Positions 1 through 32,562 of a DNA stretch of 32,562 bases are shown here, piece by piece. The number at the start of each line of letters is the position of its first letter. Position 1 is the stretch's first letter. The notes under the pieces were generated by a model. That model had not been told where the DNA came from, did no database searches, and saw only the letters and a list, made by a program, of their open reading frames with translations. A program made the translations under genes and the position numbers. The stretch is taken from NCBI GenBank assembly GCA_902798815.1, contig CADBYH010000018.1, forward strand, positions 1-32,562, read 5' to 3'. This DNA is from an uncultured Erysipelotrichaceae bacterium. GTDB lineage: Bacteria; Bacillota_I; Bacilli_A; RF39; UBA660.

Positions 1-1
1 A

Positions 2-211
2 TGGGGTGCATTATTCTTTATATCACAACTGAAAAATTCACTTGGAATAAATGGGTTAATACTTCTTATTATAGGTGGAGTTATGTATAGTATTGGTTCA
101 TTGTTATATGGTTTAGGACATAAGAAAAAGTATATGCATTGTGTATTTCATATATTTTGTTTACTTGGTACATTATTTCATTTTTTATGTGTTTATTTAT
201 ACTTAATATAA
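2..211 (+). CDS. Hemolysin III family (TrhA/YqfA-like) membrane protein, C-terminal part
   Basis: An open frame enters from the left edge and stops at TAA 209-211, giving about 69 residues. The sequence runs through two hydrophobic segments with the pattern GGVMYSIGSLLYG, then KYMHCVFHIFCLLGTLFHF. This fits the last helices of the PAQR/hemolysin III family, where a late histidine pair (HxxFH...HF) is conserved and is thought to sit at a metal site in the membrane. The start lies outside the window, so promoter and upstream context cannot be judged. The function in bacteria is poorly defined (membrane homeostasis; the hemolytic activity is disputed). Family assignment is by pattern recognition on a fragment, so moderately sure. 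Confidence 0.7.
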   Translation, partial: WGALFFISQLKNSLGINGLILLIIGGVMYSIGSLLYGLGHKKKYMHCVFHIFCLLGTLFHFLCVYLYLI

Positions 212-218
212 TAGTAAT

Positions 219-238
219 CGTAATATTTTGATATTCCG
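219..238. repeat. Copy 1 of a 20-bp intergenic hairpin repeat
   Basis: CGTAATATTTTGATATTCCG is a stem-loop (arms around TTTG) that differs by one base from 4871-4890. Both copies lie just downstream of a gene end. Confidence 0.6.
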
Positions 239-248
239 TCCGTTTAAG

Positions 249-272
249 TCGAGAGTAAAATCTCGATTTTTT
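249..272 (+). terminator. Intrinsic terminator after hemolysin III gene
   Basis: Stem TCGAGA (249-254) / TCTCGA (261-266) with a six-base loop, followed by TTTTTT (267-272). The T run leads straight into the promoter of the next gene. Confidence 0.8.
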
Positions 273-273
273 G

Positions 274-282
274 TGGTATAAT
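274..282 (+). promoter_or_regulatory. Extended -10 promoter of the alpha/beta hydrolase gene
   Basis: TGGTATAAT gives a perfect -10 (277-282) with an upstream TGn extension. No good -35 is visible, as expected for an extended -10. Predicted start of transcription is near 289, just before the GGAGGG ribosome site at 293-298. Confidence 0.7.
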
Positions 283-303
283 ATTATGTGTTGGAGGGAT
301 AGA

Positions 304-1071
304 ATGGAAGAAAAAGTATTAAAGAATACTTCAATTCATTATTGGATTAATGATGTAAAAGTTGATAATGCAATAGTATTTATTCATCCTGCTTTTGGAG
401 ATCATAGTTGCTTTGATACACAATTAGACTATTTTAAAAATTATAGAATAATAACATTGGATTTAATTGGTCATGGTAAATCTATTGGAAAAGGAAAATT
501 AGAAGATACTGCTTTATATATTAAACAAATAATGGAAGCAGAAAATATAAATAAAATTAATTTAGTTGGAATATCTATAGGTGCAGTTTTAGTTCAAGAT
601 TTCGCAAATAAATATCCTGAAATGGTTTCATCATTAACTTGTATTGGTGGATATGATATAAATAATTTCACACAAGAATTACAAAAGGATACAGGAAATG
701 GACAAAAAAAAATGATGTTTAAAGCGTTATTTTCCATAAAAGCATTTGCAGAAGATAATAAAAAGATTTCTGCTTATACTGAAGAAGCACAAGAGAAGTT
801 TTATCAAATGAATCTTAGATTTAGGAAAAGTTCATTTAGATATCTTGCCTCACTTGGCAAGATGATAAATAAATATCAGACAAAAGAAAGAAGTTATCCA
901 TTATTAATTGGTGTTGGAAACCATGATAATGAAATGGCTAAAAAAGCTTCTATGATTTGGTATGAATCTGAACCACAAAGTGAGTATGTAGAATTTGAAG
1001 GTGCTGGTCATATTGTTAATATGGATACACCAGAACAATTTAATAAAGTATTAAAAAAGGTAATTAGATAA
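304..1071 (+). CDS. Alpha/beta hydrolase
   Basis: A 255-residue soluble hydrolase. The oxyanion-region motif FIHPAFG is at about 26-32, and the nucleophile elbow GISIG at 89-93 has Ser91. The acid is probably Asp208 in GVGNHDNE, and the catalytic His236 lies in GAGHIVNMDTPEQF, the usual ending of this fold. The start ATG at 304 is preferred over an in-frame TTG at 271: it has GGAGGG five bases upstream, whereas the TTG lies in the promoter. Substrate unknown; esterase, lipase or peptidase-like members look alike at this level. It stands alone between two terminators, so it is probably a single-gene transcript. Confidence 0.9.
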   Translation: MEEKVLKNTSIHYWINDVKVDNAIVFIHPAFGDHSCFDTQLDYFKNYRIITLDLIGHGKSIGKGKLEDTALYIKQIMEAENINKINLVGISIGAVLVQDFANKYPEMVSSLTCIGGYDINNFTQELQKDTGNGQKKMMFKALFSIKAFAEDNKKISAYTEEAQEKFYQMNLRFRKSSFRYLASLGKMINKYQTKERSYPLLIGVGNHDNEMAKKASMIWYESEPQSEYVEFEGAGHIVNMDTPEQFNKVLKKVIR

Positions 1072-1102
1072 TAGTTCGAAAACTTTTGAGATTGCGATGA
1101 GT

Positions 1103-1132
1103 AGAAGTTGGAGAAATCCAATTTCTTTTTTT
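1103..1132 (+). terminator. Intrinsic terminator after the hydrolase gene
   Basis: A ten-pair stem (1103-1112 with 1117-1126, one G-U) around a GAAA loop, followed by a T run to 1132. Confidence 0.85.
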
Positions 1133-1179
1133 AAATAATATTACGAACAAAAGGTTTTTCACAATATAGTAATAGTACA

Positions 1180-1210
1180 AAAAGATTAGAATTAAAAACT
1201 CTAATCTTTT
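1180..1210. terminator. Bidirectional terminator between convergent genes
   Basis: AAAAGATTAGA (1180-1190) pairs perfectly with TCTAATCTTTT (1200-1210). A-rich and T-rich flanks allow use in both directions; on the minus strand it ends the tetR-family gene. Confidence 0.75.
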
Positions 1211-1249
1211 ATGATAACTTTAAACAAATTAGATTATTTTGAAAAAACA

Positions 1250-1816
1250 TTATATTTTTTCAGGTATTAATTTATCTATAAACCCTAGTAATTCTTCTTT
1301 ATTATACTTTTCTTTACGAGTAAGCCATGACATGCAGACATTTATTAATCCCCCTGCATAGAACTTTACTAATATATCTAATGGTAATTCTGACTTCACA
1401 ATATCATTATTATTTTTTAATCTTTCTAAAGATTCTCTTTCAATAACATCAATTAAAAAATCAACTAAAAATCCATTTCTATTATTTAAGAAAATAGCAC
1501 TGTAAATATCTCTTTTTTCATCAATATGATCTATTAAAATGCTTAATAATTTCATAATATATTCTTTGGTATTTATATTATGTACATTATCCTCTAAATC
1601 TTTAAGTAAAGACATTTTTAAATCTTCAATAAAATCATCTAAGAGTTCATATTTATCTTCATAATGAGCATAGAATGTTGAACGATTTATTAGTGCTTCA
1701 TCACAGATATCTGATATTTTAATTTTATCAAAATTCTTTTGTCTCATAAGCTTAATTAAGGTATCAAATAATACCTTTTTTGTTTTAACAATTCTTAAAT
1801 CAGTTTTTTTATTCAT
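1250..1816 (-). CDS. TetR/AcrR family transcriptional regulator
   Basis: A 188-residue repressor-type protein. The N-terminal helix-turn-helix spans about residues 29-53 (KIKISDICDEALINRSTFYAHY), with the STFYxHYxxKxELL signature of the family. The remainder is an all-helical ligand/dimer domain of the kind often annotated TetR C-terminal family 8. The start is ATG at 1816, chosen for GAGGTG at 1823-1828; a longer frame reaching 1894 runs back through the promoter and has no ribosome site. It is transcribed divergently from the MMPL remnant/PlsC/glycosyltransferase operon, and palindromes flank both promoters, suggesting autoregulation and control of the divergent operon. The inducer is unknown; lipids or membrane-active drugs are plausible from the neighbours. 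Confidence 0.9.
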   Translation of the reverse strand: MNKKTDLRIVKTKKVLFDTLIKLMRQKNFDKIKISDICDEALINRSTFYAHYEDKYELLDDFIEDLKMSLLKDLEDNVHNINTKEYIMKLLSILIDHIDEKRDIYSAIFLNNRNGFLVDFLIDVIERESLERLKNNNDIVKSELPLDILVKFYAGGLINVCMSWLTRKEKYNKEELLGFIDKLIPEKI

Positions 1817-1834
1817 ATAAAACACCTCAAAATA

Positions 1835-1863
1835 ATTATAGAGCCAATTAAACAAAAAATCAA
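1835..1863 (-). promoter_or_regulatory. Sigma-A promoter of the tetR-family gene
   Basis: On the minus strand TTGATT (1863-1858), a 17-base spacer, and TATAAT (1840-1835). The leader would be very short, starting close to the GAGGTG ribosome site. Confidence 0.7.
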
Positions 1864-1867
1864 ATAA

Positions 1868-1882
1868 CATACAAATTGTATG
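1868..1882. promoter_or_regulatory. Candidate TetR operator 1
   Basis: Perfect palindrome CATACAA-A-TTGTATG, directly upstream of the tetR -35 box. It shares TTGTAT/ATACAA half-sites with the palindrome at 1955-1970. Confidence 0.55.
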
Positions 1883-1954
1883 ATAAATATACATATATAT
1901 TTTAAAAAATGTTGGATATCATTCATTAATATTGTTATGTTGTGGTAATTTTAT

Positions 1955-1970
1955 TTGTATGGTAATACAA
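1955..1970. promoter_or_regulatory. Candidate TetR operator 2
   Basis: Palindrome TTGTAT-GGTA-ATACAA, located 20 bases before the start codon of the divergent operon. It overlaps the probable -10 region (TACAAT, 1966-1971), a position suited to repression. Confidence 0.55.
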
Positions 1971-1990
1971 TCTATTAGCGAGGTGAAAGA

Positions 1991-2344
1991 ATGAATAAGT
2001 TTTCTAACTTTGTAGTAAAAAACAAAAAAATTATTTTTATCATCAGTTTATTATTGCTAATTCCCTCAATAATTGGCTTATTAGCAACAAAAACCAATTA
2101 TGATATTTTAGTATATTTACCTAGTGATATTGAGACTTTAAGAGGTCAAAATATTTTAAAAGATGATTTTAAAATGGGAGCATTTTCTGTATCTTTAGTA
2201 GATAATGATGTTAGTGGAAAATCAAAAATGATATTTATGATTGATTCAAAGACAAAACCAAATGAGGTTAAGGTTGAAAGTAAAAAAGAAGAAACAAAAA
2301 AGAAAAAGACATTGTGGGATAAAATAAAAGGTTTGTTTAAATAA
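1991..2344 (+). pseudogene. Internally deleted MMPL/RND-type transporter remnant
   Basis: A 117-residue open frame with a good ribosome site (GAGGTGA) that begins like an MMPL/RND exporter. It has a short basic start, one membrane helix (about 14-32), then NYDILVYLPSDIETLRGQ and the GAFSVSLVDN stretch that opens the first extracytoplasmic domain. Full-length relatives have roughly 700 or more residues and 11-12 helices. Here residue 80 or so jumps into a hydrophobic scrap and a lysine/glutamate-rich tail ending in LWDKIKGLFK, which looks like the natural C-terminus of such a protein. The reading frame is intact across the join, so an in-frame deletion of the transport core is the simplest reading. 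It may still be expressed as a single-span membrane peptide; transport activity is not credible. Confidence 0.65.
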
Positions 2345-2363
2345 ATAATATAAGGATGGTAGT

Positions 2364-3779
2364 ATGAATTATACTTTTCAAATATATTTTCTATTATTTA
2401 TTTCTTATTCTATTCTAGGATGGATTATGGAAGTAATATTAACTTGTATCAAATCAAAAAAGTTTGTAAACAGAGGATTTTTAATAGGACCATACTGTCC
2501 AATCTATGGTTGGGGAGCTTTGCTTATTACTATTTTACTCAGAAAATATACAAGTGATATTGTTGCTTTATTTGCTTTAGGAATGATACTATGTGCCATA
2601 TTAGAATATTTTACTAGTTATCTTTTAGAAAAAATATTTAAAGCTAGATGGTGGGATTATAGCACTAAAAAATTCAATATAAATGGAAGAATATGCTTAA
2701 ATACGATGATTCCTTTTGGTTTATTAGGTGTTATTATGATGCGAATAATTAATCCTACATTTTTATCTATATATAATAGTATTAGTCCGAAGAATTTAAG
2801 CATAATTGTAATTATAATATTAGTAATCTATTTAATTGATAACATAATTTCCATATCAATTCTTATTTCTGTTAGGAAGAAAAATAAAGCGTTAGATAAA
2901 GATAATACTGAGGAAATGTCTAGGCTTGTACATGATAAGATTATAAGTATGGGTTGGGGATATAAGAGATTATTATCAGCATTTCCAAATGTTAGACACA
3001 TTGCTAAATTGATTTCAAAAGAAAATATTAAAATGAAAAATTATAAAAAGTATAATTATATGAATATAAAAGATGATGCTGAAGTAGTAAAAAATTGGGA
3101 ACCTCTAAAATTTGAAATAAATGATAATTATAAATATGTTTCTAAAAATATAATTTTTAATTTCTTTTCAAATGTATTATGCTTTATTGTTGCTATCATA
3201 TTATCTATTTTTGATAGATTACTTTATGGATATAAAGTAATTAATAAGAAAAATATTGTAAAAAATAGTGGGTTTGTAAGCATATCAAATCATATACATT
3301 GGATGGATTGCACTTTTGTGGGACTTATGAATTATCCACATAGAATATATTTTCCAACATTAGCAAGTAATTTCAAGATTCCTGTTATTAGGCACATAAT
3401 AAAACTTTTATATGCTATTCCAATACCTAAAACAAATAATCAAAAAGAAATATTTTATAATACAATAAATGACTTATTAAAAGAGGGTAAAATAGTTCAT
3501 ATGTATCCAGAAGGATCTTTATGGCCTTATTATGATAAAGTTAGAAATTTTAAATATGGAGCATTTAAAATGGCAGTTGAAGCAAATGTACCTATTCAAC
3601 CAATAGTATTTAAATACGTAAATAAGTGGTATAAAAGAAAACCAGCAATTGTTTGTGAAGTCTTAAAACCAATATATCCCAATAACAAATTAAAAAAAGA
3701 AGAAAGAATAAAAGATTTAAAGAATCGTTCTTTAAAAGAGATGAGGAAAAGTAGTGAAAATATTAATATTATCTTGTAA
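2364..3779 (+). CDS. CmpB-like membrane domain fused to a PlsC-type acyltransferase
   Basis: A 471-residue protein with two parts. Residues 1-170 hold about five membrane helices with the GRxxxxGPYCPIYGWG and EYFTSYLLEKIFKARWWDYS patterns typical of the putative ABC-transporter type IV (CmpB, PF06541) family. Residues about 265-460 form a 1-acylglycerol-3-phosphate acyltransferase domain: the HX4D motif is NHIHWMD (His310, Asp315), a Phe/Pro block is YFPTLASNFKIP, and the phosphate-binding motif is YPEGSLWP (Glu383, Gly384). The known reaction of the family is acylation of lysophosphatidic acid or a related lysolipid at the membrane. The downstream glycosyltransferase overlaps its end by 26 bases, so the two are translationally linked and probably act on the same lipid pathway. 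The exact acyl acceptor is unknown. Confidence 0.85.
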   Translation: MNYTFQIYFLLFISYSILGWIMEVILTCIKSKKFVNRGFLIGPYCPIYGWGALLITILLRKYTSDIVALFALGMILCAILEYFTSYLLEKIFKARWWDYSTKKFNINGRICLNTMIPFGLLGVIMMRIINPTFLSIYNSISPKNLSIIVIIILVIYLIDNIISISILISVRKKNKALDKDNTEEMSRLVHDKIISMGWGYKRLLSAFPNVRHIAKLISKENIKMKNYKKYNYMNIKDDAEVVKNWEPLKFEINDNYKYVSKNIIFNFFSNVLCFIVAIILSIFDRLLYGYKVINKKNIVKNSGFVSISNHIHWMDCTFVGLMNYPHRIYFPTLASNFKIPVIRHIIKLLYAIPIPKTNNQKEIFYNTINDLLKEGKIVHMYPEGSLWPYYDKVRNFKYGAFKMAVEANVPIQPIVFKYVNKWYKRKPAIVCEVLKPIYPNNKLKKEERIKDLKNRSLKEMRKSSENINIIL

Positions 3780-4821
3780 CACTGGTGGTGGGCATAATTC
3801 TTGTGGAAAATATATAAAAGAAGAATTTGAATTAAATAATATTGAATGTGACTTTAAAAATTATTTTGAAATTGTTCATTTAAGTAAAAAGGACTTTTCA
3901 AATAATATATATGTAAAAACACTTGGTAAGAATGGTGGAGTATTTAAGTATATTTATAAAATGGGAGAAGTTTATGATAAAACTAAATTAGTGTCACCTG
4001 TGTATTTAATAAATAAAATACAATCACTTAGATTATATGATTATATTAAACAAAATCATTATGATTTAATAATATGTTCACATTTATATCCAGCTTTAGC
4101 ATTAACAGCCATTAATAAAAGACATAAAGTAGACTTTATATTTGTAGATACTGATTATGCATATCAACCATTTACAGACGAAATAAAAGCAGATTACTAT
4201 GTAATCCCTAAAGGATTACAGGAACAATTTATAGCAAGGGGTATAGATAAAGATAAATTACTACCATTTGGTATTCCTATATCTAGTAGATATGTAAATA
4301 ATGCAAAAGAAAATAGAAGAAAAAGTAAAAAAAATATATTAGTTTTGCTTGGCAGTATGGGATTTGGTAATGTTGAAGATTGTATTGATGATTTGTTAAA
4401 AATTAAGAAAGCAAATATTATTGTAGTTTGTGGTAACAACAAGAAATTATATAATAAATTAAAAAATATAAATAATCCCAATTTAAAAGTTATTGGGTAT
4501 TCTAGTCATATTAATGATTTAATTAAATCATCAGATATCGTTATTTCAAAACCAGGAGGATTATCTTCAACTGAAATTGCAGCATTTAGAAAAGCAATTA
4601 TACATGTTTATCCTATACCTGGCGTTGAAACAAGTAATGTAGAGTTTTTTAATAAAAATAATTTAAGTATGATGGCAAATAATAAGGAAGAAATAATAAA
4701 ATATATTAATATTTTATTAAAAAATGACAATATATATGATGATATGATTAAAAATCAAGAAAAATATATATCTTCAAATAGTGCAAAAGAATTAGTTGAT
4801 TTTGTAAAAAATAATTATTAA
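3754..4821 (+). CDS. UgtP/MGDG-synthase-like glycolipid glycosyltransferase (GT28)
   Basis: A 355-residue GT-B enzyme. The N-terminus LILSCNTGGGHNSCGKYI matches the glycine-rich loop of MGDG synthase and processive diacylglycerol glucosyltransferases. The C-terminal half has the MurG-like nucleotide-sugar motif SKPGGLSSTEIAAF at about 265-279. Such enzymes transfer glucose or galactose from UDP-sugar to diacylglycerol on the inner membrane face. The start is GTG at 3754, seven bases after GAGG (3743-3746), inside the end of the acyltransferase gene. Co-expression with an acyltransferase supports a role in membrane glycolipid or lipoteichoic-acid anchor synthesis. MurG itself is less likely because the N-terminal loop and the neighbours differ. 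Confidence 0.85.
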   Translation: MKILILSCNTGGGHNSCGKYIKEEFELNNIECDFKNYFEIVHLSKKDFSNNIYVKTLGKNGGVFKYIYKMGEVYDKTKLVSPVYLINKIQSLRLYDYIKQNHYDLIICSHLYPALALTAINKRHKVDFIFVDTDYAYQPFTDEIKADYYVIPKGLQEQFIARGIDKDKLLPFGIPISSRYVNNAKENRRKSKKNILVLLGSMGFGNVEDCIDDLLKIKKANIIVVCGNNKKLYNKLKNINNPNLKVIGYSSHINDLIKSSDIVISKPGGLSSTEIAAFRKAIIHVYPIPGVETSNVEFFNKNNLSMMANNKEEIIKYINILLKNDNIYDDMIKNQEKYISSNSAKELVDFVKNNY

Positions 4822-4825
4822 ATAT

Positions 4826-4849
4826 TTCGCAATAGGTTGCTATTGCGAA
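4826..4849 (+). terminator. Strong hairpin after the glycosyltransferase gene
   Basis: A perfect ten-pair stem TTCGCAATAG / CTATTGCGAA with a GTTG loop. No T run follows, so it may protect the 3' end or act as a weak terminator. Confidence 0.5.
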
Positions 4850-4870
4850 TACCTTATTGATTAAAGAGTT

Positions 4871-4890
4871 CGTAATATTTTGATATTACG
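4871..4890. repeat. Copy 2 of the 20-bp intergenic hairpin repeat
   Basis: CGTAATATTTTGATATTACG is a perfect eight-pair hairpin with a TTTG loop; one mismatch from 219-238. Confidence 0.6.
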
Positions 4891-4902
4891 ATAAATGATT
4901 AA

Positions 4903-4931
4903 TTGATTATTATTCTTATATTATGTATAAT
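4903..4931 (+). promoter_or_regulatory. Strong sigma-A promoter without an obvious gene
   Basis: TTGATT (4903-4908), a 17-base spacer, TATAAT (4926-4931). Nothing of gene size follows before the terminator at 5215-5241. Confidence 0.7.
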
Positions 4932-4967
4932 AATGGTGACAAAGAAAATATAGGATATGCTAGAAAT

Positions 4968-5055
4968 TTGTGCACATTTTGTGCACATTAGATGAATATT
5001 TTATATAAAAAACGGCAAAAATAGTACAAAAAATACAAAAAATTACTTGTCCACA
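4968..5055. other. Cluster of three DnaA-box-like 9-mers
   Basis: TTGTGCACA at 4968-4976 and again at 4979-4987 (an exact 11-base repeat period), and TTGTCCACA at 5047-5055. All fit TTNTNCACA. The surrounding DNA is very AT-rich and non-coding. Confidence 0.4.
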
Positions 5056-5095
5056 AATCCTTGAAAATAAAGGAAATATCCATAATACTATAAAT

Positions 5096-5164
5096 ATGGA
5101 AAATATACTAATTTGGCTCGCTTGCGGCAGTGGTAAAAAATATAAACAATGTTGTGGTAAATAG
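5096..5164 (+). pseudogene. SEC-C zinc-binding motif remnant
   Basis: A 22-codon frame ending ACGSGKKYKQCCGK matches the end of a SEC-C motif (CxCGSGKKYKxCC), the zinc-binding tail found on SecA and many other proteins. The first cysteine pair is reduced to WLAC and there is no ribosome site. It is therefore read as the surviving 3' end of a deleted gene. A second, more decayed copy is at 6149-6173. Confidence 0.6.
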
Positions 5165-5214
5165 TCATTTGAACCAATAAATATAAGGGTTTTAGAAGAT
5201 TTATTAAAATCAAG

Positions 5215-5241
5215 AAAGTTGCAATTTATTGCAATTTTTTT
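5215..5241 (+). terminator. Intrinsic terminator of the orphan transcript
   Basis: AAAGTTGCAA (5215-5224) pairs with TTGCAATTTT (5229-5238) around a TTTA loop, followed by T residues. Confidence 0.75.
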
Positions 5242-5243
5242 GT

Positions 5244-5304
5244 TTTAGATACATTTTAGATACAGTGAAAACTGTATCTAAAATGTATTCAGATGGTATC
5301 TAAA
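5244..5304. repeat. Four phased TTTAGATAC half-sites forming a nested palindrome
   Basis: TTTAGATAC occurs forward at 5244-5252 and 5255-5263, and inverted (GTATCTAAA) at 5274-5282 and 5296-5304. The inner arms belong to a perfect 18-pair stem (5249-5266 with 5271-5288, GAAA loop). Start spacings are 11 and 22 bases, one and two helix turns. The array sits upstream of the Nudix promoter. Confidence 0.75.
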
Positions 5305-5386
5305 CTTATATTTTCAAAAATGATTTTCTTATAAATAAAGGATAAAATAATAAAGTGTTCCTTGATCACAGATAGGGAAAATTATA

Positions 5387-5395
5387 TGGTATAAT
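5387..5395 (+). promoter_or_regulatory. Extended -10 promoter of the Nudix gene
   Basis: TGGTATAAT, with TATAAT at 5390-5395. A TTGATC at 5362-5367 is too far upstream (22 bases) to be a normal -35. Confidence 0.65.
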
Positions 5396-5414
5396 AATTC
5401 TAGGAGTTGATATA

Positions 5415-5996
5415 ATGGACTTTAAAAAAATGAGAGAGTATACTCACGAAGAATTTGTAAATTTGATATTAAGCTTGGATGAACAACAATTATTGGAGTT
5501 AAGTGCTAAATATGGTGGTTACCCTGTTCTATTTAGAATGGCTTTAGATGATAGAATTAGTCACATACCATTTATTCAAACAGGAGCAGCCATTATTATA
5601 AGAAATGAAAATGGTCAAATTCTTTTACAAGAAAGAACTGATAGAGATAAATGGGGGATTCCTGGTGGATGCCAAGATTTAGGAGAAGATTTAAGAATCA
5701 CTGCAGTAAGGGAAGCTTTTGAAGAAACAGGAATTAAACTTGATCCTAATGAAATTGAATTAATTGATACTTTATCTGGTGAATCTAGAAAGAATAGTTA
5801 TCCGAATGGAGATATTGTCTATAATAATACATCATTATATTTAGCTGATGTGTCAATGGAAGATGCTTCTAATTTAAAAGGCGATTCTGAAACTAAGAGA
5901 TTAAGATTCTTTAATCCTGAAGAAGCACCTGAAAATTTAATGGATGCAGATTTAATAAAATCATATATTAGTTATATGAATAAAAGACATAAATAA
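5415..5996 (+). CDS. Nudix hydrolase
   Basis: A 193-residue Nudix protein. The Nudix box is complete: G of GCQDLGEDL, Glu, then REAFEETGI, matching GX5EX7REUXEEXGU, which binds the divalent metals for hydrolysis of a nucleoside diphosphate linked to another moiety. A helical N-terminal extension of about 55 residues (MREYTHEEFVNLILSLDEQQLLELSAKYG) precedes the catalytic domain, as in several Firmicute Nudix proteins of unknown substrate. AGGAG lies eight bases before the ATG. The gene sits alone between two blocks of shared repeats (TAGATAC arrays and SEC-C fragments), which may mean it arrived as a small cassette. Confidence 0.9.
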   Translation: MDFKKMREYTHEEFVNLILSLDEQQLLELSAKYGGYPVLFRMALDDRISHIPFIQTGAAIIIRNENGQILLQERTDRDKWGIPGGCQDLGEDLRITAVREAFEETGIKLDPNEIELIDTLSGESRKNSYPNGDIVYNNTSLYLADVSMEDASNLKGDSETKRLRFFNPEEAPENLMDADLIKSYISYMNKRHK

Positions 5997-6038
5997 GAAC
6001 TTACATAAAAGTTGTAAAAAATTGCAATACTCCAATTA

Positions 6039-6062
6039 TAGATACAGTTTTAGATACAGTTT
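6039..6062. repeat. Tandem TAGATACAGTTT repeat
   Basis: Two exact 12-base copies (6039-6050, 6051-6062), related to the TTTAGATACAGT units at 5244-5304 on the other side of the Nudix gene. Confidence 0.7.
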
Positions 6063-6148
6063 GTCATTGAAGCCAAGTGAAAAATATTCAATAAATTCAA
6101 GGCTTACGTGAAACAGAGTAGAGCAAAAATTAGCCAATTTTATAGCCA

Positions 6149-6173
6149 TGTGGCAGTGGTAAAATATAAACAA
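6149..6173 (+). repeat. Second SEC-C-like direct repeat
   Basis: GGCAGTGGTAAAA followed by TATAAACAA, as at 5126-5149 but lacking two A bases, so the CGSGK frame is broken. Similarity continues weakly to a shared TGAACCA downstream in both copies. Confidence 0.6.
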
Positions 6174-6206
6174 GATATCCTTAAGATATTCTGAACCATT
6201 AAAAAA

Positions 6207-6235
6207 TTGTACATTATCTTCCATTGTGATATGAT
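6207..6235 (+). promoter_or_regulatory. Promoter of the small membrane protein gene
   Basis: TTGTAC (6207-6212), a 17-base spacer, TATGAT (6230-6235) with TGA just upstream (extended -10). Confidence 0.55.
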
Positions 6236-6255
6236 TAACTTAGGAAGTGATTATA

Positions 6256-6651
6256 ATGAATGAAACATTATTAGTTTTAGTTTCAATAGTAATTTATATT
6301 ATACTATTATCATTATGTGTTATAAAATCAAATGATTCTAATAAAAAAAATATCAAAATGATATTGGTTATATCTACTATTGTTTTTATTATTGGTATCA
6401 TACTGTATGCTAATGCAATAACACCACATAAATGGGTAAAAGATATGAATACCCCATCTGATTATTGGGAAAGTGACCCTCGAATGAAAGAATATATAGA
6501 ATCAAACAAAGTGTTAATAAATTTTAGGTATTATGGTGGGATTTTATTAATAATTCTTTCCTATATAGGCAATATAATTGCAATAGTAAAGAATAATAAG
6601 AAAACTCCAAAAGACAAAGCTAAAAAAATAGATGCAAAAGGTATCATGTAA
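6256..6651 (+). CDS. Small membrane protein of unknown function
   Basis: A 131-residue protein with three predicted membrane helices at about 4-24, 34-53 and 92-111. A polar loop between helices two and three is rich in charged and aromatic residues (HKWVKDMNTPSDYWESDPRMKEY), and the tail is lysine-rich. The ATG at 6256 is chosen over GTG at 6247 because AGGAAG at 6242-6247 is correctly spaced for the ATG. No family was recognised. It has its own promoter and is followed by about 100 AT-rich bases and a terminator, so it is probably transcribed alone. Confidence 0.7.
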   Translation: MNETLLVLVSIVIYIILLSLCVIKSNDSNKKNIKMILVISTIVFIIGIILYANAITPHKWVKDMNTPSDYWESDPRMKEYIESNKVLINFRYYGGILLIILSYIGNIIAIVKNNKKTPKDKAKKIDAKGIM

Positions 6652-6759
6652 TTAAGAATAGAATTTAACAATATAAATGTTCTAGTATATGGAAAAGCTT
6701 ATAAATAAGTAATAAAAAACATAAACATTTTTATGGTAAACAAACTTATAATTAGAAAT

Positions 6760-6786
6760 AAAAAAGATTATTAATAATCTTTTTTT
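6760..6786 (+). terminator. Intrinsic terminator
   Basis: An eleven-pair stem AAAAAAGATTA / TAATCTTTTTT with a TTAA loop. Its T run merges with the next promoter. Confidence 0.8.
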
Positions 6787-6787
6787 G

Positions 6788-6796
6788 TGGTATAAT
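6788..6796 (+). promoter_or_regulatory. Extended -10 promoter of the SDR operon
   Basis: TGGTATAAT (TATAAT at 6791-6796), immediately after the terminator T run. Transcription should start near 6803. Confidence 0.7.
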
Positions 6797-6804
6797 ATAC
6801 TCGT

Positions 6805-7464
6805 ATGTTTATGGAGGTGATAAAACTGAAAGTATTAGTAACTGGTAGTAGTAATGGTATAGGTAAAGCGATTGCTTCTAAGTTTTTAGATGAAGGTCAT
6901 GAAGTAATTGGTTTTGATATAGAAGAAACTACTATAAACAATTCTAATTATAAGCATTATATTCAAGATATATGTGAAAAATTACCTGACATAGATGGTA
7001 TTAATATTATTATTAATAATGCTGGGGTACAAAATAATAATGATATTGATGTTAATTTAAAAGGCACAATTAAAGTTACTGAGAAATATATTAATAAAAA
7101 TATTAAAAGTATAGTTTTTATTGCTTCTAGTAGTGCCAGTACAGGATCTGAATTTCCTGAATATGCTGCATCTAAAGGTGGAGTTGTAACATACATGAAG
7201 AATGTTGCTTTAAGAGTAGCTAAATATGGTGCTACATCTAATTCGATATCTCCAGGAGGAGTTATTACTAGAATTAATAAACATATATTGGAAAGCCCTA
7301 AATTATATAAAGAAGTACTTGATGAGACCTTACTTAATAAATGGGCAAGTCCAGAAGAAATTGCGGAATTTGTATATTTCGTTTCTGTAATTAATAAGAG
7401 TATGACAGGAGAAGACATTCTTATTGATAATGGAGAAAAATTAAAATCAAACTTTGTTTGGTAA
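6805..7464 (+). CDS. Short-chain dehydrogenase/reductase (SDR)
   Basis: A classical SDR of about 212-219 residues. It has the cofactor loop TGSSNGIG, the NNAG motif (IINNAG), a serine-rich active-site strand (IASSSAS) and the catalytic YAASK. The C-terminal SPGGVITR...SMTGEDILIDNG is typical. Such enzymes use NAD(P)H to reduce or oxidise a carbonyl/alcohol; the substrate is unknown. The start is uncertain: ATG at 6805 and ATG at 6811 lie almost at the transcription start and lack a ribosome site. A strong GGAGGTGA (6813-6820) instead points to an in-frame CTG at 6826, which would give the family-typical beginning KVLVTGSS. The queuosine transporter follows after a riboswitch with no separate promoter visible. 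Confidence 0.88.
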   Translation: MFMEVIKLKVLVTGSSNGIGKAIASKFLDEGHEVIGFDIEETTINNSNYKHYIQDICEKLPDIDGINIIINNAGVQNNNDIDVNLKGTIKVTEKYINKNIKSIVFIASSSASTGSEFPEYAASKGGVVTYMKNVALRVAKYGATSNSISPGGVITRINKHILESPKLYKEVLDETLLNKWASPEEIAEFVYFVSVINKSMTGEDILIDNGEKLKSNFVW

Positions 7465-7466
7465 TA

Positions 7467-7510
7467 TATACTAGTTAGCCTACACATCCTAGTATAAAAA
7501 AGGAAAGGAG
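7467..7510 (+). promoter_or_regulatory. PreQ1-I riboswitch (translational)
   Basis: Stem P1 is TATACTAG (7467-7474) with CTAGTATA (7489-7496). The loop contains the conserved CTACAC (7480-7485), and an A-rich tail ATAAAAAAGG follows, as in known class-I preQ1 aptamers. CCT in the loop (7479-7481) can pair with AGG in the tail (7501-7503) to form the pseudoknot. That places the GGAAAGGAG ribosome site in or next to the folded form, so bound preQ1 should lower translation of the transporter. No T run follows, arguing for translational control. It starts two bases after the SDR stop codon. Confidence 0.8.
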
Positions 7511-7517
7511 TTTTTTT

Positions 7518-8192
7518 ATGAATAATATTTTATTGGGGTTTATAAGCATAATTATTACATTTGGTATTACAGTATTAAGTGAAAAATTATTTAAAAAGGA
7601 AGGATTATTTGTTTGGATAAGTATAGCAACTATACTTGCTAATATATTAGTTTGTAAAAGTGTTAAAATATTTTCTTTTACTACTAATTTAGGTAATGTT
7701 TTATTTGCTTCTAGTTTTTTAGCAGCAGATATTATGACTGAGAAATATGGAGATGAAAGTGCAAAAAAGGCAATTACTTTATCAGTTTTTTCTCAAATTA
7801 CTTTCATTATAATGACACAATTTGCTTTATTATATACACCTAGTAGTGTAGATATTGCAAATGAATCTATGACTAATTTATTTACTATTAATTTAAGAGT
7901 AAGTATTTCTAGCATACTAATGTATTTTGTTAGTAATATGGTTAATATTTATTTATATACTTGGATTAAGAATAAGATACCTAAAAAATTATGGCTACGT
8001 AACAATATTTCTACTATAGTTTGTAATTGTTTAGAAAATTTTATTTTTTCTACTCTAGCATTTATAGGAATCTTCTCAATTGGCACAATATTTGAAATAG
8101 CGTTTATAGCATCTATTTTAGAAATTATTATTGCCATTTTAGATACCCCATTTTTATATTTATCTACGTATAAAACAAAACATGAAAAATAG
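7518..8192 (+). CDS. Queuosine precursor transporter (YhhQ/VUT family)
   Basis: A 224-residue integral membrane protein with about six helices. The conserved block NLGNVLFASSFLAADIMTEKYGDESAKKA at about 58-86 is the signature of the YhhQ/QueT-like (vitamin uptake, DUF165) family, which imports queuine, preQ1 or preQ0. No queuosine synthesis gene is in the window, so the cell may salvage precursors. The preQ1-I riboswitch directly upstream is independent support for the substrate. The ATG at 7518 follows GGAAAGGAG at suitable distance. The terminator stem overlaps the end of the gene. Confidence 0.9.
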   Translation: MNNILLGFISIIITFGITVLSEKLFKKEGLFVWISIATILANILVCKSVKIFSFTTNLGNVLFASSFLAADIMTEKYGDESAKKAITLSVFSQITFIIMTQFALLYTPSSVDIANESMTNLFTINLRVSISSILMYFVSNMVNIYLYTWIKNKIPKKLWLRNNISTIVCNCLENFIFSTLAFIGIFSIGTIFEIAFIASILEIIIAILDTPFLYLSTYKTKHEK

Positions 8193-8205
8193 TTTTGTTT
8201 TTTTT
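8172..8205 (+). terminator. Intrinsic terminator overlapping the transporter stop codon
   Basis: AAAACAAAAC (8172-8181) pairs with GTTTTGTTTT (8192-8201), followed by more T. The 5' arm is coding sequence. Confidence 0.7.
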
Positions 8206-8233
8206 GTTTATATATAAGAGCTTTGTAGGTTTG

Positions 8234-8242
8234 TGATATAAT
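8234..8242 (+). promoter_or_regulatory. Extended -10 promoter of the acetyltransferase operon
   Basis: TGATATAAT with TATAAT at 8237-8242, followed by AAAAAAGGAAG ribosome site. Confidence 0.65.
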
Positions 8243-8261
8243 AAAAAAGGAAGTGATAATA

Positions 8262-8933
8262 ATGAATAGAATTGATTCTAAAAAATTATATACTGATAGA
8301 TTAGAATTAAGAATTCCTACCATAGAAGAACAACATAGATTATGGGAGATATTAATTAATGAAGATATCAATCAGTACTATTTTCCTACTCCGGATAGAA
8401 TTTTTTCTAAAAACAATCTTTCTAAAGAAAAAATAGAAGATTTGAAAAAGGCAAGAAGTATATTTATAGAACAATTATCTAATTGGGAAAGACAAGAACC
8501 ATTTTATAAAAAGAAAATAGAATCTATTAAAGCACAAGATGATAGTCAAAAGTATACTTGGAGTATTTATCTTAAAGATACAAATATAGTTATAGGTCAA
8601 ATAACTTGTCAACCTAAAGATAATGAACCTGAAAACATAAGAGATGTTGGTTGGTTTATTGATCCTAATTATCAAGGACAGGGTTATGCAACAGAAGCAG
8701 CAATTGCAGTATTAGATTTTATGTTCAATGAAGTAGAAATAACTGATATCAAGACAAGTGCAGCAGAAATAAACCATGGATCATGGAAACTTATGGAAAA
8801 ACTTGGATTCGAATTTATCGGAACAAAAAAATCAACATATTATAAGGATGATGAAATATTAGTTTTAAAAAGATACCATGGTAATAAAGAATTGTTCTTA
8901 AATAGAGATAATAATCATAAAAAAATCCGATGA
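8262..8933 (+). CDS. GNAT family N-acetyltransferase (RimJ/RimL type)
   Basis: A 223-residue acetyltransferase. It opens like the RimJ/RimL branch (LYTDRLELRIPTIEE) and carries the acetyl-CoA binding motif VGWFIDPNYQGQGYATEAAIAVLDFMF at about 132-158, where QGQGYA is the pyrophosphate loop. It continues with N-H-G-S-W-K-L-M-E-K-L-G-F, also conserved in the family. The acceptor may be a ribosomal protein N-terminus or a small molecule; this cannot be read from sequence. An insert of about 45 residues rich in Lys/Glu lies between the first strands and motif A. The ATG at 8262 is chosen over GTG at 8253, which overlaps the AAGGAAG ribosome site. Confidence 0.9.
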   Translation: MNRIDSKKLYTDRLELRIPTIEEQHRLWEILINEDINQYYFPTPDRIFSKNNLSKEKIEDLKKARSIFIEQLSNWERQEPFYKKKIESIKAQDDSQKYTWSIYLKDTNIVIGQITCQPKDNEPENIRDVGWFIDPNYQGQGYATEAAIAVLDFMFNEVEITDIKTSAAEINHGSWKLMEKLGFEFIGTKKSTYYKDDEILVLKRYHGNKELFLNRDNNHKKIR

Positions 8934-8953
8934 AATAAATAGGAGTTGATTAA

Positions 8954-9253
8954 ATGTCTACAACAAAAGAATATAAAGACTACATATTAGAACAATTAAA
9001 CACAATAGAAGAAATTACATGTAAATCAATGATGGGGGAATATCTGTTATATTACAAAGGTTTACTATTTGGTGGTATATATGACGATAGACTACTTGTA
9101 AAAATAGTTGCTACTAATAAAAATTATAATATGCAAGAATCTATTCCTTATGATGGGGCAAAACCAATGTATTTAATAAGTGATATAGATAATCAAGAAA
9201 TAATAAAGGATATAGTATTAGATACTTGTAAAGGAATGATGAATAATGAGTAA
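8954..9253 (+). CDS. TfoX/Sxy N-terminal domain protein
   Basis: A 99-residue protein consisting only of the TfoX N-terminal domain: IEEITCKSMMGEYLLYYKGLLFGGIYDDRLLVKI is the family core, and the C-terminal half ends with a helix. In gamma-proteobacteria TfoX/Sxy is a competence activator with an additional C-terminal domain. Stand-alone N-terminal domains are common in Firmicutes and have no established role. It lies 20 bases after the acetyltransferase with an AGGAG site, and the next gene overlaps its end by eight bases, so the three are probably one operon. Confidence 0.8.
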   Translation: MSTTKEYKDYILEQLNTIEEITCKSMMGEYLLYYKGLLFGGIYDDRLLVKIVATNKNYNMQESIPYDGAKPMYLISDIDNQEIIKDIVLDTCKGMMNNE

Positions 9254-9455
9254 ATATGAACCATTATGGAAATATATTAAAGATAATAATAAAGATGAGT
9301 ACAAATTATCTTTTGAAGAAGTTAAAAAAATAGTAGGTTTTGATTTTGATCATGCTTTTTTAACTTATAAAAAAGAATTAATAGATTATGGATACGAGTT
9401 TAAAAGATTATCTTTAAAGGAAAAATGGGTATGGATAGTAAAAAAAGAAAAATAA
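9246..9455 (+). CDS. Small conserved-looking protein (DUF7662-like)
   Basis: A 69-residue soluble, basic protein beginning YEPLWKYIKDNN and containing the pattern LSFEEVKKIVGFDFDHAFLTYKKELIDYGY. This resembles small Firmicute proteins placed in a domain of unknown function that start YxPLxxxL; the assignment is from memory and tentative. It starts eight bases before the TfoX-N gene ends, so it is translationally coupled to it. Function unknown. Confidence 0.65.
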   Translation: MSKYEPLWKYIKDNNKDEYKLSFEEVKKIVGFDFDHAFLTYKKELIDYGYEFKRLSLKEKWVWIVKKEK

Positions 9456-9473
9456 TAAAAAAGAAGGATAACT

Positions 9474-9812
9474 ATGAAGAAATATTTATATAATTATATA
9501 AGTGAAATAGATAATAGAATAAATAATAATGACTTAATAAAAGAGAAAGAAATCCAAAATCATCTTATAAAGATTGAGTTTTTTCAACATGAACGATTAA
9601 TTCATCTATTGGTAACACTATTTTATGCTGTTATATTTCTTATATTTTTTGGATTATGTTATATTCATTATTTATTCTTTCCAATTACTTTAATAGTGCT
9701 ATTATTGTTAATTTGTTATGTAATACACTACTTTCATTTAGAAAATGGTGTTCAATATCTATATAAGCAATATGATAAAATGCAACAAAAATCATCTAAA
9801 AAACAAGTGTGA
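9474..9812 (+). CDS. Small two-helix membrane protein
   Basis: A 112-residue protein with a charged, possibly coiled-coil N-terminus (1-40), two adjacent membrane helices (about 43-63 and 67-89) separated by a short turn (HYLFFP), and a basic cytoplasmic tail. No family recognised. AAGAAGG lies before the ATG. It is the last gene of the acetyltransferase operon before a very strong terminator. Confidence 0.65.
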   Translation: MKKYLYNYISEIDNRINNNDLIKEKEIQNHLIKIEFFQHERLIHLLVTLFYAVIFLIFFGLCYIHYLFFPITLIVLLLLICYVIHYFHLENGVQYLYKQYDKMQQKSSKKQV

Positions 9813-9825
9813 ATAATTGTTAACG

Positions 9826-9865
9826 AATAAAGAAAATAAGTATTATTTGCTTATTTTCTTTATTT
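9826..9865. terminator. Strong bidirectional terminator
   Basis: A perfect fifteen-pair stem AATAAAGAAAATAAG (9826-9840) / CTTATTTTCTTTATT (9850-9864). It separates the acetyltransferase operon from the WXG100 cluster. Confidence 0.8.
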
Positions 9866-9999
9866 ATATAAATGTAAAAAAAGCCAAAATATTAAAAAAA
9901 TATGTAAACTATTAAAAATTAATTTTCTTTTTACTAACAAAAATGTTAAAATAAAAATATAATGTAAAATAGTATATGATATGAAAGTATGGTGTTTAT

Positions 10000-10947
10000 A
10001 TGGTAAGTAGCGGAACAGTTAATAGTGATGCATCATCACTAAGTAACTACTTAAGTAGTTATAAATCAGAATTGAGTGGATTAGATGGTTCATGGAAAGG
10101 AACATCACATGACAGCATTATATCTAAAGCAGATGCGTTTGTTGGTGAATATACTGCAATAGTATCACAAATGAATAGTTTTGCCAGTGCTTGCGATGCT
10201 TATGAGAAATATAAAGCATTAAAAGATCAAATATCTCAAACCGAAGCAAATAGAGCAAGTGCTTCAGATGATCAAAAACAATCATATGACTCAGCACTGA
10301 GTGATATGAGAAGTGAACTAAGTAGATATAAAGCGCAGATAGAGAGTTATTTGAGTGAAGCATCATCACCAACATTAACAGCAACAGCATCAAATGCCGG
10401 ATCATCTGGATCATCAGGTAAATCAGGAAAATCTGGTTCCGGAGGAGGATCAGGAAGTAACCAAGGAATTATTGATTCAATAATGGAAGAAGTTGGAAAT
10501 GAAATATCAGACTATCCAGGAGTTGGATTCCATGATGGACAATGGTGTGCAGATTATGTATCTTACACATTACAAAAGAATGGTTATGATATAGAATGGT
10601 CATCTCTAGCAGGAGACGGAGATGGATGTATAATGCAATCAATAAGAGATAAAGGAGGAGTTGTTCACTTAGATCAAGGAGCTTCATATAGAGGAAGTTC
10701 ATATACAGAATCAGATGAATATGATCTTGATTACTCTCCACAAGCAGGAGACGTTGTTGTATTTGACTTTGACCATGATGGAGTAAATGATCATACTGGA
10801 TTTGTTATTAAAGATAATGGAGATGGAACAGTATCAACAATTGAAGGAAATACAACAAGTGATTCCTCAGGAAGTTGTGTTAATACTCAAGTAAGAGATA
10901 GAAGTGATATATATGGATACGCCACTCCAGTTAAAAATGGCGATTAA
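10000..10947 (+). CDS. WXG100-like protein fused to a CHAP amidase/endopeptidase
   Basis: A 315-residue protein with no signal peptide. Residues 1-120 are an Ala/Ser-rich helical hairpin with the turn motif SWKG (Trp32, Gly34), like ESX/WXG100 cargo of type VII secretion. Residues about 130-155 are a Gly/Ser/Lys linker. Residues about 160-313 form a CHAP domain: Cys183 in QWCADYVSYTL, His265 in NDHTGFVI and the EGN motif at 282-284 supply the catalytic triad, with an Asp-rich loop at 256-264 that may bind calcium. The family cleaves peptidoglycan cross-links or the amide bond. The WXG module probably replaces a signal peptide for export. The ribosome site is weak (GGTG). It heads a run of WXG100 genes; a TATAAT lies at 9958-9963 without a clear -35. 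Confidence 0.85.
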   Translation: MVSSGTVNSDASSLSNYLSSYKSELSGLDGSWKGTSHDSIISKADAFVGEYTAIVSQMNSFASACDAYEKYKALKDQISQTEANRASASDDQKQSYDSALSDMRSELSRYKAQIESYLSEASSPTLTATASNAGSSGSSGKSGKSGSGGGSGSNQGIIDSIMEEVGNEISDYPGVGFHDGQWCADYVSYTLQKNGYDIEWSSLAGDGDGCIMQSIRDKGGVVHLDQGASYRGSSYTESDEYDLDYSPQAGDVVVFDFDHDGVNDHTGFVIKDNGDGTVSTIEGNTTSDSSGSCVNTQVRDRSDIYGYATPVKNGD

Positions 10948-10967
10948 TAAACTAAGGAGGATTTAAT

Positions 10968-12014
10968 ATGGCAGTATTTATGATACAAACTGAAACACTA
11001 GATTCAGCATCATCAGCACTTAACAGTATTGCTTCTCAAATAGATCAGTTAAGTAGTAGTGTAAATGGATATGACACAAGTTGTGAAGATGGTTTTGATT
11101 TTGCATCACCAAAAAGTACAATTGCTTCAAATATTGAAGCATGTGCAACAAAAGTAAAAAACACTTCAACAGTATTAAGTCAAGTATCACAATCTCACAC
11201 AGCATTACAAAATAGTATTTCTTTTGATGATCCTACAGGATCAGGAAAATCAGGAAAATCAGGTGGAGGATCAAAATCTGGATCATCTGGATCATCCGGA
11301 GGCGGAGGTTACTCTGGTGGTGGAGGATACTCTGGAGGCGGAGGATATTCCGGTGGAGGTTACTCTAGTGGAGGTTCATATGCTGGTGTAGCAGCAACTG
11401 CAGGATTAACTGCGGGAACAGAGAAAACAGTAGAACTTAAAAAAGAAGAAAAATTAGAAGCTGAAGAAATAAAACCAGATACATTCAAAAAAGTAGGGTA
11501 TGTTCATCTTGCTGAAGATAAATTGAGTGAAGAATCTAAAGCATTATTTGCTGAAGAAAATGTTGAATATGATGAAAATGGATATGCTAAAATAGGTGAT
11601 TATTATGTCATATCAGCAGATAAATCAGTTGGACAGGTTGGAGACGTAATAGAATTTACAAGTAAAGATGGAACAAAAAGTGAATGTGTTGTTGGTATAA
11701 GTACAAATAGTGAAAAATATAAAGAAACAATAAATTATGTTATATCTAGTGAAAAATCTCAAGATTTTAAACCAATAGAGTCAACACAAAACTTACTTAA
11801 AAATACAGAAAGCATTAAAAACCAGGGAAATTATAAACTTCTTGATCAAGGAATAAGAGAAGCTCAAGTAGTAGAAGGACCAGCAGAGACAAGTACAGCT
11901 GAACTTGGAACAGTTTCAGAAAGTACTACATCTAATCAGGATATTATCGGAATGATTGAAGATAAAGTAGATGGAATGAAATCTGAAACCATAGCAGAAG
12001 GAAGTGAGGTATAA
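10968..12014 (+). CDS. WXG100-like protein with Gly/Ser repeat linker and beta-rich tail
   Basis: A 348-residue protein. Residues 1-90 are a Ser/Ala-rich helical hairpin like its neighbours but without a Trp at the turn. Residues about 92-140 are low complexity, with repeated GGGGYSGG units. Residues about 185-255 contain YDENGYAKIGDYYVISADKSVGQVGDVIEF...SECVVGIS, a beta-barrel-like domain resembling one attached to Firmicute wall hydrolases; its function is not known. The remainder is acidic and Thr/Ser-rich. No signal peptide is seen. A strong AAGGAGG site precedes the ATG, and the next gene starts three bases after its stop. It may be a structural or adhesive secreted component. Confidence 0.7.
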   Translation: MAVFMIQTETLDSASSALNSIASQIDQLSSSVNGYDTSCEDGFDFASPKSTIASNIEACATKVKNTSTVLSQVSQSHTALQNSISFDDPTGSGKSGKSGGGSKSGSSGSSGGGGYSGGGGYSGGGGYSGGGYSSGGSYAGVAATAGLTAGTEKTVELKKEEKLEAEEIKPDTFKKVGYVHLAEDKLSEESKALFAEENVEYDENGYAKIGDYYVISADKSVGQVGDVIEFTSKDGTKSECVVGISTNSEKYKETINYVISSEKSQDFKPIESTQNLLKNTESIKNQGNYKLLDQGIREAQVVEGPAETSTAELGTVSESTTSNQDIIGMIEDKVDGMKSETIAEGSEV

Positions 12015-12017
12015 TAT

Positions 12018-12305
12018 ATGGCAAAATATGTATGTGATTTTGCTGCTGTTACAGCAATAGGTGATGAAGTATGCGAAATATCATCAAAAATAACTTCAGC
12101 AGTTAATAGTTATTCCTCAAGTATTGAAAGTGATTTATCTTCATGGAGCGGTGTTGCAAAACAATCATTTGAATCAACAAACTCATCACAAATCGCAAAA
12201 GCTAAAGAAGATGCAAAATATATTAATACTGTAGGAGAATATATAAAAAGTGCAGCAAAGAGTATAGAGGCACTAGAATCAGAACTTGCAGGATTATCAA
12301 TATAG
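12018..12305 (+). CDS. WXG100 family protein (ESX-like)
   Basis: A 95-residue all-helical protein with WSG (Trp43, Gly45) at the turn between two helices of about 38 and 45 residues: the classical size and layout of WXG100/EsxA proteins, which are exported as helical-hairpin dimers by type VII secretion. Three bases separate it from the upstream gene, so they are co-translated. Ribosome site GTGAGGT. Whether it is a chaperone-like partner for the fused hydrolase or an independent substrate cannot be told. Confidence 0.85.
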   Translation: MAKYVCDFAAVTAIGDEVCEISSKITSAVNSYSSSIESDLSSWSGVAKQSFESTNSSQIAKAKEDAKYINTVGEYIKSAAKSIEALESELAGLSI

Positions 12306-12327
12306 GTGTAAAGTTTTATCAAATAGG

Positions 12328-12357
12328 TTGTAAAACACATAATTGATGTTGTAAAAT
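12328..12357 (+). promoter_or_regulatory. Possible internal promoter in the WXG100 cluster
   Basis: TTGTAA (12328-12333), 18 bases, TAAAAT (12352-12357). The same two hexamers occur before the lysozyme-fusion gene at 13098-13126. Confidence 0.4.
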
Positions 12358-12382
12358 AAAAATATAGATAGGAGGATTGTGT

Positions 12383-12679
12383 ATGTCTGGATTACATGCT
12401 GACACAGCAGCAATGAATACAAATGGAAAGGAAACAGTTGCAAACGCTGAATATTTTTCAAATGAATTATCAAGTCTACGTAATAATGTAGAAGGATTAA
12501 TGACAATTTGGAGAGGATTATCTGCAAATGAGTTTTCAAAATCATATGAAGAACAAGCTCATAACTTACAATTATTTCAACAATTAATCAATGAATTAGG
12601 TGAAGGTATAAGCAGAAGTGCAAATATCTTAAATAAAACAGAAGAAGATAATGCAGCAGCAGGATCAAGCTTATTTTAA
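12383..12679 (+). CDS. WXG100 family protein (ESX-like)
   Basis: A 98-residue WXG100 protein with WRG at Trp43-Gly45 between two helices. The ATG at 12383 (GGAGG seven bases upstream) is preferred over an in-frame TTG at 12377. The second helix includes the hydrophobic LQLFQQLINELGEGI stripe expected for packing against the first. The C-terminus is acidic and Ala-rich. It is separated from the preceding gene by about 77 bases that may hold a promoter, and is followed after 19 bases by another family member. Confidence 0.85.
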   Translation: MSGLHADTAAMNTNGKETVANAEYFSNELSSLRNNVEGLMTIWRGLSANEFSKSYEEQAHNLQLFQQLINELGEGISRSANILNKTEEDNAAAGSSLF

Positions 12680-12698
12680 TAAAGGAGGTTATTGATTT

Positions 12699-12998
12699 AT
12701 GAATGAATTTGAAGAGAAAGATTATGCAGGAGCAAGAAGTTATGCCGATGCAGTTAAAACAAATGCAGATAATATAATGGGAATATTCAATGACATTGAT
12801 GGTGTTATGAATAGTTTATATAGTAATAACTGGCAAAGTGCAGGAGCAGAAAGTGCTCAAGCAAGATATAATGAAATTCGTAAAAATTATGAAATATTCT
12901 ACGATAAAGTAGTTGCAATGAAAAATCATATTTATAATGTTACTGCAGCAAACGAAGAAGCAGATGCAGCAGCAAGTCAAACAATTGCAAGCATTTAA
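12699..12998 (+). CDS. WXG100-like protein with WQS variant turn
   Basis: A 99-residue member with the turn motif NNWQSAGAES: Trp45 is present but the usual glycine is Ser, with A-G-A following. Otherwise it has the same two-helix layout, with an acidic start and an Ala/Glu-rich end. A strong AAAGGAGG site precedes the ATG. It ends the first WXG100 transcript, just before a clear terminator. It may pair with the 98-residue protein upstream, as EsxA/EsxB-type pairs are commonly adjacent. Confidence 0.8.
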   Translation: MNEFEEKDYAGARSYADAVKTNADNIMGIFNDIDGVMNSLYSNNWQSAGAESAQARYNEIRKNYEIFYDKVVAMKNHIYNVTAANEEADAAASQTIASI

Positions 12999-13018
12999 TC
13001 GTTATCCATGTATTTATT

Positions 13019-13045
13019 AAGAATGACTATAAAGTCATTCTTTTT
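13019..13045 (+). terminator. Intrinsic terminator ending the first WXG100 operon
   Basis: Perfect ten-pair stem AAGAATGACT / AGTCATTCTT with an ATAA loop and a T run. Confidence 0.85.
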
Positions 13046-13097
13046 ATATCAAAAAATAAAAAAGAGTAAAATAAATGACAATTTGAATTATAAGTAT

Positions 13098-13126
13098 TTG
13101 TAATAGTTTATATCATATGATAAAAT
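13098..13126 (+). promoter_or_regulatory. Promoter of the lysozyme-fusion gene
   Basis: TTGTAA (13098-13103), a 17-base spacer, TAAAAT (13121-13126). Confidence 0.55.
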
Positions 13127-13152
13127 TACTATATGATAGTAGGAGTGATTTT

Positions 13153-13959
13153 ATGAGCGAATATAAAGTGTCTGATTATGGGATTTTTAGTGATGCCGTT
13201 GGAACTACAAATAAATTTAATGAACAATTAAGTACAAGTAAAGAAGATATTAATAGTTGTTCAACTAAATTAAATAATGAATCAATATTTATGGGACCTG
13301 CATGTGATGAAGCGATAAAAGTATGTAAAAGTGGGTGCTCAAAATTAGAGTTATTAAGCGGTAATTATACAACAATGGGAGATTTCTTAAAAACAACAGC
13401 ATCTAATTATCAAGCAGGAGATGATAAAGCAAAAACAACAATTTTATCAATTAACTCTGGAGGAAAAGTTGAAACTACAACAGGATCATCAGCATCAACT
13501 GCAAATTTCTCAGGAAGTAATAATCAGGAAAAATTATATAATTATCTTTCTTCTCAAGGATTTAATGATGCTGCTATTTGTGGTATTTTAGCAAATATTC
13601 AACATGAGTCAGGTTTTGACACAACAGCAGTAGGAGATGGTGGGACATCATATGGTATTTGTCAATGGCATGAAGGAAGATGGGATAGTATGAAATCATA
13701 CTGTGAAGATAATAATTTAGATCCAGATTCAATAGAAGGACAAGGACAATACTTAGTAAATGAATTAAAGAATAATTATCCTGGTGTATATGAGACATTA
13801 CAAAATGTTCCAAATACTTCAGAAGGGGCTTATGAAGCAGCTTATAAATGGACAACTGACTATGAAATACCTGCTGATAAATATAATCAAGGTGATTACA
13901 GAGGAACTACAGCATCAACTGAATATTGGGAAAAATATGGAAATAAAAACAGTGAATAA
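13153..13959 (+). CDS. WXG100-like protein fused to a phage-tail-type lysozyme domain
   Basis: A 268-residue protein without signal peptide. Residues 1-95 are a helical hairpin like its neighbours, but the turn reads IFMGPACDEAI, so Phe46-Met-Gly48 replaces WxG. After a Thr/Ser-rich linker, residues about 124-255 match the phage tail lysozyme domain (PF18013): LYNYLSSQGFNDAAICGILANIQHESGFD, with the likely catalytic Glu152 in HES, then GGTSYGICQWHEGRW. Such domains cleave the glycan strand of peptidoglycan. The ATG at 13153 has AGGAG seven bases upstream; an upstream in-frame start at 13117 overlaps the promoter. With the CHAP fusion it makes a glycan-plus-peptide wall-cutting pair. Confidence 0.85.
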   Translation: MSEYKVSDYGIFSDAVGTTNKFNEQLSTSKEDINSCSTKLNNESIFMGPACDEAIKVCKSGCSKLELLSGNYTTMGDFLKTTASNYQAGDDKAKTTILSINSGGKVETTTGSSASTANFSGSNNQEKLYNYLSSQGFNDAAICGILANIQHESGFDTTAVGDGGTSYGICQWHEGRWDSMKSYCEDNNLDPDSIEGQGQYLVNELKNNYPGVYETLQNVPNTSEGAYEAAYKWTTDYEIPADKYNQGDYRGTTASTEYWEKYGNKNSE

Positions 13960-13986
13960 AAAAGGTGATTTAAATCATCTTTTTAT
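13958..13986 (+). terminator. Intrinsic terminator overlapping the lysozyme-fusion stop codon
   Basis: AAAAAGGTGA-TTTA-AATCATCTTTTT-type hairpin with one G-U pair, ending in five T. It begins in the stop codon. Confidence 0.75.
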
Positions 13987-14006
13987 GTAAAAAAATGGAG
14001 GAAAAG

Positions 14007-14174
14007 ATGAAAAAGAAAAAATGTAATTGCTCTCCAACTTGTACATGCGGATGCCAAGAAGGAAAAGAATGTACTTGTAACGAGAAAGAATGTAATTGCA
14101 CATGCGAAGATAACTGCACATATGATGAAAAATGTGATTGTGGATGTAACCAAAAAAAAGACAAAAAAAAATAG
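14007..14174 (+). CDS. Small cysteine-rich, metallothionein-like protein
   Basis: A 55-residue protein with 14 cysteines (a quarter of all residues) in repeating CxC and CxCxC clusters: CNC at 6-8, CTCGC at 12-16, CTC at 22-24, CNCTC at 29-33, C37 and CDCGC at 43-47. The spacers are acidic, and both ends are lysine-rich. GGAGG lies five bases before the ATG. Absence of a signal peptide and hydrophobic residues, together with the paired cysteines, points to a soluble cytoplasmic metal or thiolate-cluster protein similar in design to metallothioneins, though no known family is matched with certainty. Its stop codon lies inside a bidirectional terminator shared with the convergent gene. Confidence 0.75.
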   Translation: MKKKKCNCSPTCTCGCQEGKECTCNEKECNCTCEDNCTYDEKCDCGCNQKKDKKK

Positions 14175-14195
14175 AAAGAATTCTTTCTATTTTTT
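14166..14195. terminator. Bidirectional terminator spanning both convergent stop codons
   Basis: AAAAAATAGAAAG (14166-14178) pairs perfectly with CTTTCTATTTTTT (14183-14195), AATT loop. It includes the stop codons of the Cys-rich gene and of the minus-strand gene. Confidence 0.8.
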
Positions 14196-14684
14196 TATTG
14201 AGAAAATTCCATTTTCATCAACCTTAGCATTTTTATCGTATTGTGCATTACCAAATGCTAAAATTGGTAAACCGATTATAGGTAAAATTGTATTCAATAC
14301 AGCGAAACCATTAGTTTTTCCAAACTTTTTAGCTAAATTATAATTATAGTTAAAAGTTGTTAGTAAAAGTCCCCAACCAATTACATAGTTGAATGTATCT
14401 CCTTTACCAGTAAAAGCACATAATCCGCAAAGAATTGGGAACCACCACCAACCAAGTCCTACGAATTTTGTTTCAACCCAAGAACTATATATTGGTATAA
14501 GTGCCTTCCACCATTCTTCTCCAGCTTTCTTATAGATTTTACAATTTGCTACAATAAGTAAAACTCCAACAGCAATACAAATAAGTGCTAAAAGTAAAAC
14601 TACGAAAACTACTACACCAGTTGCTCCATTTAAGAATGTGTCAAAATTTGGAACTTCATTCATACCATAATCACTATTATACAT
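14187..14684 (-). CDS. DUF5684-type membrane protein
   Basis: A 165-residue protein with about four hydrophobic segments. The patterns IYKKAGEEWWKALIPIYSSWVETKFVGLGWWWFPIL and LAKKFGKTNGFAVLNTILPIIGLPILAFGNAQYD are those of the DUF5684 family (small membrane proteins sometimes linked to signal peptidase). A strong AGGAGGAG site precedes the ATG on the minus strand. The function is unknown. It converges with the Cys-rich gene and shares its terminator; no obvious operon partner. Confidence 0.8.
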   Translation of the reverse strand: MYNSDYGMNEVPNFDTFLNGATGVVVFVVLLLALICIAVGVLLIVANCKIYKKAGEEWWKALIPIYSSWVETKFVGLGWWWFPILCGLCAFTGKGDTFNYVIGWGLLLTTFNYNYNLAKKFGKTNGFAVLNTILPIIGLPILAFGNAQYDKNAKVDENGIFSIKK

Positions 14685-14770
14685 ACTACTCCTCCTTTAT
14701 GACAATAGTATTACATCTTTTTTGCCAAAAATCAACAAAAATAATGAATGACACATATAAAATTATATAA

Positions 14771-14800
14771 TTGAAAAAAAGCAATTTAGTATGATATTAT
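14771..14800 (+). promoter_or_regulatory. Promoter of the TMEM43-like gene
   Basis: TTGAAA (14771-14776), 18 bases, TATTAT (14795-14800), with AAAGGATGAT ribosome site downstream. Confidence 0.5.
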
Positions 14801-14833
14801 AAAATTAAATATATCTAAAGAAAGGATGATTTT

Positions 14834-15649
14834 ATGAAATTATCAAAAGGAAAAATAATTTTAATAATACTAGTTGTATATTTTATTATATTTGCCGTTA
14901 TTAATGTTAATAAAGAAAAGAATATAAATAAAAAGGTAATACAAGAAGTAACATACGTAAAAAATGGTAAATTAGATAAAAAAAATGAAGGTAAATTGGT
15001 TTTAGTAAGTGGAAAAATCAACTATGATGAGTTAGTATCATTTATAGAATTAGACGAGAACTTTGGTACAATAAAAATAAACAGAAAGGTAGAAGATTTT
15101 GTTAAATATTATAATGAAGCAAATAATAAAACAGAGTACAAATGGCAAGAAAGAAAAGAAGTAACAGATACTGATGAAACTGACTATTTAAAAACAATAA
15201 CTTCAGAGGAAAAAATCTCAAAAGTAGGTATAGGAGATTTTACTCTTGATGAGAAAGGATTATCTTTAATCCCAGCAAATAAACATTATGCTAAACAAGA
15301 AAAAATAGGAGATTTAATAACTACAGGAATAGATTATTCAAGAGATCCTTATGAAGAAGATTTAAAAGAAGGAGATATGAGAATAACATATAAATATTAT
15401 GAACTAGATAAATATCCTTATATATCTATATTAGCAATTCAAAAAGGAAATAGTTTTGAACCTTATAAAATAGATAAAAATAACGAAGTATATGAATTGT
15501 TTGTTGGAAAAATAGATAATAAAAAGAAACTATCAAAGGAATTAAAACTAAATGTTAAAAATACAATTAGGGGAAAATCATTATTTATCTTAATAATATT
15601 AATTATCGGTATTTTCTTAATAGTTGATAATAATAAAACAAAAAAATAA
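14834..15649 (+). CDS. TMEM43-like membrane protein
   Basis: A 271-residue protein with one membrane helix at each end (about 8-24 and 249-264) and a large hydrophilic domain between. The central pattern is GKLVLVSGKINYDE...GTIKINRKVEDFVKYY...YKWQERKE...GDFTLDEKGLSLIP, and GDMRITYKYYEL follows. This matches the TMEM43 (LUMA) family, which also occurs in bacteria without a defined role. The family's usual C-terminal helices appear shortened to one. A dead trxB fragment follows at once. Confidence 0.75.
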   Translation: MKLSKGKIILIILVVYFIIFAVINVNKEKNINKKVIQEVTYVKNGKLDKKNEGKLVLVSGKINYDELVSFIELDENFGTIKINRKVEDFVKYYNEANNKTEYKWQERKEVTDTDETDYLKTITSEEKISKVGIGDFTLDEKGLSLIPANKHYAKQEKIGDLITTGIDYSRDPYEEDLKEGDMRITYKYYELDKYPYISILAIQKGNSFEPYKIDKNNEVYELFVGKIDNKKKLSKELKLNVKNTIRGKSLFILIILIIGIFLIVDNNKTKK

Positions 15650-15659
15650 GGAGAATTAT

Positions 15660-15832
15660 ATTTACGATATAATAATAATAGGAGCAGGACCAGCAGGATT
15701 AACAGCAGCAATATATGCAAGAAGAACATCAAAAAAACATGATCGTATAAAAAAATCATAGAACAGTATTATCCAAACGAACAGAAATCAACACCAAAAG
15801 TTTATATTAAAGAAAAAAGACCACCAGTATAG
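15660..15832 (+). pseudogene. trxB: Thioredoxin reductase (trxB) N-terminal fragment joined to foreign tail
   Basis: The frame YDIIIIGAGPAGLTAAIYARR is the FAD-binding start of thioredoxin reductase, preceded by an intact AAGGAGAATTAT ribosome site. The start codon, however, reads ATT (15660-15662) where ATG is expected. After about 23 codons the homology stops. The frame hits TAG at 15759, while a different frame continues as IEQYYPNEQKSTPKVYIKEKRPPV to a stop at 15830, suggesting the 3' end of another gene or a frameshift. The C-terminal three-quarters of TrxB is missing, so this is a dead remnant left by a deletion. Confidence 0.75.
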
Positions 15833-15842
15833 TGGTTTTTTT
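15820..15842 (+). terminator. Intrinsic terminator after the trxB remnant
   Basis: ACCAC (15820-15824) / GTGGT (15832-15836) with a seven-base loop and a seven-T run. Confidence 0.7.
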
Positions 15843-15894
15843 AATTGTTTTAAAACTGATATCCTATAAAATCATATATTTTTTAAAATTTTCA

Positions 15895-15903
15895 TGTTAT
15901 AAT
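15895..15903 (+). promoter_or_regulatory. Extended -10 promoter of nfnA-nfnB
   Basis: TGTTATAAT with TATAAT at 15898-15903; no clear -35. Confidence 0.6.
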
Positions 15904-15932
15904 TATTACGAATAATAAAAAGAGGTGGATAT

Positions 15933-16787
15933 ATGTATAAGGTACTAAAAAACGAAAAAATAAGTAGTGATTCATATTTAATGGAAATAGTAGCAAAAGA
16001 TGCAGTAAAGAAAGCAATACCAGGACAATTTGTAATATTAATGGCTAAAGAAGATAGTGAGAGAATTCCATTAACAATATATGATTATGATAAAGAAAAA
16101 GGAATTTTATCTGTAATATATCAAGTTGTAGGAGCATCAACAGAAGAATTAACAACAATAAAGGATGAATTATTTGCTGTAGCTGGACCTCTAGGAAATC
16201 CAAATGAAATATGTGCAGATGTTGAAAAGTATAAAGATAAAAAAATTATATATATCGCAGGAGGAGTTGGAATTGCTCCTGTATATCCTCAAGTAAAATA
16301 TCTTCATGATCATGGATTAAAAGTTGATGTAATATATGGAGCAAGAACAGCAAATTTACTATTAATAAGAGATAAAATAGAAAAAGTAGTTAATAAAATA
16401 AGTTATGCAACGGACGATGGATCATTTGGAACAAAAGGATTGGTAACAGATATCCTAGAAAAGAAAATAGATAAATATGATATTTGTGTAGCAATAGGAC
16501 CAGTAATTATGATGAAATTCGTTTCAGAATTAACCAAAAAACATAATTTGAAGACAATTGTAAGTATGAATCCATTAATGGTTGATGGAAGTGGTATGTG
16601 TGGGGCATGTAGATGCGAAGTAGATGGAAAACCTAGGTTTGCATGCATTCATGGTCCAGAATTTGATGGACATAAAGTTAACTTTGATTTAGCATTAAAG
16701 AGAATGAACATATATAAAGAAGAAGAAAAAGAAAAATGGGATATGATGAAAAAGGAGGGTATCAATGGAAGCAATGGAAAAAATTAA
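15933..16787 (+). CDS. nfnA: Ferredoxin-NADP reductase subunit alpha (NfnA/SudB-like)
   Basis: A 284-residue flavoprotein of the dihydroorotate dehydrogenase electron-transfer type. The FAD domain is about 1-95 (PGQFVILMA, RIPLTIYDYD). The NAD(P)-binding domain has IAGGVGIAPVYPQ at about 108-120. The [2Fe-2S] site is near the end: MCGACRC (Cys223, 226, 228) and FACIHGPEFDGH (Cys238); in characterised Nfn an upstream Asp also serves as ligand, and VDG is present here at 217-219. With NfnB it would form the NADH-dependent reduced ferredoxin:NADP oxidoreductase, which bifurcates electrons in anaerobes; sulfide dehydrogenase (SudAB) is the close alternative. The ATG has AGAGGTGG upstream. nfnB overlaps its end by 23 bases. 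Confidence 0.88.
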   Translation: MYKVLKNEKISSDSYLMEIVAKDAVKKAIPGQFVILMAKEDSERIPLTIYDYDKEKGILSVIYQVVGASTEELTTIKDELFAVAGPLGNPNEICADVEKYKDKKIIYIAGGVGIAPVYPQVKYLHDHGLKVDVIYGARTANLLLIRDKIEKVVNKISYATDDGSFGTKGLVTDILEKKIDKYDICVAIGPVIMMKFVSELTKKHNLKTIVSMNPLMVDGSGMCGACRCEVDGKPRFACIHGPEFDGHKVNFDLALKRMNIYKEEEKEKWDMMKKEGINGSNGKN

Positions 16788-18126
16788 AATGAGAACACAA
16801 GAAGCAAATGTCAGAAATAAGAATTTTGAAGAAGTTGAATTAGGATACTCTGAAGAAGAAGCAAAGCAAGAGGCAGAAAGATGTCTTCATTGTAAAATCC
16901 CAAAATGTGTTGAAGGATGCCCTGTAAATATAATGATTCCTGATTTCATTGCAGCAATCAAAGAAAATGATATAAAAAAAGCATATGACATAATTAATGA
17001 GTCATCATCACTACCAGCAATATGCGGTAGAGTATGTCCTCAAGAAAAACAATGCGAATCAAAATGTGTAAGAGGAATAAAAGGAGAATCAATTTCAATA
17101 GGTTCACTTGAAAGATATGTTGCAGATACAGCAATGAAAAACAATTTTGCTGCGGTAGTATCAAAGAAAAAGAAAAAAGAAAAAATTGCTATCATAGGAA
17201 GTGGACCAGCAGGATTAACATGCGCTGGAGAATTAGCTAAAGCAGGATTTAACGTTACAATTTATGAGGTTTTACATAAGGCAGGAGGAGTATTAACATA
17301 TGGAATTCCTGAATTTAGATTACCAAAAAAAGTTGTTGAGCAACAAGTGGATAGTCTAAAACAATTAGGAGTAGAAATAAAGTTAAATATCCCTGTAGGG
17401 AATGCAATTACACTAGATGAAATTCAAGAAGAATACGAAGCTGTTTTTATAGCAACAGGAGCAGGACTTCCAAAATTCATGGGAATTGAAGGAGAAGATG
17501 CGGATGGTGTCTTTTCAGCAAATGAAATATTAACAAGAATAAATCTAATGAAGAGTTATAAAGAAGATAGTAAAACACCAATTAAACATGCCAAAATAGC
17601 TTATGTAATTGGTGGAGGAAATGTTGCAATGGACGCAGTTAGATCTTTAAAAAGACTAGGTGTTGAAGCACATATTATGTATAGAAGAAGTGAAGAAGAA
17701 CTACCAGCTAGAAAAATGGAAGTTGAGCATGCAAAAGAAGAAGGAATAGAATTTAATCTATTACAAAACCCAACAAAGATAATAACAGATGATGAAAACA
17801 ATGTTGTTGGAATGGAAGTGGTTGATATGGAGTTAACTGAACCAGGAGAAGATGGTAGAAGAAACGTGATAGAAAAAGAAGGTTCAGAACATACTGTAGA
17901 ATGTGATATGGTAGTTATGGCACTTGGAACAGGTCCGAATCACGAAGCACTAAAGGGAAGTAATATTAAATTAACAGATCGAAATTTAATCTATGTAGAA
18001 GATTTAAAAACATCTCTAGATAATGTTTATGCAGGAGGAGATGCTGTAACAGGAGCAGCAACAGTTATTCTAGCAATGGAAGCAGGAAAGAAAGCAGCTA
18101 AACAAATTATAGAGCTATTTAATTAG
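16765..18126 (+). CDS. nfnB: Nfn large subunit / glutamate synthase small-chain family (NfnB/SudA/GltA)
   Basis: A 453-residue flavoprotein. Two N-terminal cysteine clusters, CLHCKIPKCVEGCP (about 40-53) and CGRVCPQEKQCESKC (about 87-101), bind two [4Fe-4S] centres. IAIIGSGPAGLTCAGELAKAGFNVTIYE is the FAD site, YVIGGGNVAMDAVRSLKRLG the NADPH site, and the C-terminal YAGGDAVTGAATVILAMEAGKKAA closes the FAD fold. Stand-alone homologues are often annotated glutamate synthase small chain. Pairing with an NfnA-like gene, and no large GltB in the window, favours the transhydrogenase role. The start ATG at 16765 lies inside nfnA after AAGGAGGG. Confidence 0.88.
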   Translation: MEAMEKIKMRTQEANVRNKNFEEVELGYSEEEAKQEAERCLHCKIPKCVEGCPVNIMIPDFIAAIKENDIKKAYDIINESSSLPAICGRVCPQEKQCESKCVRGIKGESISIGSLERYVADTAMKNNFAAVVSKKKKKEKIAIIGSGPAGLTCAGELAKAGFNVTIYEVLHKAGGVLTYGIPEFRLPKKVVEQQVDSLKQLGVEIKLNIPVGNAITLDEIQEEYEAVFIATGAGLPKFMGIEGEDADGVFSANEILTRINLMKSYKEDSKTPIKHAKIAYVIGGGNVAMDAVRSLKRLGVEAHIMYRRSEEELPARKMEVEHAKEEGIEFNLLQNPTKIITDDENNVVGMEVVDMELTEPGEDGRRNVIEKEGSEHTVECDMVVMALGTGPNHEALKGSNIKLTDRNLIYVEDLKTSLDNVYAGGDAVTGAATVILAMEAGKKAAKQIIELFN

Positions 18127-18146
18127 ATAAAATGCGCTAATACAAC

Positions 18147-18222
18147 AAAAAAGGAACCCAAAGGGTTCCAAATCTATATAAAGAGGATCTTCACACTTAC
18201 AGTGAACCTTCCTCTAATAATA
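18147..18222 (-). ncRNA. Candidate small RNA with terminator, antisense to the nfnB-prfB gap
   Basis: Read on the minus strand, a first hairpin (GAGGA / TCCTC outer arms, TTCAC / GTGAA inner arms, 18183-18214) is followed by GGAACCC-TTT-GGGTTCC (18169-18153) and then six T (18152-18147), a textbook intrinsic terminator. On the plus strand neither hairpin has a T run. No minus-strand protein gene ends here. AT-rich TATTAT-like -10 sequences occur just before 18222 on the minus strand but no good -35. Confidence 0.4.
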
Positions 18223-18284
18223 ATATATGTTTAAATTTTGTTTATATACTAAAAAATATGTTAAACTATTAAAAGGTGATTATT

Positions 18285-19383
18285 ATGGAAACAAAAGAAT
18301 TAAAAAATGAAATAAATAAAAATATAGAAAAAATAAATAATTTATGGAGGGCACTTTGACATTCCATCTAAAAAAACAAAGTTAAAAGAAAAACAAAAAG
18401 AAACAGAAAAATCAGATTTTTGGAATGATAGAAATAATGCCGAAGAATTACTAAAAGAAATAAAAGAAGAAAGTGACTTAATAAATAGTATAGAATCAAT
18501 AAAAAAAGATTTAGAAAATAATATAGAAATTGTAGAGTTACTAGAATCAGAAAATGATGAAGAGTTATATAATGATGTAACAAACAATATAAAAGAACTT
18601 ACAAAAAAAACAGAAGAATTAAATTTACTTCTATTATTGAATGGACCTTATGATAAAAATAATTGTATTTTAGAAATCCACCCAGGAGCAGGAGGAACCG
18701 AAAGTTGTGACTGGGCAAGCATGCTTTATAGAATGTATACAAGATGGTGTGAAAAAAAGAAATATAGTATTACAGTTTTAGATTATCAAGATGGAGACGA
18801 AGCAGGAATAAAAAGTGTTTCAATAATGGTTAAAGGATTAAACGCATATGGATATTTAAAAAATGAAAAAGGAGTTCACAGATTAGTTAGATTATCACCA
18901 TTTGATTCAAATAATAGAAGACATACGTCATTTGCTTCTATAGAAGTAACACCTGAAATAGATAAAGATTTAGAAATAGAATTAGATGAAAAAGACTTGA
19001 AGATAGACGTATATCGTTCAACAGGAGCAGGAGGACAAGGAGTAAACACCACAGATTCAGCAGTAAGAATAACCCATCTACCAACAAAAATAGTTGTTAC
19101 TTGTCAAAATGAGAGAAGTCAAATTCAAAATAAAGAACAAGCATTAAAAGTACTAAAAAACAAATTGTTATTAAAAAAAATTGAAGAACAAGAAAAAGAA
19201 ATGAACGATATCAAAGGAATTCAATCAAACATTGATTTTGGTTCCCAAATAAGAAGTTATGTAATGCATCCATATTCTTTAGTAAAAGATCATAGAACAA
19301 ATATAGAAACAAGCAATGTAGGAAAGGTAATGGATGGAGACATAGATATGTTCATAGAAGCAAATTTAAAGAAAGAATTATAA
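18285..19383 (+). CDS. prfB: Peptide chain release factor 2 with programmed +1 frameshift
   Basis: RF2 recognises UAA and UGA stops and releases the peptide. The gene starts at ATG 18285 after AAAAGGTGAT. After 24 codons the frame reads TGG AGG GCA CTT TGA C, the conserved RF2 frameshift site: an internal AGGAGG-like sequence (18345-18350) and the slippery CTT (18354-18356) before TGA (18357-18359). Skipping T18357, translation continues in the +1 frame (join 18285-18356, 18358-19383) for 365 residues in total, the normal RF2 length. The tripeptide SPF that reads the stop codon is at about 204-206, and the catalytic GGQ at about 249-251 (GAGGQGVNTTDSAVRITH). Low RF2 promotes frameshifting, giving autoregulation. 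Confidence 0.95.
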
Positions 19384-19405
19384 TATAAAGAAGGGGAAAT
19401 ATAAT

Positions 19406-20287
19406 ATGAATGCTTTTTCAAAAACAAAAGAAATCATATTTATGAATAACCTAAATAAAAAGAACTATCTAAAAAGATTGATGCAGTTCATTTTAGGTTG
19501 TTTTATCGTTGCCCTATCTTTCAATATATTTATAGCAGATAATCAACTGGTTCCTGGAGGAGTAGGAGGGATATCTGTTATTATTAAAAGTCTTCTCGGA
19601 GTAGAGACATCTATAACAATAATTGTATTGAATATAGTACTATTAATATTAAGTTTTATTCTCCTTGGAGCAGAAAAAACAAAATCAACTATACTTGGTA
19701 CAATTCTCTTTCCAGTATTTGTTAAATTAACAGAGCATGCAAACATTTGGATTCAAATTGATACTTCAAAAGTTCTATTATCAGCAATTATTGGAGGATG
19801 TCTATATGGTTTTGGAGCAGGTTTAGTATTTAAAGCAGGATTTACAACAGGAGGAACAGATATCTTAAATCAAATAATTTCAAAGTATGCTAAAACATCT
19901 ATGGGAAAAAGTATGTTATTTAGTGATGGATTAATAGTTATATCATCAGCATTTTTCTTTGGAATAGATAAAATGATGTATTCAATATTAGTATTATATA
20001 TGATTAGTTATATTTCAGATAAAATAATACTTGGTATTTCAGATAATAAAATGTTCTATATAATAACAACAAAAGATAAAGAAATAAAAGAATATATACT
20101 AAATGAATTAAAACATGGAGTAACAATATATAAAGGTAAAGGCGGTTATAAAAAGAAATCAGGAAATATCCTTATGACTGTACTACCAACAAAAGACTAC
20201 TATAATTTAAGAGTTGGAATTAAAGAGATAGATAAAGAGGCATTCTTTATTGTAACAGACTCTTATGAAGTTTTTGGAGGTGAGTAA
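19406..20287 (+). CDS. YitT family membrane protein (first of a pair)
   Basis: A 293-residue protein. The first two-thirds hold about five membrane helices with the family landmarks FIADNQLVPGGVGGISVIIK, GAGLVFKAGFTTGGTDILNQII and the ISDKIILGISDNKMFYIIT junction. The last 75 residues form the cytoplasmic DUF2179 domain (GVTIYKGKGGYKKKSGNILMTVLPTKDYYNL). YitT proteins are widespread in Firmicutes, and the transported substrate is unknown. It lies 22 bases after prfB, so it may be co-transcribed with it, and its end overlaps the ribosome site of a second YitT copy. Confidence 0.9.
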   Translation: MNAFSKTKEIIFMNNLNKKNYLKRLMQFILGCFIVALSFNIFIADNQLVPGGVGGISVIIKSLLGVETSITIIVLNIVLLILSFILLGAEKTKSTILGTILFPVFVKLTEHANIWIQIDTSKVLLSAIIGGCLYGFGAGLVFKAGFTTGGTDILNQIISKYAKTSMGKSMLFSDGLIVISSAFFFGIDKMMYSILVLYMISYISDKIILGISDNKMFYIITTKDKEIKEYILNELKHGVTIYKGKGGYKKKSGNILMTVLPTKDYYNLRVGIKEIDKEAFFIVTDSYEVFGGE

Positions 20288-20288
20288 T

Positions 20289-21143
20289 ATGGAAAAAGTA
20301 ATAAGTTTTTTAAAAAATAAAAAACAAATGAAAAGAATATTATTAATGTCAATTTCATTAGTATTAAGTGCAATTCTATATAATTTATTCTTATTACCAC
20401 TAAAAATAGTTACAGGAGGAACAAATGGTATTGCTACAATTACAAAGTATGTTTATGGAATAAATCCGGCAGTAATGTTATTTGTTCTATCATTATCATG
20501 TGTAATAATTAGTTTTATGTACTTAGGACCAAAAAGAACTGCTGGGTCACTATTAGCAACAATAGCATATCCAATACTAGTTGAAGTAACAACCCCTTTA
20601 ACAACAGTTATTTCATCAGAAACAGATGTCTTATTGCTTGTAGTATTTGCAGGAGTACTAAGTGGAATATCTAATGGATTAATGTACAAAACAGGTTATA
20701 GTAATGGTGGTTTTCCTATTATTAGTCAAGTTCTATTCGAGAAATTAAAGATATCAGTCGCAACATCAAGTTTAGTTATAAATGTGGCAATTGTCTTATT
20801 AGGATCATTCTTCTTTGGAACAACAAACGCTTTATACGCAATTATATTCTTATATATTAATAATATAGTATTAGATAAAGTCTTACTTGGTATTTCAAAT
20901 AATAAAGCATTCTATATAATAACTGATAAAGAAGATGAAATAAAAGAATACGTAATTAACAATTTAGGACATGATGTTACTGTATTTGATGTTAAAGGTG
21001 GATTCTTTGAACAAAAAAGAAAAGTATTAATGACAGTTATTCCAACAAGAGAGTATTATAAAGTAACAGAAGGAATAAAAGAAATAGATCCTAAAGTATT
21101 CTTTACAGCGACAGATTCCTATCAAGTAGAAGGCGGAAAGTAA
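20289..21143 (+). CDS. YitT family membrane protein (second of a pair)
   Basis: A 284-residue paralogue of the preceding gene with the same layout: LLPLKIVTGGTNGIATITKYV, GISNGLMYKTGYSNGGFPIISQ, VLLGISNNKAFYIIT and a C-terminal DUF2179 domain. In the motif after the TM block it has GYSNGGF where the first copy has GFTTGGT, so the two are diverged. The ATG at 20289 follows GGAGGTGAG directly and starts two bases after the upstream stop; an in-frame ATG at 20265 inside the upstream gene is not needed. Tandem YitT pairs suggest a heteromeric pair or substrate split (inference). Confidence 0.9.
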   Translation: MEKVISFLKNKKQMKRILLMSISLVLSAILYNLFLLPLKIVTGGTNGIATITKYVYGINPAVMLFVLSLSCVIISFMYLGPKRTAGSLLATIAYPILVEVTTPLTTVISSETDVLLLVVFAGVLSGISNGLMYKTGYSNGGFPIISQVLFEKLKISVATSSLVINVAIVLLGSFFFGTTNALYAIIFLYINNIVLDKVLLGISNNKAFYIITDKEDEIKEYVINNLGHDVTVFDVKGGFFEQKRKVLMTVIPTREYYKVTEGIKEIDPKVFFTATDSYQVEGGK

Positions 21144-21157
21144 ATACTTGTCATATT

Positions 21158-21187
21158 AAAAAGAAAGTTTTTATACTTTCTTTTTTT
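21158..21187 (+). terminator. Intrinsic terminator after the YitT pair
   Basis: AAAAAGAAAGT (21158-21168) / ACTTTCTTTTT (21175-21185), TTTTAT loop, T run. Confidence 0.8.
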
Positions 21188-21200
21188 ATCTATAAAAATA

Positions 21201-21209
21201 TGTTATAAT
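21201..21209 (+). promoter_or_regulatory. Extended -10 promoter of the ftsE-ftsX operon
   Basis: TGTTATAAT with TATAAT at 21204-21209, shortly after the terminator. Confidence 0.6.
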
Positions 21210-21237
21210 TATATGTACTAAGGTGGTGATAAGGTAG

Positions 21238-21936
21238 ATGGACTTAATCAGATTAAAAAATGTAGAAAAAAAATACAAAAATGGAGTTACAGCTATCTAT
21301 GATTTAAACTTAGCAATAGAAAAAGGATCATTTGTCTTTGTAATAGGTGGTTCAGGAAGTGGTAAATCGACTTTAATAAAAATGCTTTACAGAGAAGAAA
21401 AACCAACAAAAGGACAAGTTATAGTTGGAGGACTTGATGTAGCTAAGTTAAAAAATAAAAAAGTATATAAATTAAGAAGAAAACTAGGAATTGTATTCCA
21501 AGATTATAGATTATTACCAAAATTAACAGTATATGAAAATGTTGCATTCGCACTAGAATGTCTTGGTGAGAAAAAAGATGAAATAAGAGTAAAAGTTTTG
21601 AAGGCATTAGAAGATGTAGGATTAAAGAATAAAGTACATAGTTATCCTGATCAATTATCAGGAGGAGAACAACAACGTGTATCAATCGCAAGAGCAATTG
21701 TTAATAATCCAAAGTTATTGTTATGTGATGAACCTACAGGAAACCTCGATCCAGAAAAAAGTATGGAGATTATGAAAGCTCTTAATGATATTAATAAAAA
21801 TAGAGGAACAACAATTATTATGGCAACACATGATGAAAAAATAGTTAATAAAATGAAAAAGCAAGTTATTACACTAAAAGATGGACATTTAGTTAAATTT
21901 AAACAGAAAGGAAAATACGAAAATGAAGCTATTTAG
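21238..21936 (+). CDS. ftsE: Cell-division ABC transporter ATPase FtsE
   Basis: A 232-residue ATP-binding protein. Walker A GGSGSGKST is at 37-45, the Q-loop follows in VFQDYRLLPKLTVYENVAF, the ABC signature is LSGGEQQR and Walker B LLLCDEPTGNLD, with the H-loop in MATHD. FtsE pairs with FtsX to drive a conformational signal across the membrane that activates a peptidoglycan hydrolase, rather than to transport. The start ATG at 21238 has AGGTGG/AAGG sequences upstream at slightly unusual distances. FtsX starts 14 bases before this gene ends. Confidence 0.95.
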   Translation: MDLIRLKNVEKKYKNGVTAIYDLNLAIEKGSFVFVIGGSGSGKSTLIKMLYREEKPTKGQVIVGGLDVAKLKNKKVYKLRRKLGIVFQDYRLLPKLTVYENVAFALECLGEKKDEIRVKVLKALEDVGLKNKVHSYPDQLSGGEQQRVSIARAIVNNPKLLLCDEPTGNLDPEKSMEIMKALNDINKNRGTTIIMATHDEKIVNKMKKQVITLKDGHLVKFKQKGKYENEAI

Positions 21937-22822
21937 AATGTTAGGAAGAAGCATTAGAGATGCTTTTAAAAGTGTAATAAGAAATTTCAGTTTATCACTT
22001 GCCTCAATTTCTTGTATAACAATAACTTTAATAATTGTTGCAGTAGCAATAATAGCATCATTTAATGTTCAAAATTTTACTAAAGAAATAGAAAAAGATA
22101 TGACAATAGTTGTATTTTTAGATAATGATACAACTGAAAAAGAAGCAAAAGAAGTAGAAAGAAAAATAAAAAATACCGATAACGTTGCAAAATACACATT
22201 TCAAACAAAAACAGAAGTAAAACAAAAGATGCAACAAGAATCAGAGGTATTTAATACAGTTCTTGAAACATGGGATGATGAAGATAGCCCATTAAAAGAT
22301 ACATTCCAAGTAAAAGTAAAAGAAATCGAGAAAATATCAAATACAGCATCAAAAATAGAAAAATACAAACATGTAGCTGTAGTTAGATATGGAGAAGGAA
22401 TGGTAGATAAAATGGTAAGAGCATTTTCATCTATAGAAAAAATAACATATGGTATAGTAATTGCATTAGTTCTAGTAACAATATTCTTAATCATTAATAC
22501 AATTAAATTAACAATTTCTGCAAGAAGAAGAGAGATATCTATAATGAGACTTGTAGGAGCTAGTAATTTTACAATTAAAACGCCATTTATTATTGAAGGT
22601 ATGATATTAGGTATGTTTGGTGCTGTTGTACCTATTATTATCACAATGTATGGTTATACTGCATTTTACAATCATTTCAATGGATATTTATTCTCTGAAT
22701 TAATAAAACTAATAAAACCAGAACCATTTATTTATCAAGCATCTTTAGCAATACTTGGAATTGGTATGTTAGTTGGTATGATTGGTAGTGCAAGTGCAGT
22801 AAGGAAGTATTTAAAAGTATGA
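21923..22822 (+). CDS. ftsX: Cell-division protein FtsX
   Basis: A 299-residue permease-like protein with four membrane helices at about 22-45, 172-193, 222-245 and 275-293. An extracytoplasmic domain lies between helices one and two (about 46-170), where FtsX binds its hydrolase partner. The start overlaps ftsE by 14 bases, and the stop overlaps the M23 gene start as ATGA. This places FtsE, FtsX and the partner hydrolase under one transcript and coupled translation. Confidence 0.93.
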   Translation: MKLFRMLGRSIRDAFKSVIRNFSLSLASISCITITLIIVAVAIIASFNVQNFTKEIEKDMTIVVFLDNDTTEKEAKEVERKIKNTDNVAKYTFQTKTEVKQKMQQESEVFNTVLETWDDEDSPLKDTFQVKVKEIEKISNTASKIEKYKHVAVVRYGEGMVDKMVRAFSSIEKITYGIVIALVLVTIFLIINTIKLTISARRREISIMRLVGASNFTIKTPFIIEGMILGMFGAVVPIIITMYGYTAFYNHFNGYLFSELIKLIKPEPFIYQASLAILGIGMLVGMIGSASAVRKYLKV

Positions 22823-23973
22823 TGAAAAAAATATATAAAGTTATTACATTATTAATTATTACAATAGCTTTATTTCCATTAAATATCTTTGCAACAACAC
22901 TTCAAGAATTTGAAGATCAACTAACAAAATATCAAAATGAACTTGAAGATAAAAACAATCAAATATCAGTAAGTAAAAAAGAATTAGAAGAAATTCAAGC
23001 AAAAATGGCAGATATAGAAAAACAAATAAAAGAAGCAGAAGACGAAGTTGCAAGATTAGAAGAAGAGATTCAAAAAAACAACGAAGAAATAAAAAGAAAG
23101 AAAAATGAATCAAAAAAATTAATAGAAAACTACCAGATATCAAATGGAGAAAACATTTATCTTGAATATGCTTTTGGAGCAACAGATATTACAGATATGA
23201 TATATAGATTATCCATAGTAGAACAATTAACAGATTATAATAAAAAAGTAATGGATGATTTAAAAAGACTTATTAAAGAAAGCAAGGAAAAACAAAAAGA
23301 ATTAGAAGCAAAAGAAGCAGAATTAAAAAAATTAACTGAAGAATTACGTGTTCAAGCAGAAAAAGTTCAAGGAAACATAACAAGTGTAGAAGGACTTATT
23401 CCAAATATAAAAGGTCAATTATCATATTACAAAGAAAGAGTAGATTACTATAAAAGAGTTGGATGTAAACCAACAGATCAGATTGGAATTGACTGTGATA
23501 AACCACGAGCAACAGGTGGAGGCGGAGTTGTAGGAGCAAATGGATTTGTAACACCTCTAAACTACTATTCATACATTTCAACAGGTTATTATTGGAATGG
23601 TTCAAGTGGACACAAAGGAATTGACTATGCTGCAGGATGTGGAACACCAATAAAAGCAGTCGCAACAGGAAGAGTTTATTATGTTGGAAGTGGAAAAGAT
23701 ATCTATGGAGCAAAAATGGTTCTAATAGTTCATAACTATAATGGAAGATTAGTATTCTCACAATATGCTCACCTTTCAGGATACGCAGTAGGCTCAAATC
23801 AAGATGTATACGCAGGACAAATAATTGGATATGTAGGATCAACAGGATGGTCAACAGGATGTCACTTACACTTAGAAATATCTAATGATATTGGATGGGA
23901 TTATAATAAACCAGGAAATTATTACACATATATAAGACATATTGTAAATCCATTTAATTATGTACCAAGATAA
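22819..23973 (+). CDS. FtsEX-associated coiled-coil M23 peptidase (EnvC/PcsB-like)
   Basis: A 384-residue secreted wall hydrolase. A signal peptide covers about 1-25 (hydrophobic core ITLLIITIALFPLNIFA). Long coiled-coil segments at about 30-105 and 140-190 resemble the FtsX-binding hairpin of EnvC, PcsB and CwlO. A Gly-rich linker (230-240) leads to an M23/LytM metallopeptidase: zinc ligands His265, Asp269 (HKGID) and His351, and catalytic His318 (YAHLS) and His349 (HLHLE). All residues are kept, so unlike E. coli EnvC it should itself cut peptide cross-links; streptococcal PcsB uses CHAP and Bacillus CwlO uses NlpC/P60 instead. It is coupled to ftsX by an ATGA overlap. Confidence 0.92.
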   Translation: MMKKIYKVITLLIITIALFPLNIFATTLQEFEDQLTKYQNELEDKNNQISVSKKELEEIQAKMADIEKQIKEAEDEVARLEEEIQKNNEEIKRKKNESKKLIENYQISNGENIYLEYAFGATDITDMIYRLSIVEQLTDYNKKVMDDLKRLIKESKEKQKELEAKEAELKKLTEELRVQAEKVQGNITSVEGLIPNIKGQLSYYKERVDYYKRVGCKPTDQIGIDCDKPRATGGGGVVGANGFVTPLNYYSYISTGYYWNGSSGHKGIDYAAGCGTPIKAVATGRVYYVGSGKDIYGAKMVLIVHNYNGRLVFSQYAHLSGYAVGSNQDVYAGQIIGYVGSTGWSTGCHLHLEISNDIGWDYNKPGNYYTYIRHIVNPFNYVPR

Positions 23974-24003
23974 AAAAGCATTTAGAAAACTAAATGCTTT
24001 TTA
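23973..24003 (+). terminator. Intrinsic terminator of the ftsEX operon
   Basis: AAAAGCATTTAG / CTAAATGCTTTT twelve-pair stem, AAAA loop, T run. A TATAAT (24007-24012) for the next gene follows at once. Confidence 0.85.
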
Positions 24004-24038
24004 TTGTATAATATTAATATATAGAAAGGATTAATAAT

Positions 24039-24815
24039 ATGATAGATTTAAAAAAAGCAAGAAAGTATTTTAAAGAATATACAGATAGTTTTAAAAATCA
24101 AGATCTAAAAGGATTTAATCTGAAAATAACACATACTTATCAAGTTATTAATAACATAAAGATAATATCAAAAAACTTAAATTTATCAAAAGAAGACCAA
24201 CAACTAGCCGAATTAATTGCACTATTACATGACATTGGTAGATTTAATGAATTAGTAATTACAAAAAAATTTGACAATAATAATTTTAATCATGCACTAT
24301 ATGGAAGTAATTTATTATTTGAAGATAAACTAATAAGAAATTTTATAGAAGATAACAAATACGATTATATAATAAAGTTTGCTATAGAAAATCATAATAA
24401 ACTAGCAATAGAAAAGACAAGTAATGAGAAAGAACTACTATTTGCCAAATTAATAAGAGATGCTGATAAAATAGATATTTATAGAGTAAATAAAGAATTA
24501 CCATTAAATGAAATATATCCAGAAATTATAGATAGTAATAAAGATATAGAAGATTCATATATTTCTGATGAAGTATATAATAGTATTAGAAATAGAAAAT
24601 GTGTTGTTACTAGTGATAGGAAATATCCTCTTGACTACTTATTATGTTGTTTAGCATTTATATTTGATATTAATTACACTGAGACTATTAATATTATAAA
24701 AGACCATAATTTTATTAATGAATTAATAGATAGATTTAATTATACTAATGAAGAGACAAAGAATAAAATGAAAGAGATTAAAACAATATTCAATAAATAT
24801 TTAGAATTAAAATAA
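24039..24815 (+). CDS. HD domain phosphohydrolase
   Basis: A 258-residue protein with an HD metal-dependent phosphohydrolase domain: His32 (THTYQV), His64-Asp65 (LLHDIGRF), His85 (NHALYGS), His119 and the Asp141/Asp143 pair (IRDADKIDI). This layout fits HD proteins acting on nucleotides or phosphate esters; the substrate cannot be assigned. AAAGGA lies upstream of the ATG. It is a monocistronic unit between the ftsEX terminator and the lysine riboswitch promoter, which begins right after its stop codon. Confidence 0.85.
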   Translation: MIDLKKARKYFKEYTDSFKNQDLKGFNLKITHTYQVINNIKIISKNLNLSKEDQQLAELIALLHDIGRFNELVITKKFDNNNFNHALYGSNLLFEDKLIRNFIEDNKYDYIIKFAIENHNKLAIEKTSNEKELLFAKLIRDADKIDIYRVNKELPLNEIYPEIIDSNKDIEDSYISDEVYNSIRNRKCVVTSDRKYPLDYLLCCLAFIFDINYTETINIIKDHNFINELIDRFNYTNEETKNKMKEIKTIFNKYLELK

Positions 24816-24816
24816 T

Positions 24817-24845
24817 TTGACAAAAGAAAATAAATATGTTATTTT
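24817..24845 (+). promoter_or_regulatory. Promoter of the lysine riboswitch-dapA transcript
   Basis: TTGACA (24817-24822), a 17-base spacer, TATTTT (24840-24845). Starts one base after the HD gene's stop codon. Confidence 0.75.
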
Positions 24846-24861
24846 CATTTTGCACGTATTT

Positions 24862-25098
24862 GTGTAGAGGTCGCAATTAAAATAAGTATAATTCATGATA
24901 ACTTGAATTAAATGATTGAATTAGAAAGGGTTAATTGCCGAAGGAATTAATATTTCAAGATGTTAATATCCTGGGTATATAGTTAATAACTATATAACTG
25001 TCATCGTAAGATGGAGAGCTACAAAATACATATTTAATAATAGATATGTAAATAAGTATGAAAAAGGCTCTCCCTTAATAATATAGAATTAGGAGGGA
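24862..25098 (+). promoter_or_regulatory. Lysine riboswitch (L-box) upstream of dapA
   Basis: Conserved L-box pieces appear in order: GTAGAGGTCGC (24864-24874), GCCGAAGG in the middle, CTGGG...ACTGTCATC and GATGGAGAGCTAC (25010-25022), whose CTAC closes P1 with GTAG. The switch logic is readable. GGAGAGCT (25013-25020) can pair with GGCTCTCC (25066-25073), which would free the AGGAGGG ribosome site. With lysine bound, P1 holds GGAGAGC, so TCCC/TTAAT (25071-25079) can pair with ATTAGG and GGGA (25088-25098). That hides the ribosome site and is followed by seven T (25099-25105). Lysine should thus turn dapA off by translation block, termination or both. Confidence 0.85.
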
Positions 25099-25105
25099 TT
25101 TTTTT

Positions 25106-26005
25106 ATGTCTATATTTAAGGGATCAGGTGTTGCTTTAGTGACACCATTTATAAGAACAAGAAGAGGAAAAATAGTAGTAGATTACGAAAATCTACAAAA
25201 GCTAGTAGAATATCACATTGCTAATAATACAGATAGTATTATAATATGTGGTACTACTGGGGAATCATCAACACTTTCAGATAAGGAACACTTAAATACA
25301 ATAAGAAAATGTGTTGATTATGCAAAAGGAAGAATACCAGTAATTGCGGGAACAGGTTCAAATGAAACCCCTCATGCAGTTAAACTATGTACAAAAGCTG
25401 CAGAATATGGAGCAGATGGATTATTATGTGTAACTCCATATTATAATAAGACCAATCAAGAGGGGTTAAAACTATACTATAAAAGAATTGCAGATGCAGT
25501 AAATGTACCAATAATTATGTATAATGTTCCAAGTAGAACAGGATTAAACATAAAACCAGAAACAGCAATTGCCATAGGAAAAGAAAATGAAAATGTAGTT
25601 GCTATAAAAGAAGCATCAGGTAATTTAGAACAAGTTAGAGAAATAGCTAAAAGTAATACACTTGATATATATTCAGGTAATGATGATCAAATCTATGATG
25701 TATTAAAAGAAGGTGGAATAGGAGTAATATCTGTACTTGCAAATATTTTTCCACAAGAAACACATGATATAGTTTATGAATATTTAAATGGAAGAAAAGA
25801 AGTATCTTATAGATTGCAACAAGAATCACTTGATGTAATTAATGCACTATTTAGTGATGTTAATCCAATTCCAGTAAAAAAAGCAGTAGAATTAGAAGGA
25901 ATGTGTTCAGGAATAATAAAAGAACCATTAATAGAATTAGATAAAGAAAAAACAAAACAACTAGTTAAAGCAATAGATGCATTTAGAAATAGAAAAACAG
26001 TATAA
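25106..26005 (+). CDS. dapA: 4-hydroxy-tetrahydrodipicolinate synthase
   Basis: A 299-residue TIM-barrel aldolase that condenses pyruvate with aspartate semialdehyde, the first committed step to lysine and diaminopimelate. The Schiff-base lysine is Lys168 in VVAIKEASG. The substrate-binding CGTTGES has Thr50/Thr51, the catalytic tyrosine is in IMYNVPSRTG (Tyr139), and Arg144 should bind the semialdehyde carboxylate. It is controlled by the lysine riboswitch immediately upstream, the ribosome site being part of the switch. The rest of the pathway is not in the window; the next gene follows after 21 bases and shares the transcript. Confidence 0.95.
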   Translation: MSIFKGSGVALVTPFIRTRRGKIVVDYENLQKLVEYHIANNTDSIIICGTTGESSTLSDKEHLNTIRKCVDYAKGRIPVIAGTGSNETPHAVKLCTKAAEYGADGLLCVTPYYNKTNQEGLKLYYKRIADAVNVPIIMYNVPSRTGLNIKPETAIAIGKENENVVAIKEASGNLEQVREIAKSNTLDIYSGNDDQIYDVLKEGGIGVISVLANIFPQETHDIVYEYLNGRKEVSYRLQQESLDVINALFSDVNPIPVKKAVELEGMCSGIIKEPLIELDKEKTKQLVKAIDAFRNRKTV

Positions 26006-26026
26006 AAATCATAAAGGGAGATACCT

Positions 26027-26956
26027 ATGTCTAAACAAGAAAGTTATATTGAAAAATTATATAATTCAATTGAAAAAATGTCTTCATATAAAGATACTAT
26101 AAGTAAAAATCCAGAAAACATAAAAGAAATCATAGAACTATATAAATACGTAAAAAAATCATTAGATTTATTTTATAAAGATGGAGAAATAATATCTAAA
26201 TATGGAATGGTTCTCGCAATTATAATGTCTTGTGAAGCAAAATTACCAAAAAGATTCATTATAGAATCAAATCCAAAATTTAATTACTATAAAGATGATA
26301 GGATAAATAAACCTATTCAAGATGAAGAATTACTTGATAAATTAGTGTTAAAAACAAGAAAAGAGTTGTTAAACTTTTATTCATTAGATAATCCAAATGA
26401 CGTGATTAAAAAAATATGTTTTACAAATAACTGTTATGATGCAAGTACAATCTTTAAAGCAGTATGTGATGATAATGATATAAAATCATATATGATTGAA
26501 TTAAATCCAGGTTATTCAAATAGAGAGAATTTATGTAACGGAAATTGTTTTCATTATTTTAATATTGTCTATCATAATAAAAAATACTTCTTAGTCGATT
26601 GTACATACAGACAATTCTTTAAAATAAAAGGTAATTTTTTAGAAAAAATAGGTATCTTAAATATCCAAGGATGTCTTCCAGGAACATTCATGTTAATGGA
26701 TGAAGAAAGAAAAAAAGTAGCACAAAAAATATTAAAAGATGGATGGATAGAATTAGATGATAATGTATTAAAACACTATTTAGATGGATTTACTATCTCA
26801 TATAGAAATGGACTATATTATGAAAAAACAAACGACTATTCATATACAACAGAATATACAACAGATGATTATATAAGATTTTTAAAAGGAGAAGATAATC
26901 AAATAAATCATGAAGGCAAAGAAGTTTTAGGTTATCAGAAAAGACCATCTAAATAA
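26027..26956 (+). CDS. Unrecognised protein with a papain/transglutaminase-like Cys-His-Asp pattern
   Basis: A 309-residue soluble protein with no signal peptide or membrane helix. The N-terminal 125 residues are helical. Then NNCYDASTIF (Cys136), CFHYFNIVYHNKKYFLVDCTYRQFF (His176, Asp191) form the order and spacing of a transglutaminase/papain-like fold, in which Cys, His and Asp make the catalytic triad. The HxxN...LxDxTxRQF block is the most telling. Several extra cysteines (131, 147, 170, 174, 192) cluster around it. AAAGGGAG lies upstream; it is co-transcribed with dapA and therefore probably under lysine control. Substrate unknown; assignment to a catalytic class is inference. Confidence 0.65.
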   Translation: MSKQESYIEKLYNSIEKMSSYKDTISKNPENIKEIIELYKYVKKSLDLFYKDGEIISKYGMVLAIIMSCEAKLPKRFIIESNPKFNYYKDDRINKPIQDEELLDKLVLKTRKELLNFYSLDNPNDVIKKICFTNNCYDASTIFKAVCDDNDIKSYMIELNPGYSNRENLCNGNCFHYFNIVYHNKKYFLVDCTYRQFFKIKGNFLEKIGILNIQGCLPGTFMLMDEERKKVAQKILKDGWIELDDNVLKHYLDGFTISYRNGLYYEKTNDYSYTTEYTTDDYIRFLKGEDNQINHEGKEVLGYQKRPSK

Positions 26957-26969
26957 ATACTCTCATCAC

Positions 26970-26995
26970 AAAGACTTGATATGAAAGTCTTTTTT
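26970..26995 (+). terminator. Intrinsic terminator of the dapA operon
   Basis: AAAGACTT (26970-26977) / AAGTCTTT (26985-26992) and a T run. Confidence 0.8.
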
Positions 26996-27024
26996 AATTA
27001 TATTTTATTCAAGGAGTGTTATAT

Positions 27025-27538
27025 ATGAAAATAAAAAAAGAACTTCAAGACTTTAAAAAGTATCTAAGTAATAATAAGGCATGTATCATTTTTTTATTTT
27101 TAATATGTTCTGTTATATATTCAATCCGACTTTTCTACATAAATACAAGCATAGATTCAGAAAAAATAATTAATAATTATAATGAATTTAAAATAGATTG
27201 GAATTCTTTAGGAAGATAGAGTCTATATATTAACAATTATCTTTTTTACTACATCATATAAATTATTTTCATATATAATAACAAAAATAATATCTCCAAA
27301 GAAAAATGATAAATTCCTAGTATTATTAGGATCATCATTCTTCTCCTGGGATGAAACAGAACCAACAGCTTCTAATAATAGAATATGTGGATTTTCAAAA
27401 ACACTAGGACTTGATTATAAATGTACTTCTATAGAAAACTATCAAAAAGCATTGGAAGACTCTAAAGATATAAAACCATACCCATCAAGTGCTTATATTA
27501 AAGGAAAAGAAGATTATATTGTTGTAAGATTAAAATAA
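27025..27538 (+). pseudogene. Frameshifted membrane protein gene
   Basis: Frame one (27025-27219, AAGGAG upstream) gives 64 residues with one helix (about 22-42) and stops at TAG 27217-27219. The +1 frame is then open from 27212 to TAA 27536-27538 with no start codon of its own. It encodes a second helix (LTIIFFTTSYKLFSYIITKII) and a 70-residue soluble tail ending in YIKGKEDYIVVRLK. Joining them near 27214-27220 gives one smooth protein of about 170 residues, which argues for a single-base frameshift in a once-intact gene. Family not recognised. A real mutation, a sequencing error or, less likely, programmed slippage at AGA TAG A would all fit. Confidence 0.65.
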
Positions 27539-27566
27539 AAAAGAATCAAAAACTGATTCTTTTTTT
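27537..27566 (+). terminator. Intrinsic terminator
   Basis: AAAAAAGAATCA (27537-27548) / TGATTCTTTTTT (27554-27565). Overlaps the preceding stop codon; the next promoter starts three bases later. Confidence 0.8.
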
Positions 27567-27568
27567 AA

Positions 27569-27597
27569 TTGACATTTATAATTATGAAATATATAAT
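27569..27597 (+). promoter_or_regulatory. Perfect consensus sigma-A promoter
   Basis: TTGACA (27569-27574), exactly 17 bases, TATAAT (27592-27597). The only full consensus promoter seen in the window. Confidence 0.85.
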
Positions 27598-27631
27598 ACA
27601 AACCAAAATTAAACAGAAGGGGGATCTGTTT

Positions 27632-28945
27632 ATGGAATTAGATGAGTCTGTAAGAATTGCTTATGAAGCAAAAGAATATAGCAAAGTAATTATCTTAGTA
27701 GAGGATAATATAAAAAAGACAAGAACAAGATTAAATGAGCATACATTACAATATTATCTAAAAAGTTTATCATTTTATGGAATATATGATAAGGCATTAA
27801 AATACCTAAGACAAAAAGCATCTAAGAATTATAGATTAACAAAAGATAAATATAAAAACATTGAATTAATAAAAGAAGAATTATCAAAAGGAACAATTTC
27901 AGAAAGCATATTATTTGATTATTTTATATTCTTAATAAAAACAGGAGAATTTGAGAATGCCTATAAAGTATTAAATAGTATAACAAAATTATATTCTAAG
28001 TATGTTGATAATTTTTTATTAGTAATATTATTATTAAGATGCGAAAAGATAAAAGAAGCACAAGAAATAATTGAAAGTGCTGATTTTAATGGAAATCAAT
28101 TATTAAAAATAGGAGTAACTTATTTCACAACAGGACAATATGAATTATCAAAAGAAATGTTAGAAAAAGCAAGAAAAAAGAGATTTTCAAAACACTACTA
28201 TGACACATATGAAAAAATATATGATATTATTGATAAACATCAACATACAGGAAAATATATATCAATGAATTATGAATACTTTAAGAAAAATCACGAATTA
28301 CGTGGTGGAGATATTATTTTTGTATCTGATGTAGATGAGCATTATAAAAGTATTGATCAATATGCCTTAAACAGAACATATATGATATGGAAAATAGAAA
28401 AAGATATTATTTATGCATTCCCAGTAACAACAAAAATACCTAAAGATATTAGAAGATTTAAGATATTTAGACAGAATTATCTAAATTTTGATTCAGATAG
28501 AGTTGTAAAAGATGATTTAGTAATGATAAATAAAAGAAATGTCCAAAAGGTACAAGAAAGACTAACTGAAGAAGATTATATGAGCGTATTAGGTAATATA
28601 TATTCAGGAATAATAGTTAGTGGAAATAATGAAAAGAAACAAGAAATCAATTTATTTATGAAAGAAATATATGATAGTTTTCATATAGAAAACAATTCTA
28701 TAATAGTTGCATATGATAGAAAGACAAAAAAAGCAAAAAACTATTTAGTTGTAGATGATGATGAGGATTATATCTATGGTGTAGAAGTTTTTGTTGAAAG
28801 AAATAAATGCTCACCATTAAATTATAAAATAATAAAAATTGCCAAAAAAGAGGAATTATTAAGAGTTAATTCAAGCATAAAATTACCAGAAAAGAATCTT
28901 AATGAAATTGAATTATATGTTAAACCAAAGGTTAAAAAGAAATAA
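27632..28945 (+). CDS. TPR-like protein with a PemK/MazF-like C-terminal domain
   Basis: A 437-residue soluble protein. Residues 1-205 are helical repeats of TPR/SEL1 style (for example FIFLIKTGEFENAYKVLNSI and TYFTTGQYELSKEMLEKARKK). Residues about 215-345 contain LRGGDIIFVSDVDEHY...NRTYMIWKIEKDIIYAFPVTTK...FKIFRQNYL, which follows the beta-strand plan of PemK/MazF-type proteins (RGDIIxV, R-x-x-V/I, hPhTxK). The remaining 90 residues look like a second beta-rich domain. MazF proteins are RNases, but the key residues cannot be confirmed here and no antitoxin gene is adjacent, so it may be a non-toxic structural relative. The ATG at 27632 has AAGGGGG seven bases upstream; a longer frame overlaps the promoter. 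Confidence 0.65.
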   Translation: MELDESVRIAYEAKEYSKVIILVEDNIKKTRTRLNEHTLQYYLKSLSFYGIYDKALKYLRQKASKNYRLTKDKYKNIELIKEELSKGTISESILFDYFIFLIKTGEFENAYKVLNSITKLYSKYVDNFLLVILLLRCEKIKEAQEIIESADFNGNQLLKIGVTYFTTGQYELSKEMLEKARKKRFSKHYYDTYEKIYDIIDKHQHTGKYISMNYEYFKKNHELRGGDIIFVSDVDEHYKSIDQYALNRTYMIWKIEKDIIYAFPVTTKIPKDIRRFKIFRQNYLNFDSDRVVKDDLVMINKRNVQKVQERLTEEDYMSVLGNIYSGIIVSGNNEKKQEINLFMKEIYDSFHIENNSIIVAYDRKTKKAKNYLVVDDDEDYIYGVEVFVERNKCSPLNYKIIKIAKKEELLRVNSSIKLPEKNLNEIELYVKPKVKKK

Positions 28946-28947
28946 TA

Positions 28948-28974
28948 ACAAGGATTATTTGAATCCTTGTTTTA
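28948..28974 (+). terminator. Intrinsic terminator
   Basis: ACAAGGATT / AATCCTTGT with an ATTTG loop, followed by T residues. Confidence 0.8.
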
Positions 28975-29039
28975 TATTGTAATAAATGTTAGAATATATT
29001 GTGTTTGAAAAGGATATATATATTTGAAAGGAGGTAACT

Positions 29040-30989
29040 ATGTTTGAATTAGTATCAAATTATAAGCCATCAGGAGATCAACCTAATGCTATAAAAGAAC
29101 TAGTAGAAGGATTAAATGAGGGAAAAAAAGAACAGGTCTTACTAGGTGCAACAGGAACAGGTAAAACCTTTACTATTGCAAATGTAATTAAAGAAGTTAA
29201 TAAACCAACACTTGTACTTGCTCATAATAAAACATTAGCAGGACAACTTTATTCAGAGTTAAAAGAACTATTTCCAAATAATAAGGTAGTATATTTTGTA
29301 TCATATTATGATTATTATCAACCGGAAGCATATGTTCCATCAACAGATACTTATATTGAAAAAGATTCATCAATTAATGAAGAAATAGATGAATTGCGTC
29401 ATGCTGCAACTTCAGCACTTATAAGTAGAAGAGATGTAATAGTAGTTGCCTCAGTATCATGTATATATGGAATTGGAGAAGTAGAAGAATATAAAAACAA
29501 AATGCTAACACTTTCAACAAATGAAAAAGTTGAAAGAGACGAAGTACTAAGAAAATTAGTAGATATGCTATATGAAAGAAACGAATTAGATTTTAAAAGA
29601 GGAACATTTAGAGTAAAAGGTGATGTTTTAGAAATAATACCCGCTAATCAAAACACTGAAGGATATAGAATAGAATTTTTTGATGATGAAATAGATAGAA
29701 TATCAGAAATAGATACTTTAACAGGAAGAGTGTTAAGTAATAAAAAGAATATATCAATTTTTCCGGCAAGTCATTTCGTAGTAAGTGATGAAAAATTAAA
29801 GCAAGCAATAGAAAGAATTAAAGTAGAATTAAAAGACCGTTTAGAAGAATTAAAATCTCAAAATAAACTACTTGCTGCAGAAAGATTAGAACAAAGAACT
29901 AATTATGATATAGAAATGCTTGAAGAAACAGGTTTCTGCTCAGGAATAGAAAATTATTCTGCTCCTATGGCAGGAAGAAAAAAAGGAGAAACCCCAACAA
30001 CTTTAATGGATTTCTTTCCAGATGATTATCTATTAGTAGTAGATGAATCACATGTAACTCTTCCACAAGTAAGAGGTATGTACAACGGAGATAGAGCAAG
30101 AAAATTAAACCTAGTTGATTATGGTTTTAGATTACCAAGTGCTCTAGATAATAGACCATTAAAATATGAAGAATTTGAAAAAAAGATAAATCAAGTAATA
30201 TATATTTCTGCAACTCCAGGGGATTTAGAATTAGAACATACAAAAGGAAAATATGTAGAGCAGATAATAAGGCCAACAGGTCTATTAGATCCTACTATTG
30301 AAGTTAGAAAAACAGAAGGACAAATTGATGATTTAGTAGGAGAAATAAATAAAAGAATAGAAAAAGATGAAAGAGTTTTAATCACAACACTTACTATAAG
30401 AATGGCAGAAGAATTAACAAATTATTTAAAAGAGTTAGACATTAAAGTTGCCTATCTTCATAGTGAAGTAAAAACTTTAGAAAGAATGCAAATAATTCAT
30501 GATGTAAGAGCAAAGAAATATGATGTATTAGTAGGAATAAACCTTTTAAGGGAAGGATTAGATATTCCAGAAGTAAGTTTAATAGCTATATTAGATGCAG
30601 ATAAAGAAGGTTTCTTAAGAAGTACAAGAAGTTTAATTCAAACAATAGGAAGATGTGCAAGAAATGCTAATGGACATGTAATTCTATATGGAGATAATAT
30701 GACTGATTCAATGAAAGCAGCAATAGAGGAAACAACCAGAAGAAGAGAAATTCAAGAATCATATAACAAGAAAAATAATATTACACCAAAAACAATAAAA
30801 AAAGAAATAAGAGATGTAATAAGTAACATTGATGAAAAAACAAAAGATAAACCAAAGAAAATGTCTAAGAAAGAAAAAGAATTAACATTAGAGAGAATAG
30901 AAACAGAAATGAGAGAAGCAGCAAAGAATCTTGATTTTGAAAGAGCAATGGAACTAAGAGATATATTATTTGAAATAAAAAGTCAGTAA
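29040..30989 (+). CDS. uvrB: Excinuclease ABC subunit B
   Basis: A 649-residue damage-verifying helicase of nucleotide excision repair, close to the usual UvrB length. Walker A is GATGTGKT (36-43), the beta-hairpin that clamps DNA is [12 protein letters not shown] at about 90-101, and the DEAD-type motif is VVDESH. The helicase C-terminal half has [28 protein letters not shown] and QTIGRCARN, and the C-terminal UVR motif that binds UvrC is [26 protein letters not shown] strong AAAGGAGGTAACT site precedes the ATG. uvrA is not in the window. The next two genes follow closely and probably share the transcript. Confidence 0.96.
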
Positions 30990-30999
30990 GGAGAAAAAC

Positions 31000-31611
31000 A
31001 TGGAAAACAAAAAAATAATAAGAGAATTAGAAAAAAACGAAAAGGGAAACAATATTTTTGGTGACCAAAAATCACAAGATCTAAATGAATTAAAAGATAT
31101 ATTAAAAGAAAGAAAAGACTTAGTTGTAGACTTTCCGGTAAAAGAATGGGATATGGTTGCTCCATATCTAATGAGAAAAGAAGATATGACACAATTGTCC
31201 GCAACAAGAAGTTATGTTGCATCTAAATTATTAGGAACTCTAAAAGAAAAATATCCACAATTGAAAAAATATTATAGATCTGAAGGAAATCCAGAATGTC
31301 CAAGTTTAATCTATAATTTACCATACATAAATGATTTATTAGAGATAGAGGATATTCATCCAGAAAGAGTACATTTTATAATGAACGGAAATAAGTCAGC
31401 AATTTTATGTGATGCACTATCAATTTTATTAGATGATAATAATCCGTTTGATGTAAGTATCTACTCATCACCAAATGTATTTTATACATCAGTTATTCCA
31501 GATAATAGTGAAAAAGAGTTTATTTGGGAAGCATACAATTATACAAGTTATAAAGGAAATGAAGAAGGAAAAAAGAATATCGCATTTAGAGAAAAAGTAA
31601 AAATAAAATGA
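31000..31611 (+). CDS. Unknown soluble protein between uvrB and a radical SAM gene
   Basis: A 203-residue, highly charged protein with no signal peptide or membrane helix. The first 40 residues are Lys/Glu-rich and helical. The central part contains LVVDFPVKEWDMVAPYLMRKEDMTQLSATRSYVASKLLG and ends with mixed alpha/beta character (VHFIMNGNKSAILCDALSILL). No family was recognised. The ribosome site AAGGAG overlaps the uvrB stop, and the radical SAM gene starts inside its last codon (ATGA overlap), so the three are coupled. It could be a partner or substrate of the radical SAM enzyme (inference from context only). Confidence 0.65.
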   Translation: MENKKIIRELEKNEKGNNIFGDQKSQDLNELKDILKERKDLVVDFPVKEWDMVAPYLMRKEDMTQLSATRSYVASKLLGTLKEKYPQLKKYYRSEGNPECPSLIYNLPYINDLLEIEDIHPERVHFIMNGNKSAILCDALSILLDDNNPFDVSIYSSPNVFYTSVIPDNSEKEFIWEAYNYTSYKGNEEGKKNIAFREKVKIK

Positions 31612-32459
31612 AAAAGTATAAAAAAATATACATAGAAATAACTAATAATTGCAATCTTAATTGTTCATTTTGTTCTAAAGTAAACAGACCTAAAAGAAAT
31701 ATGACACTAGATGAATATAAATTGATATTAACTAAAATAAAAGATTATACAGATTATATATATCTACATGTTAAAGGAGAGCCTTTACTACATCCAAATA
31801 TAATCAAAATGATAAAGTTGGCTGATAAATACAACATAAAAGTAAATCTCACAACTAATGGAGTTTTATTTAAAAAGTATGCTAGAGAATTAGGACAATG
31901 TAAAAATCTAAATAAAATTAATTTCTCTCTTCATTGTGAGAATAATATAGATAACTATTTTGAAGATATATTTAATAACATAGAATATTTATCACATAAA
32001 ACAACAAAAATCTATAGATTATGGGTATTAAATAATAATAAATTAGATGATAAATCAACAAAAATTGTTGAAAGAATAAAAAACTATTATAATTTATCCC
32101 CAGAAGTAGTGGATAAAATAAAAAACAACAACAATATAAAGATAGATTCAACAATATATGTGGATAAAGATAATGAATTTGTATGGCCATCTATAAATAG
32201 TCACAAAAGTTGTGGATACTGTTATGCTTTAAAAACCCATATTGCAATCTTAGTAGATGGAACAGTAGTACCTTGTTGTCTTGACTCTGATGGAGTAATT
32301 AATCTAGGTAATATTTTTAATGAATCATTAGAAGAAATAACAAATAAGGAAAGATATATAAAATTAAAAAAATCATTTCAAGATAAAAAGCCAATAGAAG
32401 AATTATGTAAGTCATGTACTTTTAAAGAAAGATTTAATAATAAAAAAAAGAGTTCATAA
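31608..32459 (+). CDS. Radical SAM/SPASM domain protein
   Basis: A 283-residue enzyme. The [4Fe-4S]-SAM motif CNLNCSFC has Cys15, Cys19 and Cys22 (CX3CX2C), followed by GEP (HVKGEPLLHP) and LTTNG as in other radical SAM barrels. The C-terminal region is a SPASM-type auxiliary cluster domain: Cys202, Cys205, Cys223, Cys224, Cys267 and Cys270, with the signature ILVDGTVVPCCLDSDGVINLGNIFNESLEEI. Characterised SPASM enzymes modify peptides (RiPP maturases), proteins (sulfatase-activating) or small molecules. No short precursor peptide is obvious nearby; the directly coupled upstream gene is the best candidate partner. Confidence 0.9.
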   Translation: MKKYKKIYIEITNNCNLNCSFCSKVNRPKRNMTLDEYKLILTKIKDYTDYIYLHVKGEPLLHPNIIKMIKLADKYNIKVNLTTNGVLFKKYARELGQCKNLNKINFSLHCENNIDNYFEDIFNNIEYLSHKTTKIYRLWVLNNNKLDDKSTKIVERIKNYYNLSPEVVDKIKNNNNIKIDSTIYVDKDNEFVWPSINSHKSCGYCYALKTHIAILVDGTVVPCCLDSDGVINLGNIFNESLEEITNKERYIKLKKSFQDKKPIEELCKSCTFKERFNNKKKSS

Positions 32460-32477
32460 TGAATGAAGTTGTAAGAT

Positions 32478-32512
32478 AAAAGTGGACACATAAAAAGATG
32501 TTCCACTTTTTC
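32478..32512 (+). terminator. Hairpin/terminator after the radical SAM gene
   Basis: AAAAGTGGA (32478-32486) pairs with TCCACTTTT (32502-32510), followed by one T. The AAGTGGACA sequence could also belong to an insertion-sequence end. Confidence 0.6.
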
Positions 32513-32515
32513 ATT

Positions 32516-32524
32516 TGTTATAAT
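32516..32524 (+). promoter_or_regulatory. Extended -10 promoter of the right-edge gene
   Basis: TGTTATAAT with TATAAT at 32519-32524, then AAAAAAAGGAG ribosome site. Confidence 0.55.
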
Positions 32525-32544
32525 TAAAAAAAGGAGTTGATAAA

Positions 32545-32562
32545 ATGGCTAGTAAAGGTCAA
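32545..32562 (+). CDS. Start of an unknown gene cut by the window edge
   Basis: ATG at 32545 after AAGGAGTTGATAAA opens a frame reading MASKGQ to the edge. The start resembles IS3-family transposase OrfA proteins (MAKKGQKF...), but six residues cannot establish this. Confidence 0.4.

Follow-up and report, generated by a model that had tools for sequence, protein, structure and literature searches.

Modular cell-wall hydrolases as probable cargo of a type VII secretion system reduced to an EssC core

Results

A six-gene locus encoding two wall hydrolases and small helical proteins

The window analysed here, a stretch of 32,562 nucleotides, carries six tandem genes on the + strand between positions 10000 and 13959, all of which we regard as real gene calls (Table 1). 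A Shine-Dalgarno-like sequence precedes most of them, with none at 10000, and such sequences make 12383 a likelier start than the ORF-finder's 12377, and 13153 a likelier one than 13117.

Table 1. Features of the cargo locus, in window coordinates
Feature	Position	Strand	Description
Type A cargo	10000..10947	+	WXG-type carrier, ~residues 1-130 (WKG 32-34), joined through a Gly/Ser linker to a CHAP amidase/peptidase (Cys183, His265) at the C-terminus
Gene C	10968..12014	+	Small helical N-terminal domain without WxG; Gly/Ser-rich repeat; conserved C-terminal domain
W1	12018..12305	+	Single-domain WXG100; invariant Trp43; PF06013 27.6 bits
W2	12383..12679	+	Single-domain WXG100; invariant W-x-G; PF06013 30.0 bits; start by Shine-Dalgarno
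W3	12699..12998	+	Single-domain WXG100; PF06013 32.0 bits
Terminator-like hairpin	13019..13042	+	Between W3 and the lysozyme gene; 10-bp stem followed by a T run; consensus match only
Type B cargo	13153..13959	+	Carrier bearing an FMGP turn and a YxxxD motif, joined through a Ser/Thr-rich linker to a phage-tail-type lysozyme (Glu152) at the C-terminus; start by Shine-Dalgarno

A sequence-only reading of this DNA had proposed that two of the genes end in different peptidoglycan hydrolases, and profile searches bear this out. The type A protein carries a CHAP domain (PF05257, 6e-11) and the type B protein a phage-tail lysozyme domain (PF18013, 2e-33; Glu152 is numbered from start 13153), each with its catalytic residues intact. 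Among solved relatives, the phage 'Morphogenesis protein 1' is nearest to the lysozyme in sequence. For a genus-wide view we compared 39 congener genomes and collected 63 type A and 63 type B proteins. Among these, Cys183 and His265 are kept in all six members of the CHAP class, and Glu152 in 17 of 17 members of the phage-tail lysozyme class.

The same reading had placed WXG100-like hairpins on all six genes, which holds for half of them at the level of profile scores. W1, W2 and W3, which it had taken for single-domain ESX-like proteins, each exceed the Pfam WXG100 cut-off (PF06013, 27.3 bits); the motif reads W-S-G in the W1 of the window, W2 has an invariant WxG, and W3 has an invariant Trp and Gly spaced W-x-x-x-G. 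Judged by these scores and motifs, W1-W3 are true WXG100 proteins. The N-terminus of the CHAP protein reaches 19.2 bits, below the cut-off, that of gene C drew no WXG100 hit, and that of the lysozyme protein drew no library hit of its own.

Two carriers and a candidate partner

Carrier A, the N-terminal domain of the CHAP protein, has a WxG in every one of 58 aligned sequences, with W32, G34 and S36 invariant. Its predicted structure is all helices, with WKG in the first turn; Foldseek searches with this model returned generic helical matches and none to type VII secretion system (T7SS) proteins. A carrier-A profile found only weak matches in other genera of the family, so carrier A appears to be essentially confined to the genus. 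For the N-terminus of gene C, which has no WXG100 match in Pfam, the signs of a WXG100-like hairpin are limited to periodicity of a helical kind and one weak match at profile level, of 39% probability. As one congener encodes a natural fusion of A and C, gene C is probably the partner of the type A carrier.

The N-terminus of the lysozyme protein lacks a WxG and matched nothing in the profile libraries. Across its family of 59 sequences (carrier B), TIGR03930 matches 24 and PF06013 matches 14 at E<=0.01. G46 and P47 of the FMGP turn are invariant, and Y84 and D88 of the YxxxD motif are conserved in at least 90% of sequences; FxxxD/YxxxD acts as a T7SS export motif elsewhere (PMC9600955). A single-sequence AlphaFold model of carrier B (pLDDT 36) was of too low confidence to use. 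Profile comparison joined carrier B neither to carrier A nor to W1, leaving homology unsupported, and by this comparison carriers A and B are two unrelated N-terminal families.

A genus-wide cassette with interchangeable enzymes

The order A-C-W1-W2-W3-B recurs among congeners, in one of which essC lies directly 3' of the cassette; this conserved order marks the present locus as one instance of a cassette spread across the genus. The gap between genes for a MurJ-like flippase and FemAB is filled by a cassette in 16 genomes and empty in ten, the present genome among them, and the flippase and Fem genes adjoin each other even where the cassette is absent.

Some 22 classes of C-terminal domain, mostly wall hydrolases, ride on carriers A and B (126 proteins), which are ~95-135 aa long. 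The repertoire spans NlpC/P60, C39-like, M23, CHAP, M15, lysozyme, glucosaminidase and NAGPA domains, together with esterase/S9-like ones, and murein hydrolases form the largest assignable classes. Kinds of enzyme are common to both carriers, with up to 73% identity across A and B. The ratio of peptide cutters to glycan cutters is 45 to 1 on carrier A and 16 to 30 on carrier B (nominal p 3e-11, uncorrected for relatedness and sampling). Lysozyme and peptidase pairs recur within single cassettes, the number of cargo copies per genome ranges from 0 to ~8, and the kind of enzyme varies from species to species. None of the 126 cargo proteins, the CHAP protein included, begins with the hydrophobic segment of a signal peptide; the idea that helical carriers replace signal peptides on both glycan- and peptide-cutting enzymes thus extends from this locus to the genus.

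An EssC-centred secretion machinery

Neither EssC nor EssB is encoded within the window, as had been noted from the sequence. The description of the locus as being without its secretion machine is nevertheless wrong for EssC at the scale of the genome, which encodes two full-length EssC proteins (931 and 1013 bits against a TIGR03928 cut-off of 778); the finding that had been named as refuting a secretion locus, no EssC homologue anywhere in the genome, is thus the opposite of what the search returned. Each essC is adjoined by small helical genes, and directly downstream of each lies a gene of 85-90 aa that is without a Pfam match and is called YukD/EsaB-like on account of its size, its position and the resemblance of its C-terminal motif. 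Among the neighbours of the two essC genes, no EssA candidate was noticed. No congener has an EssB above the PF10140 cut-off (0 of 39) or an EsaA above that of TIGR03929 (0 of 39, with a few weak matches below it), and the B. subtilis control was positive in both searches. EsaA is the proposed wall-spanning conduit of the T7SS.

Nine of the 39 genomes match neither carrier, yet keep EssC-type genes. In one congener, G147 (94% complete), cargo-like genes are present but nothing matches EssC; a 1535-aa ORF beside one of these genes, considered as a divergent EssC, has no similarity to EssC.

No recurring immunity gene

The remark that the locus has no immunity-like gene holds across the genus, where no recurring class of candidate lies downstream of the cargo genes; their neighbours are mostly other cargo, W or C genes, or unrelated genes. 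Antibacterial effectors do not usually lack such genes. With lysostaphin immunity as the model, we considered FemAB, which could modify the bridge, as a dedicated immunity protein, and rejected it: FemAB is encoded in 39 of 39 genomes, including those without cargo. It may have a general protective role.

Discussion

We consider it likely that the cassette found here, and in other copies across the genus, encodes modular cargo for a reduced T7SS centred on EssC, a reading built on comparative sequence analysis. The sequence-only reading of the locus as T7SS cargo directed at the wall is to that extent supported. Against our view stand the failure of structure searches and profile comparisons to tie the carriers to known T7SS folds or to each other, the missing EssB and EsaA, the congener G147 with its cargo-like genes but no match to EssC, and the lack of immunity genes. 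The cargo is probably exported by the EssC ATPases encoded elsewhere in the genome. A flexible linker joins carrier A (WxG) or carrier B (FMGP and YxxxD) to interchangeable wall enzymes. In the mechanism we propose, each carrier would find its partner among the small helical proteins that the cassette encodes, C being the probable partner of A and one of W1-W3 that of B, and together these could rebuild the two-part WXG and YxxxD signal of other T7SSs. EssC would then pump the complex of cargo and partner across the membrane. Once released, type B enzymes would mostly cut glycan strands, and type A enzymes mostly peptide stems or bridges. Their targets would most likely be walls or envelope polymers outside the producer, in competition or in lysis for nutrients. 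EssC-type genes persist in nine genomes that have no cargo, and for this reason these modular hydrolases probably act outward and do not serve to make room for the secretion machine.

An alternative in the opposite direction is that T7SS-delivered hydrolases make the passage for the T7SS or remodel the producer's own wall, in the manner of EssH, a CHAP hydrolase required for T7SSb secretion (PMC13059805). The missing EsaA conduit, the lack of immunity genes and the cassette site between flippase and FemAB genes would all suit such a role. We think it unlikely: the nine carrier-less genomes with EssC-type genes disfavour local wall opening during secretion, which the sequence-only reading had offered; a copy number from 0 to ~8 and a changing kind of enzyme are unlike a housekeeping part, and esterase and NAGPA domains are ill-suited to simple wall opening. 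Much the same doubt attaches to the idea that these are the usual antibacterial polymorphic toxins, which kill kin on contact and come with immunity. A C-terminus that varies behind a conserved N-terminus, small Lap-like proteins encoded alongside and a patchy spread do match T7SS polymorphic toxins (PMC10765036, PMC11217815), but no immunity gene recurs, FemAB is encoded in all 39 genomes, and no LXG family appears in the Pfam results for the window and the genus cargo.

Esterase/S9-like, C39-like and NAGPA domains beside the murein hydrolases would fit digestive or host-directed enzymes, acting on mucus, plant or host glycans or scavenged wall fragments and merely exported by the T7SS. The predominance of murein hydrolases among the assignable classes and the recurrence of lysozyme and peptidase pairs inside one cassette speak against this, and we give it a low probability. 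That the genes are leftover or phage-derived lysins beside unrelated WXG100 genes, with no functional export unit, is far less credible still: the lysozyme is indeed of phage-tail type with a phage protein as closest solved relative, but the genus as a whole keeps both the gene order of the cassette and the fusion of enzymes to carriers, and no member of the CHAP or lysozyme class has lost its catalytic residues.

A more specific version of the modular-cargo reading, which we put forward tentatively and think improbable as a whole, is a two-channel mix-and-match code. Carrier A would mainly carry peptide cutters and carrier B glycan cutters, different cassette proteins would hold the two halves of the signal, WXG on A and W1-W3 and YxxxD on B, and EssC would deliver one enzyme of each kind together, without EssB or EsaA. 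If true, the system would be a T7SS devoted to the export of pairs of wall-lytic enzymes. The shuffled two-carrier family provides natural domain swaps for probing the minimal T7SS export signal, and the system offers a handle on how EssC can operate when EssB and EsaA are missing, and on the purpose of T7SS effectors that lack immunity genes.

Several known systems share features with this one. LXG toxins of T7SSb with Lap1/Lap2 (TelC, TelD, EsaD) likewise have a helical N-terminal targeting domain, a variable C-terminal enzyme, adjoining small helical partners and a genomic EssC-type ATPase, whereas here there are two distinct carriers, mostly wall hydrolases, no systematic immunity and a YxxxD on carrier B itself. 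T7SSc-T7SSj and other systems without EssB and EsaA (B. anthracis type, PMC11217815) have in common with ours an EssC-type ATPase with an FHA domain and WXG100 proteins, and the YukD-like gene here is a candidate for their small ubiquitin-like gene; the substrates described for them belong to the LXG, RHS and lipase kinds (Garrett et al. 2024, PMC11217815), and by contrast no kinase, phosphatase or FHA-DUF6382 gene was noticed beside essC here, among neighbours read by eye and partly with Pfam. Mycobacterial PE/PPE proteins and EspB also place WxG in one helical hairpin and YxxxD/E near the end of another, but the carriers described here are fused to murein hydrolases, and no PE/PPE or EspG gene was noticed in the loci read. 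Wall-cutting C-terminal modules are shared with polymorphic toxins bearing NlpC/P60 or glucosaminidase-type domains, although Tox-NlpC/P60 was surveyed with T6SS, PVC and TcdB/TcaC delivery rather than WXG, and with immunity as the usual companion (Zhang et al. 2012, PMC3482391). Finally, EssH of S. aureus T7SSb likewise links a peptidoglycan hydrolase of the CHAP kind to type VII secretion, but a Sec signal peptide directs its export and the T7SS does not take it as a substrate (PMC13059805). The earlier T7SS-tied murein hydrolase is thus a Sec-exported helper, whereas here a WXG carrier precedes the CHAP domain, which is one of a large interchangeable set, and the hydrolases themselves appear to be the cargo.

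A cassette of six genes and its two carriers

Six consecutive genes had been proposed for this locus from its sequence alone, and six tandem genes are indeed present (see table), with the starts of W2 (12383) and B (13153) giving a better Shine-Dalgarno fit than those of the longer open reading frames. A hairpin resembling a terminator (a consensus match only) lies between W3 and B, so B may be transcribed separately from W3 and the genes upstream. The catalytic residues named for the CHAP and lysozyme domains were correct and are kept in every member of both enzyme classes. The WXG100 hairpin attributed to all six genes holds for W1-W3, whereas A, B and C individually do not reach the Pfam cut-off, and for the N-terminus of C the case for a WXG100-like domain is weak.

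Features of the cassette and related loci (G000, the window's own genome; G147, a congener; L numbers, fetched loci)
Feature	Location	Strand	Description
A	10000-10947	+	WXG-type N-terminus and CHAP
C	10968-12014	+	Small helical N-terminus, Gly/Ser repeat, conserved C-terminal domain
W1	12018-12305	+	Over Pfam WXG100 cut-off
W2	12383-12679	+	Over Pfam WXG100 cut-off
W3	12699-12998	+	Over Pfam WXG100 cut-off
B	13153-13959	+	FMGP-type N-terminus and phage-tail lysozyme
Cys-rich ORF	14007-14174	+	Short (MKKKKCNCSPTCTCGCQEGK...), just 3' of the lysozyme gene; metallothionein-like in appearance
CHAP-like match	G000:C6:39665-39853		Second, more distant CHAP-like match in G000
EssC1 locus	L009:7326-14374 (G000, contig C14)		EssC1, YukD-like gene, then six small genes (97-159 aa)
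EssC2 locus	L010:8175-13463		EssC2, YukD-like gene, then usually two very short genes (71-75 aa); likewise L148, L149, L163
A+C fusion	L113:4886-6223 (G147)		Natural fusion, 445 aa, A domain then C domain

Searching the 39 genomes of the genus with the window's CHAP, lysozyme and Gly/Ser (C) proteins gave matches in 30 (up to 8 each), 26 and 31, respectively. Most CHAP-protein alignments are limited to the first 130-150 residues, after which the C-termini differ, and many lysozyme-protein matches are confined to the N-terminus. From the fetched loci we collected 63 proteins with a type A carrier (an N-terminal domain with WxG) and 63 with a type B carrier (FMGP and YxxxD). W32, G34, S36, A64, Y68, I114 and L118 are invariant in type A; in type B, G46 and P47 are invariant, and Y7, F10, Y84 and D88 reach at least 90%. 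Y84-x-x-x-D88 matches the pattern of the YxxxD/E export motif, to which the FxxxD of Lap1 proteins, on which LXG toxin export depends, is related (PMC9600955). A hydrophobic stretch resembling a signal peptide is absent from all 126 N-termini.

Structure modelling of the N-termini, a check the sequence-only reading had called for, gave for carrier A a single-sequence AlphaFold model that is all-helical (helices 7-26, 36-86 and 90-121; mean pLDDT 78) and places WKG at the first turn; Foldseek returned no significant T7SS match to it. The equivalent model of carrier B (pLDDT 36) is too poor for its fold to be read; hydrophobic periodicity near 100 degrees on either side of FMGP supports two flanking helices. 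TIGR03930 is matched by 24 of 59 carrier B family sequences (E<=0.01), and profile comparison of carrier B with carrier A and with W1 found no relationship.

Enzymes exchanged between carriers

The cargo C-termini form 22 classes by single-linkage clustering. By Pfam, type A carries NlpC/P60, C39-like, M23, CHAP, esterase/S9-like, NAGPA, M15 and one lysozyme, and type B carries phage-tail lysozyme, glucosaminidase, C39-like, NAGPA, CHAP, M23 and NlpC/P60. The two carriers have seven clusters in common (C39-like, NlpC/P60, esterase, NAGPA, M23, CHAP and SleB-like), with identities across carriers of up to 73%, which is direct evidence that enzyme domains have been exchanged; the window's CHAP shares 45% identity with one that a different species bears on a type B carrier. 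Peptide-cutting and glycan-cutting domains, with C39-like placed among the former by family membership, stand at 45:1 on type A and 16:30 on type B, a bias with a nominal p of 3e-11 that takes no account of relatedness and draws on a B collection seeded with a lysozyme protein; without any lysozymes the ratios are 45:0 and 16:13. At each of three loci (L094, L156 and L175), a type B NAGPA protein precedes one of a set of related, possibly rhomboid-like membrane proteins, which are ~200 aa long and are predicted to have three transmembrane segments.

Gene order and genomic site

A neighbourhood search for the WXG-CHAP and WXG-lysozyme pair in relatives, also proposed earlier, showed that the order A(1-3)-C-W1-W2-W3-B(1-2), whole or in part, is repeated across the genus. 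C lies immediately 3' of type A in 19 cases, and the A+C fusion in G147 was detected both by separate single-protein searches and by profiles; this makes the hairpins of A and C likely partners. A hydrophobic segment and a Lys-rich tail close the fusion protein, and its genome (94% complete) has no EssC match. WxG is found in A and W2, and B has YxxxD without WxG; a two-part signal built from two cassette proteins would fit other T7SSs.

In many congeners the cassette has a MurJ/polysaccharide-flippase-like gene on one side and a convergent FemAB pair on the other. We placed these flanking genes in all 39 genomes and read the gap lengths from match coordinates; 26 had both on one contig with a classable gap, which is filled in 16 (2.3-7.1 kb) and empty in 10 (only 42-86 bp). 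Five of the empty-gap genomes hold cassette genes elsewhere, including G000 (75-bp gap on contig C7, cassette on C18) and G172, where A-B-C-W1-W2-W3 (L147) adjoins essC-yukD directly 5' on the same strand; in the remaining five nothing matches the A carrier protein. The gap looks like a home or insertion site for a cassette that can be moved or lost. FemAB genes occur in every one of the 39 genomes and so can be ruled out as dedicated immunity.

The secretion machine

The locus had been read as cargo without its machine. Genome-wide this does not hold: the suggested search for EssC-type FtsK/SpoIIIE ATPases found two in the assembly that contains the window (1.45 Mb in 52 contigs; completeness 75.7%). 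The proteins are 1548 and 1525 aa long, each with FHA and two FtsK domains, and score 931 and 1013 bits against an equivalog cut-off of 778. They are 39% identical, and each essC is directly followed by a YukD/EsaB-like gene of 85-90 aa. The small genes after EssC1, some with weak WXG/ESAT-like matches, possibly form a second, separate WXG100 cluster; murD-like, FemAB and secG-like genes lie close by. Two short genes follow at the EssC2 locus of G000, and EssC2 is also present in cargo-free genomes. Three genomes, each at least 91% complete (G154, G164 and G177), have cargo and EssC of the EssC2 type only, making EssC2 the more likely exporter. EssC exceeds its cut-off in 37 of 39 genomes and neither EssB nor EsaA reaches its curated cut-off in any (B. 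subtilis controls positive), so by gene content the system is EssC-centred and reduced.

Function and relation to known systems

Local wall opening during secretion had been one suggested role. Neither carrier protein has a match in nine of the 39 genomes (four at least 90% complete), yet all nine keep EssC-type genes (one as fragments only), which indicates that the cassette hydrolases are dispensable for running the T7SS and argues against wall opening. The S. aureus CHAP hydrolase EssH is needed for T7SSb secretion but is exported by Sec rather than as a substrate of that system (PMC13059805). With varying copy number and exchanged enzyme kinds, the cargo looks like outward-acting weapons or digestive enzymes. 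The reported lack of an immunity-like gene extends to the genus, as no immunity class recurs among genes neighbouring cargo. The closest layout to a toxin-immunity arrangement among the loci examined is at L162 and L164, where type B triplets with cluster 12 C-terminal domains, which have no family assignment, precede mutually similar membrane proteins.

Among the open-access papers searched, we found no description of a cargo family joining WXG100 to CHAP, glucosaminidase, lysozyme or peptidoglycan hydrolase; novelty is claimed with respect to those papers. In a survey of polymorphic toxins, NlpC/P60 toxin domains are listed under delivery routes of other kinds (PMC3482391). The system is reduced in like manner to the EssB/EsaA-less systems of Garrett et al. 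2024 (PMC11217815) and, while the LXG domain itself is not shared, its cargo has the same design as LXG toxins.
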